A stretch of DNA of 64,000 nucleotides from an uncultured Ruegeria sp. GTDB taxonomy: Bacteria; Pseudomonadota; Alphaproteobacteria; Rhodobacterales; Rhodobacteraceae. Made by a program: the position numbers and the translations under genes. This document shows, piece by piece, positions 1-64,000 of the stretch. Position 1 is the stretch's first letter; each line of letters begins with the position of its first letter. The stretch is taken from contig NZ_CANNGO010000010.1 in assembly GCF_947504215.1 (NCBI RefSeq), positions 62,001 through 126,000 of the forward strand. The letters run 5' to 3'. The notes beneath the pieces were generated by a model. It searched no databases and was not told the DNA's origin. It saw only the letters and a list, made by a program, of their open reading frames with translations.

Positions 1-1146
1 CGCCACGGACGAGGCATGGCACAGACGGGTGCAGTGGTCGACGTTGTTGTGCTTGAAGCCCTGACGAATGAACTTCTGGAACAGATAGGCTTCTTCGTTG
101 GTGCATTTGGCCGAACCAAAGCCAGCGACGTTGCGCGGATCTTCATCACGCAGCGCTTTCAGCTTGGTGGCCGCCAGATCCATCACCTCTTCCCAGGTCG
201 CCTCGCGGAAATGAGTGCCCAGATTGCCCGGATTGACGTTCAACCCTTTGGCAGGCGCATCCTCACGCCGGATCAGAGGTTTGGTCAGGCGGTGTGGGTG
301 GTGGATATAGTCAAAGCCAAAGCGACCTTTGACACACAAGCGGCCTTCGTTTGCTGGGCCGTTAATGCCTTCGACATACTTGACCTTGCCGTCCTTGACC
401 TTCAGCGAAACCTTACAGCCGACGCCGCAGAACGGACAGACGCTTTCGGTTTCGCTATCGTAATCCTTGCTGTCCCCCTGCTGCTGATCGTCCAGCACAG
501 TGGCTGGCATCAACGCACCTGTCGGGCAGGCCTGAACACATTCACCACAGGCGACACAGGTCGAATCCCCCATCGGGTCGTTCTGGTCAAACACCACTTG
601 CGCCGTGTGTCCGCGACCGGCCATGCCGATCACGTCATTCACCTGCACGTCGCGACAAGCACGGACACAGAGGTTGCAGTTGATGCAGGCGTCCAGATTG
701 ACGCGCATTGCAACGTGGCTGTCATCCAGCAGAGGGATCTTCTCGGCCTTTTTCGCCGGGAAGCGACTGTCGCTTACATCGTTCAGCTTGGCCATATCCC
801 AGAAATGGCTGGATTTATCGTGCGCCTCTTCGGGTTGGTCGGCGACCAGCAATTCCATGACCATTGCGCGCGATTTCTCGGCCCGATCACTATCGGTTTT
901 TACCACCATTCCGTCCGCAGCCGGGCGAATGCACGAGGCGACCAGCGTGCGCTCGCCCTCCACCTCGACCATACAGGCGCGACAGTTGCCATCCGGTTTA
1001 TAGCCGGGTTGAGGCTTGTGACATAAGTGCGGGATCGTGAACCCCTGCCCCTTGGCGGCTTCCCAGATGGTCCAGCCCTCGGGCACGGTGACATCATCGC
1101 CGTTCAGGTTGAAGGTGACGGTTTTGTTCGGGCTTGCATCAAGCAT
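1..1146 (-). CDS. fdsA: NAD-dependent formate dehydrogenase alpha subunit (partial, C-terminus outside window)
   Basis: Molybdenum-containing catalytic subunit that oxidises formate to CO2 in the cytoplasm and feeds electrons to the FdsB/G diaphorase. The first 382 codons are visible. The order is a [2Fe-2S] domain (Cys42, 55, 58, 72), a ferredoxin-like part with two 4Fe-4S motifs (CINCNLC and CVACGEC), and the start of the bis-MGD domain (CPFCGVGC). The window edge falls just after CHASSVA; by alignment with known formate dehydrogenases its Cys (residue 376) is the molybdenum ligand, so this is a Cys and not a selenocysteine enzyme. The ATG is preceded by GGGAG and lies 13 bases after the fdsB stop, so the two genes are cotranscribed. 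Confidence 0.93.
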   Translation of the reverse strand, partial: MLDASPNKTVTFNLNGDDVTVPEGWTIWEAAKGQGFTIPHLCHKPQPGYKPDGNCRACMVEVEGERTLVASCIRPAADGMVVKTDSDRAEKSRAMVMELLVADQPEEAHDKSSHFWDMAKLNDVSDSRFPAKKAEKIPLLDDSHVAMRVNLDACINCNLCVRACRDVQVNDVIGMAGRGHTAQVVFDQNDPMGDSTCVACGECVQACPTGALMPATVLDDQQQGDSKDYDSETESVCPFCGVGCKVSLKVKDGKVKYVEGINGPANEGRLCVKGRFGFDYIHHPHRLTKPLIRREDAPAKGLNVNPGNLGTHFREATWEEVMDLAATKLKALRDEDPRNVAGFGSAKCTNEEAYLFQKFIRQGFKHNNVDHCTRLCHASSVA

Positions 1147-1159
1147 GGCTCTGTCTCCC

Positions 1160-2863
1160 TCAGATTTCGTCGGCGAAGTGTTTCATGACCAGGCGGATCG
1201 GGTTCGGGGCCGCCTGCCCCAGCCCGCAGATCGAGGCATCACCCATGACCTGACACAAATCTTCCAGCAGGTCCTGATCCCATTTGTCGGCCTGCATAAG
1301 CTTCACCGCCTTTTCGCAGCCTGCCCGGCAGGGTGTGCACTGACCGCAGCTTTCATCTTCGAAAAACCGCAGCATGTTCAGCGCCGCATCGCGGGCGGTG
1401 TCCTGATCTGACAGAACCACCACGGCAGCAGAGCCGATAAACGTGCCCAACGGCTGCAGCGTGTCAAAATCCAGTGGCACATCGTCGATGGATGCGGGCA
1501 GCAGGCCCGAAGACGGCCCACCCGGTTGATAGGCCTTGAAGGTCTGGCCCGCGGCCATACCTCCGGCGGCCTCGATCACGTCCAGAATGGTCGATCCTGC
1601 GGGCAGCAAGTAAACGCCCGGTTCGGCCACGCGGCCCGAGACCGAATAGCTGCGCAGACCCTTACGGCCATTCTTTTCGGTGCTGTTCAGGCATTCCGGC
1701 CCCTCGCGGCAGACCTTGGTGACCCAATAGAGCGTCTCGACATTGTGTACCAAGGTTGGACGATTGAAGACCCCCACCTGCGCCACGAACGGAGGGCGGT
1801 GACGCGGCAGGCCCTTTTTGCCCTCGATCGACTCGATCATCGCGGATTCTTCACCGCAGATATAGGCGCCAGCACCCCGGCGCAGATCGACATAACCTTT
1901 TTCAACGATCCCAGCCTCTTCCAACGCGGCAATCTCTCGACGCAGGATTTCCAGAACGGCCGGGTATTCGTCGCGCATGTAGATGAAGCAGGTCTCAGCC
2001 TCGACCGCCCATGCAGCGATCAGCATGCCTTCTAGAAAGACATGCGGCGTGCGCTCCAGATAATAGCGGTCTTTGAAGGTGCCGGGTTCGCCCTCATCGC
2101 CGTTCACCGCCAGATAGCGGGTACCTTCGTTCATGCGAACAAAGCCCCATTTCTTGCCCGAGGGGAAGCCAGCACCACCCAGACCGCGCAGGCCCGAGGC
2201 CAGGACGTCTTCCTGCACCTTCTCCCAGTCGCCGCTGTCGCGCAGCTCTTTCAGCTTGGCGTAGCCGCCGTTTTTCGCATACGCCGCGAAGGTTTCATAG
2301 TCGGGCAAATGCGCGTGGGTGTCACTGGCGGCAATCGCGGCCTTTACCTTTTCGGGGGTCGCGTGATCGATATGGTTGTGGCCAATCTCAAGCACCGGCG
2401 CCGTATCGCAGCGTCCCATGCAGGGCGCGCGGCGGACGCGCACCTGCGATGCATCCAACCCATCCTCGAGCGCCTTTTGCAACTGCTGGGCCCCAGCCAT
2501 TTCACAGGACAGGGAATCACAGACACGGATTGTCAGCGCAGGCGGAAGTGCCTCATCCTCTTTCACCACATCGAAATGGGCGTAGAAAGTGGCAGTCTCA
2601 TAGATCTCGGCCTGGCCCACGCGCATCTCGACGGCCAAAGCGGCGATGTGATCGGCGCTGATATGGCCGTGTGCGTCCTGAATCAGATGCAGGAATTCGA
2701 TCAGCAGGTCACGGCGGCGCGGGCGGTCGCCCAGCAGGCGCGATATCTCGGCCTGTGCCTCATCCGTGAACTGACGGCCTTTGGGCGTGTGCCGCCCTTT
2801 GCCTTTACCTGACTTCCAGACGCCCCTGGGTGCGCCTGATGGCTTGGTATCTAATGGTGCCAT
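1160..2863 (-). CDS. fdsB: Formate dehydrogenase fused gamma-beta subunit (NuoE-NuoF type diaphorase)
   Basis: Transfers electrons from the FdsA iron-sulfur chain to NAD+. The 567-residue protein is a fusion. An N-terminal NuoE-like thioredoxin-fold domain (about 30-175) has the [2Fe-2S] ligands Cys115, 120, 148 and 152. A NuoF-like domain follows with the FMN/NADH glycine-rich stretch GLRGLGGAGFPSGKKW (about 225-240) and the 4Fe-4S ligands Cys506, 509, 512 and 546. In some relatives (for example Rhodobacter capsulatus) the gamma and beta subunits are separate genes; the fused form is known from the Fdh1 type of Methylobacterium. A strong GGAGGG ribosome site precedes the ATG. It is the first gene of the fds pair, and fdsA follows after 13 bases. 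Confidence 0.92.
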   Translation of the reverse strand: MAPLDTKPSGAPRGVWKSGKGKGRHTPKGRQFTDEAQAEISRLLGDRPRRRDLLIEFLHLIQDAHGHISADHIAALAVEMRVGQAEIYETATFYAHFDVVKEDEALPPALTIRVCDSLSCEMAGAQQLQKALEDGLDASQVRVRRAPCMGRCDTAPVLEIGHNHIDHATPEKVKAAIAASDTHAHLPDYETFAAYAKNGGYAKLKELRDSGDWEKVQEDVLASGLRGLGGAGFPSGKKWGFVRMNEGTRYLAVNGDEGEPGTFKDRYYLERTPHVFLEGMLIAAWAVEAETCFIYMRDEYPAVLEILRREIAALEEAGIVEKGYVDLRRGAGAYICGEESAMIESIEGKKGLPRHRPPFVAQVGVFNRPTLVHNVETLYWVTKVCREGPECLNSTEKNGRKGLRSYSVSGRVAEPGVYLLPAGSTILDVIEAAGGMAAGQTFKAYQPGGPSSGLLPASIDDVPLDFDTLQPLGTFIGSAAVVVLSDQDTARDAALNMLRFFEDESCGQCTPCRAGCEKAVKLMQADKWDQDLLEDLCQVMGDASICGLGQAAPNPIRLVMKHFADEI

Positions 2864-2925
2864 AATGCCCTCCGATTGAGGTTTGGTCTCTCATCAGGTT
2901 AGCATATCGTCAAATCGCATATCAC

Positions 2926-2937
2926 TATCGCACGATA
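2926..2937. promoter_or_regulatory. Palindrome in the fds upstream region, possible LysR site
   Basis: TATCGCACGATA has perfect 5-base arms around a 2-base centre. It lies between fdsB and the neighbouring LysR gene, in an 85-base gap that also carries a second TATCG...ATA-like element about 20 bases away. Position and symmetry suit an operator for the adjacent LysR regulator. This is inference only. Confidence 0.35.
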
Positions 2938-2948
2938 ACGACAGGTTA

Positions 2949-3830
2949 TCACCGTAAAGACGCCACGACAGCGCGCAATGCCGCAACCGTCGGCAATTCG
3001 GGATCGCGCGTGAGGGTAGCCAGACAAATCGGTTTACTTACAACAGGATCGATCAGCGGCAGTACCTTCGTGCCTTTGAGTTCTCCCAACGCCCGCACCA
3101 GAACGCGGGGCACAACGGTTGCGGCCAGACCCTCGCGGGCCATAACCATCGACGCGGTAAATCCGCTGGTTTCTGCCACCACATGCGGATGAAGACCCTG
3201 TTCTGAAAATATCCGATCCAGAATGCGCCGATTCTGCATTTGCGGCTCCAGCAGGCTGATTGGAAAATCAGCCACCCGCGCCCAGGGAATCGGCCCGTTT
3301 TCATCCGTCATGTGCGCGGGGATCAGCAGGACATAGGTCTCTTCATACAAGGGCTGAACCTGACGCAGGTCGGTGCCGATACTATCGCCATACGTCACGC
3401 CAGCATCCAGACTGCCCTCGTCAAGCCGATGCTGAATGGCATTGGCTGACATGGTTTCGATCCGGGACAGGATGCGAGGATGGGCCTGCTGCAGCCGTTT
3501 GATCAAGCGGCCCGTAAATGCGGTCGCAGTGGGGATCACACCGAAAATCAGCGTGCCGGTGATTTCACCGCGGGTTGCCAAGACCTGCTGTTCCAGCGCT
3601 TTGGCATCGTCCAGAATGCGGCGTGCCCGGCGAACAATCATCTCGCCTTCTTCGGTCAGACCTTGAAACCGATTGGCGCGGCGCACGATCGACACACCCA
3701 ACCGATCTTCGAGATTGCGGATGCGCATCGAAAACGCGGGCTGAGATATCCCGCATTCCTCGGCCGCTTTGGCAAAGTGTCGGTGCCGCGCCAAAGCGCT
3801 GAGCAATTGCAGGTCGCGAATCTCGATCAC
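2949..3830 (-). CDS. LysR-family transcriptional regulator next to formate dehydrogenase
   Basis: A 293-residue LysR-type regulator. The winged helix-turn-helix is at residues 1-60 (LQLLSALARHRHFAKAAEE and then SQPAFSMRIRNLE). The rest is the two-lobed effector-binding domain, opening with TLIFGVIPTATAF. It lies upstream of fdsB on the same strand, with an 85-base gap that has palindromic sequence. By family knowledge it probably senses a small metabolite and controls fdsBA; the direct neighbour position supports this, but the ligand cannot be read from the sequence. Confidence 0.85.
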   Translation of the reverse strand: MIEIRDLQLLSALARHRHFAKAAEECGISQPAFSMRIRNLEDRLGVSIVRRANRFQGLTEEGEMIVRRARRILDDAKALEQQVLATRGEITGTLIFGVIPTATAFTGRLIKRLQQAHPRILSRIETMSANAIQHRLDEGSLDAGVTYGDSIGTDLRQVQPLYEETYVLLIPAHMTDENGPIPWARVADFPISLLEPQMQNRRILDRIFSEQGLHPHVVAETSGFTASMVMAREGLAATVVPRVLVRALGELKGTKVLPLIDPVVSKPICLATLTRDPELPTVAALRAVVASLR

Positions 3831-3900
3831 TCTGGGCCTCAGCGTGCTGACAGGTGGGGCAGGATAACCTTCTCTGGCTGCAGGAAAAGACCCTTATTGA

Positions 3901-4998
3901 TCAGGTGTTGAACAAGAAGTGCATCACGTCGCCGTCCTTGACGACATAACCTTTGCCTTCGGCCCGCATCTTGCCAGCCTCTTTGGCCCCCTGTTCCCCA
4001 TCGGCCGCGATATAGTCGTCATAAGCGATGGTTTCAGCGCGGATGAAGCCCTTTTCGAAATCACCATGAATGACACCAGCCGCCTGTGGCGCGACCGTTC
4101 CTGTCCGAATGGTCCACGCACGGGCCTCTTTCGGGCCAACAGTGAAATAGGTTTCCAGCTTGAGCAAATCGTAACCGGCGCGGATCAGGCGGTCAAGACC
4201 AGGTTCTTCCAGACCCATCTCCTCAAGGAACATCTGGGCTTCGTCCTCTTCCAGCAGGCTGATCTCTTCTTCGATCTTGGCGCTGATGATGACGTGAGAA
4301 TTGCCCTGTGCAGCGGCCATTTCAGCGACGCGGGTCGAATATTCATTTCCCTCCGCCGCTTCTTCTTCCGACACGTTGCAGACATAAAGCACAGGCTTTG
4401 TCGTCAGCAGCTGCAGCATCTTCCAGGCTTTTGAATCCTCATCGCTGACCTCGACCAGACGCGCGGGTCTGCCACTTTCCAGCATTGCCTGCGCTTCGGC
4501 CAACAGACGTTCCTGCTGCTGGGCTTCCTTGTCGTTGCCTTTAAGCTTGCGCACCAAGTTTGCGCGGCGTTTTTCAATACTTTCCAGATCCGCCAGCATC
4601 AGTTCAGTCTCGATGGTATCAGCATCTGCCACCGGATCGACGCGCCCGTCGACATGGGTCACATCACCATCTTCGAAACATCGCAGGACATGAGCTATTG
4701 CGTCGGTTTCGCGGATGTTGGCCAGAAACTGATTGCCCAGCCCTTCCCCCTGCGAGGCGCCTTTGACCAGACCTGCAATATCCACAAAAGTCATCCTTGT
4801 CGGGATGATCTGTTTCGAGCTTGCAATCGCCGCCAGCTTGTCCAGCCGATCATCAGGCACGGCCACGTCGCCCACATTGGGTTCAATCGTGCAGAACGGG
4901 AAATTCGCAGCCTGAGCGGCCGCGGTTTTGGTCAGCGCGTTGAAGAGGGTCGATTTGCCCACATTCGGCAAACCCACAATTCCCATTTTAAAGCCCAT
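3901..4998 (-). CDS. ychF: Redox-regulated ATPase YchF (Obg family)
   Basis: Ribosome-associated P-loop ATPase of the TRAFAC/Obg group. The P-loop GLPNVGKST is at residues 8-16, a [10 protein letters not shown] switch II follows, and the usual GTP-specificity NKxD is replaced by NVSE, as expected for the ATP-preferring YchF family. The C-terminal TGS domain ([16 protein letters not shown] to [11 protein letters not shown]) is complete. The protein is 365 residues. I chose the ATG at 4998 because CAGGAG lies 7 bases upstream and the protein then begins [12 protein letters not shown] as in relatives; a longer reading frame exists upstream but has no such support. Confidence 0.95.
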
Positions 4999-5209
4999 GG
5001 TGGTCTCCTGATGCCATTCGCGGCTGCTTCTAGGCAGGTCAGGCTCAATGCGCAAGCGGTTGGCAGGCAACACTCAATTGAGCCTGTTTGGACACATCAC
5101 AATAATGTTCGGTAGTTTTCGATGCTTGTGTGCTTGTGTAAATCTGAAAATGCGCTTTAAAGTCACCACTTAGCGAACGACATCAACAACAAATTGCGTA
5201 TAGATTGAT

Positions 5210-5698
5210 ATGAAGACACTCCTTTTAGTTTCCGCTGTGGCCATTGGCGCCGCGACCGCTGCGCCTGCGCAATCCATCATATTTGGCGCTGGATATGCAG
5301 ATTATTCGGACAGTATGTCCGAGGATCAGGCTATTTTGTCCCTGGAATACCAACACAGTCCCTTTCATCAAGCGACGCGGTTCAGTGCCACCTGGGGTGC
5401 TGCTTTGTCGGTCGACGCTGATGGCGACACACATATTGGCGCTGGGCTGATCGGCGTCTATACGCTGGGTGATCGCTGGTTTGTCGAGGGCAGCGTCATG
5501 CCCGGGTATTATGACGAAGGAAATGATCTGAACGATCTGGGCGGTAGCTTTCAGATCCGCAGCCTGCTGGGCCTTGGCTATACCTTGAACAGCGGCAACA
5601 AGATTTCGGTCGCGGTGACACATAAATCCAATGCCAGCACCCAGGACGAAAATCCCGGGGTGAACGCTCTTTTGCTGCGGTATCATTACGCGTTCTAA
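5210..5698 (+). CDS. PagL-like lipid A 3-O-deacylase (acyloxyacyl hydrolase family)
   Basis: A 162-residue outer-membrane beta-barrel protein with a clear signal peptide (MKTLLLVSAVAIGAATAAPA, then Q). The last 30 residues carry the PagL pattern: His138-x-Ser140-Asn141-Ala and a final aromatic strand ending LRYHYAF. In the PagL family His and Ser are catalytic and the enzyme removes the 3-O acyl chain from lipid A in the outer membrane. The residue 12 after Ser, a Glu in Pseudomonas PagL, is Asn152 here, so the charge relay may differ. It stands alone between ychF (divergent) and trpA. Confidence 0.72.
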   Translation: MKTLLLVSAVAIGAATAAPAQSIIFGAGYADYSDSMSEDQAILSLEYQHSPFHQATRFSATWGAALSVDADGDTHIGAGLIGVYTLGDRWFVEGSVMPGYYDEGNDLNDLGGSFQIRSLLGLGYTLNSGNKISVAVTHKSNASTQDENPGVNALLLRYHYAF

Positions 5699-5777
5699 TC
5701 CATTCGCAACGAGGCGGGATTGATTTTCGGTCAAAGTTTCTGCACATCAGGTCCAAACCTGTTTGCAAGGACATCTG

Positions 5778-6569
5778 ATGAGCCGTATCGACGCAAAGTT
5801 TGCCGCACTGAAAGCCGAGGGCAAAAAAGCCTTTGTCGCCTATATCATGGCCGGAGACCCTGACTATGAAACCTCGCTTGAAGTGGTCAAGGGTTTGCCG
5901 GGGGCTGGTGTCGATGTGATCGAGCTGGGCTTGCCCTTCACCGATCCAATGGCCGATGGCCCCACGATTCAACTGGCGGGACAACGCGCATTGGACGGCG
6001 GCATGACGTTGCAGCGCACGTTGGATTTGGCGCGCACCTTCCGTGAGACCGACGACACCACGCCGATTGTTTTGATGGGATATTACAATCCAATCTATAG
6101 CCGCGGCGTTGATACGTTCCTTACGGATGCAAAAGCTGCCGGTATCGACGGGCTGATTGTTGTCGACCTGCCACCTGAAGAAGATGACGAGCTGTGCCTG
6201 CCTGCACAGGCCGCCGGATTGAACTTCATCCGTCTGGCGACACCAACAACAGATGACAAGCGCCTGCCCCGTGTTTTGCAGAACACGTCAGGCTTTGTTT
6301 ATTACGTGTCCATCACGGGTATTACCGGCGCGGCCGAGGCAGAAGCTCAGGATGTCGGACCCGAGGTTGCGCGGATCAAATCGCAGACCGACCTGCCAGT
6401 AATCGTCGGATTCGGCATCAATACACCGGAAAAGTCACGTACCATTGCAAGTGTGGCAGATGGGGCTGTTGTGGGCTCGGCCATTGTCGGTCAAATCGGG
6501 GCCGGAAAGCCGGTCGCCGAAGTGCTAGAGTTTGTGAAGACCCTATCTGACGGAGCTCACTCGGCCTAA
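5778..6569 (+). CDS. trpA: Tryptophan synthase alpha chain
   Basis: Splits indole-3-glycerol phosphate to indole and glyceraldehyde 3-phosphate and channels indole to TrpB. It is a complete TIM barrel of 263 residues. [14 protein letters not shown] carries the catalytic Glu, the second catalytic Asp is in [12 protein letters not shown], and the phosphate loops are GFGI and GSAIV. The ATG at 5778 is chosen over a TTG 15 bases earlier because AAGGA lies 7 bases before it. It is not beside trpB, which lies 6.6 kb away on the other strand. A strong intrinsic terminator follows. Confidence 0.96.
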
Positions 6570-6601
6570 GCCCCTAACAACAACTTCAAACGCTTCTTTA
6601 G

Positions 6602-6633
6602 CCGCAGTTTGCCTCAGGCCAGCTGCGGTTTTT
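6602..6633 (+). terminator. Rho-independent terminator after trpA
   Basis: CCGCAG pairs with CTGCGG, with an inner GCC-TCA-GGC pairing in the loop, followed at once by TTTTT. It lies 32 bases past the trpA stop. Confidence 0.85.
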
Positions 6634-6666
6634 GATATCCAGACAGCGTTGCGGCTGGTCGAGAAA

Positions 6667-6689
6667 ATTGGTAACAAAACCTAACCAAT
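6667..6689. promoter_or_regulatory. ATTGGT...ACCAAT inverted repeat before lldD
   Basis: ATTGGT and ACCAAT arms are separated by 11 bases and end 19 bases before the lldD ATG. The half-sites match those of FadR/GntR-type regulators such as PdhR and LldR, but the spacing is 11 and not the usual 3, so the assignment is weak. Confidence 0.3.
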
Positions 6690-6708
6690 ATCATCAAGGC
6701 CGTGTGCA

Positions 6709-7875
6709 ATGCCCGTCATCACCACAATCGAAGACCTGAAACGCATCTACCAACGCCGCGTCCCCCGGATGTTCTATGACTACGCCGAAAGCGGAAGCTG
6801 GACGGAACAAACGTTTCGGGAAAACACCTCGGACTTCGAGAAGATTCGCCTGCGCCAGCGGATCGCAGTGGATATGGCCGGGCGTTCAACGGCGTCTCAG
6901 ATGATTGGCGAGGACGTTTCGATGCCCGTGGCGCTTGCGCCTGTGGGCCTGACCGGGATGCAGCACGCCGATGGTGAAATGAAAGCTGCCAAAGCCGCTG
7001 AGGAGTTCGGCGTGCCCTTTACCCTTTCAACAATGTCGATCAATTCGATCGAAGATGTGGCAGGCCACACCGACAAACCGTTCTGGTTTCAGTTGTACAC
7101 TATGAAAGACGAAGACTATGTCAGCCGTCTGATCCAACGCGCCAAGGATGCAAAATGTTCGGCGCTGGTGATTACGCTGGACCTGCAGATCTTGGGGCAA
7201 CGTCACAAGGACCTAAAAAACGGGTTGTCCGCCCCGCCGAAACTGACCGCAAAAACCATCGCAAACCTGATGACCAAATGGGCTTGGGGCATTGAGATGC
7301 TCGGGGCCCATCGACGAGAGTTCGGAAACATAGTGGGCCATGCCGAAGGCGTCTCGGACGCTTCATCGCTGGGCGCATGGACAGCAGAGCAGTTTGATCC
7401 AAGCCTGGATTGGACCAAGGTGGAAAAACTGATGGAACAATGGGGTGGTAAGGTCATTCTGAAAGGAATACTGGACGCCGAGGATGCCAAGATGGCGGCA
7501 AAACTGGGTGCTGATGCCATTGTTGTTTCGAACCATGGCGGTCGCCAGTTGGACGGTGCACTTAGTTCGATCCGCATGCTGCAGGAAATCCTGGATGCAG
7601 TCGGAAGCGACGTTGAGGTACACATGGACAGCGGAATCCGGTCCGGGCAGGACGTGCTGAAGGCGTTAGCTTTGGGGGCCAAAGGCACATATATCGGCCG
7701 CGCATTTGTCTATGGTTTAGGCGCTATGGGGCAAAAAGGCGTGACCACCGCGCTCGAGGTGATCGAAAAGGAACTAGACACCACGATGGCCCTGTGCGGT
7801 GAGCGAAACGTGGGCGATCTGGGGCGGCACAATCTGCTGATCCCGGAAGATTTTGGCGGGCGCTGGCAGGATTGA
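6709..7875 (+). CDS. lldD: FMN-dependent L-lactate dehydrogenase / alpha-hydroxy-acid oxidase
   Basis: Oxidises L-lactate (or a similar 2-hydroxy acid) to the keto acid and passes electrons to the respiratory chain. The 388-residue protein spans the whole FMN-dependent alpha-hydroxy-acid dehydrogenase fold. It has FYDYAESGSW near the N-terminus, the flavin contacts ALAPVGLTGM and STMSINSIEDV, the catalytic His in SNHGGRQLDGA, and the phosphate-binding DSGIRSGQD and IGRAFVYGLG. It stands alone between the trpA terminator and rplY. The exact substrate within the family cannot be read from sequence; L-lactate is the most common. Confidence 0.88.
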   Translation: MPVITTIEDLKRIYQRRVPRMFYDYAESGSWTEQTFRENTSDFEKIRLRQRIAVDMAGRSTASQMIGEDVSMPVALAPVGLTGMQHADGEMKAAKAAEEFGVPFTLSTMSINSIEDVAGHTDKPFWFQLYTMKDEDYVSRLIQRAKDAKCSALVITLDLQILGQRHKDLKNGLSAPPKLTAKTIANLMTKWAWGIEMLGAHRREFGNIVGHAEGVSDASSLGAWTAEQFDPSLDWTKVEKLMEQWGGKVILKGILDAEDAKMAAKLGADAIVVSNHGGRQLDGALSSIRMLQEILDAVGSDVEVHMDSGIRSGQDVLKALALGAKGTYIGRAFVYGLGAMGQKGVTTALEVIEKELDTTMALCGERNVGDLGRHNLLIPEDFGGRWQD

Positions 7876-7947
7876 TCTGTCTTTGCGTCTGAGCGGCTAA
7901 AAATCGCTTTTCAAACCCAGTGAATCAAGCTATGGACGCCGCTTCAC

Positions 7948-7976
7948 GCGGGCATACAGCCTTGGAGGATGCCCGC
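7948..7976 (+). promoter_or_regulatory. Leader hairpin before rplY
   Basis: Perfect 8-base arms GCGGGCAT and ATGCCCGC enclose a 13-base loop and end 20 bases before the rplY ATG. There is no T-run after it, so it is not a terminator for lldD. L25 is known to control its own translation in Escherichia coli; whether this hairpin does something similar is inference. Confidence 0.45.
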
Positions 7977-7996
7977 CCTAACATTGGAGATATATC

Positions 7997-8650
7997 ATGG
8001 CTGGTGAGATTCCTGATCTCGTAGCTCTGGAACGGACGGGGACAGGCAAGGGCGCCGCTCGTCAAACACGCCGCCACGGCATGGTTCCGGGCGTTGTATT
8101 TGGTGGCGACAAAGACCCGCTGGCAATCCAGATCCCGTTCAACGAACTATTCAAGCGCCTGAAAGCGGGTCGGTTCAAGTCGACGCTGTGGAACCTGAAG
8201 GTTGACGGTCACGAAGACGTTCGCGTTATCTGCCGCGACGTTCAGCGTGATGTCGTCAAAGATCTGCCGACACACCTGGACCTGATGCGCCTGCGCCGGA
8301 CCACCAAGATCGCGCTGTTCATCCCGGTTGAGTTTATCAACGAAGAAGAAGCTCCCGGCGTCAAGAAGGGCGGCGTTGTGACCGTTGTCCGTCCTGAAGT
8401 TGAGTTGGTTTGCACAGCAGGCGAGATCCCTGAAAAGATCACCGTTGATCTGACCGGCATGAACATCAACGACGTTGCGACCATTTCGTCTGTTGAGCTG
8501 CCAGCTGGCACCAAGCCGACCATCGACCGTGATTTCGTGATCGCCAACATCTCGGCACCGACAGGTCTGGCGACAGACGACGATGAAGAAGGTGAAGATG
8601 AAGTCGCAGCTGACGAAGTCGAAGTCGTCGGACAGGAAGAAGAAGAATAA
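7997..8650 (+). CDS. rplY: 50S ribosomal protein L25 / general stress protein Ctc
   Basis: Binds 5S rRNA in the large ribosomal subunit. The 217-residue long (Ctc/TL5) form has an N-terminal L25 domain (about 1-95, with [20 protein letters not shown]), a C-terminal beta domain (about 96-185) and a very acidic tail ([20 protein letters not shown] onward). A TTGGAGA ribosome site lies about 7 bases before the ATG. It is followed by a strong terminator and then pth, the usual partner of rplY in alphaproteobacteria. Confidence 0.95.
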
Positions 8651-8678
8651 ATCCGGATACCACTATCCAGATTTTCTA

Positions 8679-8707
8679 ACGGGGCTCTTTTCAGAGCCCC
8701 GTTTTTT
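8679..8707 (+). terminator. Rho-independent terminator after rplY
   Basis: ACGGGGCTCT pairs fully with AGAGCCCCGT around a TTTC loop, followed by TTTTTG. It lies about 30 bases past the rplY stop, so rplY and pth need not share one transcript. Confidence 0.93.
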
Positions 8708-8869
8708 GTTGCAACTTCGATGATCAACGCAGTTTTGCCTAATCGGTTTCTTCGGCCAAGCCATAGATGGCCGTAAATCATCCCGTGATTTTCAAACCGG
8801 CCCATCTGGATTTTCGAACGAAATCCGGGCATGAGGGGGCAGACGAACTTTGACCCGTGGGGCAGCACA

Positions 8870-9553
8870 ATGAAACTATTTGTCGGACTGGGAAATCCGG
8901 GGCAGAAATATGCCCGGAACCGGCACAATATTGGTTTCATGGCCTTGGACCAAATTGCCGAGGATCACGGGTTTGGCCCATGGAAATCAAAGTTTCAGGG
9001 CGACATCGCAGAAGGTCGGTTGGGCACTGAGAAAGTCCTGCTGCTGAAGCCGCAAACCTTCATGAACCGTTCGGGTCAGTCAGTGGGCGAAGCGATGCGT
9101 TTCTACAAGCTCGACTCAACCGACGTGACAGTTTTTCACGACGAATTGGACCTTATCCCCGGCAAGGTGCGTGTTAAGGCCGGTGGTGGTCATGCCGGGC
9201 ACAATGGCTTGCGTTCCATCCACGAGCATATCGGCGCGGCCTATGACCGGGTTAGGTTGGGTATCGGGCACCCTGGTCGAAAAGAAATGGTCTCACCCTA
9301 TGTGCTTAGTGATTTTGCGAAGTCCGAGGGCGACTGGCTAAGCGAAGTATTGCGCGGTGTTTCGGACGGCGCCAATCATTTGGCACAGGATGAAGGCGGG
9401 AAATTCATGAACGCCGTCGCCTTGCGCACAGCACCGGCGCGGTCATCTAAGACCCCTTCGCCCGCCAAAACCGATCCTAAACCTGAAGCAAAGCCAGAAC
9501 CGCTGAGCGACGATCGTTCAACCATGCAGAAGCTTCTGGACAAGTTCAAATAG
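8870..9553 (+). CDS. pth: Peptidyl-tRNA hydrolase
   Basis: Releases tRNA from peptidyl-tRNA that has dropped off ribosomes. The core is complete: [18 protein letters not shown] holds Asn10 and the catalytic His20, then [23 protein letters not shown] with the catalytic Asp, and [13 protein letters not shown]. After about residue 180 there is a roughly 45-residue low-complexity tail rich in Pro, Lys, Glu and Ser, longer than the Escherichia coli enzyme. The ATG at 8870 is chosen because the conserved [11 protein letters not shown] begins there; a start 39 bases upstream would add 13 unrelated residues. Confidence 0.95.
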
Positions 9554-9635
9554 GCGCGCCTCACCTTTCCGTAACGTCTTGATTGCGGATTGAACTGTCT
9601 CGCGTTCCAATGCTGAGCGAAGAGGGAGGCATCAT

Positions 9636-10799
9636 ATGAGAACGGTTATCAAGTGGCTGCTGCGGATTGTTCTGGCATTGGTGCTGGCCGCAGTTGTTGT
9701 CGGTGCTTGGAAACGCGAAGAGATACAGCGCCTGATGGCTGTGAACTCGCTGTTCTCCGAAGAAAAGATTGTCCACAACTTTTCGCATATGAACGAGGCT
9801 TTCCTGACAGTTGATTTGCCGCGCGGCAATGCCCCGACGTCCGAGCTGTCATATGGTGCAGGCTTTGAGCTACCCGAAGGCACCGATACCTGGATTGATG
9901 AACGATCCGTCACATCCTTGCTGATAATGCAGGACGGGCGCATTCGGTTCGAAGAATACTACTTAGGCACTTCGCCCGAAGACCGGCGGATCTCGTGGTC
10001 AGTTGCCAAAAGCTATCTGTCGGCCCTGCTCGGGGTTCTGATAGACGAAGGCGCGATCGCGTCGCTGGACGATCGGGTCGTCGATTACGCTCCTCAGTTA
10101 AACGGCAGCGCTTACGAAGACGCAACGATCCGAAATGTGCTGAACATGGCCAGCGGCGTCACCTTTGACGAAGACTACCTGGATCCGAAATCAGACATCA
10201 ACCGTATGGGCCGTGTCGTCGCGCTGGGTGGAGAGCTGGATGATTTTGCAGCCTCGTTGCAGGACAGCTTCGCGAACCCGGGCGAAACCTGGCAATACGT
10301 GTCGATCGACACTCATGTGATTGGCATGGTGATCCGCGGCGCAACCGGGCGCAGCGTGTCCGAGCTGTTGACCGAAAAGATCACTGAGCCACTCGGCCTC
10401 GAACGCGATGGTTACTACATCACTGACGGGGCTGGAGTGGCATTTGTGCTGGGCGGATTGAACTTTACTACCCGAGATTTTGCTCGTTTCGGGCAAATGA
10501 TCCTACAAAATGGCGCCCATAACGGGCAACAACTTGTGCCAGCAGAATGGATCGCCGAGGCTACGCGAGCCAGCGCACCAACCAAACCTGACCAGACAGG
10601 TTATGGCTATCAATGGTGGATACCGGTTGGCGCGCAAGATGGAGAGTTCCTGGCCCGCGGTGTCTATGGGCAATACATTTACTTTGATCAACCTCGCGGT
10701 GTGCTGATCGTCTCAACCGGGGCGGATCGAAAATTCCGTGAGCCGGGTGTAAACAATCAGAATATCGAAATGTTCCGCAATATCGCCCGAAACCTGTAA
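9636..10799 (+). CDS. Membrane-anchored serine hydrolase, beta-lactamase/EstB (class C) family
   Basis: The 387-residue protein has an N-terminal signal anchor (IKWLLRIVLALVLAAVVVGA) and then a serine beta-lactamase-like domain facing the periplasm. The SxxK motif is Ser-Val-Ala-Lys in RRISWSVAKSYLS (about residue 127), and the Tyr-x-Ser motif is in TWQYVSIDTHVIG. The usual third motif (KTG or HxG) is not obvious. Members act as esterases, D-aminopeptidases or penicillin-binding-like enzymes; the substrate is unknown. GAGGGAGG precedes the ATG. It lies 9 bases ahead of the next gene and may share its transcript. Confidence 0.78.
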   Translation: MRTVIKWLLRIVLALVLAAVVVGAWKREEIQRLMAVNSLFSEEKIVHNFSHMNEAFLTVDLPRGNAPTSELSYGAGFELPEGTDTWIDERSVTSLLIMQDGRIRFEEYYLGTSPEDRRISWSVAKSYLSALLGVLIDEGAIASLDDRVVDYAPQLNGSAYEDATIRNVLNMASGVTFDEDYLDPKSDINRMGRVVALGGELDDFAASLQDSFANPGETWQYVSIDTHVIGMVIRGATGRSVSELLTEKITEPLGLERDGYYITDGAGVAFVLGGLNFTTRDFARFGQMILQNGAHNGQQLVPAEWIAEATRASAPTKPDQTGYGYQWWIPVGAQDGEFLARGVYGQYIYFDQPRGVLIVSTGADRKFREPGVNNQNIEMFRNIARNL

Positions 10800-10808
10800 G
10801 ATGCATCT

Positions 10809-11186
10809 ATGCAAAAGCAAGACAGTGTAAACGTACTGGGGGGTGTGTTGGCCCCCTGCTCTCGCGATCCGCTGACGGGTTTCTTTCGGGATGGGGCCTG
10901 CAACACCTGCCCCGAAGATCAAGGCAGCCATACCGTGTGCGCCGTCATGACTGCCGAGTTCTTGGCGTTTTCAAAATATGTCGGCAATGACCTGAGCACA
11001 CCCAGGCCCGAGTTCGATTTTGCCGGCCTCAACCCCGATGACAGTTGGTGCCTGTGCGCCAGCCGATTTCTGCAGGCCCATGACGAAGGGTGCGCGCCCA
11101 AAGTGCATCTGGAGGCCACCCATAAGCGCGCATTGGACATTGTGCCGCTGACCATTCTGCAGCAACACTCGGTCAACGTGGATTGA
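10809..11186 (+). CDS. DUF2237-family protein
   Basis: A 125-residue Cys-rich soluble protein. It begins VLGGVLAPCSRDPLTGFFRDGACNT and includes HTVCAVMTAEFLAFSKYVGNDLS and the end segment HKRALDIVPLTILQQHSV, which I recognise as the pattern of the conserved DUF2237 family. No function is established for the family. It starts 9 bases after the serine hydrolase and is followed after 85 bases by a haem monooxygenase-like gene on the same strand. Confidence 0.75.
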   Translation: MQKQDSVNVLGGVLAPCSRDPLTGFFRDGACNTCPEDQGSHTVCAVMTAEFLAFSKYVGNDLSTPRPEFDFAGLNPDDSWCLCASRFLQAHDEGCAPKVHLEATHKRALDIVPLTILQQHSVNVD

Positions 11187-11271
11187 CGCCTGGTTCAGAA
11201 TATTCTCTATGGCCCATAGCCAGCCAACATTCTTTTCAGCCAGCCTAAATGATGAACGAATGAGGTTTGAC

Positions 11272-11592
11272 ATGAGCTTTATTGCTATGAACCGCTTCAA
11301 GGTCCGTCTGGGCAGCGAAGCAGATTTCGAAAACGTCTGGAAAGAGCGTCAGAGCCGCCTGAACGAACTGCCTGGGCTTCAGGAATTCCGTTTGCTGAAA
11401 GGGCCGGAAGGGGACGGTTATCGCCTTTACTCCAGCCATGTCATCTGGGACCGCCGCGAAGATTTCGAGGCATGGACCAAATCGGAACAGTTCCGCGATG
11501 CGCATAGAAACGCCGGGAACAGCAACACCCAATCCGCCCTGATGGGTCCACCGCAGTTCGAAGGGTTCGAAACCGTCCTGCACGAAGGCTGA
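11272..11592 (+). CDS. Haem-degrading monooxygenase-like protein (IsdG/ABM fold)
   Basis: A 106-residue dimeric alpha/beta-barrel protein of the antibiotic-biosynthesis-monooxygenase superfamily. The catalytic trio known from staphylococcal IsdG (Asn7, Trp67, His77) is matched in position by Asn7, Trp68 and His78 (FEAWTKSEQFRDAHR). This makes a cytoplasmic haem-degrading enzyme, releasing iron, more likely than a generic ABM protein. I start at the ATG preceded by TGAGG; an in-frame ATG 63 bases earlier would add residues with no family match. Role in iron recovery is inference. Confidence 0.7.
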   Translation: MSFIAMNRFKVRLGSEADFENVWKERQSRLNELPGLQEFRLLKGPEGDGYRLYSSHVIWDRREDFEAWTKSEQFRDAHRNAGNSNTQSALMGPPQFEGFETVLHEG

Positions 11593-11673
11593 CAAGGTCC
11601 TGAAAGCCGAACGGGACTGGTTATGGGATTGTTAGTTTTCAATCAAAACCACCAAAACAAGCCGCTCAGGTGC

Positions 11674-12303
11674 TTAAACCGCTCTGGCCAAATATCCCCG
11701 AGACGTACGCGACGGCGGGCCGGTCGGGAAACTGTGCTGCGCTTCCAGAAGCCAACCTGATTCTGCGAGCATCTCAGCAACCTTTTCCGGCCTGTATGAG
11801 CGGTGCCGCCATTGAAACCAAATGATTGCGTTGCACCAGTGCGGCTTACTGACAACGAGCCAGAGCTTGGCAGTTGGGGCCGCCAAATCGCGCATTTGGC
11901 GCAGTGCCAATATTGGATCTTGGCAGTGTTCCAAAACATGTGCGGCCAACACGCAATCAAAGGGGTCGGTTGACCGAAAATCCTCCAACCTTGTTCTAGC
12001 TGTTTCCGTAGCTATGCCCCTACGACCCAACGCCTGCTCCGCACGCATCAGCATCTTGTCGGAGGGTTCCATCAAGGTGACCCGACCCTCAGAGCGTATT
12101 ACTGTGCGCGCTTCGGCAAAGGCGCCAGTACCGCACCCGACGTCCAGTGCATTGTAACCAAGGTGCTCAGGCGACCCCCTCGAGAGAAATCCTAAATACG
12201 CGTCGAAGTAGCCAAGCAGCCGCATCTTGTCCGCCCACCTGTGGGCGGCGGCGTCATATTTCTGGTCAAGCCGCGCAGGGAATGATGAGGAGGAATCGCC
12301 CAT
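11674..12303 (-). CDS. Class I SAM-dependent methyltransferase
   Basis: A 209-residue methyltransferase. The SAM-binding motif I is ALDVGCGTGAFAEA, motif II is the acidic end of VTLMEPSDK, then FDCVLAAHVLEHCQDP as motif IV and LWLVVSKPHWCN. The end (SFPTGPPSRTSRGYLARAV) is typical of small-molecule methyltransferases of this group, but the substrate is not identifiable. It begins 49 bases after the trpB stop on the same strand, so it may be the last gene of the trpF-trpB unit. I start at the ATG at 12303; the reading frame extends upstream into trpB. Confidence 0.7.
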   Translation of the reverse strand: MGDSSSSFPARLDQKYDAAAHRWADKMRLLGYFDAYLGFLSRGSPEHLGYNALDVGCGTGAFAEARTVIRSEGRVTLMEPSDKMLMRAEQALGRRGIATETARTRLEDFRSTDPFDCVLAAHVLEHCQDPILALRQMRDLAAPTAKLWLVVSKPHWCNAIIWFQWRHRSYRPEKVAEMLAESGWLLEAQHSFPTGPPSRTSRGYLARAV

Positions 12304-12352
12304 GCCACAAAGCCTGGCACGAAACGCACCGGAGGGCAAAGCCCGGATGGGC

Positions 12353-13600
12353 TCAGCCGGCGGAACGTCCTTCGGTATCCGACATGTCAAAGTTCAGGTA
12401 CTTGGCAACCGTCTGCACATCCTTATCACCGCGTCCACACATGTTCATGCAGATGATGTGATCCTTTGGCAGTTCAGGCGCGATTTTCATCACATGGGCA
12501 AGGGCGTGGCTGGGTTCCAAGGCCGGGATAATGCCTTCGGTCGCACAGCACAGCTGGAATGCCTCCAGCGCCTCGACATCGGTGATCGAGACATATTGCG
12601 CACGGCCAATTTCATGCAGCCACGAATGCTCTGGCCCGATGCCCGGATAGTCCAGACCGGCCGAGATCGAATATCCCTCGAGAATCTGGCCATCATCGTC
12701 CTGCAAAAGATAGGTTCTGTTGCCATGCAGAACCCCTGGACGCCCCCCTGTCAGCGAAGCGCAGTGCTCCATCTTTTCGTTAACGCCTTTGCCACCTGCT
12801 TCAACGCCAATGATGTTCACGGATTTGTCGTCCAAGAACGGATAAAACAGGCCCATCGCGTTCGACCCGCCACCGATGGCGGCAATGATCGTGTCAGGCA
12901 GACGGCCTTCGGCCCGATGCATCTGTTCCTTGGCTTCCTTGCCGATGATCGATTGGAAATCGCGAACCATCGCCGGATAAGGGTGCGGGCCAGCCACTGT
13001 GCCGATGCAATAGAACGTGTCACGCACGTTGGTGACCCAATCGCGCAGCGCATCGTTCATTGCATCTTTCAGCGTCCCACGGCCCGAGGTTACCGGAATC
13101 ACCTCGGCCCCCAGCAAGCGCATGCGGAACACGTTTGGTGCTTGGCGCTGCACATCATGCGCGCCCATATATACCACGCATTTCAGACCAAATTTGGCGC
13201 AGACCGTGGCCGTTGCCACTCCGTGCTGCCCGGCGCCCGTTTCAGCAATGATCCGGGTCTTACCCATGCGACGCGCCAAGATGATCTGACCAAGCACATT
13301 GTTGATCTTGTGGGCGCCCGTATGGTTTAGCTCATCGCGCTTAAGGTAAATTTTCGCACCACCCAGATGATCGGTCAGGCGTTCGGCGAAATACAGTGGT
13401 GAGGGGCGGCCCACATAGTTGGCCCAGAGATCATCCATCTCGGCCCAGAATGTCGCGTCGTCCTTGGCCTTCTCATACTCTTCTTCCAGTGACAGGATCA
13501 GCGGCATCAGCGTTTCGCTTACGAACCGCCCGCCAAAAATGCCGAAGCGCCCCTGCTCGTCTGGACCGGACATGAAGGAATTGAAAAGATCGTTGGCCAT
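12353..13600 (-). CDS. trpB: Tryptophan synthase beta chain
   Basis: PLP enzyme that condenses indole with L-serine to give tryptophan. The 415-residue protein has the PLP-lysine segment [24 protein letters not shown] with the catalytic Glu, the phosphate-binding glycine loop [10 protein letters not shown], and the C-terminal [17 protein letters not shown] ribosome site precedes the ATG. It is in a run with trpF and a small monooxygenase-like gene, not with trpA. Confidence 0.97.
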
Positions 13601-13667
13601 GGGTGACTCCCTCGTCGTACGTGTTGTTCATAGGAGGTGACGGCAGGATTTGCCATCGCAAAACGCA

Positions 13668-14006
13668 TCATTCCGCAGCGCGAATATGCTGACACCAATA
13701 GCGTAAGGCCAGTTCCGCAGACGGAATCTCGCTGCATTCAAAATGAAAGAACCTGTTCACCTGTGCCAGGCGGTTTGCGGCCAGCATCACGCGCAGGTGC
13801 GGGCCGGATTGCGCGTATGCCCGCATCGCTTCGGCATCACGCCAAACACTCAGCGAGAAATAAAGTGCGTCCTGACGAAAAACTTCAGCATGCATACACA
13901 GCTGATCGTTCTGCGCCTGGCGCAGAGCCAGATTGGCCCGCCAGTAGAACTGGGGTGCAGAGTACCAGTGTTTCAAAGACAAACCGCCGATCGCCGCCAG
14001 CATCAT
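13668..14006 (-). CDS. Small protein of dimeric alpha/beta-barrel (monooxygenase/DUF3291-like) type inside the trpF-trpB unit
   Basis: A 112-residue protein with the layout of ABM/DUF3291-like dimeric barrels: YFSLSVWRDAEAMRAYAQSGPH matches the helix-strand pattern W-x-D-x-x-A-x-x-x-A seen in such proteins. I do not recognise it beyond the fold. The ATG has an excellent AGGGGGGATC ribosome site. It lies 43 bases after trpF and 67 before trpB, so it is translated from the trp message. An enzymatic link to tryptophan is not shown by the sequence. Confidence 0.6.
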   Translation of the reverse strand: MMLAAIGGLSLKHWYSAPQFYWRANLALRQAQNDQLCMHAEVFRQDALYFSLSVWRDAEAMRAYAQSGPHLRVMLAANRLAQVNRFFHFECSEIPSAELALRYWCQHIRAAE

Positions 14007-14049
14007 GATCCCCCCTGTTCAAGGGATACGCGGGGCAGTTTGGGTCAGA

Positions 14050-14694
14050 TCACTTTAGAGCCGCTGCAAAAGCGCTGATCAGGCCAACGTCTTTGACGCC
14101 CGGCGCGCTTTCCACGCCAGACGAAACATCGACCTGCCGCGCACCGGTCATTCGAACCGCCTCGGCTACGTTGTCAGGCGTCAATCCGCCGGCCAGCATC
14201 CACGGCCGCCGCCAGTATTTTCGCCCGGCCAGCAATCGCCAATCAAATGCCAGACCATTGCCCCCCGGCAATTCCGAGTTGCGGGGCGGTTTAGCATCGA
14301 CCAGCAACTGATCGGCCACTTCGGAGTACAGATCAATGGCCGTTAAATCTTCAGCCTCTGCGATGCCGATGGCCTTCATCACCGGAAGTCCAAAACGCTC
14401 TCGTATCTCAGCCACACGGTCGGGGCTTTCCTTGCCATGCAGCTGCAACATGTCCAAAGGGACCGTCGAGACGATGCGGTCCAGGTCTTCATCTGTCGCA
14501 TTCACCACCAACGCGACCTTTGCGACTCCGGCAGGAACCAATTGCGCCAGGTCGGCTGCGGTTTGCAATTGAAGATGTCGTGGCGATTTCGGGAAGAAGA
14601 CAAACCCAACATAGCCAGCCCCGGCCTCTAACGCAGCACGCACATGTTCGGGTGCGGTCAGACCGCAAATTTTGAGCTTTACATCATCGGGCAT
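14050..14694 (-). CDS. trpF: Phosphoribosylanthranilate isomerase
   Basis: Converts phosphoribosylanthranilate to its carboxyphenylamino-deoxyribulose form in tryptophan synthesis. The 214-residue TIM barrel has the catalytic Cys in [10 protein letters not shown] (Cys10), [19 protein letters not shown], the phosphate-binding [11 protein letters not shown], and the catalytic Asp in [15 protein letters not shown]. It begins 9 bases after the LapA gene stop, so the run ihfB-lapA-trpF-trpB appears to be one operon. Confidence 0.96.
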
Positions 14695-14703
14695 TGAGCG
14701 GCC

Positions 14704-15057
14704 TCAGCTAGCCTCGTCCAGCAGCGCCAGAACGTCGTCCTGACCTTCATTCTGCTTTTTCTTGAGCTTTTTGACTTCGCGCTCAAGCTTGCGCACTTCA
14801 CTTTTCTTGGCGGTTGCGTCGCGACGATGCTTATGTTCGCGCAGCCATTCCCAAAGGAAGCCGATGACAAGACCGGCAACCACACCACCCAGAACCACCA
14901 CAAACAGCGGTAAGGATGTTGCCAGGTTAAAGCCCAAAAGCTCAGCCAGAGCGTCAGGCATCAGTTTCAGTTCCACTGACTGAACATTTGCCAACGACAC
15001 TGAAATCAGGATGATTCCAAGCACCGCCAGAAAAGCATATCGAAGATAACGCATCAT
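14704..15057 (-). CDS. LapA-domain (DUF1049) inner-membrane protein
   Basis: A 117-residue protein with two transmembrane segments (LRYAFLAVLGIILISVSLA, about 5-24, and LPLFVVVLGGVVAGLVIGFL, about 49-68). A Lys/Arg/Glu-rich cytoplasmic coiled coil follows (about 72-105, KLEREVKKLKKKQNE). This is the LapA layout; in enterobacteria LapA works with LapB in lipopolysaccharide assembly control. No LapB gene is next to it here. It lies 4 bases after ihfB. Confidence 0.8.
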   Translation of the reverse strand: MMRYLRYAFLAVLGIILISVSLANVQSVELKLMPDALAELLGFNLATSLPLFVVVLGGVVAGLVIGFLWEWLREHKHRRDATAKKSEVRKLEREVKKLKKKQNEGQDDVLALLDEAS

Positions 15058-15061
15058 GACG

Positions 15062-15346
15062 TCAGGCTTTACCGTTCAATCGATCCCTGAGCAACTTGCC
15101 AGTCTTAAAAAAAGGTACACATTTTTCTTCGACCTGAACGGTTTCCCCTGTCCGAGGATTACGGCCAACGCGGGCGTCCCGTTTCTTAACGGAAAACGCG
15201 CCAAACCCGCGCAGTTCGACTCGGTCGCCCCGCGCCATGGAATCTGTGACTTCTTCAAAAACGGTATTCACGATCCGCTCGACATCGCGCTGATAGAGAT
15301 GCGGGTTTTCGTCGGCGATTTTTTGAATCAATTCTGAACGGATCAT
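15062..15346 (-). CDS. ihfB: Integration host factor beta subunit
   Basis: DNA-bending nucleoid protein that pairs with IhfA. The 94-residue protein has the HU/IHF signature [20 protein letters not shown] and begins [19 protein letters not shown] like its homologues. The ATG at 15346 is chosen because GGAGGG lies 8 bases upstream; an upstream ATG adds 11 residues without support. Placement after rpsA is conserved in proteobacteria; here a terminator separates the two. Confidence 0.95.
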
Positions 15347-15554
15347 ACGTGATACCCTCCCAGGCGGCCGGTTTAACATGTCTATTGTTCTGACAGTATA
15401 GGAAAAAACCCGGAACGGGGGAACGTAAAGTCTTCACCTCAGAGGATCATTTTTGCTCAAACTCACGCGAATCTTTGCCGGTCGGCGGTATTTCCACACG
15501 TAATACGTGAATGATACCCAAGTTAAGCCGAGATTTCAGAACATATTGATTCGC

Positions 15555-15588
15555 AACAAAAACGGCCCCGCGCTGCTGCGCGGGGCCG
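15555..15588 (-). terminator. Rho-independent terminator after rpsA
   Basis: Read on the minus strand, CGGCCCCGCGC pairs perfectly with its partner GCGCGGGGCCG around a 4-base loop, followed by TTTTTG. It lies about 30 bases past the rpsA stop. Confidence 0.93.
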
Positions 15589-15616
15589 AGAATTTGTCTT
15601 CAAGACGCTGCCTAGC

Positions 15617-17293
15617 TTAGTCGCCAGATTTCAGCGCTGCGCCCAGAATGTCGCCCAGCGACGCGCCCGAGTCGGAAGAACCGTACTGTTCGACGGCCTC
15701 TTTCTCTTCGGCGATTTCGCGTGCCTTGATCGACAGGCCAAGACGACGGGTCTTGCTATCAACATTGGTGACGCGGACGTCGATCTTGTTACCGACCGAG
15801 AAGCGCTCGGGGCGCTGTTCGGCGCGGTCACGCGACAGATCGGAACGGCGGATGAAGGACTTCATACCTTCGTATTCCACCTCGATGCCGCCATCTTCGA
15901 TCGCAGTAACTTCGACGGTGATGATCGAGCCACGCTTCACGCCGCCCACGGCTTCGGCGAACTTGTCACCGCCAAGGGCTTTGATCGACAGCGAGATACG
16001 CTCTTTCTCGACATCCACTTCAGACACAACAGCCTGTACCACGTCGTTCTTGTGGTAGTTCTGGATGGCATCCTCGCCACGCTCGTCCCAGGACAGGTCC
16101 GACAGGTGAACCATGCCGTCGATGTCGCCTTCGAGGCCGATGAACAGACCGAATTCGGTGATGTTCTTGACTTCGCCTTCGACCTCGGTGCCCTCGGGGT
16201 GTGTTTCTGCAAATACTTCCCACGGGTTGCGCTGAGTCTGCTTGAGGCCCAGGGAAACGCGGCGCTTCGCACCGTCGATTTCCAGAACCATAACGTCAAC
16301 TTCCTGGCTGGTCGAAACGATTTTGCCGGGGTGGACGTTTTTCTTGGTCCAGGACATCTCGGACACGTGTACCAGACCTTCGACACCAGCTTCCAGCTCG
16401 ACGAACGCGCCGTAGTCGGTGATGTTGGTAACGCGACCCTGATGGACCGAGCTGAGCGGGTACTTGGCAGCAACCAGATCCCACGGATCGTCCTGCAGCT
16501 GCTTCATGCCCAGGCTGATACGGTGAGTTTCCTTGTTGATCTTGATGACCTGTACGTTGATGGTCTCGCCAATCGTCAAGATCTCGGACGGGTGGTTCAC
16601 ACGACGCCACGCCATATCGGTGACATGCAGCAGGCCGTCAACGCCGCCAAGGTCAACAAATGCACCGTATTCGGTGATGTTCTTGACCACGCCTTCGACG
16701 GTCTGACCTTCGGTCAGGTTGCCGATAACTTCAGCGCGCTGTTCGGCACGTGATTCTTCCAGGATTGCGCGACGCGAAACAACGATGTTGCCACGGCGGC
16801 GGTCCATTTTCAGAATCTGGAACGGCTGCTTCAGACCCATCAGCGGGCCTGCGTCACGCACGGGGCGAACATCAACCTGCGAACCGGGCAGGAACGCAAC
16901 TGCGCCACCCAGATCGACGGTGAAGCCACCTTTGACGCGGCCAAAGATTGCACCTTCGACGCGCTGATCGTCGGCATATGCTTTTTCCAGACGGTCCCAT
17001 GCCTCTTCACGGCGGGCCATCTCACGAGAGATGACGGCTTCGCCACGGGCGTTTTCTGCGGCGCGCAGGTAAACTTCTACCTCGTCACCAACAGCGATTT
17101 CAGGGGCTTCGCCGGGGTTTGCGAATTCTTTCAGATCAACGCGGCCTTCCATTTTGTAGCCGACGTCGATGATGGCCTGGCCCGCTTCGATCGCGAGAAC
17201 CTTGCCTTTAACAACAGAACCCTCTTCGGGCGTGTCCATTTCGAAGCTTTCGTTCAGGAGGGCTTCGAATTCCTCCATGGTTGTATCAGCCAT
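15617..17293 (-). CDS. rpsA: 30S ribosomal protein S1
   Basis: Binds mRNA and helps start translation. The 558-residue protein has six S1 (OB-fold) repeats. Repeats 3-6 carry the typical cores: EYGAFVDLGGVDGLLHVTDM, DYGAFVELEAGVEGLVHVSE, EFGLFIGLEGDIDGMVHLSD, and a less regular final one (DGGIEVEYEGMKSFIRRSDL). It starts MADTTMEEFEALLNESFE as in other alphaproteobacteria; the frame is open for another 138 codons upstream, but that stretch does not look like protein. The gene is usually directly after cmk; here two other genes lie between. Confidence 0.97.
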   Translation of the reverse strand: MADTTMEEFEALLNESFEMDTPEEGSVVKGKVLAIEAGQAIIDVGYKMEGRVDLKEFANPGEAPEIAVGDEVEVYLRAAENARGEAVISREMARREEAWDRLEKAYADDQRVEGAIFGRVKGGFTVDLGGAVAFLPGSQVDVRPVRDAGPLMGLKQPFQILKMDRRRGNIVVSRRAILEESRAEQRAEVIGNLTEGQTVEGVVKNITEYGAFVDLGGVDGLLHVTDMAWRRVNHPSEILTIGETINVQVIKINKETHRISLGMKQLQDDPWDLVAAKYPLSSVHQGRVTNITDYGAFVELEAGVEGLVHVSEMSWTKKNVHPGKIVSTSQEVDVMVLEIDGAKRRVSLGLKQTQRNPWEVFAETHPEGTEVEGEVKNITEFGLFIGLEGDIDGMVHLSDLSWDERGEDAIQNYHKNDVVQAVVSEVDVEKERISLSIKALGGDKFAEAVGGVKRGSIITVEVTAIEDGGIEVEYEGMKSFIRRSDLSRDRAEQRPERFSVGNKIDVRVTNVDSKTRRLGLSIKAREIAEEKEAVEQYGSSDSGASLGDILGAALKSGD

Positions 17294-17399
17294 CTGGCAG
17301 TGTTTTCCTTTACAATACGTTTTTACTGGCCGAGCGGTTGTCTCCGCCGGTCTTGTTTCATGATGCCACCAGACGTGATCCCGGGCGTATCCGATTACA

Positions 17400-17430
17400 C
17401 AAACACAAAGGGCCGAGGTAACCCGGCCCT
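17400..17430 (-). terminator. Terminator-like hairpin between the small DUF gene and rpsA
   Basis: AGGGCCG pairs with CGGCCCT, with an inner GG/CC pairing and one bulge. On the minus strand TTTGTGTTTG follows. It would end transcripts coming from the halogenase/small-gene side before rpsA, and implies that rpsA has its own promoter in the 107 bases before its ATG. Confidence 0.5.
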
Positions 17431-17559
17431 GCTCAGATACGTCATCCGGACGTTGACCGCCCTTGTCGTGACAGCGCGCGTATAGGCCGTTTGACGGGAT
17501 TGTGCAAGTGCAAAGCCCTGCGCTGTATGGGTTACAAGGAATTCGCCCGCCTGATTGGT

Positions 17560-17883
17560 TTAGGCATTCACCTCCCAGATACGTGCATCTCGGCACAGCA
17601 TTGACCGCTCGATCGCGTCCAGCCGTGCTAGCGCCGCCTCTGGATTGCGATCCCCTCCGGCTTTTTCCCAGATTTTCAGTGCCGATGCGGGGCTCCAGGG
17701 CAGGCAAGCTTCGGCCAACCAGTGTCGTAACGTTGACGGAAGTGTATCGTAGGCCTGCATCGCGCGACCTTGACGCCTTCTGCGCTTCAGGTGGCTACGA
17801 AGGTTTCGGCCGGGTCGACGTCCACGCCATAAGTCACGTGAAGAAGCGATTGCAGCTGGCATTAACATATCTCTTTTCGGCAT
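17560..17883 (-). CDS. Small basic conserved protein, DUF6525-like
   Basis: A 107-residue protein with a basic Arg/Lys-rich N-terminal half (RNLRSHLKRRRRQGRAM) and a conserved-looking core, YDTLPSTLRHWLAEACLPWS followed by PASALKIWEKAGG. This resembles short Rhodobacteraceae proteins grouped as DUF6525; the assignment is from memory of the pattern. The start is uncertain: ATG codons at 17883, 17868 and 17862 are in frame and none has a good ribosome site. An AT-rich stretch directly upstream could be its promoter. No function is known. Confidence 0.55.
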   Translation of the reverse strand: MPKRDMLMPAAIASSRDLWRGRRPGRNLRSHLKRRRRQGRAMQAYDTLPSTLRHWLAEACLPWSPASALKIWEKAGGDRNPEAALARLDAIERSMLCRDARIWEVNA

Positions 17884-18059
17884 CGATTTAGGATATGTTA
17901 TTATATTTCGTTTTCGGCGTGATCAAGGGTCATCACACCTCTCATCGACGCAGATGGTATCCCCTGCGATTACTTGGGCTTCCTCGCCTTTTTACCAAAT
18001 TTTCTATCAGTTCATGCTGAAGGCGGAGATTTTATACCCCGCCCCCATCTTTGCCTCAG

Positions 18060-18079
18060 AAAACGCTCCGAACGGAGCG
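18060..18079 (-). terminator. Rho-independent terminator after the halogenase gene
   Basis: On the minus strand CGCTCCG-TT-CGGAGCG is followed by TTTTC, 10 bases past the halogenase stop. It suggests that the halogenase is a single-gene transcript. Confidence 0.75.
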
Positions 18080-18089
18080 CAATGAACTT

Positions 18090-19775
18090 TTAGAAGAGTT
18101 GCAAATCCTTCGCGCCACTTTGGATTTCGGCGAAGTTAGGCATGTTCTGGATGGCCACAGGTGCTGGCACCACGCCCGGCATCGCCACCGTCGGTTTCAT
18201 CGCCGCCGCCATGCCACAGGCTGGTTGCTTCAACTCCCCTCGGATATCGCGCAGCAGCGTTTTATGATCCGGCATCGTTTTGAGTATCTGCGCAAGGTCC
18301 ACTTTCGCGCCCTTCCACCAATGGAACCAAATCGGTTTCTTCAATGGTCTCAGACGATCTCGGATGCCAGTACCATAGCCCGTGTCATAGACCTGCTTGC
18401 CCAAAAGAACCGTCTGATAAACGCGGAAGTTAAACAGCGTGGCGAACTCGATGTCATTTTCCAAGGGCAGGCGGTGCTGCCACAATTCCAAGTTCTCGGC
18501 CAACCGATCCGGTATCTTCATCTCGGTGCGTGCGTCGATCCAATATTGATCGTCCGTGCGATTGCCCAATCGATAGTGCAGACAGATAAAATCCAGAACC
18601 TCGTCATAGAGGTTGTTCATCTGCCGATTATATCTTGTCCGCAGGGACGGCGCGATGTCCCGCGTGGGCAAGTGCTCGGCGAACCAGCGCACCGCATGAT
18701 CAACCATATGGATCGCAGTGCTTTCCAATGGCTCAATGAAACCGCCGGACAGACCGATCGCCAGACAGTTTTTGACCCAGGCATTGCGCACACGCCCAAT
18801 GCGCATCGGTATCACGCGCGGCGTCGCGCCCTTGCCGCTGTCACCCAGCCACTCAAGGTATTCATCTGCCGCCTGATCATCCGTACGATGAGCGGATGAG
18901 AACACATAGCCCGTGCCCACACGGTTATAGAGTGGCACCCGCCACGTCCAACCTGCGCCAAGTGCGGTAGACCGTGTAAGACTTTCGATCTTCTCAGGGT
19001 CGGGATGCTCGATCTGCAACGCCAAGGCGCGATCGTTGGGTAGATAATCCGAGTAGTCCATAAACGGCTCGCCAAGTGCCTGATTGATGATCAACCCGCG
19101 GAACCCGGTACAATCTATGACCATCTCGATGTCATGGCGGCCGTTGCGCTCCAACATCAAATGGCTGACATTGCCCTGTTCATCCAGCTCAACCGATTTC
19201 ACCTCGTCCTGGATATGCTCCACACCACGCTTGGTGCAAACCTTGGTCAGCATGCCTGCAAATTTCACCGCATCCAGATGATACGCGTAGCCAAATCGCT
19301 GCTCAAATTCAGGCTGACCCAAAGGTCGCGCGCCTTTGCAAAGGCGGGCCAGATCGTCATGCGGCGAGATGGACTGCGTAAAATCGCGATCCCCATTACC
19401 AAAGCGCAAGAAATACTCGGCGGCCTCCAACCCCTCTAGCATCTGGCCGTGGGCAAAGGGGTTCACGTAGTCAATGCGATTGCCCTTGGCATCCTTGTTC
19501 CAATTGCAAAACTTCACACCCAGCTTGAATGACGCGTTGGTCTCGCGGAAAAAATCCCGCTCTGAAATGCCCGCCTGACGGAGTGTGACCGGCATGCGCG
19601 GCACTGTCGCCTCACCTACACCCACGGTGGCGATATTTGGGCTCTCGATCAGGCAGATGCGTGGGCGATCCTTAGGCGCCGACGTGCGGGAGAGCACCAT
19701 CTCAAGGATCAGCGCGGTCATCCAACCCGCCGTCCCGCCGCCCACAATTGTGATTTTGCGCAAACGATTATTCAT
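18090..19775 (-). CDS. Flavin-dependent halogenase (tryptophan 7-halogenase/PrnA-RebH family)
   Basis: The 561-residue protein has every hallmark of FADH2-dependent halogenases. These are the FAD-binding GGGTAGW (12-18), a catalytic Lys in NASFKLGVKF (Lys84, matching Lys79 of PrnA/RebH), the diagnostic WxWxIP motif in the form WTWRVP, and SGGFIEPLESTAIH with the Glu that pairs with the Lys. Such enzymes make HOCl or HOBr from reduced flavin, oxygen and halide and halogenate an aromatic ring. The C-terminal 35 residues are Pro/Ala-rich and unlike the family core. The ATG at 19775 follows AGGG. No flavin reductase or biosynthetic cluster is adjacent, so the substrate is unknown. It separates cmk from rpsA. 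Confidence 0.88.
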   Translation of the reverse strand: MNNRLRKITIVGGGTAGWMTALILEMVLSRTSAPKDRPRICLIESPNIATVGVGEATVPRMPVTLRQAGISERDFFRETNASFKLGVKFCNWNKDAKGNRIDYVNPFAHGQMLEGLEAAEYFLRFGNGDRDFTQSISPHDDLARLCKGARPLGQPEFEQRFGYAYHLDAVKFAGMLTKVCTKRGVEHIQDEVKSVELDEQGNVSHLMLERNGRHDIEMVIDCTGFRGLIINQALGEPFMDYSDYLPNDRALALQIEHPDPEKIESLTRSTALGAGWTWRVPLYNRVGTGYVFSSAHRTDDQAADEYLEWLGDSGKGATPRVIPMRIGRVRNAWVKNCLAIGLSGGFIEPLESTAIHMVDHAVRWFAEHLPTRDIAPSLRTRYNRQMNNLYDEVLDFICLHYRLGNRTDDQYWIDARTEMKIPDRLAENLELWQHRLPLENDIEFATLFNFRVYQTVLLGKQVYDTGYGTGIRDRLRPLKKPIWFHWWKGAKVDLAQILKTMPDHKTLLRDIRGELKQPACGMAAAMKPTVAMPGVVPAPVAIQNMPNFAEIQSGAKDLQLF

Positions 19776-20047
19776 GTTGTTCTGTCCCTGTTGGCTTGGG
19801 AATTGTTTAGCTCCCTCCCCTTTTTGGGGCTTGTGCGGAAGCTTTCCCTTATTGCTGTACGAAACTATACCAACTTTCCTGCGTCCAGCTAGGGTCGATG
19901 ACACTCTGGCCTGCATGCACGTCCGGTCCTGCGATCAGCAGTGACAGACCCCACGCCCTCGGCGCCGCACAAAAGTGCGTCCCTTAGAAATCAAAAGACG
20001 GTGTCGGAGAATTGTAGTCCGGCACGTCACAACTCAGGTTTGGGACC

Positions 20048-20665
20048 TCAACGAGCTGTGTGTTGTACCTGTTCAATGATCTCGATGGCCTTTGCCAGGG
20101 CGGCGTTGATGCTCAACTCCGATGTGTCTAGCAGAGCGGCGTCATCTGCTGGCTTCATCGGCGCAGTACTGCGTTCAGAATCCCGTGCATCCCGTTCACG
20201 CACATCCGCAAGAACCTGATCCCGCGTCACATCAGCGCCTTTTTCCTCCAACTCAAGAAACCGGCGTTCGGCCCGAACTTCGGCGCTGGCGGTCACAAAA
20301 AGTTTGACATCGGCATTCGGGCAAATGACGGTCCCGATGTCCCGCCCGTCCAAAACGGCGCCACCCGCGCGGCGGGCAAAAGCGCGCTGAAAATCAACCA
20401 ATGCGGCCCGGACTTCGGGAATAACCGCGACTTTGGATGCCGCTTGCGCAATCTCAGCTGTCCGCAGATCGCCTTGCGCTAGCTCCTCGGCGGTCAAAGC
20501 CTGCGCCGCTTCGACAGGGTCGAGCCCTTGCAAAGTGCGCCGTCCAACCGCGCGATACAGCAACCCTGTGTCCAGATGCGCAAACCCAAAATGCGCAGCA
20601 ATGGCTTTGGATATCGTTCCCTTGCCAGCCGCGGCCGGGCCGTCGATGGCAATTGTAAAGCTCAC
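20048..20665 (-). CDS. cmk: Cytidylate kinase
   Basis: Phosphorylates CMP and dCMP. The 205-residue protein has the P-loop GPAAAGKGT (9-17), [10 protein letters not shown], and the nucleotide-binding [16 protein letters not shown] and [13 protein letters not shown] typical of bacterial Cmk. Its ATG overlaps the aroA stop by 4 bases (ATGA), so it is translationally coupled to aroA. Confidence 0.96.
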
Positions 20666-22008
20666 GTGCGTTGGACCTTGGCGCCCAGCGCGGCCATCAG
20701 CGGCTCGAAGATCGGGAATGATGTGGCTATCGGGCCTCCATCATCGACGGATACCGGGGTTTTGGCCCCCATGCCCATCACCATGAAAGACATCGCGATA
20801 CGGTGATCCAGAAAGCTCTCACATGTCCCGCCGCCGATAACGCCACCAATGCCCAGACCATCGACAGACCACCAATCGTCGCCCTCGTCCACGGTCACGC
20901 CATTAGCTCGCAAACCACGCGCCATCGCGTCGATCCGGTCGCTTTCCTTGACGCGCAACTCTTTTACGCCGCCCATCATCGTCGTGCCGGTGGCATTCGC
21001 CGCAACCACCGACAGCACCGGGTATTCGTCAATCATCGACGCGGCGCGTTCTGGTGGAACCGTGATGCCCCTCATGTCCGGCGAATAGCGCGCGCGCAAA
21101 TCGGCAACTGGCTCGCCGCCCTCTTCGCGTTCGTTTTCATATGTCAAATTCGCGCCCATGTCGCGCAGCGTGGCAAACAACCCGGCGCGGGTCGGGTTCA
21201 GGCCAATTCCGGGGATCAGAACGTCGGAACCGGGGGTGATCAAGGCCGCGCAAACGGGGAATGCTGCGCTGGACGGGTCACGCGGCACCGCAATCACTTG
21301 CGGTTTCAGTTCAGGACGCCCCGTCAAGGTAATCACACGGCCTTCGTCGGTGTCCTCGACGGTGATTTCTGCGCCAAACCCAGCCAACATCCGTTCGGAA
21401 TGGTCTCGGGTGGCCTCTTTTTCGATCACCACAGTCTTGCCCGGGGCATTCAAACCCGCCAGCAGAACTGCAGACTTCACCTGAGCAGAAGGAACGGGCA
21501 CTTCGTAGCGCACGGGAACCGGTTCAGCCGCACCTACGATGGTCATGGGAAGTCGTCCACCCGAACGCCCAACTGATTGCGTTCCAAACAAAGCCAGCGG
21601 GTCGGTGACACGCGCCATGGGGCGTTTGTTCAGGCTGGCATCGCCGGTGAACGTTGCCGATATCGGACAGGTTGCCATTGCGCCCATGATCAGGCGCACA
21701 CCGGTACCGGAGTTTCCGCAGTCGATAACCTGATCAGGCTCGGCAAACCCGCCAACACCGACACCATGCACCGTCCATTCGCCGTTGCCGTGGTCCGTAA
21801 CTTCGGCCCCAAAGGCGCGCATGGCTTTTGCCGTGTCCAGAACGTCCTCGCCCTCCAGCAAGCCCGAGATCTTGGTCTCGCCCACAGCCATCGCGCCAAG
21901 TATCAGGGACCGGTGCGAAATCGACTTGTCGCCAGGCACCTCAGCCGTGCCGGCCAGCGGTCCGCAGGGATGAGAGGTCATCGGGATGGGCGTGCCGTGT
22001 CCGGACAT
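20662..22008 (-). CDS. aroA: 5-enolpyruvylshikimate-3-phosphate synthase, class II sequence type
   Basis: Shikimate-pathway enzyme joining PEP and shikimate 3-phosphate. The 448-residue protein carries the class II (CP4-like) motifs GDKS, RDHSE, SAQVK and NPTR. At the position of CP4 Ala100, which underlies glyphosate tolerance, this protein has Gly101 (GNSGTG), like sensitive enzymes. The catalytic DEYPVL and KESDR segments are present. GGAGCCCCC precedes the ATG. It heads the aroA-cmk pair. Confidence 0.96.
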
Positions 22009-22202
22009 GGGGGCTCCTTTTGCGCTACCATTCTCAAGCCGATTAGCGAATTGGCCAAGTTTGGTCCAGCCTCAAAGGCTTTGTAAATCTCTGCTCAGGT
22101 GAAAAGCCTGTCCTGGCAGTAGAAAAAAAACGGTTTTTGGGGTAAAATCTCAGCATTGATCTTTATCGATTTTAACTCAGTAAACAGTTGAAGGACTAAA
22201 TT

Positions 22203-23009
22203 ATGACCGATGCTCCATCCCTGCTGGCCAGAGGTCCCAGAACACTTTTTCAGCCAACCGACCCGCACCAACCCGAAAGCGATATCGAAAAAAGGCTGGC
22301 GTTTCTTGTAGGTCTGGTTGCATTCGGCCTGCCAGTCATTCTGGCTGCCGGGGCCATCTTTGGCGGAAGCTGCTTTCGCGACAGCATCAGTCATTTCTAT
22401 TATGCACAGTTTCTTGGACCGATCTTTGTTGGCCTGCTCTATTTCATCGGAGGGTTTTTGGTCGCCTATACCGGCGAGATGTTCATAGAGGACAGGCTAA
22501 GCACGGTGGCTGGTGTGGGCGCCTTTATAGTGGCCTCGGTTCCAACGTTGGGCACGGGATGTGAAGGACGAGATAAATTCCTGTCCCGCGTTTTTGTTGA
22601 AGTGACAAACGGCGCCCCCATAACCGTGACTGAGGCGAGCGATCAAGAGTTCTTCAACCTGTTCAGCACCGCCAGTAACTGGCATCTGGTCGCGGCTGGC
22701 ATCTTGTTCATCTACCTCGCGCTTTATTGTCTGTTTGTGTTGAAACGGGTGGTTCCGGAACGGCATGAAAGAAACGGCGTGATGATCGAAAGCAAACGCC
22801 AGCGCAACCAGCTCTACAGCATTTGCGGCCTAATCATTCTGGCATGTGTCGCGCTGCTGTTCTTCAAAGGCAAAATCGGCGGTCCAGGCTTTTTGATCTG
22901 GTGGGACAGCCTGAACCTGACCTTCTTTGTCGAGGCAATCGCGCTTTGGGCCTTTGGGATCGCCTGGTTTGCCAAAAGCCGCGTGTTCCAGAAGCTAAAC
23001 GACAGTTAA
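22203..23009 (+). CDS. Hypothetical multi-pass membrane protein
   Basis: A 268-residue protein with about six transmembrane segments, the first at about 33-52 (LAFLVGLVAFGLPVILAAGA). The stretch DSISHFYYAQFLGPIFVGLL followed by a GGFLVAYTG segment resembles a widespread uncharacterised family with an S-I-S-x-Y-Y-Y pattern before the second helix. A 30-residue non-membrane loop with two Cys-containing turns separates helices 3 and 4. I cannot assign a function. It has its own promoter region after aroA (divergent) and its stop overlaps the trmB stop by 4 bases. Confidence 0.6.
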   Translation: MTDAPSLLARGPRTLFQPTDPHQPESDIEKRLAFLVGLVAFGLPVILAAGAIFGGSCFRDSISHFYYAQFLGPIFVGLLYFIGGFLVAYTGEMFIEDRLSTVAGVGAFIVASVPTLGTGCEGRDKFLSRVFVEVTNGAPITVTEASDQEFFNLFSTASNWHLVAAGILFIYLALYCLFVLKRVVPERHERNGVMIESKRQRNQLYSICGLIILACVALLFFKGKIGGPGFLIWWDSLNLTFFVEAIALWAFGIAWFAKSRVFQKLNDS

Positions 23010-23716
23010 CCGGCGCGGCGAAACGTCAGGTAATGCGGTGTACGCCCCTCGCGTAGGGCCTTTTGTTCGTAGCGGGTGGAAATCCAGTCATCCCAAGGTT
23101 CGCGCCAGTCGGCGGGGCGTTCTGCCAACCATTCGAACCCTGCGCGCGGAACCTCTTCGAGCGTCTGACGGACGTAGTCGGGAATGTCTGTGGCGACCCG
23201 GAATATCGAACCCGGCTTCAGCACGCGCGCCAGCGGCTCCAAATGTTCAGGCGTGACAAACCGGCGACGATGGTGACGTGTCTTGGGCCATGGATCGGGG
23301 TAAAGAAGAAATGCGCGCGAGATGCTGGCATCCGGCAAAACGTCAAACAGGTCGCGCACGTCCCCGGGATGTACGGCCAGGTTTTCGACGCCTGCCCGAC
23401 GAATTTTGCCCAGCAACATTGCGACGCCGTTAATGTAAGGTTCTGCCCCAATGATTCCGATGTCGGGGTTGTGTGCAGCCTGATGGACCAGGTGCTCACC
23501 ACCGCCAAACCCAATCTCTAGCCAAACGGGTTTACTGTCGAAAAGACCGTTTAGGTCAAGCGGGGCACGCTCGGGATTGCTGTCCCAATCCACAGCGCCG
23601 GGCGAGAGGGCGGCAAGGTCTTCGTTCAGATATGTCTTCTGGCTGGGCTTTAGGGTTTTGCCCTTGAAGCGGCCATAGAAGTTTCTGCGGGGGCGTTGCG
23701 GGGTCTTAGAGCTCAT
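23006..23716 (-). CDS. trmB: tRNA (guanine-N7-)-methyltransferase
   Basis: Makes m7G46 in tRNA. The 236-residue protein has SAM motif I in WLEIGFGGGEHLVHQA, the acidic GAEPYINGV, and the family hallmark AFLLYPDPWPKTRHHRRRFV. The C-terminal WISTRYEQKALREGR ends the conserved core. The start MSSKTPQRPRRNFYGRF is typical; an in-frame extension of 20 codons upstream is not supported. It is downstream of metK but separated by a strong terminator. Confidence 0.95.
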   Translation of the reverse strand: MSSKTPQRPRRNFYGRFKGKTLKPSQKTYLNEDLAALSPGAVDWDSNPERAPLDLNGLFDSKPVWLEIGFGGGEHLVHQAAHNPDIGIIGAEPYINGVAMLLGKIRRAGVENLAVHPGDVRDLFDVLPDASISRAFLLYPDPWPKTRHHRRRFVTPEHLEPLARVLKPGSIFRVATDIPDYVRQTLEEVPRAGFEWLAERPADWREPWDDWISTRYEQKALREGRTPHYLTFRRAG

Positions 23717-23775
23717 GGCCCGAGGCCATACTGCGGGGTCAGCAGCGTTGCAAGGGTGTGACCGGCACTCTGTCA

Positions 23776-23808
23776 AATGAAAAAGCGCGCCTATGTCGGC
23801 GCGCTTTT
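23776..23808 (-). terminator. Rho-independent terminator after metK, A/T-flanked on both sides
   Basis: AAAAGCGCGCC pairs with GGCGCGCTTTT around a 6-base loop. The A-run on one side and T-run on the other would let it work in both directions. It lies just past the metK stop and before trmB. Confidence 0.9.
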
Positions 23809-23817
23809 CTTTTTGGG

Positions 23818-24999
23818 TCAGACAGCTTGCTTCAGCGCATCTGCCAAATCGGTACGTTCCCAGCTGAATCCGCCATCTGCATCGGGTTCGCGGCCGAAAT
23901 GCCCGTAGGCGGCCGTGCGCTCGTAAATGGGTTTGTTCAACTGCAGATGCTGGCGGATACCACGAGGGGTCAGGTCCATCACCTGTCCAATCGCGTTTTC
24001 TATCTGCGCATCAGCGATCTGACCTGTGCCATGCGTATCTGCATAGATTGACAGCGGCTTGGAAACGCCAATCGCATAGCTCAGCTGAATGGTGCAACGT
24101 TCGGCCATACCCGCAGCGACCACGTTCTTCGCCAGATAGCGAGCAGCATAAGCAGCTGACCGGTCCACTTTGGTCGGATCTTTGCCCGAGAATGCGCCCC
24201 CGCCATGCGGCGCCGCACCACCGTAGGTGTCGACAATAATCTTGCGGCCCGTCAGGCCAGCGTCGCCGTCGGGACCGCCAATTACGAACTTACCGGTCGG
24301 GTTCACATGCCACTCTGTATCGGCAGTCACCCAACCTTCTGGCAGTGTGTCGGTGATGTAGGGCTGAACAATCTGGCGAATGTCGTCCGAGGTCAAAGCT
24401 TCGTCCAGGTGTTGGGTCGACAACACGATCGAACTGATGCCAACGGGCCTACCGTCACGGTAAATCACTGAAAGCTGCGACTTCGCGTCCGGCCCCAATG
24501 TAGGCTCGGTACCGTTTTTGCGGACCTCCGCCAGACGCCGCAGAATCGCATGCGAATACTGGATAGGCGCTGGCATCAAAGCGGGCGTTTCGGTTGTTGC
24601 GTAACCGAACATAATACCTTGGTCACCGGCACCTTCTTCTTTGTCATCAGATGCATCAACACCCTGCGCGATATGCGCAGATTGTTCATGCAGCAGGTTT
24701 GTCACCTCGACTGTTTCGTGGTGAAACTTGTCCTGCTCATAGCCAATATCTTTAACACAGGCGCGTGCAATCTCTTCGATGCGGCCCATGTAGTCATGCA
24801 GCTTTTCCTGATCAGACAGACCTACTTCTCCGCCAATGACGACACGATCGGTCGTGGCAAAGGTTTCGCACGCAACACGTGCTTCGGGTTCTTCATTCAG
24901 AAATGCGTCAAGGACGGCATCGGAAATACGATCACAGACCTTATCGGGATGCCCTTCGGAAACGGATTCCGAAGTAAATGTGTAGTTCTGTCGGGACAT
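23818..24999 (-). CDS. metK: S-adenosylmethionine synthetase
   Basis: Makes SAM from ATP and methionine. The 393-residue protein has [55 protein letters not shown] and the C-terminal [16 protein letters not shown]. It starts [12 protein letters not shown] after the GGAG of the upstream riboswitch; an earlier in-frame ATG lies inside the riboswitch and is rejected. Expression is probably shut down at the translation step when SAM or SAH is high. Confidence 0.97.
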
Positions 25000-25004
25000 A
25001 AAAG

Positions 25005-25050
25005 TGCTCCATTGAGATGTCTCCGTCACGTCAGGAAGCCGTTGTGACAG
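25005..25050 (-). ncRNA. SAM/SAH riboswitch in the metK leader
   Basis: On the minus strand the RNA runs from a GTCAC stem arm through ACAACGGCTTCCTG to the matching GTGAC arm and ends in AATGGAGCA. This is the compact H-type pseudoknot of the SAM/SAH riboswitch class known from metK leaders of Rhodobacterales. The loop GCTTCC can pair with GGAGC, which is also the metK ribosome site, so ligand binding would hide it. An insertion of about 10 bases lies between the second arm and the GGAGC segment compared with the shortest known examples. Confidence 0.92.
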
Positions 25051-25059
25051 GCGAAGGAT

Positions 25060-25088
25060 CGGATACGCGCATTGACCAAAAGGGTCAA
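25060..25088 (-). promoter_or_regulatory. Probable sigma-70 promoter of metK, overlapping a 7-base hairpin
   Basis: On the minus strand TTGACC (-35) and TATCCG (-10) are exactly 17 bases apart; transcription would start just before the riboswitch. The -35 box lies in an inverted repeat ATTGACC...GGTCAAT (25071-25089), located 7 bases past the lnt stop, which might also act as an operator. Confidence 0.6.
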
Positions 25089-25095
25089 TCGAAAA

Positions 25096-26601
25096 CTACT
25101 GTGAGGCGTGCCAAGTGCGGCGCCACAGCACCGCAACCAGAAACAGCAACGCGATTAGAACCGGGCTATCCCCAATCCACGAATAAATCGTCCTAGCCTG
25201 CGGTTCAGGCAATACCGCATCGACATACCCCGCCTGCCCCAAAGGAAGAGCCTCGGTGATCCGACCCAGCGGATCAATCATCGCAGACACCCCCGTATTG
25301 GCCGATCGCATCATCGGGAGGCCCTGCTCTATCGCTCTCATCTGCGCTTGCGCCAAATGCTGATAGGGCCCAGAACGCGTTCCGAACCAGGCATCATTGG
25401 TTATCTGCAGCAAGAAATCCGCCCTATCTGGCGCCCCGTTGACGTCCTGCGGGAACACAGCCTCATAACAAATCAGGGGCACAGCTCGACCCAATTTGCC
25501 GACATCCAGTAACGCCGGCCCTGGCCCCGCGCTGAACCCATTGCCCGTCGTAGTCGCGAGGCCAAAAACACCCAAGCGAGCCATCAGATCCCCCAAGGGA
25601 ACATATTCGCCGAACGGAGCCAGATGATGTTTGTCGTATAGCCCGCGCTGTTGGCCCTTTTCGTCCAAATAGATCATCGAATTGTAGATCCGCGGACCAT
25701 CGCCACGCTGAACACCCAATACCACGGGCGTTCCCTGCGCGGCATCAGCGATCGCAGTCAGATACGGCTGAGCGCTTCCCAACCAAGCCGGCACCGAGGT
25801 TTCTGGCCATATGATCAAGTCTGGCCGGGGTTGGCTTGCCGTGAATTCTATTTGCCGGGCAAAAAACAATGGCGCGTAATCAGGATCCCACTTTTGATGC
25901 TGCGGCGCGTTGGGTTGCACAAGACGTACAGTGTTGTCACTCAACATCACGGGCGGCCGCAATGCAGAATAACCAAGCGCAAACACCGCGCATCCCAAAA
26001 CAAAGGCAGCCGGAAACATCGCGTGACGCACGGACCTTTTTTCCGACAAAGCCGCGCCCAAAGGCAAAGTTGCCGCAAATGTCAGCGCCCCCAACCCATA
26101 AGGCCCGATCAACGACAACAGCTGGGCAACAGGTGTATCAACCCAGATTTGCGCAACGCCGGCCCACGGGAAACCGGTCAAAAGATAGCCGCGCCCAAGC
26201 TCGACCAGCGAAAGCGCCGCGGCAAGCATCACGCCTTGCGTTAGTGCCGATGCATTTCCGCGCCGTGAAACCCAGAAAGCCAGCGCCCAAAACAGTGCCA
26301 GCCCCCCCGCCATGAAAATCAGGGCAAACGGCGCCATCCACGCGTGCCGTTCAGCATCGACCTGAAAGGGTTCCATGATCCAGCTTAGTGCGTGTGCGAA
26401 ATATCCGGTCGCAAAAACCCAGCCCAGCATCGCCGCCCGGCTGCGGGTCTCGCAGGCCAAAAACAAGGGGGCAATCAGTATGAGCACCACCAGAGTCGCT
26501 ATCCAATAGTCGAAAGGTGCCAGCCCAAAAGCGCCGAACGCACCCAACAAGGCTACAACCAAAAGCTTCAGCCAAAATGGCCAGCGCTGGATAGGATTCA
26601 T
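25096..26601 (-). CDS. lnt: Apolipoprotein N-acyltransferase
   Basis: Inner-membrane enzyme that adds the third acyl chain to lipoproteins. The 501-residue protein has about six N-terminal transmembrane segments (10-225) and then a nitrilase-type domain. The catalytic trio is recognisable: Glu in LIIWPETSVPAW, Lys in YDKHHLAPFGEYVP, and Cys in PLICYEAVFP. A last transmembrane helix (VLIALLFLVAVLWR) closes the protein. Its ATG overlaps the corC-like gene stop by 4 bases. Confidence 0.94.
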   Translation of the reverse strand: MNPIQRWPFWLKLLVVALLGAFGAFGLAPFDYWIATLVVLILIAPLFLACETRSRAAMLGWVFATGYFAHALSWIMEPFQVDAERHAWMAPFALIFMAGGLALFWALAFWVSRRGNASALTQGVMLAAALSLVELGRGYLLTGFPWAGVAQIWVDTPVAQLLSLIGPYGLGALTFAATLPLGAALSEKRSVRHAMFPAAFVLGCAVFALGYSALRPPVMLSDNTVRLVQPNAPQHQKWDPDYAPLFFARQIEFTASQPRPDLIIWPETSVPAWLGSAQPYLTAIADAAQGTPVVLGVQRGDGPRIYNSMIYLDEKGQQRGLYDKHHLAPFGEYVPLGDLMARLGVFGLATTTGNGFSAGPGPALLDVGKLGRAVPLICYEAVFPQDVNGAPDRADFLLQITNDAWFGTRSGPYQHLAQAQMRAIEQGLPMMRSANTGVSAMIDPLGRITEALPLGQAGYVDAVLPEPQARTIYSWIGDSPVLIALLFLVAVLWRRTWHASQ

Positions 26602-27485
26602 GCAGCGATATCCGGAAGCATGACACGCAGCCGTTTTATGCGGCGTGGGTCGGCTTCGACGACTTCAAACTCGGGGCCCTCGGGGTGCAAGACGACTTCG
26701 CCCCTGGCCGGAACGCGACCAGACAGCATAAACACCAAACCACCCAGCGTATCTATTTCTTCTTCGTCCACATCTTCATGGCTGGTCAAAGAACGGCCAA
26801 TCTCAGCCTCAAAATCCTCAAGAGGTGCACGTGCCTGAACAACATAACAGCCCGGTTTTTCCTGTATCCAAAGCTGATCTTCGTCGGCGTCATGTTCGTC
26901 GGCAATCTCACCCACGACCTGTTCAATCAGATCTTCGATCGTCAACAGGCCATCGACACCGCCATACTCGTCGATAACCAACGCCATATGACGACGCTCG
27001 GTTTGCATCTTGGTCAACAACACACCGATCGGCATCGAAGGTGGCACAAACAGCAAGGTTCGCAGCATGGACACCAGATCAAACCGCGTGGATCCGCCGT
27101 TGAACCCATGGGTCAGCGCGAAGTCCTTCAGGTGGACAAAACCCAATGGATTGTCCAACGTTCCCTCATAGACCGGAATGCGCGACAGACCGCTGTCACG
27201 GAACACCTGCGCCAGCTCATCCTTGGCAATCGTTGACGATACTGACACGATTTCAGCGGTTGGGATTGCAACATCCTCGACCCGCATACGGCGCAGATTG
27301 ATCATACCTCGGGGTTGATTGGGCATTTCCTGATGTCCGTTTACAGAAGTGCTTTGTTCCCCAGCCGGGCCGGAAAACGCATCATAAACCCAAGAAAAAA
27401 ATCCGTTTTTCTCTTTAATGTCTTCACTGGTGTTCTGCGGTTGCGCGCTATGCGCCGCCCTAGAACTGCCGTCTGTATCGCCCAT
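26598..27485 (-). CDS. CBS-domain protein of the CorC/hemolysin C family
   Basis: A 295-residue cytoplasmic protein. Two CBS domains (about 65-200, with MRVEDVAIPTAEIVSV and HMALVIDEYGGVDGLLTIED) are followed by a CorC_HlyC domain (about 215-290). It lacks the N-terminal DUF21 membrane part found in larger relatives. CorC has been tied to magnesium/cobalt efflux in enterobacteria; in the phoH-ybeY-corC-lnt order it is a standard member of this conserved operon. Confidence 0.9.
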   Translation of the reverse strand: MGDTDGSSRAAHSAQPQNTSEDIKEKNGFFSWVYDAFSGPAGEQSTSVNGHQEMPNQPRGMINLRRMRVEDVAIPTAEIVSVSSTIAKDELAQVFRDSGLSRIPVYEGTLDNPLGFVHLKDFALTHGFNGGSTRFDLVSMLRTLLFVPPSMPIGVLLTKMQTERRHMALVIDEYGGVDGLLTIEDLIEQVVGEIADEHDADEDQLWIQEKPGCYVVQARAPLEDFEAEIGRSLTSHEDVDEEEIDTLGGLVFMLSGRVPARGEVVLHPEGPEFEVVEADPRRIKRLRVMLPDIAA

Positions 27486-27521
27486 TGTCCTGTTCCAGTT
27501 GATCGGGTGAATTAACCCGCC

Positions 27522-28016
27522 TTACCCATTATATGGGTCATCAACACCCATTTTGCCAAGTATCTTGACCTCAACCTCTTCCATCAGGGTGGCATCAGGG
27601 TCACGAATGTGATCATAGCCCAGCAAATGTAACGTCCCGTGAACGATCAAATGCGTCACGTGATCATCCATGGATTTACCCGCTTCTACTGCTTCGCGAC
27701 TGCAGGTATCGTAAGAGATCGCAATGTCTCCGAGCGCAATCTCCCCCGTGAAATCTGGCTGGGGATGCAGCGGTTTGTGCCCGGGCACGTCGGCGGCAAG
27801 ATCTTCGGCAGGCCAGCTGAGTACATTGGTCGCGGTTTGTTTTTCGCGAAATTCGGCATTCAGCTCGGCAATGCGCGCGTCGTCGCAGCCCAGTACACTG
27901 ACCTCGCAGATATCTGGGTCCAATTCACAATACAGCAAAACTGCGGACACAGCTTGCAGAGAAAGGGATTCCAATCCGTGCCAGCGTTCATCCTCGATGG
28001 TCAGTTCCAAGTTCAT
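27522..28016 (-). CDS. ybeY: Endoribonuclease / rRNA maturation factor YbeY
   Basis: Zinc-dependent RNase needed for 16S rRNA 3'-end maturation and ribosome quality control. The metal motif [11 protein letters not shown] near the C-terminus gives the three His ligands. The 164-residue form starting [12 protein letters not shown] is preferred; a GTG 21 bases upstream is in frame but has no better ribosome site. It is between phoH and corC, the usual order. Confidence 0.94.
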
Positions 28017-28053
28017 ATTGCCGTTCCAACGCCCCACATACGGGGATCAGAAA

Positions 28054-29076
28054 TCAACTTGTCTCACGGCCCGCGTCGGCCTCATACGCCTCGATGATGG
28101 CTGCCACAAGCGGGTGGCGCACCACATCCTTAGACGTGAAGTAGTTGAAACTGACATTGGGAATGGTCTTCAACAGCCGTTCCGCATCCTTGAGACCCGA
28201 CTGCACACCTCGCGGCAGATCGACCTGAGAGCGGTCCCCTGTGATCACCATCCGGCTGCCTTCACCCAAACGGGTCAGGAACATCTTCATCTGCATGGTT
28301 GTGGCGTTCTGCGCCTCATCCAACACCACAAACGCATTGGCCAGCGTTCGGCCACGCATAAAGGCCAGCGGCGCAATTTCGATTCGCTTTTCTTCAATCA
28401 GCTTGGCCAGCTGTTTGCCGGGCAGAAAGTCGTTCAGCGCATCATAAAGCGGCTGCATGTACGGATCGACCTTGTCCTTCATGTCACCTGGCAGATATCC
28501 CAGCTTTTCACCGGCCTCGACCGCAGGACGGCTTAGGATGATCCGGTCCACATGCCCACCGATGAACATCGAAACACCAGCGGCAACAGCGAGGTACGTC
28601 TTACCGGTGCCGGCAGGGCCAATGCCAAAGGCAAGCTCGTTATTGAACAGCGATTGGACATAGACTTTCTGCGCATCCGTCCGCGGTTCCACAAGCTTCT
28701 TGCGTGTCTTGATCTCAACTGTACCGCCCTTGAACATCTCAAGCTGGTCGCCGTCGCGACTGCCGGTTCCCTGTTCGGACCCGCCCATGCGAAGTTCTCG
28801 ATCAACATCCGCAGCTTCCACGTCGCGGCCGCCTTCCAATCTGGCATAGAGCGATTGCAGTACTTCGATCGCGTGTTTCTGGGCCTCCTCGTCGCCCATC
28901 ACTGCAAGCTGATTGCCGCGGCGAATAATCTGAACAGATAGCTTCTGTTCAATATCGGCCAGATTGCGGTCGTATTCACCGCATAGGTCAATCAACAATC
29001 GGTTGTCTGGAAATTCAACAAACGCCTCGCGCTGGGGCATTTCATCCTGCGGTGGGGTAAGGGCACCGATGGCCAA
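28054..29076 (-). CDS. phoH: PhoH-family P-loop ATPase
   Basis: The 340-residue protein has an N-terminal KH-like part (about 20-90), then the PhoH ATPase core with Walker A GPAGTGKTYLAV (about residue 152) and Walker B FVVLDEAQNATTMQMKMFLT, plus the TGDRSQVDLP segment. It is linked to YbeY in RNA metabolism by constant gene neighbourhood. The start codon is TTG: CAGGAG lies 6 bases before it and no ATG/GTG gives a better fit. Confidence 0.93.
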   Translation of the reverse strand: MAIGALTPPQDEMPQREAFVEFPDNRLLIDLCGEYDRNLADIEQKLSVQIIRRGNQLAVMGDEEAQKHAIEVLQSLYARLEGGRDVEAADVDRELRMGGSEQGTGSRDGDQLEMFKGGTVEIKTRKKLVEPRTDAQKVYVQSLFNNELAFGIGPAGTGKTYLAVAAGVSMFIGGHVDRIILSRPAVEAGEKLGYLPGDMKDKVDPYMQPLYDALNDFLPGKQLAKLIEEKRIEIAPLAFMRGRTLANAFVVLDEAQNATTMQMKMFLTRLGEGSRMVITGDRSQVDLPRGVQSGLKDAERLLKTIPNVSFNYFTSKDVVRHPLVAAIIEAYEADAGRETS

Positions 29077-29199
29077 TCCGTTCTCCTGTCTTGGCGGTTC
29101 ACCTCAAGCGTAGACAACAATTCTTGGTGGGCGCAAGCCACAGAATCAAAAATAACTGAGCCAATGACAAAACCGCCGACCCGTTGCTGGCGAATGAGG

Positions 29200-29964
29200 C
29201 TAGAAAGCGTAGTTCAAACCAAATCGCAGCCCGCGATAGCTGGGTGTCGATTTGGTCGAAAAATTCGAGTTGAACTGGACATCTTTCGATTGGAACTGCA
29301 CGTATTCGTACTCGCCAGTAATCGACCAATTGTCGCTTAGCTTGTGTTCTGCCCCGATGCTGGCTGAAAAGCCGCCTCTGCGATCAGAATCTTCAAACGC
29401 CTGACGCGACGACCCGGATGTGATGCTGCTTGTCGTTTCAATGTCGCCCCACACATAGCCCAAGCTGACAAAGTAAAGGACACTGCCCTTGCGATTCGTC
29501 AGACCGTTTTTGATCCGCAACGACAATATGTCCGAGATTGCGCTACTGCCCTGAACCGTATCTCCTCCAATCTGATTGGTGACGTTGTCATCGAGAGTGC
29601 CAAAATCATACCCGACTTCGAAGCCATAAACGTAGTCGCGGCCAATGCTGGTAGGCAGAACGCCCCTCCAACCACCCCGAATCCCACCGTAGGATCCGGT
29701 CAAATCCAGTTCCCCGATTTCAAACACGCCAGCAGGTGCCCTAAGGCCAAAGCGGTCATCGCCGCCTGAGCCGTACCCACCACTTAGACCAAGATAAAAC
29801 GCACTGACGTCACTGCCAAAACGCTTGGGGCTTCCGACGTCCGGATCAGACAAATTCCCAGTAAGGTCACCGGCAAAGGTCGCGCTGGCAAAAAGTGTAA
29901 CCACCGACGCGACCGGCAAAGCTTGCCGGACGCTCGGACTAACGAAGCTCTTAAGAACTGTCAC
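29200..29964 (-). CDS. Outer-membrane beta-barrel protein (OmpA-like/porin family)
   Basis: A 254-residue secreted protein. A signal peptide (about 1-31, ASVVTLFASATFA then GD) is followed by alternating strands rich in Gly and aromatic residues: FYLGLSGGYG, YVYGFEVGYDFG, LYFVSLGYVWGD, GGFSASIGAEHKLSDNWSIT, and the end GLRFGLNYAF with a C-terminal Phe, the outer-membrane assembly signal. It fits an eight-stranded barrel. No ligand or enzyme function is visible. It is monocistronic by its gaps on both sides. Confidence 0.8.
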   Translation of the reverse strand: MTVLKSFVSPSVRQALPVASVVTLFASATFAGDLTGNLSDPDVGSPKRFGSDVSAFYLGLSGGYGSGGDDRFGLRAPAGVFEIGELDLTGSYGGIRGGWRGVLPTSIGRDYVYGFEVGYDFGTLDDNVTNQIGGDTVQGSSAISDILSLRIKNGLTNRKGSVLYFVSLGYVWGDIETTSSITSGSSRQAFEDSDRRGGFSASIGAEHKLSDNWSITGEYEYVQFQSKDVQFNSNFSTKSTPSYRGLRFGLNYAF

Positions 29965-30144
29965 TCGTACCCTCCATGGCTCCGACCCGGTTCGCGGGTC
30001 GGCGCAATATGATTTTACTGGGCATCCAATTGGTCACCTAGAAAAACCTGGCTTCCCTCGGAACATAGATCCAAGCAATAAATCAAGGGTAAATTTTGGA
30101 AACAACCACCGGTAATGGAATCTGAACAGCGGATAGTTTCCGAG

Positions 30145-31464
30145 TTACAGCAACGCGCCTGCCAGAGAATTGGTGCCAGATTCGGTGATCCGAACCTCGC
30201 GCAAGTCACCGATGGAAATCTCGGGCGCAACAACGTGAACCGAATGAAGGTATTCGGATTTCCCGACCATCTGTCCGGGCAGTCGACCCGGCTTTTCAAA
30301 CAGAACACGAACAGTTCGACCCACCATTGAATCCTGTATTTCCCTTTGGTGGCGTGTGATTAAGGTCTGAAGGCGTTGCAGCCGATCATCCGCTGCCTGC
30401 GGGTCGACCTGAGCCCTTTCTGCCGCCGGGGTTCCGGGGCGCGTCGAATACTTGAACGAATACGCGTAGCCGTATTTGACCTCTTCCACGAGATCCATTG
30501 TGGCCTGGAAATCTTCTTCGGTCTCTTCCGGGAACCCAACAATAAAGTCGCCAGACATGACAATATCGGGCCGCGCGGCGCGAATCCGTTCAATCAAGCG
30601 TAAATAGCTGTCAGAGGTATGGCTGCGGTTCATACGTTTCAGAATCTTGTCCGAGCCCGACTGAACCGGCAGATGCAGGTACGGCATCAACTTGTCACAA
30701 GTGCCGTGCGCTTCGATCAGATCATCCGCCATGTCGTTAGGATGCGACGTTGTAAACCGAATACGCTCCAACCCGTCGACCTTGTTCAATTCCCAGATCA
30801 GCCCGGCCAGTGTCATTTCGCCTTTGGGCCCAGCCCCATGATAGGCGTTAACGTTTTGCCCAAGCAGCGTGATCTCGCGCACACCGCGTTCAACAAGATC
30901 CCGCGCCTCACGCAGAATGCGATCAGCTGGCCGGCTCACCTCGGATCCGCGTGTGTAAGGCACCACGCAGAAGGCACAAAACTTATCGCAACCTTCCTGT
31001 ACAGTCAAAAATGCTGTTGGCCCGCGCTTGGCTTTGGGGCGGTTTTTCAGCTTCTCAAACTTGTCTTCTTCGGGGAAATCAGTGTCCAGCGCCTTTTCAC
31101 CCGCACGTGTCTTGGCCTCCATCTCGGGCAGGCGGTGATAGCTTTGAGGGCCGACCACCAAATCAACCAGAGGCTGACGGCGCATAATTTCCTGGCCTTC
31201 GGCCTGTGCAACACAGCCTGCAACCCCGATTTTCAGATCGGGTTTTTCGGCCTTCAAGCCTTTGAACCGGCCCAGTTCCGAGTAGACCTTCTCGGCCGCC
31301 TTTTCCCGGATGTGGCAGGTATTTAGCAGGATCATATCCGCGTCATCGGCGCTTTTGGTTTCGACATATCCCTGACCGCCCAGCGCTTCGGCCATGCGTT
31401 CGCTGTCATAGACATTCATCTGACAACCGTAGGTCTTGATAAACAGCTTTTTCGGTTCGGACAT
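30145..31464 (-). CDS. miaB: tRNA-2-methylthio-N6-dimethylallyladenosine synthase
   Basis: Radical-SAM methylthiotransferase that modifies A37 of tRNAs reading UNN codons. The 439-residue protein has the N-terminal 4Fe-4S domain ([31 protein letters not shown]), the radical-SAM CxxxCxxC in [18 protein letters not shown], and a C-terminal TRAM domain (about 375-437). The start [17 protein letters not shown] is chosen; the frame is open for 24 codons upstream. Confidence 0.96.
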
Positions 31465-31586
31465 GGATCGGGCCTTTGCAGTCGCTGGATCGGCGTCATC
31501 TATATGCTTCGAACGCCGCTTGCAATGCAGGCGCAATTACCCGAATTTGGCGGGACTTTCCAGCAAGGCGCAAATGAAAAACGGCG

Positions 31587-32450
31587 ATGCAATACGAAAC
31601 CCCCGATCACTTTCTGAGAACACGCCAAGCCGCGTTGGCAAAAGGTCCCATCGCAATGGTTTTTGCCGAAGATGAGACGGAACTGGACGGGACCTTGCGT
31701 CATCATTTGAACCTGGGCTTCAAGTCTCTGATCGCGTTTATGCCCGCCGAATTCCAACTTGATGACAAACTGGCTGAACGCATCCATCGCGTGACGATGA
31801 AATGCGCGCCGCGATCCGTTGTGTTCGAGACGATCAATCGGATCATCCAAGCGGCCCCCGGCATCTGGATGTATTACTGCTATAATGCCGAGTATCTGTT
31901 TTTTCCCTTTTGCGAAACACGCAGCATTGGAGAAATGCTGACATTCCACAGCGAAGAACGCCGCAATGCCATGCTTAGCCACATCGTCGACCTCTACGCA
32001 GATGACCTGAACAGCTTTCCCAATGGTGTGGCACCCGATCAGGCGATGTTCGACAGCACCGGTTATTATGCCCACGCGCGCCATGATCCGACCGGGCAGC
32101 GGCTGGATAGACAGCTGGATATGTCGGGTGGCCTGCGCTGGCGGTTCGAGGATCACATCCCTTACGAACGGCGGCGCATCGACCGGATTGCTTTGTTCAA
32201 GGCCCGTAAGGGTCTGGAAATACTGCAGGACCACACCTTTAACGAACCGGAATATAACACCTATTCCTGCCCCTGGCATCACAACATGACGTCAGCTATT
32301 TGTTCGTTTAGGGCTGCAAAGGCTCTCAAAAGCAACGCCGGGTCCACATTCGACATTCCCAGTTTTCGCTGGCGAAACTCCGTCCCGTTCCAGTGGAGCT
32401 CACGCCAGTTACTCGATTTAGGGCTGATCGAATCTGGGCAATGGTTCTGA
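31587..32450 (+). CDS. Conserved protein, possibly a glycosyltransferase
   Basis: A 287-residue soluble protein without signal peptide or membrane segment. It opens with a nucleotide-diphospho-sugar-transferase-like layout (LNLGFKSLIAFMPAEFQLDD) and carries a strongly conserved-looking middle: WMYYCYNAEYLFFPFCETRS, RNAMLSHIVDLYADDLNSFP and EYNTYSCPWHHN. I recall similar Rhodobacteraceae proteins called glycosyltransferase family 2, but no DxD motif can be placed with confidence. It ends 5 bases from the convergent PhyH gene. Confidence 0.5.
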   Translation: MQYETPDHFLRTRQAALAKGPIAMVFAEDETELDGTLRHHLNLGFKSLIAFMPAEFQLDDKLAERIHRVTMKCAPRSVVFETINRIIQAAPGIWMYYCYNAEYLFFPFCETRSIGEMLTFHSEERRNAMLSHIVDLYADDLNSFPNGVAPDQAMFDSTGYYAHARHDPTGQRLDRQLDMSGGLRWRFEDHIPYERRRIDRIALFKARKGLEILQDHTFNEPEYNTYSCPWHHNMTSAICSFRAAKALKSNAGSTFDIPSFRWRNSVPFQWSSRQLLDLGLIESGQWF

Positions 32451-32455
32451 CCCCC

Positions 32456-33253
32456 TTAACGCTTTAGTAGTATCGGGAACCAATCCTCGCGCAAGCGTTG
32501 CCCTGGAGTCATTTCATGTCCGGGAAACGGTGGTGATGTACGACCGGGGCGTTCGACATAGCGCGCATCATCGCCAACCAACCGCAGCGAAAACGCGCGG
32601 CGGCGGCTGTCTGACTGGTTGCCGCGTGCACCGTGCAAGGTTCTGTAGTTGAAAGCCACTGCATCGCCCGGCACCATTTCGAATTCGACGACTTTCATCC
32701 CTTCTGCATCTGGATCAGGGGCAGGAATGTACTGGCCTTCATCCGGGAAAAACCCTTCCTCTGAAACCCATCGCGTTGGTAGAACTTCTTTTTCCCATCG
32801 ATGCGACCCCGCCACACACCGCAGCGTCGCTTGTTTCACGCGGTCCAGCGGCGACCAGAAACTGACTGTCTGTTGACCTTCTACAAAGTAGTAGGGGCCG
32901 TCCTGATGCCAGGGTGTTGCCATCGACGTGCCCGGTTCTTTGACCAACACATGATCGTGAAACATTTGTACGCTTTGCGAATTCATCAGATCCGCTGCGA
33001 CCTCGGCCACTGCGGAGGTTTCTATCACCTCACGAAACTGCGGTATGCGCGTCCAATTGCAATAATCGTCAAAGAACCGACCAGACTCGCCTTGCTTTTT
33101 GTTCTCCGATGCATAGGGGCCGGGTTCGGCCATGTTTGCCGCAACGCCATCGCGCAATTGGTCCACGTGATCCGCAAACAACCCTTTGACCAAAACAACG
33201 CCATCAGTCTGATAGGTATCGATCATGGTTTGGGTAACAAGAGGGTGCGTCAT
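32456..33253 (-). CDS. Phytanoyl-CoA dioxygenase (PhyH) family Fe(II)/2-oxoglutarate oxygenase
   Basis: A 265-residue non-haem iron oxygenase. The iron ligands are visible as His-x-Asp in TPWHQDGPYYF and the distal His in YRTLHGARGNQ; the Arg that holds 2-oxoglutarate follows in RRRAFSLRLVGDD. PhyH proteins hydroxylate small carboxylic acids, betaines or phosphonates; this sub-type is unassigned. It is divergent from a LysR gene across an 86-base AT-rich gap, so that regulator probably controls it. Confidence 0.85.
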   Translation of the reverse strand: MTHPLVTQTMIDTYQTDGVVLVKGLFADHVDQLRDGVAANMAEPGPYASENKKQGESGRFFDDYCNWTRIPQFREVIETSAVAEVAADLMNSQSVQMFHDHVLVKEPGTSMATPWHQDGPYYFVEGQQTVSFWSPLDRVKQATLRCVAGSHRWEKEVLPTRWVSEEGFFPDEGQYIPAPDPDAEGMKVVEFEMVPGDAVAFNYRTLHGARGNQSDSRRRAFSLRLVGDDARYVERPGRTSPPFPGHEMTPGQRLREDWFPILLKR

Positions 33254-33294
33254 CTCGGGCTCCTTTCAATAGCCTTCTTGTTCTGCTCTGGAAC

Positions 33295-33333
33295 AATACT
33301 TCTATTCAAATCATATCTTTCAAATATAGTATT
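33295..33333. promoter_or_regulatory. Inverted repeat between phyH and its divergent LysR gene
   Basis: AATACT and AGTATT arms flank an AT-rich 27-base stretch with two TTCAAAT copies. It fills most of the shared promoter gap and ends 6 bases before the LysR ATG, fitting a LysR control region by position only. Confidence 0.35.
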
Positions 33334-33339
33334 AACTTC

Positions 33340-34263
33340 ATGTTATACATTTCTCTGCGCCAGTACGAATATGTATCTGCCATCGGGCGGCATGGCAGCC
33401 TGTCTGCCGCGGCCCTGACCCTGAATGTGTCGCAACCTGCCCTGTCGAATGCGCTGACGCGGGTCGAATCGCATCTGGGCTACCCTTTGTTCATTCGTCG
33501 GCGGGGGGCGGCCATGGCGTTGACGCCCCAAGGGCGGAAGTTCATCGAACAGGCCGAGGATGTACTGACACTGGCGGCACAGCTTGAATCGCCAAACCTC
33601 TCGACAAAGGGCGCGTCACATATTCGGTTGGGTATGTTCACGGATTTGGCGCCAGTTCATCTGGCACCGGCACTGCAAGAACTGCGCGCGGCTTTGCCGG
33701 ATGTCGCGGTGTCCTACAAGGTTGAACCGTTCGAACGATTGATGAGCGGGCTGATCGATGGCCAGATCGATATCGCAATCACCTATGACTTAAGCATGGA
33801 CGCAGGATTCGTAAGGCAAAAGCTGTTCGACAATCGACCTTTTGCACTGGTGTCACCCGACCATCAGTTGGCCAGCGCCAAGCAAACTACGCTGGCGGAC
33901 ATAGCCGGCTTTCCTTTGATCCTGTCGACCGAAGGTCTGTCAGCGCAGCACATATTGGGACTGTTTCGGCGCAACGGATTGCACCCAATGGTCGCTCATC
34001 GGGCTGCATCGCTGGATTTGCAGCGCAGCCTGGCCGCGCACGGTGAAGGAATCGGTATCAGCTATGCCAATCCGCCCGACAGTCACAGCTATGGTGACAA
34101 ACCGCTGGTCAGCTTACCAATCACCAATTCAGATGCGTCCGAGGCCGTTGTTCTGGCACATCACGGGACTGGGCCGATTGATGCGACTATCGAGACTGCC
34201 GAGAGGGTTTTGATCGAATGCCTGCGGGCGAAGCCGATCACTACTTCTTACGAAGTCGGATGA
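33340..34263 (+). CDS. LysR-family transcriptional regulator, divergent from the PhyH gene
   Basis: A 307-residue LysR regulator. The helix-turn-helix is at residues 1-60 (SLSAAALTLNVSQPALSNAL then TRVESHLGYPLF), with the effector domain from about 90 (HIRLGMFTDLAPVHLAPALQ) to the end. Likely controls the PhyH oxygenase across the shared promoter. Its last 23 bases overlap the end of irr, which runs the other way. Confidence 0.85.
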   Translation: MLYISLRQYEYVSAIGRHGSLSAAALTLNVSQPALSNALTRVESHLGYPLFIRRRGAAMALTPQGRKFIEQAEDVLTLAAQLESPNLSTKGASHIRLGMFTDLAPVHLAPALQELRAALPDVAVSYKVEPFERLMSGLIDGQIDIAITYDLSMDAGFVRQKLFDNRPFALVSPDHQLASAKQTTLADIAGFPLILSTEGLSAQHILGLFRRNGLHPMVAHRAASLDLQRSLAAHGEGIGISYANPPDSHSYGDKPLVSLPITNSDASEAVVLAHHGTGPIDATIETAERVLIECLRAKPITTSYEVG

Positions 34264-34657
34264 CCACATCGACAGATGCGATCTCAACCCCTTCGGGGGC
34301 TTCAGGCAAACGCTGAATAACCAGCTCTTCCGAAGGCGCGTCACTCAGGCGAGCTTCGTCTTCCCAGAAGAAATGCGGATGATCATGCGTGTTCGTATCA
34401 AAATAGCTTTTTGAGCCGTCCACCGTGATCTCTTGTAGCACGCCAGCATCGCAAAATGCGCGCAGCGTATTGTATACCGTTGCTAGCGACACAGCGTCGC
34501 CGTTTGTTTTTGCCGATTCAAACAGGCTTTCGGCTGTGACATGCCGATGGCGACCGTCACCCACCAACAGTTCGGCCAAAGCCACACGCTGACGCGTCGG
34601 GCGTAATCCGGCGTTTTCCAACCAGTTTGTCGCGATGTTCCGGCTCTGAGGTGTCAT
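34241..34657 (-). CDS. irr: Iron response regulator Irr (Fur family)
   Basis: Haem-sensing regulator that replaces Fur as the main iron regulator in many alphaproteobacteria. The 138-residue protein has the Fur-family winged helix (LRPTRQRVALAELL, SLATVYNTLRAFCDAGVLQE) and the Irr-typical metal/haem region THDHPHFFWEDEARL. The CxxC zinc sites of true Fur are absent, and no N-terminal haem regulatory Cys-Pro motif is seen, as in many Rhodobacteraceae Irr proteins. Start at ATG 34657. It is divergent from fabA. Confidence 0.9.
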   Translation of the reverse strand: MTPQSRNIATNWLENAGLRPTRQRVALAELLVGDGRHRHVTAESLFESAKTNGDAVSLATVYNTLRAFCDAGVLQEITVDGSKSYFDTNTHDHPHFFWEDEARLSDAPSEELVIQRLPEAPEGVEIASVDVVIRLRKK

Positions 34658-34686
34658 CAATCCGATACCTGTTTTTGCTGATACTA

Positions 34687-34724
34687 TATATAGGGTCGCT
34701 CAGTCGGTAATTTCAAATGAAATT
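34687..34724 (-). promoter_or_regulatory. Probable irr promoter with overlapping palindrome
   Basis: On the minus strand TTGAAA (-35, 34711-34716) and TATATA (-10, 34687-34692) are 18 bases apart. The -35 box lies inside the palindrome AATTTCAAATGAAATT (34709-34724). A regulator bound there would block irr and could also act on fabA. Autoregulation by Irr is inference. Confidence 0.5.
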
Positions 34725-34845
34725 CATTCGCAAAGAATGTTACCCGCAAAACATCATGTCACGCGCTGCACTTGCAGGACCTTGCATACGGGTGCTAGAC
34801 GAGGCCAGATGTAACGAACAGACCCCTGGCAGGAGAGGCGGCAGA

Positions 34846-35355
34846 ATGGCCCAATTCCCGAGCAGCTTTGACAAGGATGATCTGCTGAAATGCGCCCGTG
34901 GCGAGTTATTCGGCCCCGGCAACGCGCAGTTGCCTGCTCCGCCGATGCTGATGATGGACCGGATTACAGATGTTTCGGAAGATGGCGGTGCTCATGGCAA
35001 AGGTCATATTGTTGCGGAATTCGACATTACACCTGACCTTTGGTTTTTTGACTGTCACTTCCCTGGAAATCCGATCATGCCGGGCTGTCTGGGGCTGGAC
35101 GGTCTTTGGCAATTGACCGGCTTCAATCTGGGTTGGCGCGGCTGGCAGGGGCGCGGTATGGCGGTTGGCGTCGGCGAGGTGAAGCTGACCGGTATGGTGC
35201 GGCCTGATCGCAAGATGCTGACTTATAAGATAGACTTCAAAAAAGCGATCCAGACGCGTCGCCTGACCATGGGTGTGGCGGATGGTATCGTCGAAGCAGA
35301 CGGCGAAATGATTTACGACGTCAAAGACATGAAAGTCGTTCTGTCCGAAGCCTAA
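34846..35355 (+). CDS. fabA: 3-hydroxydecanoyl-ACP dehydratase/isomerase
   Basis: Introduces the double bond of anaerobic-type unsaturated fatty-acid synthesis. The 169-residue hot-dog protein has the catalytic His in [22 protein letters not shown], with the partner Asp in GLDGLWQ. The ATG at 34846 follows AGGAGAGG and starts [14 protein letters not shown]; 43 further open codons upstream are ignored. fabB follows after 33 bases. Confidence 0.96.
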
Positions 35356-35388
35356 GCGCCGGACTGGCCTGAAATAAGGAGCACGCAC

Positions 35389-36618
35389 ATGCGTCGAGTA
35401 GTTGTCACCGGTTTGGGGGTGGTTTCCTCTATCGGGAACAATGCCGAAGAAGTTCTGGCCTCTCTCAAGGCTGGCAAGTCTGGCATCGAGGCCAATGAGC
35501 AGATGGTCGAACATGGCTTTCGCAGCCAGATCGCCGGATCAATCAACATCGACGTGGCCGCACATGTGGACAAACGGACCCTGCGGTTCATGGGGCCAGG
35601 CGCGGCCTATGCTCATATCGCGATGACACAGGCAATCGCAGATGCGGGGCTCACCGAAGATCAGGTTTCAAACCCACGCGCCGGTCTTGTTGCGGGCTCT
35701 GGTGGACCTTCTACAAGCGCCATGCTTACCGCGCATCAGACCGTATTGAAAAACGGCGCCACCAAACGGATAGGTCCGTTTGCCGTTCCGAAATGCATGT
35801 GTTCAACGATTTCGGCCAATCTGGCGACTGCATTCAAGATCAAAGGGATCAACTACTCGATCACCTCGGCCTGCTCGACTTCGCTGCACTGTATGGGCAA
35901 TGCGGCCGAACAGATCATGATGGGCAAGCAAGACATCATGTTTGCGGGCGGCGGAGAAGAACTGGACTGGACTCTTTCCTGCCTGTTCGACGCGATGGGC
36001 GCGATGTCGTCCAAATACAACGACACACCCGAGAAAGCCTCACGCGCGTTCGATCGGGATCGCGACGGGTTCGTGATTTCGGGTGGCGGCGGTATCGTTG
36101 TTCTGGAAGAACTGGAACACGCACTGGCACGTGGTGCTGATATCTACGCCGAAGTAACCGGCTTTGCGGCAACATCCGATGGTCACGACATGGTCGCCCC
36201 CTCCGGTGAAGGTGGCGAGCGGGCGATGCGCCTGGCGCTGTCGACCGTGCCAGAGGGCCGCAAGGTTGACTACATCAACGCCCACGGCACCTCGACCCCG
36301 GTCGGCGATGTGGGTGAGGTTGAGGCTGTTCGCCGTATCTTTGGCGAAGGCAGTGTGCCTCCGATTTCATCAACCAAATCGATGACAGGTCACGCTCAGG
36401 GCGCGGCCGGTGCGCTCGAGGCAATCTTCTGTCTGCTGATGCTGCGCCATGACTTTATTACTCCGTCGATCAATGTCGACACACTTGCCGAAGGCATCCT
36501 GCCCGGTGAAATTGCAACTCAAGTAGTTGAAAACGCAGGCTTGGATAGCGTGATGACCAACAGCTTCGGCTTTGGCGGCACGAACGGTTCCATGGTTCTG
36601 TCAAAGTATAACGGGTGA
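35389..36618 (+). CDS. fabB: 3-oxoacyl-ACP synthase I
   Basis: Elongates cis-3-decenoyl-ACP and so commits chains to unsaturated fatty acids. The 409-residue thiolase-fold enzyme has the active-site Cys in SITSACSTSLHCMG, the first catalytic His in NAHGTSTPVGD and the second in KSMTGHAQGAAGA, and the C-terminal NSFGFGGTNGS. AAGGAG precedes the ATG. The gene ends 5 bases before the fabI ATG. Confidence 0.96.
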   Translation: MRRVVVTGLGVVSSIGNNAEEVLASLKAGKSGIEANEQMVEHGFRSQIAGSINIDVAAHVDKRTLRFMGPGAAYAHIAMTQAIADAGLTEDQVSNPRAGLVAGSGGPSTSAMLTAHQTVLKNGATKRIGPFAVPKCMCSTISANLATAFKIKGINYSITSACSTSLHCMGNAAEQIMMGKQDIMFAGGGEELDWTLSCLFDAMGAMSSKYNDTPEKASRAFDRDRDGFVISGGGGIVVLEELEHALARGADIYAEVTGFAATSDGHDMVAPSGEGGERAMRLALSTVPEGRKVDYINAHGTSTPVGDVGEVEAVRRIFGEGSVPPISSTKSMTGHAQGAAGALEAIFCLLMLRHDFITPSINVDTLAEGILPGEIATQVVENAGLDSVMTNSFGFGGTNGSMVLSKYNG

Positions 36619-36623
36619 ATGTG

Positions 36624-37415
36624 ATGTCGGAAGTTCTCAAGGGTAAACGCGGCCTGATCATGGGCGTGGCAAATGACCGCTCGATTGCGTGGGGTATTGC
36701 CAAGGCCATGCACGAGGCTGGCGCCGAGCTGGCATTCACCTATCAGGGCGAGGCATTCGGCAAGCGGTTGGAACCGCTGGCCCAAAGTCTCGGCAGTGAC
36801 TTCATGGTCGATGCGGATGTAACTGACGATGCGTCGCTAGACCGCGCGTTTGAACAGTTGGGCGCGCGGTGGCCAACGATTGATTTCGTTGTGCATGCGA
36901 TTGCCTATTCAGACAAATCCGAACTTGCGGGTCGCTTCTTGAACACCACCCGCGCAAATTTCAAACATTCAATGGATGTTTCGGCCTATTCCTTCATCGA
37001 GGTCGCGCGCCGCGCCCATCCGATGATGGCTGAAAATGGCGGAACGCTTTTAACCCTGACCTATCAAGGATCAAACCGGGTTGTGCCGAACTACAACGTT
37101 ATGGGCGTGGCTAAGGCTGCGCTTGAATCGGCGACCCGCTACCTTGCAAATGATCTCGGTCCTGACGGCATTCGCGTCAACGCGATTTCGCCGGGACCGA
37201 TGAAAACCCTTGCCGGGGCGGCAATCGGTGGCGCGCGTAGAACGTACAAGTTCTGCGACCAGAACGCTCCGATGCGAGCCAATGCAACGCTTGAAGCTGT
37301 TGGCGGGACCGCCGTTTATCTCACGTCAGACGCTGGTGCATGCACATCCGGTGAAATTATCCGCGTTGATGGCGGGTTCCATGTGCTCGGTATGCCACAA
37401 CCTGATTTCATGTGA
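36624..37415 (+). CDS. fabI: Enoyl-ACP reductase (NADH)
   Basis: Last reduction step of each fatty-acid elongation round. The 263-residue short-chain dehydrogenase has the modified nucleotide loop GVANDRSIAWGIAKA, the Tyr-x6-Lys active site in PNYNVMGVAKAALES, and RVNAISPGPMKTLAG. ATG at 36624 (MSEVLKGKRG) is preferred over a GTG nine bases earlier that would overlap fabB. It is the third gene of the fabA-B-I operon. Confidence 0.95.
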   Translation: MSEVLKGKRGLIMGVANDRSIAWGIAKAMHEAGAELAFTYQGEAFGKRLEPLAQSLGSDFMVDADVTDDASLDRAFEQLGARWPTIDFVVHAIAYSDKSELAGRFLNTTRANFKHSMDVSAYSFIEVARRAHPMMAENGGTLLTLTYQGSNRVVPNYNVMGVAKAALESATRYLANDLGPDGIRVNAISPGPMKTLAGAAIGGARRTYKFCDQNAPMRANATLEAVGGTAVYLTSDAGACTSGEIIRVDGGFHVLGMPQPDFM

Positions 37416-37473
37416 CGATAAATTTCCCTGCCGCTGCCAAGATTTAACCATCTTTCAGCGGCAGGATTTCGGT

Positions 37474-37653
37474 ATGAACAAGCTAGACCAAATCATTGCA
37501 AACAATGCACGCGCGTCGCGTGGCCGGAGAAAATCGGGTTTTCTAGGGAATCGCGCCAGAGTTTTGCTGCTGACGCTCACCTCGCTGCTGCTGCTTTTCG
37601 TTTTCATGACGCAGCCACCTGTTCGCGCGGCGATTGAAGCGCTGTTTGGGTAA
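37474..37653 (+). CDS. 59-residue single-pass membrane protein after fabI
   Basis: A basic N-terminal part (KLDQIIANNARASRGRRKSG) is followed by one hydrophobic helix (about 28-46, ARVLLLTLTSLLLLFVFM) and a short amphipathic tail. GCAGGA lies about 7 bases before the ATG, and the gene follows fabI on the same strand after 58 bases, so it may be cotranscribed. The charge pattern suggests the N-terminus stays in the cytoplasm. No function is known. Confidence 0.6.
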   Translation: MNKLDQIIANNARASRGRRKSGFLGNRARVLLLTLTSLLLLFVFMTQPPVRAAIEALFG

Positions 37654-37673
37654 GAAACCCAACAACCTGTGCG

Positions 37674-38102
37674 TCAATTGATCGAAACAACCTCGATTTC
37701 AAACACCAGATCCTGCCCGGCCAGGGGATGATTTGCATCAAGGGTCACGGTCGCTTCGTTGGCGTCGACAATCGTGACCGGCAAAGTTTGACCATCGGGC
37801 GTCTGCATCTGTAGCTGAGTGCCCGGATCCAGCGGGATATCATCCGGAATGCCTTCGCGCGGCACATCCTGCCGCATTCCAGGATTGATCGGACCATAGG
37901 CGTCAACACAGGCGATCTCGACCCGCTTCTTCTCACCAACCGACAGACCGGGCATTGCACTGTCCAGACCAGGAATAATCTGCTCGGACCCAACGACGAA
38001 CTCCAGCGGATCGCGCCCTTCGGAACTGTCAAAGACGTTCCCATCCAACAGAGTGCCGGTATAGTGGATGCGAACGGTGTCGCCTTGTTTGATTTCGGTC
38101 AT
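37674..38102 (-). CDS. FKBP-type peptidyl-prolyl isomerase, SlyD-like
   Basis: A 142-residue protein. The FKBP domain is split by the IF (insert-in-flap) chaperone domain: HYTGTLLDGNVFDSSEGRDP and IIPGLDSAMPGLSVGEKK form the first half, the IF part is about 65-125, and NHPLAGQDLVFEIEVV closes it. It lacks the His-rich metal tail of Escherichia coli SlyD. The start MTEIKQGDTV follows GGAGGCC. It is divergent from the haloacid dehalogenase gene. Confidence 0.9.
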   Translation of the reverse strand: MTEIKQGDTVRIHYTGTLLDGNVFDSSEGRDPLEFVVGSEQIIPGLDSAMPGLSVGEKKRVEIACVDAYGPINPGMRQDVPREGIPDDIPLDPGTQLQMQTPDGQTLPVTIVDANEATVTLDANHPLAGQDLVFEIEVVSIN

Positions 38103-38226
38103 ATGGGCCTCCGGCCTCTTGTGCGTTGAACGGCCAACCCTAGGCGCTGACACCATGATGTAAACCCTTGGCCCTTTAACGCCCTCATATCTTGTGCCAG
38201 TTTGCGGCTCAGCAAGGGAGAGGCAG

Positions 38227-38913
38227 ATGGCAATCAAGACCTGTGTATTCGATGCCTATGGCACATTATTCGACGTCGCTGCTGCAGCGCGTCAGGCCGC
38301 AACGGAACCGGGGTTCGAGGCTTTGCAGAACAAATGGCCAGATCTCGCGGGCCATTGGCGCTTGAAGCAGCTGCAATACACCTGGCTGCGAGCCGTTGCT
38401 GACGCTCATGCCGATTTCTGGGACGTCACACAAGACGGTCTAGATTGGGCCTTGGAAGCGACCGGACTGCAAGGCGACACAAATCTGCGTCAGCGCCTTT
38501 TGGACCTGTACTGGGAATTGCGGGCCTATCCCGAAGTGCCAGAAATGTTGACCGCCCTGAAGGAGGGGGGGTTGCAAACCACGATCCTGTCAAACGGCTC
38601 GCCTCCGATGTTGGACGGCGCTGTAAAATCCGCTGGAATTGGCCATGTGTTGGATGACGTTCTATCGGTCGAAAGCGTTGGCGTATTCAAACCCCATGCG
38701 CGAGTTTACGACCTGGTGCAGGAGAGATTCGGCTGCGAATGCGATGAGGTTCTGTTCGTCAGCTCAAACGGGTGGGACGCCGCAGGTGCAAGCGGCTATG
38801 GCTTCGTGACGGCGTGGGTCAATCGAGCAGCCGAGCCGATGGATCGCCTTCCGTGGACCCCTGCGCATGTGCTGTCTGACCTGAGCTCGATTCCCAAGTT
38901 GGCAGGGCTTTGA
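38227..38913 (+). CDS. (S)-2-haloacid dehalogenase (HAD type II)
   Basis: Replaces the halogen of L-2-haloacids by OH with inversion. The 228-residue HAD-fold protein has the nucleophile Asp in CVFDAYGTLFD, ILSNGSPPML, the Lys in VGVFKPHARVYDLV with the family Tyr, and SSNGWDAAGASGYGF, which matches the Ser-x-Asn-x-x-Asp trio of L-DEX-type dehalogenases. GGGAGAGG precedes the ATG. It is the first gene of a five-gene run; its stop overlaps the next ATG by one base. Confidence 0.85.
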   Translation: MAIKTCVFDAYGTLFDVAAAARQAATEPGFEALQNKWPDLAGHWRLKQLQYTWLRAVADAHADFWDVTQDGLDWALEATGLQGDTNLRQRLLDLYWELRAYPEVPEMLTALKEGGLQTTILSNGSPPMLDGAVKSAGIGHVLDDVLSVESVGVFKPHARVYDLVQERFGCECDEVLFVSSNGWDAAGASGYGFVTAWVNRAAEPMDRLPWTPAHVLSDLSSIPKLAGL

Positions 38914-39740
38914 TGGCTGACTTTACAACCTCCGACAATATCCGGATATGCTTTGAAGAAACTGGAACAGGTGCACCAATTCTGTGTCTGTCCGGGTTGA
39001 CCCGAAACAGCCGCGATTTTTCGTTTTTTACACCGCATGCAACCGACCTGCGCATGATTGCGATGGATTATCGCGGACGCGGACGATCGGAATACGATCC
39101 GAACTATTCGAACTATAACGTGCCGCGCGAAGCTCAGGACGTGATCGAACTTCTGGATCATCTGGGCCTGCAGAAAGTGTCGATTCTGGGAACATCCCGA
39201 GGGGGCCTGATCGCCATGGCACTGGCCGCCAGCCATCCGGATCGTCTGGCGGGTGTTGTTCTAAATGACGTTGGTCCGGTTATCGAACCAGCGGGCATCG
39301 CCAAAATCATCGGATACGTTGGTGCCCGACCCACTTCAAAGTCTTATGACGATGCCGCGGCCGTTCTCAAAACACTGATGGAGCCGCAATTTCCCGGCGT
39401 CGCCCTTGAAATTTGGCGCAAGCAGGCAGAGTTCCAGTTTAAAGAACAAGGCGGCAGCCTTGGGCTGCGCTACGACCCGGCGCTTGGGAAAGCCCTGCAA
39501 GAACAAGCGGCAAGCGGGGTGATACCTGATATGTGGCCATTGTTTGAGGCGCTGCGGGGGCTGCCGACCGGAGTGATCCGAGGTGCGAATTCGGACCTTC
39601 TGGGTCGCGGCACGGTGACCGAGATGCGTGCCCGCCACCCGGACATGATCTCAGCCGAAGTCCCCGATCGTGGGCATGTCCCGTTTTTGAACGAACCACA
39701 GTCACTTGACGTTATTCGCAAGGTAGTGAACGCCATATGA
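38913..39740 (+). CDS. Alpha/beta hydrolase
   Basis: A 275-residue alpha/beta-hydrolase fold enzyme. The nucleophile Ser is in ILGTSRGGLIAMALA, the oxyanion region in LCLSGLTRNSRDFSF, and the catalytic His in EVPDRGHVPFLNEP. The nucleophile elbow G-T-S-R-G is unusual in having Arg after Ser. Substrate unknown. Tightly packed: it starts in the TGATG of the dehalogenase stop and ends 4 bases inside the next gene. Confidence 0.82.
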   Translation: MADFTTSDNIRICFEETGTGAPILCLSGLTRNSRDFSFFTPHATDLRMIAMDYRGRGRSEYDPNYSNYNVPREAQDVIELLDHLGLQKVSILGTSRGGLIAMALAASHPDRLAGVVLNDVGPVIEPAGIAKIIGYVGARPTSKSYDDAAAVLKTLMEPQFPGVALEIWRKQAEFQFKEQGGSLGLRYDPALGKALQEQAASGVIPDMWPLFEALRGLPTGVIRGANSDLLGRGTVTEMRARHPDMISAEVPDRGHVPFLNEPQSLDVIRKVVNAI

Positions 39741-40711
39741 GCACCATTGATCTGATCGAAGCCGCCGCCGAAAGACTAAAAGGCAACGTCCGGGAAACGC
39801 CGCTGCTGACCTCACCATTTCTGGATGAAATCGCAGGCCGCCGAGTTTTTGTGAAACCCGAATGCCTGCAGCATACGGGCAGTTTCAAGTTTCGGGGCGC
39901 GTGGTCTGCCATTTCCGCGCTTGGCGCTGAAGAACGTCAGCGTGGGGTGATTGCCTATTCCTCAGGCAATCACGCGCAAGGTGTCGCCTTGGCCGCCGCA
40001 AAACATGGCGTCGCTTCGGTTATTGTGATGCCGTCTGATGCACCGCAACTGAAGATCGACAATACAAAGGCACTTGGCGGCGAGGTGGTTTTGTATGACA
40101 GGGCCAAGGAAAGCCGTGAAGAAATTGGTGAGGCGCTGGCGGCCGAGAGTGGTCTAACCCTGATCCGACCCTATGACGAACCCCAGGTGATTGCGGGACA
40201 AGGCACTACCGGCTTGGAAATCGCCCGGCAAGTTGAAGAATTGGGTGTAACCGCCGCCGACGTACTGATCTGCTGCGGCGGCGGCGGATTGACCTCGGGC
40301 ATTGCGTTGGCATTGGAAAAACATGCACCGAGAATGCGCGCGCGCCCTTGCGAGCCCGAAGGGTTTGACGATGTAAAGCGTTCGTTGGCAGCCGGTCAGA
40401 TCCAGAACAACAATGCGGCTTCGGGCAATATTTGCGATGCCATCCTGACACCGCAGCCAGGTGATATCACCTTTCCGATTCTGCGCCGTTTGTGCGGCCC
40501 CGGATTGTCCGTCACTGAAGAAGAAGCCTTGCGGGCCGTGGCGCAGGCATTTCTGCGCCTTAAGATCGTATTGGAGCCCGGCGGCGCCGTAGCCCTGGCA
40601 TCTGCCCTATTCCGCAAGAACGATATTGAAGGTGACGACGTCATCGTCGTCGCCTCGGGTGGCAATACCGATCCCGAAGTTTTTGCCCGTGCGTTAGAAT
40701 TCCTGACCTGA
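39737..40711 (+). CDS. PLP-dependent threonine/serine (or hydroxyaspartate) dehydratase
   Basis: A 324-residue fold-type II PLP enzyme. The Schiff-base Lys is in HTGSFKFRGAW, SSGNHAQGVALA follows, the phosphate-binding loop is CGGGGLTSG, and SGGNTD is near the end. No ACT regulatory domain is present, so it is the catabolic type. Members deaminate threonine, serine or threo-3-hydroxyaspartate; sequence alone does not decide. The start codon overlaps the preceding stop (ATGA). Confidence 0.88.
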   Translation: MSTIDLIEAAAERLKGNVRETPLLTSPFLDEIAGRRVFVKPECLQHTGSFKFRGAWSAISALGAEERQRGVIAYSSGNHAQGVALAAAKHGVASVIVMPSDAPQLKIDNTKALGGEVVLYDRAKESREEIGEALAAESGLTLIRPYDEPQVIAGQGTTGLEIARQVEELGVTAADVLICCGGGGLTSGIALALEKHAPRMRARPCEPEGFDDVKRSLAAGQIQNNNAASGNICDAILTPQPGDITFPILRRLCGPGLSVTEEEALRAVAQAFLRLKIVLEPGGAVALASALFRKNDIEGDDVIVVASGGNTDPEVFARALEFLT

Positions 40712-40770
40712 CAATCGCGTGCAGGCGGTGCACTCTGGCCGCACAAGTCTTGGCGACAAGGATTTGAGAT

Positions 40771-41559
40771 ATGATGATCGCTGATCTTGGTGACGTGCAC
40801 CTACATTACCAGGTTGATGGCACGGCAGACGGCGCGCCGGTTGTGTTTGCCAATTCGCTGGGAACTGATATGCGCCTTTGGGATGATGTTCTGCCGCATT
40901 TGCCCAAGGGATTGCGGATCATCCGGTATGACAAACGCGGACATGGGCTGTCATCTGCCCCTCCTGCCCCATATTCAATGGGCGCCCTGATCCGCGATGC
41001 CGAGGCGCTGCTAGACCACCTTGAAGTTCGCGATTGCGTCTTTGTCGGGCTATCCATTGGGGGAATGATTGCGCAAGGTCTGGCGGTCAAACGAATGGAT
41101 CAAATCCGCGCTTTGGTCTTGTCGAACACGGCGGCTAAGATTGGCACACCTTCGATCTGGCAAGATCGTATGACGGCTGTCCGTTCGGGCGGAATTGAAG
41201 CATTGGCAGACGCCACAATGGAGCGGTGGTTTACGCGTGACTTTCGCGCATCAGACGACCATCTTTCGTGGCGCAATATGATGGTCCGTCAACCAGTAGA
41301 CGGCTATCTGGGGTGCTGCGCTGCGATTGCAGGTACAGACTTTTACACTCCAACCAGCGGATTGCGCCTGCCCTCGTTGGGCATCGCTGGCAGCGAAGAC
41401 GGATCAACACCACCGGATCTGGTGCGTGAGACCATTGACCTGATCCCTGGGTCCCGTTTCGAACTGATGCGCCGCGCCGGGCATCTGCCTTGCGTCGAAA
41501 AACCTGTAGAATATGCCAGTCTGCTGACAAAGTTTTTGACCGAAATCGGTCACATTTAA
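40771..41559 (+). CDS. pcaD: 3-oxoadipate enol-lactonase-like alpha/beta hydrolase
   Basis: A 262-residue enzyme with the PcaD pattern: FANSLGTDMRLWDDVLPHLP, RYDKRGHGLSSAP, the nucleophile in FVGLSIGGMIAQGLA, and the catalytic His in RRAGHLPCVEKP. PcaD hydrolyses 3-oxoadipate enol-lactone in the beta-ketoadipate pathway. No other pca gene is nearby, so the role could differ. AAGGATTTGAG precedes the paired ATG codons. It follows the dehydratase after 59 bases. Confidence 0.78.
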   Translation: MMIADLGDVHLHYQVDGTADGAPVVFANSLGTDMRLWDDVLPHLPKGLRIIRYDKRGHGLSSAPPAPYSMGALIRDAEALLDHLEVRDCVFVGLSIGGMIAQGLAVKRMDQIRALVLSNTAAKIGTPSIWQDRMTAVRSGGIEALADATMERWFTRDFRASDDHLSWRNMMVRQPVDGYLGCCAAIAGTDFYTPTSGLRLPSLGIAGSEDGSTPPDLVRETIDLIPGSRFELMRRAGHLPCVEKPVEYASLLTKFLTEIGHI

Positions 41560-41571
41560 AGGAGCATTATT

Positions 41572-42285
41572 TTGGCCAGTTTCCTTTTGATTCACGGGTC
41601 TTGTCACGGCGCCTGGTGCTGGCGCGATCTGATTCCCCAACTTGAAGCGATGGGCCACGTTGCCCGGGCTATTGATCTGCCCAGCCATGGTTCGGACCCG
41701 ACACCCATATCCGAAGTGACGCTGGACAGCTGCCGCGATGCGGTTCTGGCGGCCTCGTCGCAAGACACAATTATCGTCGGGCATTCCTGGGGCGGCTATC
41801 CGATCAGCGCTGCCGCCGAGGCGCAGCCCGAGGCCATGCGCGCCTTGATCTACCTGAGCGCCTATGTTCCCCATGACGGCATGTCGATGATCGAAATGCG
41901 TAAAAACGGCCCGCAGCAAACCATTGTGGACGCAGTCGAAAAGTCTGCTGACGGTTTGTCATACACCGTCCGTCCCGATTACGTTCAGGACCTTTTTTAT
42001 CACGACTGTGCGCCCGAAATTTTACCCTTCGCTTTCGCCCGGTTGTCCCCACAGCCCATCAAACCTCAGAACACGCCGCTTCCCCTAAGCACCAAATTCC
42101 AGAAGGTTCCCAAGGCTTATATCCGCAGTACCGACGACCGGACCGTCCCGACCGAATATCAAAAGCAGATGAGTGACGACGTACCTGCGGATCTGCGCTA
42201 CACAATCAACAGCTCACATTCGGCGTTTTTCTCGCATCCTCAAAGGTTGGCAGAGATATTAAACGAGATAGAAGGCAAGCTATAA
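41572..42285 (+). CDS. Alpha/beta hydrolase of the plant-esterase (SABP2/HNL-like) type
   Basis: A 237-residue small alpha/beta hydrolase. LLIHGSCHGAWCWRDLIPQL gives the oxyanion segment, the nucleophile is in IVGHSWGGYPIS, YIRSTDDRTVP holds the acid, and the His is in NSSHSAFFSHP. The pattern is that of the methylesterase/hydroxynitrile-lyase-like group. The start codon is TTG with AAAGGAG 6 bases upstream. It begins 12 bases after the PcaD-like gene, so the two are coupled. Confidence 0.8.
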   Translation: MASFLLIHGSCHGAWCWRDLIPQLEAMGHVARAIDLPSHGSDPTPISEVTLDSCRDAVLAASSQDTIIVGHSWGGYPISAAAEAQPEAMRALIYLSAYVPHDGMSMIEMRKNGPQQTIVDAVEKSADGLSYTVRPDYVQDLFYHDCAPEILPFAFARLSPQPIKPQNTPLPLSTKFQKVPKAYIRSTDDRTVPTEYQKQMSDDVPADLRYTINSSHSAFFSHPQRLAEILNEIEGKL

Positions 42286-42398
42286 ACACGCGCCAATCGG
42301 GTTGTTACGGAACGTTAGTGGCCAGATTTCAAAGGCTCTCTTCCCTGCGGCCCTAACTGTGCATACTGTGCCGCAGACGGTCCACATCAGCGGTTTTC

Positions 42399-43598
42399 AT
42401 GCGCCTCCCTTTTGTCTTTGTTCTCAGTACAGTCATGATTGATGCCATGGGCATAGGCCTGGTGCTGCCGATCATGCCACAGCTGATTGTCGAGGTGCAG
42501 GGCGGTACGCTCGCCAATGCCGCGATCTGGGGCGGCATTCTCAGCACCGCCTTTGCCGCTATGCAGTTCGTGTTTGGCCCCATACTGGGCAACCTGTCCG
42601 ACGCTTATGGGCGGCGCACCGTTTTGCTTGTCTCCCTTTTTGTCATGGCTCTGGACTATGTGGTGATGGCAATCGCTGGCAGTATCTGGCTTTTGCTGAT
42701 CGGCCGAATAGTTGGTGGCATCACGGCCGCCACCCATTCTACAGCGGCCGCGTTCATGGCAGACGTGTCGAAACCCCATGAAAAGGCCGCGAATTTTGGG
42801 TTGATCGGTGCCGCATTTGGCATCGGTTTTGTCCTCGGCCCGGTGATTGGCGGATTGCTGAGTGAGTTTGGAACGCGCGCGCCGTTTTGGGCGGCGGCCG
42901 GCCTTTCAGCAATGATATTCGGAATCGGCGTTTTCGTGATGCCGGAAACCGTTACAGACAAAACGCGACGTCCGTTCAATCTGCGACGTGCAAACCCTGT
43001 GAATTCACTAAAAGCCATTGCAGCCCTGCCCGGAATACGGCCAATGCTATGGGTCTATTTCCTCTATTCAGTCTCAATCTACGTGTATCCAGCCATATGG
43101 TCCTATTTCACGACCGAGCGCTTTGGCTGGTCACCGCAGATGATCGGATTGTCTTTGGGGGTCTATGGCATCGGGATGGCGGCGGTTCAGGGCGGATTGA
43201 TCCGACCGGCAACCCAGTATCTTGGTGAAAGAATGACAATCGTTTACGGGATGATATTCGAGATCGTCAGCTTTGCCCTGCTGGCCTTTTTGACCAACGG
43301 TACAATCGCCTTGATGCTTATCCCCATCACGGCCTTGGGGGCCGTAATCACGCCTGCCCTGCAAGCAATGATGTCCCGCGCCACACCGGACTCTCAACAA
43401 GGCGAGCTGCAAGGGGTTCTGACCGCCCTGCATGCGTTGTCGATGGTGATATCCCCGCTTTTGATGACCAGCATATTTGCGCAGTTTATCAAACCAGACG
43501 CCGCCATCTACCTGCCCGGGGCTCCGTTCCTGCTTGCACTGGGGCTAATGTTGGCCGGATTCATCCTTTTTTGGCGAGCCCGCCCGGTCGTTGTGTAA
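42399..43598 (+). CDS. MFS exporter of the TetA-like (TCR/Tet) family
   Basis: A 399-residue protein with 12 transmembrane helices. The MFS loop 2-3 motif is GNLSDAYGRRTVLLVSL, the helix-5 motif GAAFGIGFVLGPVIGGLLSE marks a drug:H+ antiporter, and helix 1 has the TetA-like DAMGIGLVLPIMPQLI. No Tet repressor gene is adjacent. The substrate may be a drug or a metabolite. It has its own 113-base upstream gap. Confidence 0.85.
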   Translation: MRLPFVFVLSTVMIDAMGIGLVLPIMPQLIVEVQGGTLANAAIWGGILSTAFAAMQFVFGPILGNLSDAYGRRTVLLVSLFVMALDYVVMAIAGSIWLLLIGRIVGGITAATHSTAAAFMADVSKPHEKAANFGLIGAAFGIGFVLGPVIGGLLSEFGTRAPFWAAAGLSAMIFGIGVFVMPETVTDKTRRPFNLRRANPVNSLKAIAALPGIRPMLWVYFLYSVSIYVYPAIWSYFTTERFGWSPQMIGLSLGVYGIGMAAVQGGLIRPATQYLGERMTIVYGMIFEIVSFALLAFLTNGTIALMLIPITALGAVITPALQAMMSRATPDSQQGELQGVLTALHALSMVISPLLMTSIFAQFIKPDAAIYLPGAPFLLALGLMLAGFILFWRARPVVV

Positions 43599-43679
43599 CA
43601 ACGACATTTTGTTGACGGTTTCCGCCTTGCAGGTTGCTGCATCACGCGCCACCGTGGACCAAAGGGAATGAGGGAAAAT

Positions 43680-44774
43680 ATGCAAATCATCAAAGCCGCA
43701 GTGTGCCGGGCCTTCAATGAACCGTTGGTGATCGAAGAGGTTCGACTGGCCGCACCCGGAACCGGAGAGGTCGAAGTGACCCTGGATGCCGTGGCCATCT
43801 GTCATTCGGATATTTCCTTTGCCGATGGGGCCTGGGGCGGCTTTTTACCCGCTGTTTATGGCCATGAGGCCGCCGGAGTTATCACCGCAATTGGCGAAGC
43901 CGTAGGCGAGTTCCAGGTCGGCGATCCTGTTGTCGTCACCCTGATCCGCGCCTGCGGGTCCTGCCCATCCTGTGCTGGTGGGAAACCCACAATCTGCGAA
44001 ACGCCTTACGATACGGTCAAAGGCCCCCTGCAAACCAGTGATGGAGAGCCATTGCAGCAAGCCATGGCCTGTGGGGCCTTTGCGGAGAAAGTGGTGGTCA
44101 GCTACCGGCAAATTGTGAAAATCCCGGAAAGCCTGCCGAAAGACCTGGCCAGCCTGCTGTCATGTGGTGTGATCACCGGCGTTGGTGCCGCTGTTAACGC
44201 TGCCGGGTTGCGACCAGGTCAGGATGTGGTGGTGATCGGTGCCGGTGGCGTTGGTTTGAACGCCATCCAAGGGGCGCGGATCGCGGGCGCGCGGCGCATC
44301 GTGGCAGTCGATATGACCGAGGAAAAACTGGAAATCGCCAAAGAGTTCGGCGCCACCCATGGCGTGCTTGGCAGCCTGAAAGAACCCTGGAAAGCAACCT
44401 ACAAGGCTTTGGGCGGACGCGGAGCGGATGCAGTTTTGATCACCGTCGGCGCAATTCCGGCCTACGAACAAGCGCCGCGCTACCTTGGCCCGGGTGGCAA
44501 GGCCATCATGATCGGCATGCCGCATTCCGGCGATGAAGCGCGTTACGAGCCGGTCATTCTGGCCGCACTTGGTCAAGGATTGGTGGGATCGAAAATGGGC
44601 GATGTTGTTATCCAGCGCGATATCCCCTGGATGATCGATCTTTATGAACAAGGTCGGCTGAAACTGGATGAATTGATCTCTGGCCGCTGGTCGCTGGATC
44701 AAATCAACGATGCCATCACGGACACCAAATCCGGAGCGGCCAAGCGCAACGTTATTGTGTTTGACCGAAGCTAA
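43680..44774 (+). CDS. Zinc-dependent alcohol dehydrogenase
   Basis: A 364-residue medium-chain dehydrogenase. Catalytic zinc ligands are in AICHSD and VYGHEAAG, the structural zinc site is CGSCPSCAGGKPTIC, and the NAD fold has VIGAGGVGLNAIQGARIAGA ending in an Asp (AVDMTE), which favours NAD over NADP. The sequence resembles class III/aryl alcohol dehydrogenases. I start at 43680, where GAGGG is correctly spaced; an ATG 12 bases earlier is too near its purine run. A sugar-acid dehydratase-like gene follows after 24 bases. Confidence 0.87.
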   Translation: MQIIKAAVCRAFNEPLVIEEVRLAAPGTGEVEVTLDAVAICHSDISFADGAWGGFLPAVYGHEAAGVITAIGEAVGEFQVGDPVVVTLIRACGSCPSCAGGKPTICETPYDTVKGPLQTSDGEPLQQAMACGAFAEKVVVSYRQIVKIPESLPKDLASLLSCGVITGVGAAVNAAGLRPGQDVVVIGAGGVGLNAIQGARIAGARRIVAVDMTEEKLEIAKEFGATHGVLGSLKEPWKATYKALGGRGADAVLITVGAIPAYEQAPRYLGPGGKAIMIGMPHSGDEARYEPVILAALGQGLVGSKMGDVVIQRDIPWMIDLYEQGRLKLDELISGRWSLDQINDAITDTKSGAAKRNVIVFDRS

Positions 44775-44798
44775 TCGCGCTTGACAGGAGGGCATCTG

Positions 44799-46031
44799 AT
44801 GAAGCTGCAAGACCTCGACGTTATCATTGCCGCTCCCCCGGCGCCCGGATGGGGCGGGCGCTATTGGATTTTGGTCAAGGTCACAACCGACACGGGTGTC
44901 ACCGGTTGGGGCGAATGCTATGCATCCTCGGTCGGGCCTGATGCCATGCGCCACGTCATCCGCGACGTGTTCGAGCGGCACATGCAGGGTGAAAATCCCG
45001 AGAATATCGAACTGATGTTTCGGCGTGCGTATTCCAGCGGTTTCACACAACGCCCCGACCTGACCGTGATGGGGGCGTTTTCTGGCTTGGAAATCGCATG
45101 TTGGGACATTTTGGGCAAAGAACGTGACCGACCTGTTTATGCTCTGCTTGGCGGCAAGATGAACGACCGTATCCGGGCGTATACGTATCTTTACCCCCTG
45201 CCCCAACACAACCTGACAGACTTCTGGACGTCCCCGGAACAAGCCGGGGAAAGTGCGGCGGAAATGATCAGGCGCGGATACACCGCTGTCAAATTCGACC
45301 CGGCCGGGCCCTACACGATCCGCGGCGGGCACATGCCTGCGATGACAGACATCTCTTTGTCCGTGGCATTCTGCAAGGCGATCCGAGAGGCCGTCGGTGA
45401 CAAGGCCGATCTGCTGTTTGGCACTCATGGTCAATTCAACACCGCAGGCGCAATTCGCCTGGGGCAGGCACTGGAGCCTTACGCACCACTCTGGTTCGAG
45501 GAACCAACGCCCCCAGATATGATCGACGACATGGCCCGCGTTGCCCGCAACGTCCGCATTCCGGTGGCCACGGGTGAGCGTATGACCACCAAGGCCGAAT
45601 TTGGCGCTGTTCTGCGTGCGGGTGCTGCTGAAATCCTGCAACCCGCGCTGGGGCGCGCGGGCGGGATCTGGGAGATGAAAAAGGTAGCGGCAATGGCCGA
45701 GGTGTTTAATGCCCAGATGGCTCCGCATCTGTACGCCGGTCCGGTGGAATGGGCTGCCAATATCCATCTCGCGGCCTCGATCCCCAACTTGCTGTTGCTG
45801 GAATCTATCGACACGCCTTACCACGACCAATTGATCAAGGGGGCCTTGCGCGTAGAAGATGGGTATGTCGCCGCGCCGTCGGCACCGGGCCTTGGAATCG
45901 ACGTTGATGAAGATCTGGCGCGCGCGCATCCCTACACCGGCGACGGATTGCATCTGGAGATGCAAGAGGCGCCCTGTAACTACACCGACGGCAACGCCTT
46001 TCAGGGCGGAGCCCCTGCTACCGAGGATTGA
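44799..46031 (+). CDS. Enolase-superfamily (mandelate racemase/galactonate dehydratase-like) enzyme with an altered metal site
   Basis: The 410-residue protein has the MR/MLE capping domain (1-115) and barrel. By spacing it lines up with D-galactonate dehydratase: Glu234 and Glu260 as metal ligands, His210 and His310 as the general acid/base pair. But the first metal ligand, Asp in the family, is Gly208 (LLFGTHGQF), and the second-strand KxK is Lys165-Phe-Asp167. I recall other uncharacterised relatives with the same GTHGQ. An acid-sugar dehydratase is plausible but unproved. AGGAGGG precedes the ATG. Cotranscribed with the alcohol dehydrogenase. Confidence 0.75.
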   Translation: MKLQDLDVIIAAPPAPGWGGRYWILVKVTTDTGVTGWGECYASSVGPDAMRHVIRDVFERHMQGENPENIELMFRRAYSSGFTQRPDLTVMGAFSGLEIACWDILGKERDRPVYALLGGKMNDRIRAYTYLYPLPQHNLTDFWTSPEQAGESAAEMIRRGYTAVKFDPAGPYTIRGGHMPAMTDISLSVAFCKAIREAVGDKADLLFGTHGQFNTAGAIRLGQALEPYAPLWFEEPTPPDMIDDMARVARNVRIPVATGERMTTKAEFGAVLRAGAAEILQPALGRAGGIWEMKKVAAMAEVFNAQMAPHLYAGPVEWAANIHLAASIPNLLLLESIDTPYHDQLIKGALRVEDGYVAAPSAPGLGIDVDEDLARAHPYTGDGLHLEMQEAPCNYTDGNAFQGGAPATED

Positions 46032-46120
46032 TCCAGCTGGCTCGAGGTATCCTGCGTCTCGAGAACGTGGCTGGAAGGCTGGGACGAGGCGTCAAACGCA
46101 CGGTGAGGCGATTGCCACGC

Positions 46121-46167
46121 GCCGGTTGTCAGAAACAAAGCAGTCGTCTGACAACACTAATTCCGGC
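46121..46167. repeat. Long inverted repeat between convergent genes
   Basis: GTTGTCAGA (46125-46133) and TCTGACAAC (46147-46155) pair perfectly over 9 bases around a 13-base loop, and outer GCCGG/CCGGC arms extend the structure. It lies between the convergent dehydratase and ABC-like genes and has no T-run, so it may be a transcript-end structure of a non-classical kind. Confidence 0.45.
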
Positions 46168-46190
46168 TTAGAAAGCCAGCACATCGTGTT

Positions 46191-49100
46191 TTAGTTCGAA
46201 ACATATCCGGCAATGACCTGCAACAGCTTGAACGCCGTAGCCGCGTCGTTTTCCACAACAGCCAGGAATTCTTCCTCACCGATGCGCAAACAGGACAGCT
46301 CTGTTTCGGCAACCATACTCAAGGCGCGCGGTTCTTTGCGGATCAACCCCAATTCGCCGACCAAAGCGCCCGCCCCAACCTTTGCAATCAGTTGATCGGG
46401 TCCCTCGATTTGGGGAAGATACAGCCCAGCCTCACCGTCCAAGACAACATAAGCCCCGTCCGTCGGCTGATCATCTTTCAAAAACACCACCTGCCCGGGA
46501 GCCGCATTGAACCAGCGCGCACCAAAGGCCAACAGGCGCAATTGCCTGCGATCCAACCCCGAAAACAGGGGGGTCTGTTCCAATGCGCGAAGCTTGCGCG
46601 CAAGGTCGGCCGAGGCAGCGCTGTCCTCCTCCACGTCCGCAGGTCCTTCGTCAGTGACCACACGACCTTGTCGGATTTCAACATACATGTCGAATACATC
46701 GGGGCTTTCGAACTGGTCATTCAGGTAGATGACCGTGGTCTCGGGCAGCAATTCACGCAGGTTTTTATACACAGCGACCTGTGTCTGCATGTCATAGCTG
46801 GCCAAGGCGTTTTCCAGGATCAAAATGTCGGGTTTTTTGATCGTTGCCCGGGTAAAGGCCAAAGGTTCGGCAAACACGGCTGGCAGGTTTTGCCCCCCCA
46901 GAGACACCGGAATGTCGTAGATCAATTCCACCACCAGCGGCCGTGCGCCATTTTCGTCCAACACATCGACGATCAGTTTGCGCGCTTCATCCGAACGCAC
47001 ACCTCCTATCTGGCTGACCTTACCGAACAGGGCGTTTTCCATCACTGTCAAGCCGGGCGCAAACTCCTCCGGTTTCAGCGGCACGAAGACATCCTGCAAC
47101 CGCTCCAACAGCTTCTCGGAATGGCTGTGGCGCAGTTCAAGGATCCGGTCCTTCAACTCATCTGTAAACGCCGGCCCGATCTGTTCAGCCGAAATCACCA
47201 ACGGAACCGCAAGCAAATTGGCCAACTGCCCGTCATCCAACCCAGCGGCACCTTCCTTGCGTGTGCGCTCGACCAGCTCGACGGCTGTTTCATAGGTTTG
47301 CGCCTCAAGCCCCAACTTGCGGAACAATGGGTGATCCGTTCCGTCGAGCCCGAAGATCTGCCGCAGCATATCGATCACGTCACGCGTCAACGCAATCAGT
47401 GTCTCGTCCAATCCCAGCTCGCGCAATTGCCCCAGAAAGACAGTTTGTTGCGCCAGCAGGTCTTGTGTCACTGAAACACGAGGTGTTGCAAAAAGCAGGT
47501 TTTCAGCCACGGGAAGCGCCGGATTGTAGCTGTCCCGATCAAAGATCAGAGCATGCTGTTCCAACCCTGCCTCATGAACTGCTTGCTGAACACGCGGGCG
47601 AAGCTCAACCAATTTTTGCGCAAGCTCTGGATGTTCTGTCGCATTGAACTCCTGTTCTGCGCCGCGTTGGAACAGTGCAGCCCCGGATCCCATCCCATCA
47701 ATCAGCCGTAGCCACCAATCTCGCAACGCGGTTGCACTGTCTAAACCCGCCAGAGACGGATCCAGCCATTCAGCCTTGAAAGGGTCGGTGCTATTTCCAG
47801 CCCTGAGTGTTTCGGGGAAATCTGGATCGTCGGCGGCGTTTGACAATGGCTTGTACCGCATCGGCATCATGACGTTGTCACCCAGCGTGCCTTGGAACAT
47901 GACCGGCCGGGACGAGGCATAGCCTATGCGTGCTGCCACAATACCTTGGTGCAACTCGGACAGTTTCTGATCACCGATTTCGACCCGACCTGCACTTGGC
48001 AGGATTTCCCGGGTCAACAGCTCTCCGATCGCTCGCCTATCCTCTTCGCTTGGCGCGGCGATACCGATGGTTTTGCCATGCGGAAAAGTCAAGTTTAGAT
48101 CATCCAACACCTGATTTCCATCGATGTCGCGGACCGACACCCGATCCAGAACAATATCGCGATTCAGATGTGGGCGTGCTTCAGGCTCACCTTCGAACAG
48201 CTTTTCATCCTGCATACCGGAAGGAGCAAAGCGTTCGATCACGACATCCCAGCGCAGGGACATATCCTGGGTCTGGTTGTAGTAGGTCAGCAGCTCTTTC
48301 CAGGGCGAGCTGAGATCTTTGTAAGCCGCAAGCGCCGCAACCAGAGCCCCCAGTGAAACCGACCCCTGAAGCACCAGAAGCCCGCCAACCAGATAGAACA
48401 TGAACGGCGTCAATTGCGAGATGAAGTTGTTTATGAACTTCATAAAAAACTTCTTCTGGTAGATCTCGAACCGGATGCCAAACAACCGACCCAATTGATC
48501 CGAGATCATGGCCCGACGATACCGCCAGCCCCCGTTCGCGCGCAGGGTCGATGCGCCTGCGGCGTTTTCACCGATTTGGGCCGCCAATACGCGCACTTCT
48601 TGAATACGGCGTTTGTTCAGCAAGTTGATCTGACGTTGCAAGCGCGGGATCAACCAGGCCTGAACCGGGATCAGCGCGACGGCGGCCAGACCAAACCAGA
48701 AGCTTTGCAGAAACAGGAAAGACAGGATGGTGATCATCTGCCCTGCCTGCAAAACCGGTTGACTGATCGCATCGCCCATCAGCCCGCCCATCGGCTCACT
48801 TTCGGCGGTGATCATCGATACCAGCTCACCTTGGCTGACGCGCTCAAAATAAGGCTGTGGGAATCGCAAGGTGCGGCTGATCAACTGATAGCGAAGCCGG
48901 CGCAGCATCCGCTCGCTCAGCACACCTTTCATGGTGTTGATGCGCATCTTCATCAGCCCGTGCGCCAGAACCGCGACTAAAAAGGCAAAACACAAGATGA
49001 TCAGAAAATTCGTTTGCGGCAGGCTGTAACCCCAGAACTCGACAATGCTGCTTGTGGCGCCGATCGCATCATTGATGATGCGTTTCGGCAGCTCCAGCGT

Positions 49101-49199
49101 CAGGTACAGCAATGGGAATAACGTCGATGTGACGGCCAGCAAAATCAGCTGGTCGCGCTTGGAGTACTTCCAAATGAACCGAAAAATCGTGCGTTCTAT
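46191..49199 (-). CDS. ABC-exporter-like membrane protein with degenerate ATPase, large insertion and cyclic-nucleotide-binding domain; apparent ATA start
   Basis: About 1002 residues. An ABC-type-1 transmembrane domain (about 20-315) is followed by an ABC ATPase domain in which the catalytic motifs are lost: Walker A reads GIAAPSEEDRR, the Q-loop Gln is replaced (YASSRPVMFQGTLGDN), Walker B reads ILILENALASYD, and the H-loop His is Asn (YLNDQF). Only the signature-like SLGGQ remains. About 300 extra residues sit inside the ATPase domain, with two more segments like the Q-loop region (LPVAENLLFATP, LTVMENALFGKV). The last 140 residues are a cNMP-binding domain (GALVGELGLIRKEPRALSMV). Homology-like sequence (ERTIFRFIWKYSKRDQLIL) continues upstream of the first TTG (49142) to an ATA at 49199 with AGGGGCAGG before it; an in-frame stop lies 24 bases further up, with no ATG, GTG or TTG between. 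Confidence 0.75.
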   Translation of the reverse strand: MERTIFRFIWKYSKRDQLILLAVTSTLFPLLYLTLELPKRIINDAIGATSSIVEFWGYSLPQTNFLIILCFAFLVAVLAHGLMKMRINTMKGVLSERMLRRLRYQLISRTLRFPQPYFERVSQGELVSMITAESEPMGGLMGDAISQPVLQAGQMITILSFLFLQSFWFGLAAVALIPVQAWLIPRLQRQINLLNKRRIQEVRVLAAQIGENAAGASTLRANGGWRYRRAMISDQLGRLFGIRFEIYQKKFFMKFINNFISQLTPFMFYLVGGLLVLQGSVSLGALVAALAAYKDLSSPWKELLTYYNQTQDMSLRWDVVIERFAPSGMQDEKLFEGEPEARPHLNRDIVLDRVSVRDIDGNQVLDDLNLTFPHGKTIGIAAPSEEDRRAIGELLTREILPSAGRVEIGDQKLSELHQGIVAARIGYASSRPVMFQGTLGDNVMMPMRYKPLSNAADDPDFPETLRAGNSTDPFKAEWLDPSLAGLDSATALRDWWLRLIDGMGSGAALFQRGAEQEFNATEHPELAQKLVELRPRVQQAVHEAGLEQHALIFDRDSYNPALPVAENLLFATPRVSVTQDLLAQQTVFLGQLRELGLDETLIALTRDVIDMLRQIFGLDGTDHPLFRKLGLEAQTYETAVELVERTRKEGAAGLDDGQLANLLAVPLVISAEQIGPAFTDELKDRILELRHSHSEKLLERLQDVFVPLKPEEFAPGLTVMENALFGKVSQIGGVRSDEARKLIVDVLDENGARPLVVELIYDIPVSLGGQNLPAVFAEPLAFTRATIKKPDILILENALASYDMQTQVAVYKNLRELLPETTVIYLNDQFESPDVFDMYVEIRQGRVVTDEGPADVEEDSAASADLARKLRALEQTPLFSGLDRRQLRLLAFGARWFNAAPGQVVFLKDDQPTDGAYVVLDGEAGLYLPQIEGPDQLIAKVGAGALVGELGLIRKEPRALSMVAETELSCLRIGEEEFLAVVENDAATAFKLLQVIAGYVSN

Positions 49200-49401
49200 T
49201 GAACCTGCCCCTGCTGCTGATCAACGAAGTGATTTTGGTGTTATGCATGCAAATACAACAGATTGAATTTACAGTAATCCAGTTGGGATACGCAAATAGT
49301 TTCACACTTGGTATATTTATTCGCGTTGTGTGAACTAGTTCATTTACGTGCCCGCGTTTTCAGTCATAGTATTCGGGCAGGACGAGATCGGGAGGGTACT
49401 T

Positions 49402-49791
49402 TTGACTGCCAGTTTTGGCGCAGTATTTCTTATGCTCTGCTTATTGCAGATCAAGCATATGTTTGCCGATTTCTTCCTACAGACACCTAAAATGCTTTCC
49501 GGGCGAGGAGAGTATTTTCACATGGGTCGTGCACAGCATGCCGGTGTGCACGTCGTTGGTTCTGTTATCGTGTTCCTGCTGTTCGGCGCACCGCTGATGT
49601 TTATTCTGGTAATCGGGGCCCTGGAATGGGTTGTTCACTTTAACATCGATTTCTTCAAGGCAAGCTATTCCGACAAAAAGCAGCTGGAGCCCAATCAGGC
49701 CGCTTTTTGGCGCGCGGCGGGATTGGATCAGTGCCTGCATAACCTGACTTATGTTGCAATGGTTTGGGCCTGGGTTACGTTCGCAACCTGA
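49402..49791 (+). CDS. DUF3307-family membrane protein
   Basis: A 129-residue protein with three or four hydrophobic segments. The N-terminal helix carries LLQIKHMFADFFLQTPKML, followed by a conserved HAGVHVVG and EWVVHFNIDFFK, the pattern of DUF3307 proteins, whose function is unknown. The start codon is TTG: GGGAGGG sits 5 bases before it, a better fit than an in-frame GTG 54 bases upstream. The gene lies in a divergent pair with the ABC-like gene across a 200-base gap. Confidence 0.75.
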   Translation: MTASFGAVFLMLCLLQIKHMFADFFLQTPKMLSGRGEYFHMGRAQHAGVHVVGSVIVFLLFGAPLMFILVIGALEWVVHFNIDFFKASYSDKKQLEPNQAAFWRAAGLDQCLHNLTYVAMVWAWVTFAT

Positions 49792-49804
49792 CAGCTCATC
49801 GAGA

Positions 49805-50536
49805 TCAAGCGACTGCATCCAGCGCGCTTGACTGATAGGCAGATAGCCACAGCTGGTCCAGCGAGTCGATCTTATCAAGCTCGAACTGTTGCTTAGCCTC
49901 CCAATACCGACCCGATGGCACATAATAGCCCAGCTCAGCTTCAAGCTGAAGCGGTGCACTCATGCGTTTGGTCGACAGCAGCGGACCCGAAGATAGATCT
50001 TTTGCTTTGACCGACGGATAGACTAAACGGCTGTCCCGATCGGACAAGCGAACCATCCGGCAACTTTGCAATGCACCAAAACATCCCAACCGGGCAGATT
50101 TCGCCTCAAGAGAGCGCAAGGTGATATCGTCTCGCAAAGGGTCTGCTGATCCGGTGCCGTAGAAATGTGTCTGACCCGAACCGTCATACACCATGTCACA
50201 TCCGAAATAGGCGATGATCTCGGGACGCAAAGCCGACAATGCCCAATAGCCTGCCGTAAAAGCCATCGTACCGCCCGCGTAAACGAATCCGCCAAATTCG
50301 TTTTGTCTTGGGACATAGTCATCGGCCGACACTATTTTCTGACCAGCGTTCAGTCTTTCGGGGCGCTTTTCTGTCGGAAAATCCTCGGGATGGATCAGGA
50401 AATCCCAATCCTGTCGGATGCGCCAAGCGTTGTTGATGGCCACAATATGCGTGAATGGGGAGCGTGCCCAATCGCGCGCCGCCATAGCAGACGGGGCGCT
50501 GCCGAGGATCAGGACTCTGTTCTTCGTGTCGGTCAT
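49805..50536 (-). CDS. Conserved protein with sialyltransferase/DUF115-like N-terminus
   Basis: A 243-residue soluble protein. It opens VLILGSAPSAMAARDWARSP, then HIVAINNAWRIRQDWDFLIH and EDFP, and later IIAYFGCDMVYDG and THFYGTGSADPLRDD. The G-S-A-P-S start and the placement of the later acidic motifs recall the nucleotide-sugar-binding half of bacterial sialyltransferases and of DUF115/Maf-type proteins, but this is a loose likeness. No partner genes help. It is convergent with the DUF3307 gene and 56 bases from the FAD oxidase gene on the same strand. Confidence 0.5.
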   Translation of the reverse strand: MTDTKNRVLILGSAPSAMAARDWARSPFTHIVAINNAWRIRQDWDFLIHPEDFPTEKRPERLNAGQKIVSADDYVPRQNEFGGFVYAGGTMAFTAGYWALSALRPEIIAYFGCDMVYDGSGQTHFYGTGSADPLRDDITLRSLEAKSARLGCFGALQSCRMVRLSDRDSRLVYPSVKAKDLSSGPLLSTKRMSAPLQLEAELGYYVPSGRYWEAKQQFELDKIDSLDQLWLSAYQSSALDAVA

Positions 50537-50592
50537 CTGGGGTCCGCCTTTTGTGCGAGCCCCATGAATCTTAGAGCATTTTCGGTGGGCGG

Positions 50593-51897
50593 CTAGCCCA
50601 GTACCGAAAAACTGCTCTCTTCATTGATCGGGCGCCTGCGTGAATAGAAGCCAACGTCGATCGACCGCTTGATATAGGGCAGTTCATACTGCAACGGTTG
50701 TGCGTCGTGATCCGTTCCACCCTCGCAATATGCGATCAAAGCAGTCATCATTTTTCCCGCGATTGGCGCGTTCTTGTACTGGTTCCCGCTGGTGCCGCAG
50801 GCCATGTAGAACCCCGGCAGGCTGGATTTGTCGTAGATCGGGATCCAATCGGTCGAAGCGTCATACAAATCGACGACCCCGCGCGTTTTCGAAGGGATAC
50901 CGAGGCTCGGCACGCGCTGCGCATAGCGCATGGCTTGGGTCGTCCATTGATCCGTGAAGTCAGGATTGTAGTGAACGTCATCTTCACACCACTGATGCGG
51001 GTCGCATTCCGGGTCTTCTGACCCGATCAGGATGTGGTTTCCATGCTCGGGGCGGCAGTAACAGGCTATGTCGCTGTCCGAAACAATCGTCCCGTGATTT
51101 TCAAAATCAAAGCCTTCGGGCGCGAGAACATGTACCACCTCTTGCCGCAGGGGGCGGGTTTCAATGGTCATGTCATCCAGAACACCGGCCATTTTGTTGA
51201 CGATCGCCGACCCCGGTCCGGCAACGTTTACAACCACCTTTGAACGAATTTCTTCCCCCGACGCGAGTTTGACACCCGCCACGCGTCCGCCTTCAGCCAG
51301 AACCTCAACAACCTCGACACCGGTACGGACCTCTGCCCCGTGTTGTTTTGCAGCATCCATCAGATTTTGCGCAGACAAGGCAGGGTCGGTGACATAGCCC
51401 GCTTGTGGCCAGAACACGCCGCCTTGCATCTTACGGCCGTTTGGCTGGCCAAACTCCGGATCATCCATGCGTTTCGCGGGGGCAAAGCTGTCTTGTGAAT
51501 AAACCGGAAGGCGTTCGGCGACTTTCTCGGGCGACCACTCCTCGAACGGACAATCCAAATCGGCACTGTTGAGCTTGTGCTTTTCCAGCAAACCGTTGGC
51601 TTCGGTTTTCATGACCAGACAGCCGGTTTCACGGAACTGCGCCAGATTGGCGTCTTCAGGCAGCCCAAGATAGTCGGCCCAGTCACGCCAGTAATGATAC
51701 CCCTCCCACGCAAAAGCCGTTCCGTCGAAAGTCGAATAGTGCATGCGAATGATGGCGCAGGACCCGGCGGTCGAGCCGTGGCCGACTTGGCCGTTGCGGT
51801 CCAGTGACAATGTCTTCCAGCCTGCCTTGGCCATCTCAAATGCGATGGCCGCCCCGATGACACCGGTTCCGATGATGATTGCGTCTGGTTGGCTCAT
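50593..51897 (-). CDS. FAD-dependent amine/amino-acid oxidoreductase (sarcosine oxidase beta/DadA-like)
   Basis: A 434-residue DAO-fold flavoprotein. The FAD motif is IIIGTGVIGAAIAFEMAKAG (residues 7-26), with the second strand ending LSLDRNGQVGHGSTAGSCAI. The substrate domain follows, and the C-terminal PGFYMACGTSGNQYKNAPIAGK closes around FAD. It lies in an operon with a TetR regulator, an MttB homologue and a dimethylglycine-dehydrogenase-like protein, so an N-methylated glycine such as sarcosine is the likely substrate (inference). Its ATG follows GAAGGAG and overlaps the tetR stop by 4 bases. Confidence 0.82.
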   Translation of the reverse strand: MSQPDAIIIGTGVIGAAIAFEMAKAGWKTLSLDRNGQVGHGSTAGSCAIIRMHYSTFDGTAFAWEGYHYWRDWADYLGLPEDANLAQFRETGCLVMKTEANGLLEKHKLNSADLDCPFEEWSPEKVAERLPVYSQDSFAPAKRMDDPEFGQPNGRKMQGGVFWPQAGYVTDPALSAQNLMDAAKQHGAEVRTGVEVVEVLAEGGRVAGVKLASGEEIRSKVVVNVAGPGSAIVNKMAGVLDDMTIETRPLRQEVVHVLAPEGFDFENHGTIVSDSDIACYCRPEHGNHILIGSEDPECDPHQWCEDDVHYNPDFTDQWTTQAMRYAQRVPSLGIPSKTRGVVDLYDASTDWIPIYDKSSLPGFYMACGTSGNQYKNAPIAGKMMTALIAYCEGGTDHDAQPLQYELPYIKRSIDVGFYSRRRPINEESSFSVLG

Positions 51898-52568
51898 TCT
51901 GTGTCTCCTTCCCAATAGCGCTTTGAATAGGCGCTGAATTCCTCGACTTCCTCGGGCTGCGGTTCGACACCGGTGAAGACATATAGATAGTGTGGAACCA
52001 TCGACAGCCGTGTTGCCATCGGCTCGTTCAACTGAGCCAGATCATATCCGATCTGCATGTAGTAAAGCACGCGCGCCCGGGTTTCGGCCTCAATCTCAGA
52101 GTAGCCGTGGCGCGCAAACATCGCGTGCAGGGCTTTCAAACGTTTCGCATCCGACTGATCCTGAATGCGACGTACCTTGCCGGACTTTCGCGCCCAATCC
52201 CGGATCGCGAAATCCAACGCCGTATCGAACAACTCTGTGTTCACAACACATCGATGCACATTGCAAACGGCTGCTGTGATGGTTTCTGCCGGTGCCTTAG
52301 CCTGTGCGATCAGGGCCGCCGTGTTTGTGGCCTGCCACCGCGCCAAAAGCGCATCCAACAGCTCCTGACGCGACTTGAAGTACCAGTAGAAGGACGACCG
52401 AGATACGGCCATCCGCTCAGCCAGGTTCAGAACTTTGATCTGGTCCACACCATCCGAAATCAGAACGTCCATGGCAACGTTCAACCAATCATCTCGCGTG
52501 ACCTTGATGTTGCCGACCAGCGGTTCGGCCTGTGGATCATCCCTGTGCAGGACCGGTTTTGTGTTCAT
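51894..52568 (-). CDS. TetR-family transcriptional regulator of the methylamine/betaine operon
   Basis: A 224-residue TetR protein. The helix-turn-helix is at about 25-72 (WLNVAMDVLISDGVDQIKVL followed by AERMAVSRSSFYWYFKSRQE). The ligand domain is unremarkable. It sits inside the operon: its ATG directly abuts the methyltransferase stop and its stop overlaps the oxidase start, so it is cotranscribed with what it probably represses. Palindromes in the operon promoter near 56.6 kb are candidate operators. Confidence 0.87.
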   Translation of the reverse strand: MNTKPVLHRDDPQAEPLVGNIKVTRDDWLNVAMDVLISDGVDQIKVLNLAERMAVSRSSFYWYFKSRQELLDALLARWQATNTAALIAQAKAPAETITAAVCNVHRCVVNTELFDTALDFAIRDWARKSGKVRRIQDQSDAKRLKALHAMFARHGYSEIEAETRARVLYYMQIGYDLAQLNEPMATRLSMVPHYLYVFTGVEPQPEEVEEFSAYSKRYWEGDTE

Positions 52569-54119
52569 TTAACTCTCCGGCGGTGCACCGCCCTCTGCGG
52601 TGCGTCGGGCAATAAAGTCATGCAGAGCGCCCAGCTTGTCGTTGTCGATGTTCGGGGCCTCAAAGTCATTCAGGATGCCTTTCCAAACACCGGTCGCACG
52701 ATGATTGGCATCCACCGATCCGCGCTCGGTCCAGGTGCCGAAATTGGCATAGTCGTGCACGTGGGGTTCGTAGAATTCGGTATTGTAACGCTCCATCGTC
52801 TGGCTGGAGGCAAAGAAATGTCCACTCGGTTCGACCTCGCGTAGCGCAGTGTCAAAGCCGATCTCGGCCTCTCCGGCCTGCGCACCGGCACAGAGTTCGG
52901 CGATCATGTTCAACACCTCGGCATCGCAGACCAGCTTTTCGAACGACACAGTTAGGCCACCTTCCAACCAACCAGCAGAATGAATAATCACCGTGGCCCC
53001 GGCCATCAGACAGCCCCACAGGCCGAACTGGTTTTCGTTCGCCGCCTGAACATCGTTGGTGTTGGATGCTGACCCTGCTGCCGACCGCCATGGCAATCCC
53101 AGATACCGCGCCAATTGCCCTGCTGCCAGAGATGCCTGAAAATGCGAAGGCGTCCCAAACGCAGGCGCCCCCGATTTCATGTCCACATTGCTGGTAAACG
53201 TTCCATAACAAACCGGCGCACCGGCATTGGTCAGCTGCGCCAGCGTCAGCGCCGCCAGAGCCTCGGCATGGGACAGCGTGATTGCACCGGCGACTGTAAT
53301 TGGCGCCATCGCTCCCATCAGCGTGAACGGTGTGATAATCGACATTTGCCCATGGCGCGCGAAGTCGATCAGCCCTTGCGCCATGGGGATATCAAGCGTG
53401 CGCGGGCTATTGGTATTGATGATCGTGTAGCAATGCGCGTTGCCGCGAAACACATCGTCGGACAGGCCGCGCGCGGTCGACAGCATCTCAAAGCAATCCA
53501 TTACCTGCGGTGTCCCGCGCGAGAAGAAGAACGGGAATTTATCCGTCAGCTCCATCTGCGCCTGTGTCGTGAAGTAGTGGCGCAGATTGGTCGGAAGGTC
53601 CTGCGGTTCGACCTGTGGCGAAATCATCTGGAACACATCGAAATGATGCGTGAGTTTCAGGAAGTCCAAATAGTCCTGCCCCGTTGCAGGACGGCGTCCC
53701 CGTTCCAGATCTGAGGCATTCGGGGCCCCTGCCCCGGGTTGAAAAACCAGCGACCCCAATTCCAAGGTAAAGTCCCTACGCCGTGCCCCGGCTCGGCAGG
53801 AGATAGATTTGGGTGCAGAAACAATCGCCGCCTCAACAATGTCGCGGCCGATGAAGACCATTTGACTGTCTTCATCCACCTTTGCGCCCGCTTTTTTGAA
53901 GATACGGATCGCTTCGGGCAACAAGACCTTGACCCCAAGCTCTTCAAGCGTACGCAGAGCAGTTTCGTGCATGTCCGCAATCTGGTCCGCCGGGAACACT
54001 TCCATCTGTGGGAAAGGGTTCCGCAACTGACGGTAGTTAACATCGCGACAAACCGGCGGGGCAGCATCTGCCCCGCGCCCACGCCGTCGTCTGCCCCGTT
54101 CTGAGGTCTGCGCGATCAT
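52569..54119 (-). CDS. Trimethylamine methyltransferase (MttB) family protein without pyrrolysine
   Basis: A 516-residue MttB-superfamily protein. The region where archaeal MttB has pyrrolysine is read through with ordinary codons and no in-frame TAG, which places it with the non-Pyl members (glycine betaine, proline betaine or carnitine methyltransferases). Recognisable segments include FPFFFSRGTPQVMDCFEML, ITPFTLMGAMAPITVAGAI and APVCYGTFTSNVDMKSGAP. Known members pass the methyl group to a corrinoid protein, but no corrinoid-protein gene is in this operon. The first 22 residues are Arg-rich. It begins 2 bases after the upstream stop. Confidence 0.85.
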   Translation of the reverse strand: MIAQTSERGRRRRGRGADAAPPVCRDVNYRQLRNPFPQMEVFPADQIADMHETALRTLEELGVKVLLPEAIRIFKKAGAKVDEDSQMVFIGRDIVEAAIVSAPKSISCRAGARRRDFTLELGSLVFQPGAGAPNASDLERGRRPATGQDYLDFLKLTHHFDVFQMISPQVEPQDLPTNLRHYFTTQAQMELTDKFPFFFSRGTPQVMDCFEMLSTARGLSDDVFRGNAHCYTIINTNSPRTLDIPMAQGLIDFARHGQMSIITPFTLMGAMAPITVAGAITLSHAEALAALTLAQLTNAGAPVCYGTFTSNVDMKSGAPAFGTPSHFQASLAAGQLARYLGLPWRSAAGSASNTNDVQAANENQFGLWGCLMAGATVIIHSAGWLEGGLTVSFEKLVCDAEVLNMIAELCAGAQAGEAEIGFDTALREVEPSGHFFASSQTMERYNTEFYEPHVHDYANFGTWTERGSVDANHRATGVWKGILNDFEAPNIDNDKLGALHDFIARRTAEGGAPPES

Positions 54120-54121
54120 CC

Positions 54122-56524
54122 TCAGCCCCTCATCGCTTTGCCTTGGGGATCATAGGGCGATGGCGCAATCACGCGGACCGGGCGCTCGACACCCACCACA
54201 TGCACTGACAGTTCCGTTCCCGGTTCCATCTTGTCACGATTGACCAGCGCCATCGCAAGGGACTTGCCAGTGTAGTGCCCATATCCACCGGAAGTCACAA
54301 ACCCGACACGTTCTTTCCCTGCCCAAACAGGTTCGTATCCGCTGGCGTCTGCGTCCAGCGCATCGACCTCCAGTGTCACCTGAACCTGAGCCGGACCATT
54401 GCCGTCGCGCTCAGCCACAGCCGCGTCTTTACCGACAAAATCCTTGTCCCAATCGATCCAGCGATCCATCCCTGTCATACCCGGTGTATAAAGCTGGGTG
54501 AATTCCGCCGACCAGATGCCAAAGCTTTTTTCGAGACGCGTCGACAGCATCGCGTTGAACCCGCATTCGCGAATGCCATCCTCGGCCCCGGCTTCAATCA
54601 ACATGCGGCGCAGCTTGATATGATCGCCATATCGACAGTTGATTTCATAGCCCTTTTCGCCGGTCACCGACATCCGCGCAACGCGCGTACGAACAAGACC
54701 GATGTCGAAATCACCGCAGCCCATGAATTTCAGACCCGAGATTTCCTGTTCGGCCAGTTTCTCGATCACCGTCTGCGATTTCGGCCCAACGAGACCAAAG
54801 CCGCAATATTCCTCGCCCAGATCGCGGATCTCGACTCCGTCGATCATGTGGTCGTCGAACCAGCGCATGTGCCAGGCGCGAAGGTAGTAGCTGCCCATAA
54901 TCCACCAAGTGCCATCACCCCAGTTCAGCACGGTCAGATCGCCCTTTAGGCGCCCGTTCTCCCCCAGCATCGGCGCCAGTTTCGCCCGGCCGGGCGCAGG
55001 TAGTTTTGAGGCCATGACTTTGTCGAGCCAAACTTCCGCGTTTGGCCCCGTGACTTCGAACCGTGAGAAGCCCGAGATATCCATTAGGCCGACACCTTCG
55101 CGGATCACCTTGCATTCCTCGGCCACGATATCATGTGCGTTGGAGCGCTTTAGGGTCGGCGTCTCCTCGAACCCTTTGGGTGCAAAATAGAGCGGTACTT
55201 CAAGGTCCCAGCTCACCCCCCATTTGCACCCAGCCTCAGTCATCGCGTCATGGGCCGGGGCCATTTTCAACGGACGGCCCGCGGGCAGTTGCTCATTCGG
55301 GTAAGTCATCACGAAACGACGGGAATAGAACTGCCCTGTGGTTTCGCGGATGTATCGTTTGTTCTGAGCAAAATCGCCATAACGCGCCACATCCATTGGC
55401 CAAGCATCAGCCTCGGGCTCGCCATGGATCATCCATTCGGCCAGCGTCTTGCCAACACCGCCACCTTGAAGGAAACCAGCCATCACCGCACAGGCTGACC
55501 AATATCCGCGCTTTCCCGGAACAGGCCCGACCAGCGGGTTGCCATCCGGCGAGAAGGTAAACGCTCCGTTGACCCAAGTTTTGATACCGACATCCTGAAT
55601 TGAAGGATAGCGTTCGAAGCCCAGCGTCAGTTCGTTCTCGATCCGGTCGAGCTGTTCTTGAAACAGCTCTTCGCCATAGTTCCACGGAGCCCCATCCATG
55701 GCCCAGTGTTCGTGATCTACCTCATAGATGCCAATCAGAACACCTTTCTGGTCCTGCCGCATATAGGTGAACCCTTCGAGGTCGACCGTCATCGGCATCT
55801 CAAAATCCGCGGCAGCCACTTCGGGAATGGAATCCGTAATCAGATAGTGATGTTTGAGCGGCGAAACCGGCAACTCCACACCCGCCATACGCCCCACCTG
55901 CTTGGCCCAGAGGCCTGCGGCATTGACCACGTGTTCGCACGTAATCGTGCCTTTGTCGGTGACAACTTTCCAGCCATCGTCGGTTTGGATCAGCTTTTCG
56001 ACTTTGGTTTCTTCATAATACTCGGCCCCACGTTTTTTCGCGGCCGTCGCATAGGCCTGCACGGTGCCGGTTGTGTCGATGTAACCCTCGCGATCAGCCC
56101 ACATGGCGCCCAGCACGCCGTCAGTGGACATGATCGGGCAACGTTTCTGCGCCTCTTCCGGCGTCAGTAATTCGCAATCGTCTATGCCGATTGACTGGAA
56201 GATGCGGTAGTTCGCCTGCAACCATTCCCAGCGTTCCGGCGTTCCGGCCAAGGTCAGACCACCTGTCATATGCAGGCCGATGTTCTGACCGGATTCTTTC
56301 TCGATCTCGCTCAGCAAGTCGATGGTATAGGCCTGCAGCGACGCCATGTTCGGATCCGCGTTCAGTGCATGAATGCCGCCTGCTGCGTGCCAGGACGACC
56401 CCGACGCCAGGCGCCGGCGTTCCAGCATGACCACATCGGACCAACCGAACTTGGCCAGATGATACAAAACCGAGGCGCCCACAACACCGCCCCCGATGAC
56501 CACGACACGATACTGGGATTTCAT
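54122..56524 (-). CDS. Dimethylglycine dehydrogenase-like flavoprotein with GcvT (folate-binding) domain
   Basis: An 800-residue two-part enzyme. The N-terminal DAO half has VVVIGGGVVGASVLYHLAKF and SGSSWHAAGG, whose His46 matches the covalent-FAD His of the DMGDH/sarcosine dehydrogenase family. The C-terminal half (about 425-795) is a GcvT/aminomethyltransferase domain (LMDISGFSRFEVTGPNAEVW, ARMSVTGEKGYEINC) that binds tetrahydrofolate and captures formaldehyde as methylene-THF. The substrate is probably dimethylglycine or a similar N-methyl compound. It is the first gene of the operon, with GGGGAGG before the ATG. Confidence 0.88.
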   Translation of the reverse strand: MKSQYRVVVIGGGVVGASVLYHLAKFGWSDVVMLERRRLASGSSWHAAGGIHALNADPNMASLQAYTIDLLSEIEKESGQNIGLHMTGGLTLAGTPERWEWLQANYRIFQSIGIDDCELLTPEEAQKRCPIMSTDGVLGAMWADREGYIDTTGTVQAYATAAKKRGAEYYEETKVEKLIQTDDGWKVVTDKGTITCEHVVNAAGLWAKQVGRMAGVELPVSPLKHHYLITDSIPEVAAADFEMPMTVDLEGFTYMRQDQKGVLIGIYEVDHEHWAMDGAPWNYGEELFQEQLDRIENELTLGFERYPSIQDVGIKTWVNGAFTFSPDGNPLVGPVPGKRGYWSACAVMAGFLQGGGVGKTLAEWMIHGEPEADAWPMDVARYGDFAQNKRYIRETTGQFYSRRFVMTYPNEQLPAGRPLKMAPAHDAMTEAGCKWGVSWDLEVPLYFAPKGFEETPTLKRSNAHDIVAEECKVIREGVGLMDISGFSRFEVTGPNAEVWLDKVMASKLPAPGRAKLAPMLGENGRLKGDLTVLNWGDGTWWIMGSYYLRAWHMRWFDDHMIDGVEIRDLGEEYCGFGLVGPKSQTVIEKLAEQEISGLKFMGCGDFDIGLVRTRVARMSVTGEKGYEINCRYGDHIKLRRMLIEAGAEDGIRECGFNAMLSTRLEKSFGIWSAEFTQLYTPGMTGMDRWIDWDKDFVGKDAAVAERDGNGPAQVQVTLEVDALDADASGYEPVWAGKERVGFVTSGGYGHYTGKSLAMALVNRDKMEPGTELSVHVVGVERPVRVIAPSPYDPQGKAMRG

Positions 56525-56577
56525 CCCAACCTCCCCTGCATAGAACCTCAGGAGACGCTAGTAGCACTGTTCACTTC

Positions 56578-56625
56578 TGTCTAGACATTTCTGTACAGTA
56601 TTTACCGCGTAAAATTACTGCGCAA
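56578..56625 (-). promoter_or_regulatory. Promoter and two palindromic operators of the dmgdh-mttB-tetR operon
   Basis: On the minus strand TTGCGC (56620-56625) and AATACT (56597-56602) are 17 bases apart. Two perfect palindromes follow: CTGTACAG (56591-56598), which overlaps the -10 box, and TGTCTAGACA (56578-56587). Their place suits repression, most simply by the TetR protein of the operon. Confidence 0.55.
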
Positions 56626-56638
56626 CTTACCTCAGTTG

Positions 56639-57268
56639 CTACAGGGACGCGCTGGGGCGGGATTTCACGGCTTTAAACCAAGACTGAGTGGCCGTGTTAC
56701 CCTCGGGGATCCGCATTTTCACAACACGCGCGAAATCGACGAAGACAAAGGTCGAGATATCCGCGAGTGTGAAACTCTCCCCCGCAACATACGAACTATC
56801 CTTCAGTCTTTCCTCTAGCAGATCGAAGAACAGTATTGTCCGATCAACACCTCGCTGCGCCAGCTCGGGGATCTGGGCGTAATTCACGGGGCCGGGGATG
56901 GCCCTATCCGCGAACGTAGGATGCGCATTCCGCAAAGCTTCGGCAATCGGTACTCCACCCTGTTGCTCGACAATTGCGTTCCACATCAGGACCGAACCTT
57001 TTTCATCCGGCGTCCTGCCCATGAGTGGCGGTTCAGGAAACCGAGCCTCAAGGTACGCAGCAATGCCCAGGTTTTCCGTCAGCACCGTCCCCGCTTCCGT
57101 TACCAGAACCGGTATTGTGGCACGGGGGTTCACGGCGCGAAACGCATCGCTCAATTGCTCACCTTTGGCAATCGAGATATCGCGGGTCTCGATCTCCAAC
57201 CCTTTCTCTGCGATGAACATACGGGCACGACGCGGGTTCGGGGCTGTAGAACAATCATAAAAAATCAT
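56639..57268 (-). CDS. Glutathione S-transferase family protein
   Basis: A 209-residue GST. The thioredoxin-fold N-terminal domain (MIFYDCSTAPNPRRARMFIA; the glutathione-contact VNPRATIPVLVTEAGTVLTE) is followed by an all-helical C-terminal domain (FDLLEERLKDSSYVAGESFT then LADISTFVF). Start at ATG 57268 with AGGAAGG upstream; open codons further up are not supported. It is 19 bases after the methyltransferase gene on the same strand and probably cotranscribed with it. Substrate unknown. Confidence 0.88.
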   Translation of the reverse strand: MIFYDCSTAPNPRRARMFIAEKGLEIETRDISIAKGEQLSDAFRAVNPRATIPVLVTEAGTVLTENLGIAAYLEARFPEPPLMGRTPDEKGSVLMWNAIVEQQGGVPIAEALRNAHPTFADRAIPGPVNYAQIPELAQRGVDRTILFFDLLEERLKDSSYVAGESFTLADISTFVFVDFARVVKMRIPEGNTATQSWFKAVKSRPSASL

Positions 57269-57287
57269 TGTCTGCCTTCCTCGCGGA

Positions 57288-57785
57288 TCAACGGCGATAG
57301 ATAAAGCAACGCCCTTCAACCGCACCATCGGGCAACGGCAATTCGGTCAGCGTGTCAAAATACATCCGGTCGCTGGAGACCATCAGCCCACCCTTCGCCA
57401 AAAGGGGCTCGATCAGAGGCGAAACAAGCCGCGCGAACGCATCGTTCTTTTCCCGGTTGTGACCGCCCAGATCAGCGTGGACCAAACTGGCTGATGCCCC
57501 AAACCGTTCAACAGATGCAGGCAGTGTCTCGCGCACATCGCCAAGGATAACGCGGTCTTCCGGAGGTGTGGAATCCGGATGGGACGCAACCGCCCGTTCG
57601 AAAACATATACCGGACGGCCCTGAACATGCTGCACCAAATGGTGATAGGTTCGACCGTTCCCCAAGCCCAATTCGAACACAGGACCCGACATGTCGTTGG
57701 TTTGGCCAATCGCGAAATCCAGGCAGGTACGCTGCGACACCATGCGATCAATAAACAGATCCAGTCGGCTTTGATTCTCGGACAC
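57288..57785 (-). CDS. Class I SAM-dependent methyltransferase, short form
   Basis: A 165-residue protein. SAM motif I is VFELGLGNGRTYHHLVQH (about 34-51), the acidic residue of motif II is in YVFERAV, then RVILGDVRETLP and SLVHADLGGHNREKND. The small size suggests a minimal methyltransferase fold. The start is GTG: AGGAGAGA lies 7 bases upstream and the protein then begins MSENQSRLDLFIDRM. An ATG 180 bases upstream is in frame but translates non-coding-looking sequence. Confidence 0.7.
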   Translation of the reverse strand: MSENQSRLDLFIDRMVSQRTCLDFAIGQTNDMSGPVFELGLGNGRTYHHLVQHVQGRPVYVFERAVASHPDSTPPEDRVILGDVRETLPASVERFGASASLVHADLGGHNREKNDAFARLVSPLIEPLLAKGGLMVSSDRMYFDTLTELPLPDGAVEGRCFIYRR

Positions 57786-58002
57786 GGGGAAATCTCTCCT
57801 TGATACCAGTCGCCAACATAGATGAGGTCGACACCGCCCGTGATGGCAAAAACTCAAGACTTTGTGTAGGACAGAAGTCCAAAGTTTCACATTTTCGCGA
57901 CATTTCAGCCAAAGAACGGGTTTGACTAGTCGGGCAGAACCGGGCGACACTGCACAAAAAAACACGGGGAGTTGATTTAGCCGATGTTAGCGAACGGCCA
58001 GC

Positions 58003-58017
58003 CGGGTGGAAAACCCG
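58003..58017 (+). promoter_or_regulatory. Hairpin covering the ribosome site of the ABC importer operon
   Basis: CGGGT and ACCCG pair around a 5-base loop and end one base before the ATG at 58019. The only purine-rich ribosome site (GGGTGG) is inside the stem. The hairpin could limit translation of the first gene; in the same gap the palindrome GACTAGTC (57924-57931) is a possible operator. Confidence 0.4.
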
Positions 58018-58018
58018 C

Positions 58019-59791
58019 ATGAGCGCGTTGTTGTCTGTCAGAGACCTCAGCATCGGCTTTGGCACGGCAAAATCTGTTGTCACGGGTGTGAATTTTGATG
58101 TTGAGGCCGGACAGACACTTGCGCTAGTCGGAGAATCTGGTTCGGGGAAAACGATATCGTGCCGGGCTGCTTTGCGTATTCTTCCCCGCATCGCCCAAAT
58201 TCGCAGCGGCAAGATTACCTTGAACGACTCCAAGGGAATGGCAGAACTGACGACGATCAGTGAACGCGAGATGCGGGATATTCGCGGCAACAGGATCTCG
58301 ATGATCTTTCAGGAGCCGATGCGATCCCTGTCCCCTTTGCACAAAATCGGCAATCAGGTCAGCGAAGTATTGTGGCTGCATCGCGGGGCTTCAGAAGCAC
58401 AGGCGCGCAAAGAAGTCCTGTCCCAGTTCGAACGCGTGGGGTTTCCTGATCCGCAGCGGGCCTACGATTCTTATCCGTTTGAACTGTCTGGCGGCATGCG
58501 CCAGCGCGCCATGATCGCCATGGCCATGGTGTCAAAACCTGAACTGCTGATTGCCGACGAACCGACAACCGCATTGGACGTGACCACTCAGGCGCAGGTT
58601 CTGGGCCTGATCAAGGAACTGCAGCGCGAAACTGGCATGGCGCTGATCCTTGTCACTCATGATCTGGGTGTTGTCGCCAACATGGCGGAACAGGTCGTGG
58701 TCATGCACAAAGGCCGCGTGATGGAGGCAGGGTCAGCCGCCCCCATCCTTACAAGTCCGGCGCACCCCTATACCAAGCAATTGTTTGACGCGGCACCCGA
58801 AATTCCAGATCAGGAGGCCGTCGGGCTGCCGATGCCGAGCGAAGATCTGATCCTGCAAATGAAAGATGTGTCGAAGACCTACACCATGCGGTCCAGCAAA
58901 GGTTGGCAGGCTGACAAGGCAATCCATGCCTGCCGCGGTGTTGACCTGAATCTGGCGCGTGGCAAGACGCTGGCGATTGTCGGCGAAAGCGGATCGGGCA
59001 AAACCACTGCGGCCCGTATCGCCCTTGGTGCCGAACTTCCGGACCCCGGCGGGGAAATTCTGTTCCGCACGTCGCCGAACGAAGACCCCATCACGGTTCA
59101 CCAAATGACCCGCGCCCAGCGCACTGCGTTTCAACGCAAGGCACAAATGGTGTTCCAGGACCCCTACAGCTCGCTCAGCCCTCGGATGCGGATACAGGAT
59201 GCCATGACCGAGCCGTTGGAGATTCATCGGATCGGATCGTCCTCTGAACAACGCGACAAAGCGTCAGAGATGTTGCAACGTGTCGGCCTTAACGCAGATA
59301 TGCTCAAACGCTACCCACATGCCTTTTCTGGCGGGCAGCGTCAGCGTCTGTCGATTGCGCGCGCGATGATGCTGGATCCGCAACTGATTGTCTGTGATGA
59401 GCCGACCTCGGCGCTTGATGTTTCCGTTCAGGAACAAATCCTGACGCTGCTGGAACAACTGCAGGACAGCCTGAACCTTTCCTACTTTTTTATCTCTCAC
59501 GACCTAGCTGTTGTGGCGCGCATCGCTGACGAGGTCGCGGTTATGCGACGCGGTCTTGTCGTGGAACAGGCCCCACCCGAAACCCTATTCTACAATCCGC
59601 GCCATCCTTACACCAAGGCGCTGATTGCCGCTCAACCCGAACCCGACATCAATCGCCCAATCGACCTGAAAATGGTTTCGCTGGGTGCCGGCGCGCCGGA
59701 CAGTTGGGACGAAGCCTTTCGTTTCTCGGACACCGTGATACCTTCACTGGTGGAATTGGAACCGGGCCATAAGGTACGTTGCCATGTATAA
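58019..59791 (+). CDS. Fused double ATPase of an oligopeptide-type ABC importer (DppD-DppF like)
   Basis: A 590-residue protein with two complete ABC ATPase domains. The first (about 1-265) has [26 protein letters not shown] and [14 protein letters not shown]. The second (about 280-570) has [31 protein letters not shown] and [20 protein letters not shown]. Both keep their catalytic residues and the H-loop His (VTHDL, ISHDL). Normally DppD and DppF are two genes; here they are one. It energises uptake through the permeases encoded downstream. The stop overlaps the binding-protein start by 8 bases. Confidence 0.93.
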
Positions 59792-61697
59792 GACCACTCG
59801 CACTATGATCCTGGCCGTTTCGCTGGCCTTTGCTGGGGTTTTCTCTGCTACGGCGGAAGCCATACCTGAGCTGCAAGAGAGCACTTTTTGGGCAACCGAA
59901 GTTGATGCGGGTAATCTGCCGCCCGTTCAAGATCGCCTGCCAAATGAACCGCTGATCGTTAATCTGGCCGCCAAAGGGCGCGAATTTGGAACACCGGGCG
60001 GCACCCTTCGGACAATGGTCACCCGATCCAAGGACATCCGACAGATGGTTGTCTACGGTTACGCGCGATTGGTTGGGTTTGACCAGGACTACAAAATTGT
60101 CCCCGACCTGCTGTCTTCGTACGAAACCGAAGGCAATCGGAAATTCACGCTGAGCCTGCGCGAGGGGCATAAGTGGTCCAACGGAACACCGTTTACCTCG
60201 GAAGACTTCCGCTATTGGTGGGAAGACGTGGCAAATAACGAACTGCTTAGTCCGTCGGGCCCACCGGACTTTCTAATCGTTGAGGGCAAACTGCCCACGG
60301 TCTCGTTTCCGGACGAAAAAACGGTGATCTACGAGTGGGATGATCCAAATCCTGATTTCTTGCAGTCGTTGGCGCAGGCACGACCCCCGTTTATCTATCG
60401 CCCTTCCGCCTTCCTGAAACAGTTTCACGAGAAATTCGCTGATCAGGAGGAACTTGCTTTTCACGTCGAAGATGCTCGCGTCAAAAGCTGGGCGGCGCTG
60501 CACAACAAACTCGACAATCTATATAAGTTCGACAATCACGAACTGCCCACCTTGCAACCCTGGTTGAACGCCAGTTCTGGTAAGAAGATCCGACACAACT
60601 TTGTGCGCAATCCCTATTACCACCGGATTGATAGCATGGGAGTTCAGCTTCCGTATATCGACGTGGTCGAGATGGAAATCGTTGCCCCCGGTCTGGTGGC
60701 CGCCAAAACCAACGCTGGCGAAAGCGACCTACAGGGTCGAGGCCTGGCCTTTCGCGATGCGTCGATCCTGAAAAAGGGTGAGGCAAATGGCGGCTACAAA
60801 ACGCTATTGTGGAAGACCGGAGTAGCGTCGCAGATTGCGATCTATCCCAACTTGAACTTTGATGACGAAGCCTGGCGCAATGTTCTACGGGACGTGCGGG
60901 TCCGCCGTGCGCTGTCCCTTGCGATTGACCGCAAGACCATCAATCAGGCGCTGTACTTCAAGCTGGCGCATCCGGGAGCGATGTCGGTCCTTCCGGCCTC
61001 GCCCTTTTATAACGAAGAAAACGCGCAATCCTGGGCCGCATACGACGTAGATCAGGCCAATGCTCTGCTGGACGAAGCCGGACTGGATAAGCGAGACAAG
61101 TCAGGTATCCGCCTGCTGCCTGACGGCCGACCAATGGAGTTGGTGATTGAAACTGCGGGTGAACGCCAAGAAGTCGAAAATGCCTTGCAAATTGTCACCG
61201 ACACGTGGCGGGAAATTGGCGTCAAACTGGTGATGCGTCCGCTGGACCGGGACATTCTGCGCAATCGTGTATTTGCGGGAAACACCATGGCTTCAGTCTG
61301 GTTTGGTTGGGATGACGGAATTCCGCAGGCCCATACCTCGCCGGCCTATCTGGCGCCGACGGATCAGGTCTTTCTGGCTTGGCCCAAATGGGGGCAATTC
61401 TACCAAACAAGCGGTGAGGTCGGCGAAGCGCCGGACATGCCCGAGGCTGAACGCCTGATGGAACTGGCACACGATTGGGAAATTGCGGCAAACGATGAAG
61501 AGCGCGAAGCGGCTTGGACTGAGATGCTCAATATCCATGCGGATCAGTTATACGCGATTGGGATTTTGAATGGCGCGCCTCAGCCGATCGTAGTTTCGAA
61601 CCGTTTGCGCAACGTCCCGCAACAGGCCATGTGGGCTTGGGAGCCCGGAGCACACTTTGGTATTCACCGCCCGGACGAGTTCTTTTTCGCCGACTGA
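59784..61697 (+). CDS. Extracellular solute-binding protein, family 5 (oligopeptide/nickel type)
   Basis: A 637-residue periplasmic binding protein. A signal peptide of about 26 residues (MILAVSLAFAGVFSATAEA) is followed by the SBP_bac_5 fold: DLLSSYETEGNRKFTLSLRE, GHKWSNGTPFTSEDFRYWWE, VRVRRALSLAIDRKTINQAL. It is about 100 residues longer than DppA. The many Trp/Tyr in the ligand area do not reveal a substrate. Family members bind peptides, opines, sugars or nickel. A CoA-transferase-like gene may close the operon, which hints at an acidic substrate (inference). Confidence 0.9.
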   Translation: MYKTTRTMILAVSLAFAGVFSATAEAIPELQESTFWATEVDAGNLPPVQDRLPNEPLIVNLAAKGREFGTPGGTLRTMVTRSKDIRQMVVYGYARLVGFDQDYKIVPDLLSSYETEGNRKFTLSLREGHKWSNGTPFTSEDFRYWWEDVANNELLSPSGPPDFLIVEGKLPTVSFPDEKTVIYEWDDPNPDFLQSLAQARPPFIYRPSAFLKQFHEKFADQEELAFHVEDARVKSWAALHNKLDNLYKFDNHELPTLQPWLNASSGKKIRHNFVRNPYYHRIDSMGVQLPYIDVVEMEIVAPGLVAAKTNAGESDLQGRGLAFRDASILKKGEANGGYKTLLWKTGVASQIAIYPNLNFDDEAWRNVLRDVRVRRALSLAIDRKTINQALYFKLAHPGAMSVLPASPFYNEENAQSWAAYDVDQANALLDEAGLDKRDKSGIRLLPDGRPMELVIETAGERQEVENALQIVTDTWREIGVKLVMRPLDRDILRNRVFAGNTMASVWFGWDDGIPQAHTSPAYLAPTDQVFLAWPKWGQFYQTSGEVGEAPDMPEAERLMELAHDWEIAANDEEREAAWTEMLNIHADQLYAIGILNGAPQPIVVSNRLRNVPQQAMWAWEPGAHFGIHRPDEFFFAD

Positions 61698-61710
61698 TAG
61701 GAGCAGCTAA

Positions 61711-62739
61711 ATGATTATGCTGCGCTATGTGGTGTATCGCTTTTTTACGATGCTGCTGACGCTGCTGGTCGTCTCGGTTTTGATATTCGTGATCATCAAC
61801 CTTCCACCCGGCGACTATCTGAGCAACCAGATCGCAGAACTTCAAGCCTCGGGCCAGTCCGCAGGTGTCGCCAAAGCTGAGTTCCTGCGGGCAGAATACG
61901 CGCTGGATCGCCCCATGTGGGAACAATATTTAATCTGGATGGGGTTCTGGCCCGGGCCACACGGGTTTTCGGGACTGCTACAAGGCAACTATGGCTGGTC
62001 GTTTGAGTTTGATCGACCCGTGTCTGACATCGTCGGTGACACATTGTGGCTGACCGTTGTGGTCAATCTGGCCGCAATTCTTTTTGTCTACGCTGTCGCT
62101 TTACCGCTTGGTGTTCTCGCCGCTGCCAAATCCCGGACATGGATCGATTATACATCGGCCTTCGTGGGATATCTGGGCCTGGCAACACCAAACTTTCTGC
62201 TGGCGCTGATCCTGTTTTACTACGGGCACCAGTATTTCAACCTACCCATTGGCGGCCTGATGGATCCCTCTTTTGAAGGCCAACCCATGAGTTGGGAAAA
62301 GCTGAAATCCATCCTGATCCACCTCATCGTCCCAACATTTGTTATCGGCACCTCTGGCGCCTCGGCCATGATGCAACGCTTGCGCGCAAACATGTTGGAT
62401 GAGCTGGGCAAACCCTATGTGGAAACTGCCATCGCCAAGGGTATGGCACCGTCCCGGATGCTAACGAAGTATCCGCTACGTGTCGCCTTCAACCCCTTTG
62501 TGGCCGACATTGGTAACTTGTTGCCTTCGATGATCTCGGGCTCTGTTTTGGTCTCGGTGGTTCTGGGCCTGCAAACCATTGGTCCCACCTTGCTGACGGC
62601 GCTTAAGACGCAGGACCAATTTCTGTCGGCTTTCGTCCTGATGTTCGTTGCCTTGTTGACTCTGATTGGCACCATGATCTCGGATATCCTGCTGGTCATG
62701 CTTGACCCACGCATCCGGTACGAAGGGCGCGAAGCATGA
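61711..62739 (+). CDS. ABC importer permease, DppB-like
   Basis: A 342-residue inner-membrane protein with six transmembrane helices. The first (about 9-30, FFTMLLTLLVVSVLIFVIIN) is followed by a long periplasmic loop, and the ATPase-contact EAA loop is DELGKPYVETAIAKGMAPSR. The pattern fits the DppB/OppB family. AGGAGC lies before the ATG. Its stop overlaps the next gene by 4 bases. Confidence 0.92.
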   Translation: MIMLRYVVYRFFTMLLTLLVVSVLIFVIINLPPGDYLSNQIAELQASGQSAGVAKAEFLRAEYALDRPMWEQYLIWMGFWPGPHGFSGLLQGNYGWSFEFDRPVSDIVGDTLWLTVVVNLAAILFVYAVALPLGVLAAAKSRTWIDYTSAFVGYLGLATPNFLLALILFYYGHQYFNLPIGGLMDPSFEGQPMSWEKLKSILIHLIVPTFVIGTSGASAMMQRLRANMLDELGKPYVETAIAKGMAPSRMLTKYPLRVAFNPFVADIGNLLPSMISGSVLVSVVLGLQTIGPTLLTALKTQDQFLSAFVLMFVALLTLIGTMISDILLVMLDPRIRYEGREA

Positions 62740-63890
62740 CCGACCGCAACGACGACCGCTTTGTTGACGACGCTCCGTTTGATCCTCAGGCGTCGGTCCA
62801 GCAATTGGAGCGCGCGGATCTGGACGCCCCAAACTGGGTCTTGGTCTGGCGCAAATTCAGAACGCACAAATTGGGCCTTATCTCAGGTATCTTCCTGCTG
62901 CTGTGCTACCTGATGCTGCCCTTTGCGGGGTTCATTGCCCCTTATGGCCCAAATGAACGCAACGGCGAGCACCTTTATGCCCCGCCGCAATCAGTCAACT
63001 GGTTCCATGAAGGTGCTTTCATAGGTCCCTATGTCTATCCGATCGTGGCCGAGGCTGATCTGGAAACGTTCCAGTGGAAGTTCGTTCCCGATACCGAAGA
63101 TCCCCGTCCCATCCGGTTTTTTTGCGAAGGGTCCGAATATCGATTGGCGGGGTTGATCCCGACAGATACGCATCTGTTTTGTGCCCCAGAGGGCGCCACG
63201 TTGTTCCTGTGGGGGTCAGACCGATTGGGTCGCGACATTTTCAGCCGAATTCTCTACGGGGCGCAACTGTCACTGACCGTGGGCCTTATCGGCATTTCGG
63301 TTTCGTTTTTCCTTGGTATCTTATTCGGCTCGATGGCCGGATATTTCGGCGGCCGGATCGACTGGGTCATCAATCGGGTCATCGAAGTCTTGCGCTCGCT
63401 GCCCGAATTGCCCTTGTGGCTGGCCCTTTCCGCTGCAGTTCCGTCCAATTGGAGTCCGGTTGCGGTTTTTTTCATCATCTCGATCATATTAGGCATCCTC
63501 GATTGGCCGGGACTGGCCAGATCTGTGCGCGCAAAATTCCTATCCCTGCGCGAAGAAGAATACGTCAGGGCTGCCGAGATGATGGGCGCAAGTTCGGGTC
63601 GGGTGATCCGCAAGCACCTTCTGCCCAATTTCATGTCTCACCTAATTGCCTCAGCCACCCTTTCGATACCGGCAATGATCCTTGGGGAAACCGCGCTCAG
63701 TTTCCTGGGCCTTGGATTGCGCGCGCCTGCGGTCAGTTGGGGCGTGATGTTGAACGACGCGCAAAACCTCGCGTCGATTGAAATCTATCCCTGGACCGCC
63801 ATCCCGATGCTGCCGATCATCATCATCGTACTGGCATTCAACTTCCTGGGAGACGGGCTGCGGGACAGCCTGGATCCCTACCAGCAATGA
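62736..63890 (+). CDS. ABC importer permease, DppC-like, with enlarged periplasmic loop
   Basis: A 384-residue permease, about 80 residues longer than typical DppC. The extra length is in the periplasmic segment between helix 1 (about 47-68) and the conserved GSDRLGRDIFSRILYGAQLS. It contains two Cys residues (RFFCEGSEYRL and HLFCAPEGATL) that could form a disulfide. The EAA loop is EEYVRAAEMMGASSGRVIRK. It pairs with the DppB-like protein. Its stop overlaps the next ATG (ATGA). Confidence 0.92.
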   Translation: MTDRNDDRFVDDAPFDPQASVQQLERADLDAPNWVLVWRKFRTHKLGLISGIFLLLCYLMLPFAGFIAPYGPNERNGEHLYAPPQSVNWFHEGAFIGPYVYPIVAEADLETFQWKFVPDTEDPRPIRFFCEGSEYRLAGLIPTDTHLFCAPEGATLFLWGSDRLGRDIFSRILYGAQLSLTVGLIGISVSFFLGILFGSMAGYFGGRIDWVINRVIEVLRSLPELPLWLALSAAVPSNWSPVAVFFIISIILGILDWPGLARSVRAKFLSLREEEYVRAAEMMGASSGRVIRKHLLPNFMSHLIASATLSIPAMILGETALSFLGLGLRAPAVSWGVMLNDAQNLASIEIYPWTAIPMLPIIIIVLAFNFLGDGLRDSLDPYQQ

Positions 63891-64000
63891 GCTTGCTCTC
63901 ATCTCTTCCGGCTGTGGACGGCTACCGGAAAAAGGGTTCCGGCGCGCTGCCCAGCGCATTTGCAGTCTCGGAACTGGCCACGGCGAGCGTCGCGGCTGTG
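63887..64000 (+). CDS. Start of a further gene in the importer operon, possibly a CoA transferase (partial)
   Basis: Thirty-eight codons are visible, running off the window. The ATG overlaps the permease stop (ATGA), so it is translationally coupled. The reading LPSAFAVSELATASVAAV recalls the N-terminal helix segment of some CaiB/BaiF-type CoA transferases in Rhodobacteraceae. With so little sequence this is only a suggestion; the reading frame itself is well supported by the coupling and open frame. Confidence 0.45.
   Translation, partial: MSLLSSLPAVDGYRKKGSGALPSAFAVSELATASVAAV

Follow-up and report, generated by a model that had tools for sequence, protein, structure and literature searches.

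A conserved ABC exporter-like membrane protein with an almost certainly dead ATPase, a cyclic-nucleotide-binding domain and a predicted AUA/AUC start

What function can be left to an ABC exporter that has lost all of its ATPase motifs? The question is raised by a gene on a 64,000-nucleotide stretch of Ruegeria DNA, referred to below as the window, which an initial annotation had described as an exporter-like protein with a dead ATPase, an insertion of about 300 residues and a fused cyclic-nucleotide-binding domain (CNBD), and had regarded as a sensor, channel-like or scaffold protein instead of a pump. Here we analyse this gene, called gene A, together with its relatives, and beyond the points of that annotation we describe an ATA/ATC start, a class-wide family and a putative DUF3307 partner. 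No report of such a pseudo-ABC exporter family or of its start codon was found in the open PMC literature.

Domain architecture

The annotated limits, positions 46191-49199, were correct, and gene A is encoded on the minus strand, where it opens with ATA at 49199-49197 and ends with a stop at 46193-46191, the plus-strand frame across the same positions being interrupted by stops (Table 1). In Pfam searches ABC_membrane matched residues 41-290 (E 1.9e-17) and cNMP_binding matched residues 899-985 (E 2e-15, 56.9 bits against a cut-off of 27.5), in agreement with the ABC type-1 transmembrane domain and the C-terminal CNBD recognized initially, and ABC_tran was absent at E <= 1. Pfam and the predicted structure together give a six-helix transmembrane domain (TMD) followed by an NBD fold, which in the AlphaFold model (pLDDT 78.8, pTM 0.65) flanks the insert on both sides. 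The superposition on an exporter that had been proposed with the initial annotation placed residues 343-851 on the ComA NBD (3vx4) with a Z of 23.5 at 2.3 Å, 222/239 residues being superposed. Among 424 stretches related to gene A the best 80 were used as loci, and the length is exactly 1002 aa in 72 of the 81 sequences made up of the window and these best 80 of 424. One of the 81, from a metagenome bin (L059), carries a premature stop in gene A.

Table 1. Features of gene A and its divergent neighbour (positions in the window)
Feature	Positions	Strand	Remarks
Gene A, pseudo-ABC exporter with CNBD	46191..49199	-	1002 codons and stop
Start codon ATA	49197..49199	-	ATA/ATC in 91/93 orthologues; codon-periodic conservation from here
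Shine-Dalgarno-like AGGGG	49208..49212	-	GG at -11/-10 conserved
TMD, ABC type-1, residues 1-330	48210..49199	-	Pfam, predicted structure, TMD alignment
NBD first half, residues 343-445	47865..48173	-	Remodelled Walker A AAPSEEDRRA, Q-loop GYASSRP
Insert, residues 447-703, Q-loop to helical/signature region	47091..47861	-	
Repeat copy 1, inside insert, FDRDSYNPALPVAENLLFATP	47478..47558	-	Profile-profile comparison
Repeat copy 2, insert end, FVPLKPEEFAPGLTVMENALFGK	47010..47093	-	Profile-profile comparison
NBD second half, residues 704-850	46650..47090	-	LPAVF in place of the signature; Walker B reads LEN and H-loop ND
CNBD, residues 862-1000	46200..46616	-	Pfam
Phosphate-binding cassette LVGELGLIRKEPRALSM, E949 and R958	46314..46364	-	Both residues in 93/93 orthologues
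DUF3307 membrane protein, divergent	49402..49791	+	PF11750; aligned start TTG; listed ORF opens GTG 49348

Loss of the ATPase motifs under purifying selection

Of the 231 sequences extracted, the 188 that are non-redundant were tallied for the state of the ATP site; they comprise 93 orthologues, 12 copies of a paralogue (paralogue B) and 83 distant alphaproteobacterial members. No orthologue and no paralogue retains an intact Walker A (GxxxxGK[ST]), a Walker B Asp-Glu, the S-x-G-Q core of the signature or the H-loop His, and the Q-loop Gln is found in 0/93 and 1/12, respectively, so that to the four motifs initially reported as altered the signature must be added, its LSGGQ position being occupied by LPAVF in gene A; the LGGQ just upstream is not the signature. 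The distant members have an intact Walker A in 4/83, Walker B in 4/83, the signature in 2/83, the Q-loop Gln in 0/83 and the H-loop His in 27/83, with the Walker A Ser/Thr replaced by Asp/Glu in 68/83 and the Walker B Asp by Asn/Ser in 62/83. A single one (L215) combines Walker A, Walker B and the H-loop, and none of the 83 has all five motifs, that is, homologues with normal motifs, of which gene A might have been a decayed copy, were not found. It should also be mentioned that the Walker A Lys is retained in 45/83 and the signature Gln in 75/83 of the distant members, and these residues, like the His, make nucleotide binding without hydrolysis possible there.

Since the motifs are lost throughout 93 non-redundant orthologues, chance is an unlikely explanation, and the ATPase of gene A is almost certainly dead, as had been proposed. 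Loss of ATP motifs, together with the premature stop in 1/81 sequences, is what a functionless gene in decay might show, but that explanation is next to inconceivable, because the median dN/dS (14 pairs, each with the window sequence) is far below 1 in every domain, at 0.037 for the TMD, 0.075 and 0.039 for the NBD halves, 0.052 for the insert and 0.029 for the CNBD, and because the length is constant; the CNBD residues are furthermore invariant, and a non-AUG start is conserved with its Shine-Dalgarno spacing. As sequence and comparison show, the NBD has kept its fold under strong purifying selection while losing all five motifs, and it is the TMD, together with the CNBD and its ligand residues, that the lineage has preserved best.

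The phosphate-binding cassette of CNBDs is characterized by a Glu and an Arg, both of which gene A has, whereas paralogue B has Asp in place of the Glu and keeps the Arg (12/12). Of the 46 split members of the family that could be tested, 44 are followed immediately downstream by a frame for a CNBD, and the genome of gene A has 15 class III cyclase matches. The CNBD of gene A may thus well bind a cyclic nucleotide, as far as the conserved residues can indicate.

The insert and its repeats

The insert comprises approximately 257 residues (447-703) and is therefore somewhat smaller than first estimated. Two ENxLF segments had been noted in it and taken to repeat the region after the Q-loop, as if parts of the ATPase domain had been duplicated, and in profile-profile comparison they are indeed copies of each other (probability 97.8, E 5e-12), but against that region itself their likeness is weak, with probabilities of 8.5 and 12.9, which leaves an origin from it unproven. 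Folded alone (pLDDT 78.3), the insert had no PDB match at E <= 0.001, and VIA-align returned weak rows only, with a best Z of 4.0 and the HlyB NBD (549-623) at Z 2.8; such rows would be compatible with an origin from the NBD helical subdomain and equally with another one. The possibility that the insert houses another ATP site was rejected, as neither the structure search nor a scan for GxxxxGK[ST] found one.

Probable initiation at AUA or AUC

The 93 non-redundant orthologues open with ATA (67), ATC (24) or ATG (2) and never with ATT, while the internal Ile codons are ATC 3573, ATT 1158 and ATA 166. Codon periodicity sets in at codon 1 and is not seen in the codons upstream of the ATA/ATC, where conservation is chiefly confined to GG at -11/-10 (G in 89/93 and 90/93, respectively), the flanking bases being much less conserved. 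A fixed-list search finds a Shine-Dalgarno core in 55/105 orthologues and misses it in 50/105, and the column profile was used for judgement instead. An in-frame ATG, GTG or TTG between the upstream stop and the ATA/ATC is absent from 65 and present in 38 of 103 orthologues with such a start, and in the window no canonical start was found in frame upstream of the ATA. On the tree the non-AUG state requires three changes, the simplest history being a single gain with two reversals. The identity of the codon must have changed at least nine times among 35 orthologues, never to ATT. As controls, paralogue B starts with ATG in 12/12 and 13/13 readings and a mandelate-racemase-like neighbour with ATG in 54 and GTG in 1 of the 55 cases found in 80 loci. 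We can hence conclude with high confidence that the reading frame initiates at AUA/AUC.

An internal TTG or GTG near codons 18-23, with the conserved bases upstream of it being regulatory, could also be the true start, and RefSeq indeed places that of TM1040_RS03855 at TTG, codon 18, but this is a very improbable alternative, given that most changes in codons 2-18 fall on the third position (median dN/dS 0.008), that the first canonical in-frame codon is scattered from codon 5 to 37, though mostly at 18-23, and that the conserved GG sits 10-11 nt upstream of the ATA/ATC. The RefSeq placement, in the one record checked, truncates the conserved N-terminus. Among the distant members, 9/83 aligned positions read CTG, CTC, CTA or TTC and were tried as further non-canonical starts, but they were rejected, as all nine genomes have an upstream in-frame ATG (that of L118 being read on L179 of the same genome) and N-terminal extensions are therefore probable.

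In all 26 examined genomes carrying gene A, infC starts with ATA. The infC gene was readable in 27 of 30 loci, the motif leaving unmatched G008, G017 and G083, which lack gene A, and 6 of the 27 genes read have an in-frame ATG, GTG or TTG upstream. That gene A and infC have a start-codon class in common in the same genomes is a correlation and not proof, by which control of gene A through IF3 would be suggested.

The divergent DUF3307 gene

In 78 of 80 loci a gene for a small DUF3307 membrane protein is found divergent from gene A and no more than 900 nt away, the exceptions being L066, where the distance is about 1 kb, and L065, which had no match. Among same-family genomes it is present in 25/25 with gene A against 9/124 without. 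Its start, read from a single aligned codon, is TTG or GTG in 72/74 loci and never ATG. By this comparison gene A and the DUF3307 gene are inherited together, and a functional link between them is probable.

Paralogous, distant and NBD-less relatives

Of the 25 same-family genomes that have gene A, 21 also carry paralogue B. It was read in 12 + 13 cases, leaving out a partial copy in G017, and its neighbours we take, by eye, to be accD and folC. In the wider class, 129 of 385 genomes matched, some by TMD or contig fragment alone; part of the 129 were fetched, 2-5 candidates being scored per genome in a survey the counts of which leave out the NBD-less relatives. One distant member (L178) still matches ABC_tran in Pfam (E 1.1e-19), and glycosyltransferase genes often adjoin the distant members, methyltransferase genes being among the neighbours as well; the former would suit an ancestor that worked as an exporter or flippase. 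Eight relatives with a TMD and without an NBD were examined, and five of them are 37-42% identical to the TMD of gene A, as against 17% for a single conventional exporter from the genome that carries gene A. Over 34 sequences, the five NBD-less relatives included, 52 TMD columns are at least 93% conserved; the TMD tree took one of the three conventional exporters of the genome of gene A.

A proposed function

It would be in agreement with these observations that gene A acts as a regulator, sensor or gate and not as a pump, a reading to which the initial annotation had pointed, which is plausible from the sequences at about even odds and which the TMD-only relatives strengthen. The best explanation as a whole, to which we assign a probability of roughly 0.5, is that of a membrane protein which descends from an ABC exporter, works independently of ATP and serves as a low-abundance, cyclic-nucleotide-responsive regulator subject to IF3 discrimination. 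Gene A would form a dimer in which the NBDs serve solely as a rigid cytoplasmic frame, binding of a cyclic nucleotide to the C-terminal domain would shift the TMD, directly or by way of DUF3307, and the unit of gene A and DUF3307 would sense or gate instead of pumping. Initiation at AUA/AUC, discouraged by IF3, would keep the unit scarce and couple its supply to the balance of IF3 and ribosomes.

That gene A still works as an exporter or flippase, by an unusual mechanism with a lipid- or glycan-type substrate, cyclic-nucleotide gating and NBDs that close without hydrolysis of Mg-ATP, is unlikely, if worth serious consideration. The entire exporter fold is retained, the TMD is strongly conserved, and the distant members have the Lys and Gln residues and the glycosyltransferase and methyltransferase neighbours described above; however, the five motifs are gone from gene A (0/93), relatives with a TMD and no NBD exist, and gene A has DUF3307, not a glycan gene, as its constant neighbour.

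In some heterodimeric exporters, such as TmrAB, TM287/288 and TAP, one of the sites is degenerate. All three are among the structural matches, and gene A might accordingly be the dead half of such a pair, with a partner encoded elsewhere that has a live ATPase, or might pair with paralogue B, which so often occurs in the same genomes. In the known heterodimers one composite site stays complete, however, whereas gene A has lost the signature as well as Walker A and Walker B, so that neither composite site could be complete, paralogue B is equally dead (0/12), and no live half-transporter adjoins gene A in the window, all of which makes this explanation decidedly improbable.

To return to the ATP-independent regulator, one may tentatively, and with considerable doubt, extend it to a class-wide family of exporter TMDs uncoupled from ATP, with the NBD kept as a ruined scaffold in some members and dropped in others, and control passed to a CNBD, of which the Roseobacter-type unit would be rationed by its start codons (AUA/AUC in gene A, like infC, and UUG in DUF3307) and would read both cyclic nucleotides and the state of translation initiation. 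If the proposal is true, the ABC exporter fold can serve as a cyclic-nucleotide-controlled membrane device without ATP, and the NBD-less relatives would be the minimal form for study. The conserved AUA/AUC start, held in common with infC, would place a membrane protein among the small number of genes with IF3-discriminated starts and predicts that IF3 may tune a set of genes with roles other than translation; gene callers limited to ATG, GTG and TTG would repeat the N-terminal truncation seen in the RefSeq record.

Comparison with known systems

The best structural matches are type IV ABC exporters (BmrA, ComA/PCAT1, MsbA and TAP), which gene A resembles in the TMD and NBD fold, but it lacks their five ATP motifs and adds the insert, between Q-loop and signature, and the C-terminal CNBD. 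SUR-type proteins, of which SUR2 is among the structural matches, have the exporter fold with a degenerate NBD and regulate KATP channels, and gene A may be likened to them as a putative regulator; in SUR, however, one consensus site still works and there is a channel partner, whereas gene A has neither a working site nor a known channel partner and has a CNBD in addition. Alphaproteobacterial proteins named "ABC transporter transmembrane domain-containing protein", for example those of Rhizobium leguminosarum p2 and Sinorhizobium meliloti pSymB, are homologous over most of their length, but there a separate cNMP-binding gene adjoins and both records have glycosyltransferase surroundings, unlike gene A; the split alphaproteobacterial members likewise differ in mostly having ATG/GTG starts and partly kept motifs. 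As regards initiation, sigR has a conserved non-canonical GTC start (PMC5472188), AUA starts occur in infC and ccpN of S. aureus, together with one AUU gene, apparently cvfC1 (PMC13009471), infC elsewhere starts with ATT/ATC, and control by IF3 has been reported for sigR and infC. Gene A likewise has a conserved start outside AUG, GUG and UUG with a Shine-Dalgarno sequence at fixed spacing, but in contrast to this class its product is a membrane pseudo-transporter, for which control by IF3 is a proposal.

Loss of the ATP motifs under constraint

The dead ATPase that the initial annotation ascribed to gene A, the pseudo-ABC exporter with a CNBD, is borne out, and its motif loss proves to be conserved: in an alignment of 188 non-redundant members, comprising 93 of group A (orthologues, at least 55% identity), 12 of group B (the paralogue, 52% identical in the window's own genome) and 83 of group D (distant alphaproteobacterial members), an intact Walker A, Walker B (DE), signature, Q-loop Gln or H-loop His is found in 0/93 of group A. 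The motif state of group B is that of group A, bar one Gln at the Q-loop column (n = 12). No member of group D (n = 83) retains the Q-loop Gln. The Walker A Ser/Thr has become Asp or Glu in 68 of these members, the Walker A Lys persists in 45, the Walker B Asp has become Asn or Ser in 62, and the signature Gln persists in 75, the H-loop His in 27. A single member, L215, combines Walker A, Walker B and the H-loop, and none of the 83 aligned has all five motifs. Since the Walker A Ser/Thr and the Q-loop Gln are Mg2+ ligands in ABC biochemistry, the Mg-ATP site seems, judging from the alignment, to have been lost by the family as a whole, and group A then seems to have put a conserved sequence of its own, SEEDRRA, at the Walker A site, with Arg at the Lys column in 93/93.

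A decayed gene is ruled out by a median dN/dS that, between the window and 14 relatives, is low in all domains (TMD 0.037, NBD halves 0.075 and 0.039, insert 0.052, CNBD 0.029) and by the constant length, which is exactly 1002 aa in 72 of 81 sequences (the window and the best 80 of 424 related stretches); L059, with a stop, and L065, cut by a contig end, are exceptions.

Coordinates of gene A, its domains and associated loci
Feature	Position	Strand	Remark
Gene A	49199 to 46191	minus	1002 residues encoded
TMD	residues 1-330		
NBD, first half	residues 343-445		
Insert	residues 447-703		
NBD, second half	residues 704-850		
CNBD	residues 862-1000		
DUF3307 gene	49402-49791	+	PF11750, divergent from gene A
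Paralogue B	L181 7854-10964 (own genome, G000:C7)		NBD also dead
infC of own genome	L201 near 1450; G000:C1, just upstream of 24139		GG again at -11/-10
Distant members	L178 1-11652; L273		among glycosyltransferases, histidine phosphatase, methyltransferases; also rhizobial pSymB plasmid
TM1040_RS03855	L271 5001-5052, NC_008043.1		RefSeq internal TTG start drops 17 conserved residues

Domain structure

Pfam recognises ABC_membrane and cNMP_binding in the gene A protein and gives no match to ABC_tran, and the ABC exporter families of NCBIfam match far below their cut-offs. An AlphaFold model built from the window and 45 orthologues (pLDDT 78.8, pTM 0.65) has ABC exporters as its top Foldseek matches, albeit with low whole-chain TM-scores, and in this predicted model the two NBD halves jointly superpose on the solved NBDs 3vx4 and 4k8o at 2.3 A over 222-224 residues. 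The insert had been proposed to contain duplicated parts of the ATPase; its two ENxLF segments do repeat one another (probability 97.8, E 5e-12), but their likeness to the segment following the Q-loop is weak (probabilities 8.5 and 12.9). Folded alone, the insert matches no solved structure at E <= 0.001, and a weak structural similarity to residues 549-623 of HlyB (Z 2.8) is compatible with a derivation from NBD parts but no proof of it. The phosphate-binding cassette of the CNBD reads LVGELGLIRKEPRALSM, and its Glu949 and Arg958 are retained in 93/93 of group A, the corresponding residues in group B being Asp and Arg (12/12). The own genome matches the class III cyclase domain 15 times, and a ligand is therefore available in principle.

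Proteins of about 310-470 residues whose match is confined to the TMD are also encoded in several genomes. In eight of these (L274-L281) Pfam finds ABC_membrane in seven and nothing in one, with ABC_tran in none; five are 37-42% and three 25-34% identical to the gene A TMD, and a single conventional exporter encoded in the own genome reaches 17%. L281, with 312 aa and 25% identity, comes from the own genome. Across 34 sequences (29 chosen from groups A, B and D plus the five NBD-less proteins of higher identity) conservation reaches at least 93% at 52 TMD columns. Charged or polar residues occupy many of these columns, and K84, E96, R101, E133, Q165, R203, K254, N258, K294 and D295 are invariant. 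That NBD-less relatives share these columns suggests that the function conserved in the lineage resides in the TMD rather than in ATP hydrolysis.

Distribution and gene neighbourhoods

With the whole gene A protein as query and cut-offs differing by taxonomic level, matches were found in 31/149 genomes of the same family (E <= 1e-60), in 129/385 of the class (E <= 1e-30, some by the TMD or a fragment alone) and in 22/299 of the phylum (E <= 1e-25), 21 of the latter within the same class and the sole outsider, G636, having an NBD-less protein. Group A is a single clade (100*) in a tree made by a quick search and with many open forks, on which fused and split CNBDs require 2 changes, one involving L158, whose fetched stretch stops before the frame ends. 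In group D the CNBD is mostly a separate gene, its frame lying directly downstream in 44 of the 46 split members with enough flank. Frames clustering with the glycosyltransferases of L178 (the one locus run through Pfam) occur in 12/20 group D loci, and two rhizobial plasmid records share this neighbourhood. Because distant members thus adjoin glycosyltransferase genes, the strongest alternative to a signalling or gating protein is a TMD that continues to transport a lipid or glycan in the absence of hydrolysis. The group B gene adjoins a CPBP-protease-like gene (weak NCBIfam matches) and, as judged by eye, accD and folC; this order is conserved in several genera.

A divergent DUF3307 gene lies within 900 nt of gene A in 78/80 loci. 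At E <= 1e-6 DUF3307 is found in 25/25 same-family genomes that have gene A, each time at E 9.8e-36 or better, and in 9/124 of those lacking it (E 8.5e-32 to 7.2e-20). In the literature, a search on DUF3307 listed one paper that names it, on a phage.

A probable non-canonical start codon

In the window ATG, GTG and TTG are absent in frame from the upstream stop to an ATA preceded by AGGGG. Codon 1 is ATA in 76, ATC in 27 and ATG in 2 of 105 orthologues (67, 24 and 2, with no ATT, in the 93 non-redundant ones), and a canonical in-frame codon between the upstream stop and codon 1 is absent in 65 and present in 38 of the 103 ATA/ATC orthologues. Upstream, GG at -11/-10 is conserved at 0.92-0.94 identity and other bases are near the background of ~0.27, apart from a CC at -2/-1 that is less strongly conserved (0.63) and some partly conserved columns in between. 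A pattern of mostly conserved positions 1 and 2 and variable third positions sets in at codon 1. General Ile usage in these orthologues (ATC 3573, ATT 1158 and ATA 166) shows codon 1 to be no ordinary Ile codon. On the tree the non-AUG start takes 3 changes, the simplest scenario being a single gain with two reversals, and among 35 orthologues codon 1 changes at least nine times, never to ATT, even though A-to-G and C-to-T mutations as a rule occur more often. As controls, paralogue B starts with ATG (12/12 and a further 13/13), as does the neighbouring mandelate-racemase-like gene (ATG 54, GTG 1; 55 found in 80 loci). In the TM1040 orthologue, whose codon 1 is likewise ATA, RefSeq places the start at a TTG 17 codons downstream, and this error may affect other orthologues too.

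The aligned start of the DUF3307 gene is TTG in 66 (the window included), GTG in 6 and ATG in none of 74 non-redundant loci, the remaining two showing other codons and probably being misaligned. With ATA/ATC in the one and TTG/GTG in the other, both genes apparently avoid ATG, in keeping with a unit held at low dose.

The gene for IF3, infC, was read in 27 of 30 loci (own genome L201, relatives L242-L270). Its start is ATA in 26/26 examined genomes that also have gene A, and ATC in the one genome lacking it; a canonical in-frame codon lies upstream in 6/27. In the open-access PMC literature we found no report of an ATA or ATC start of infC in Rhodobacter-type bacteria. One study describes repression by IF3 of the GTC start of Streptomyces sigR and of the ATT/ATC starts of infC (PMC5472188), and one on S. 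aureus reports AUA in infC and ccpN and one AUU gene, apparently cvfC1 (PMC13009471). Since IF3 represses such like starts (sigR, infC), we infer by analogy that it may control gene A.

Proposed function and relation to known systems

We consider that gene A probably encodes a protein that signals or gates rather than pumps, in which a TMD dimer would be framed by dead NBDs and its state set by a cyclic nucleotide at the CNBD, perhaps also by DUF3307, the start-codon choice probably keeping its amount low. The open-access PMC literature, which mostly leaves subscription papers outside its scope, yielded no report of the gene A family or its start codon. The kind of protein, an ABC fold reused without ATP, is already known, and gene A is a new variant of it, just as its start codon adds to the small known class of non-canonical starts.
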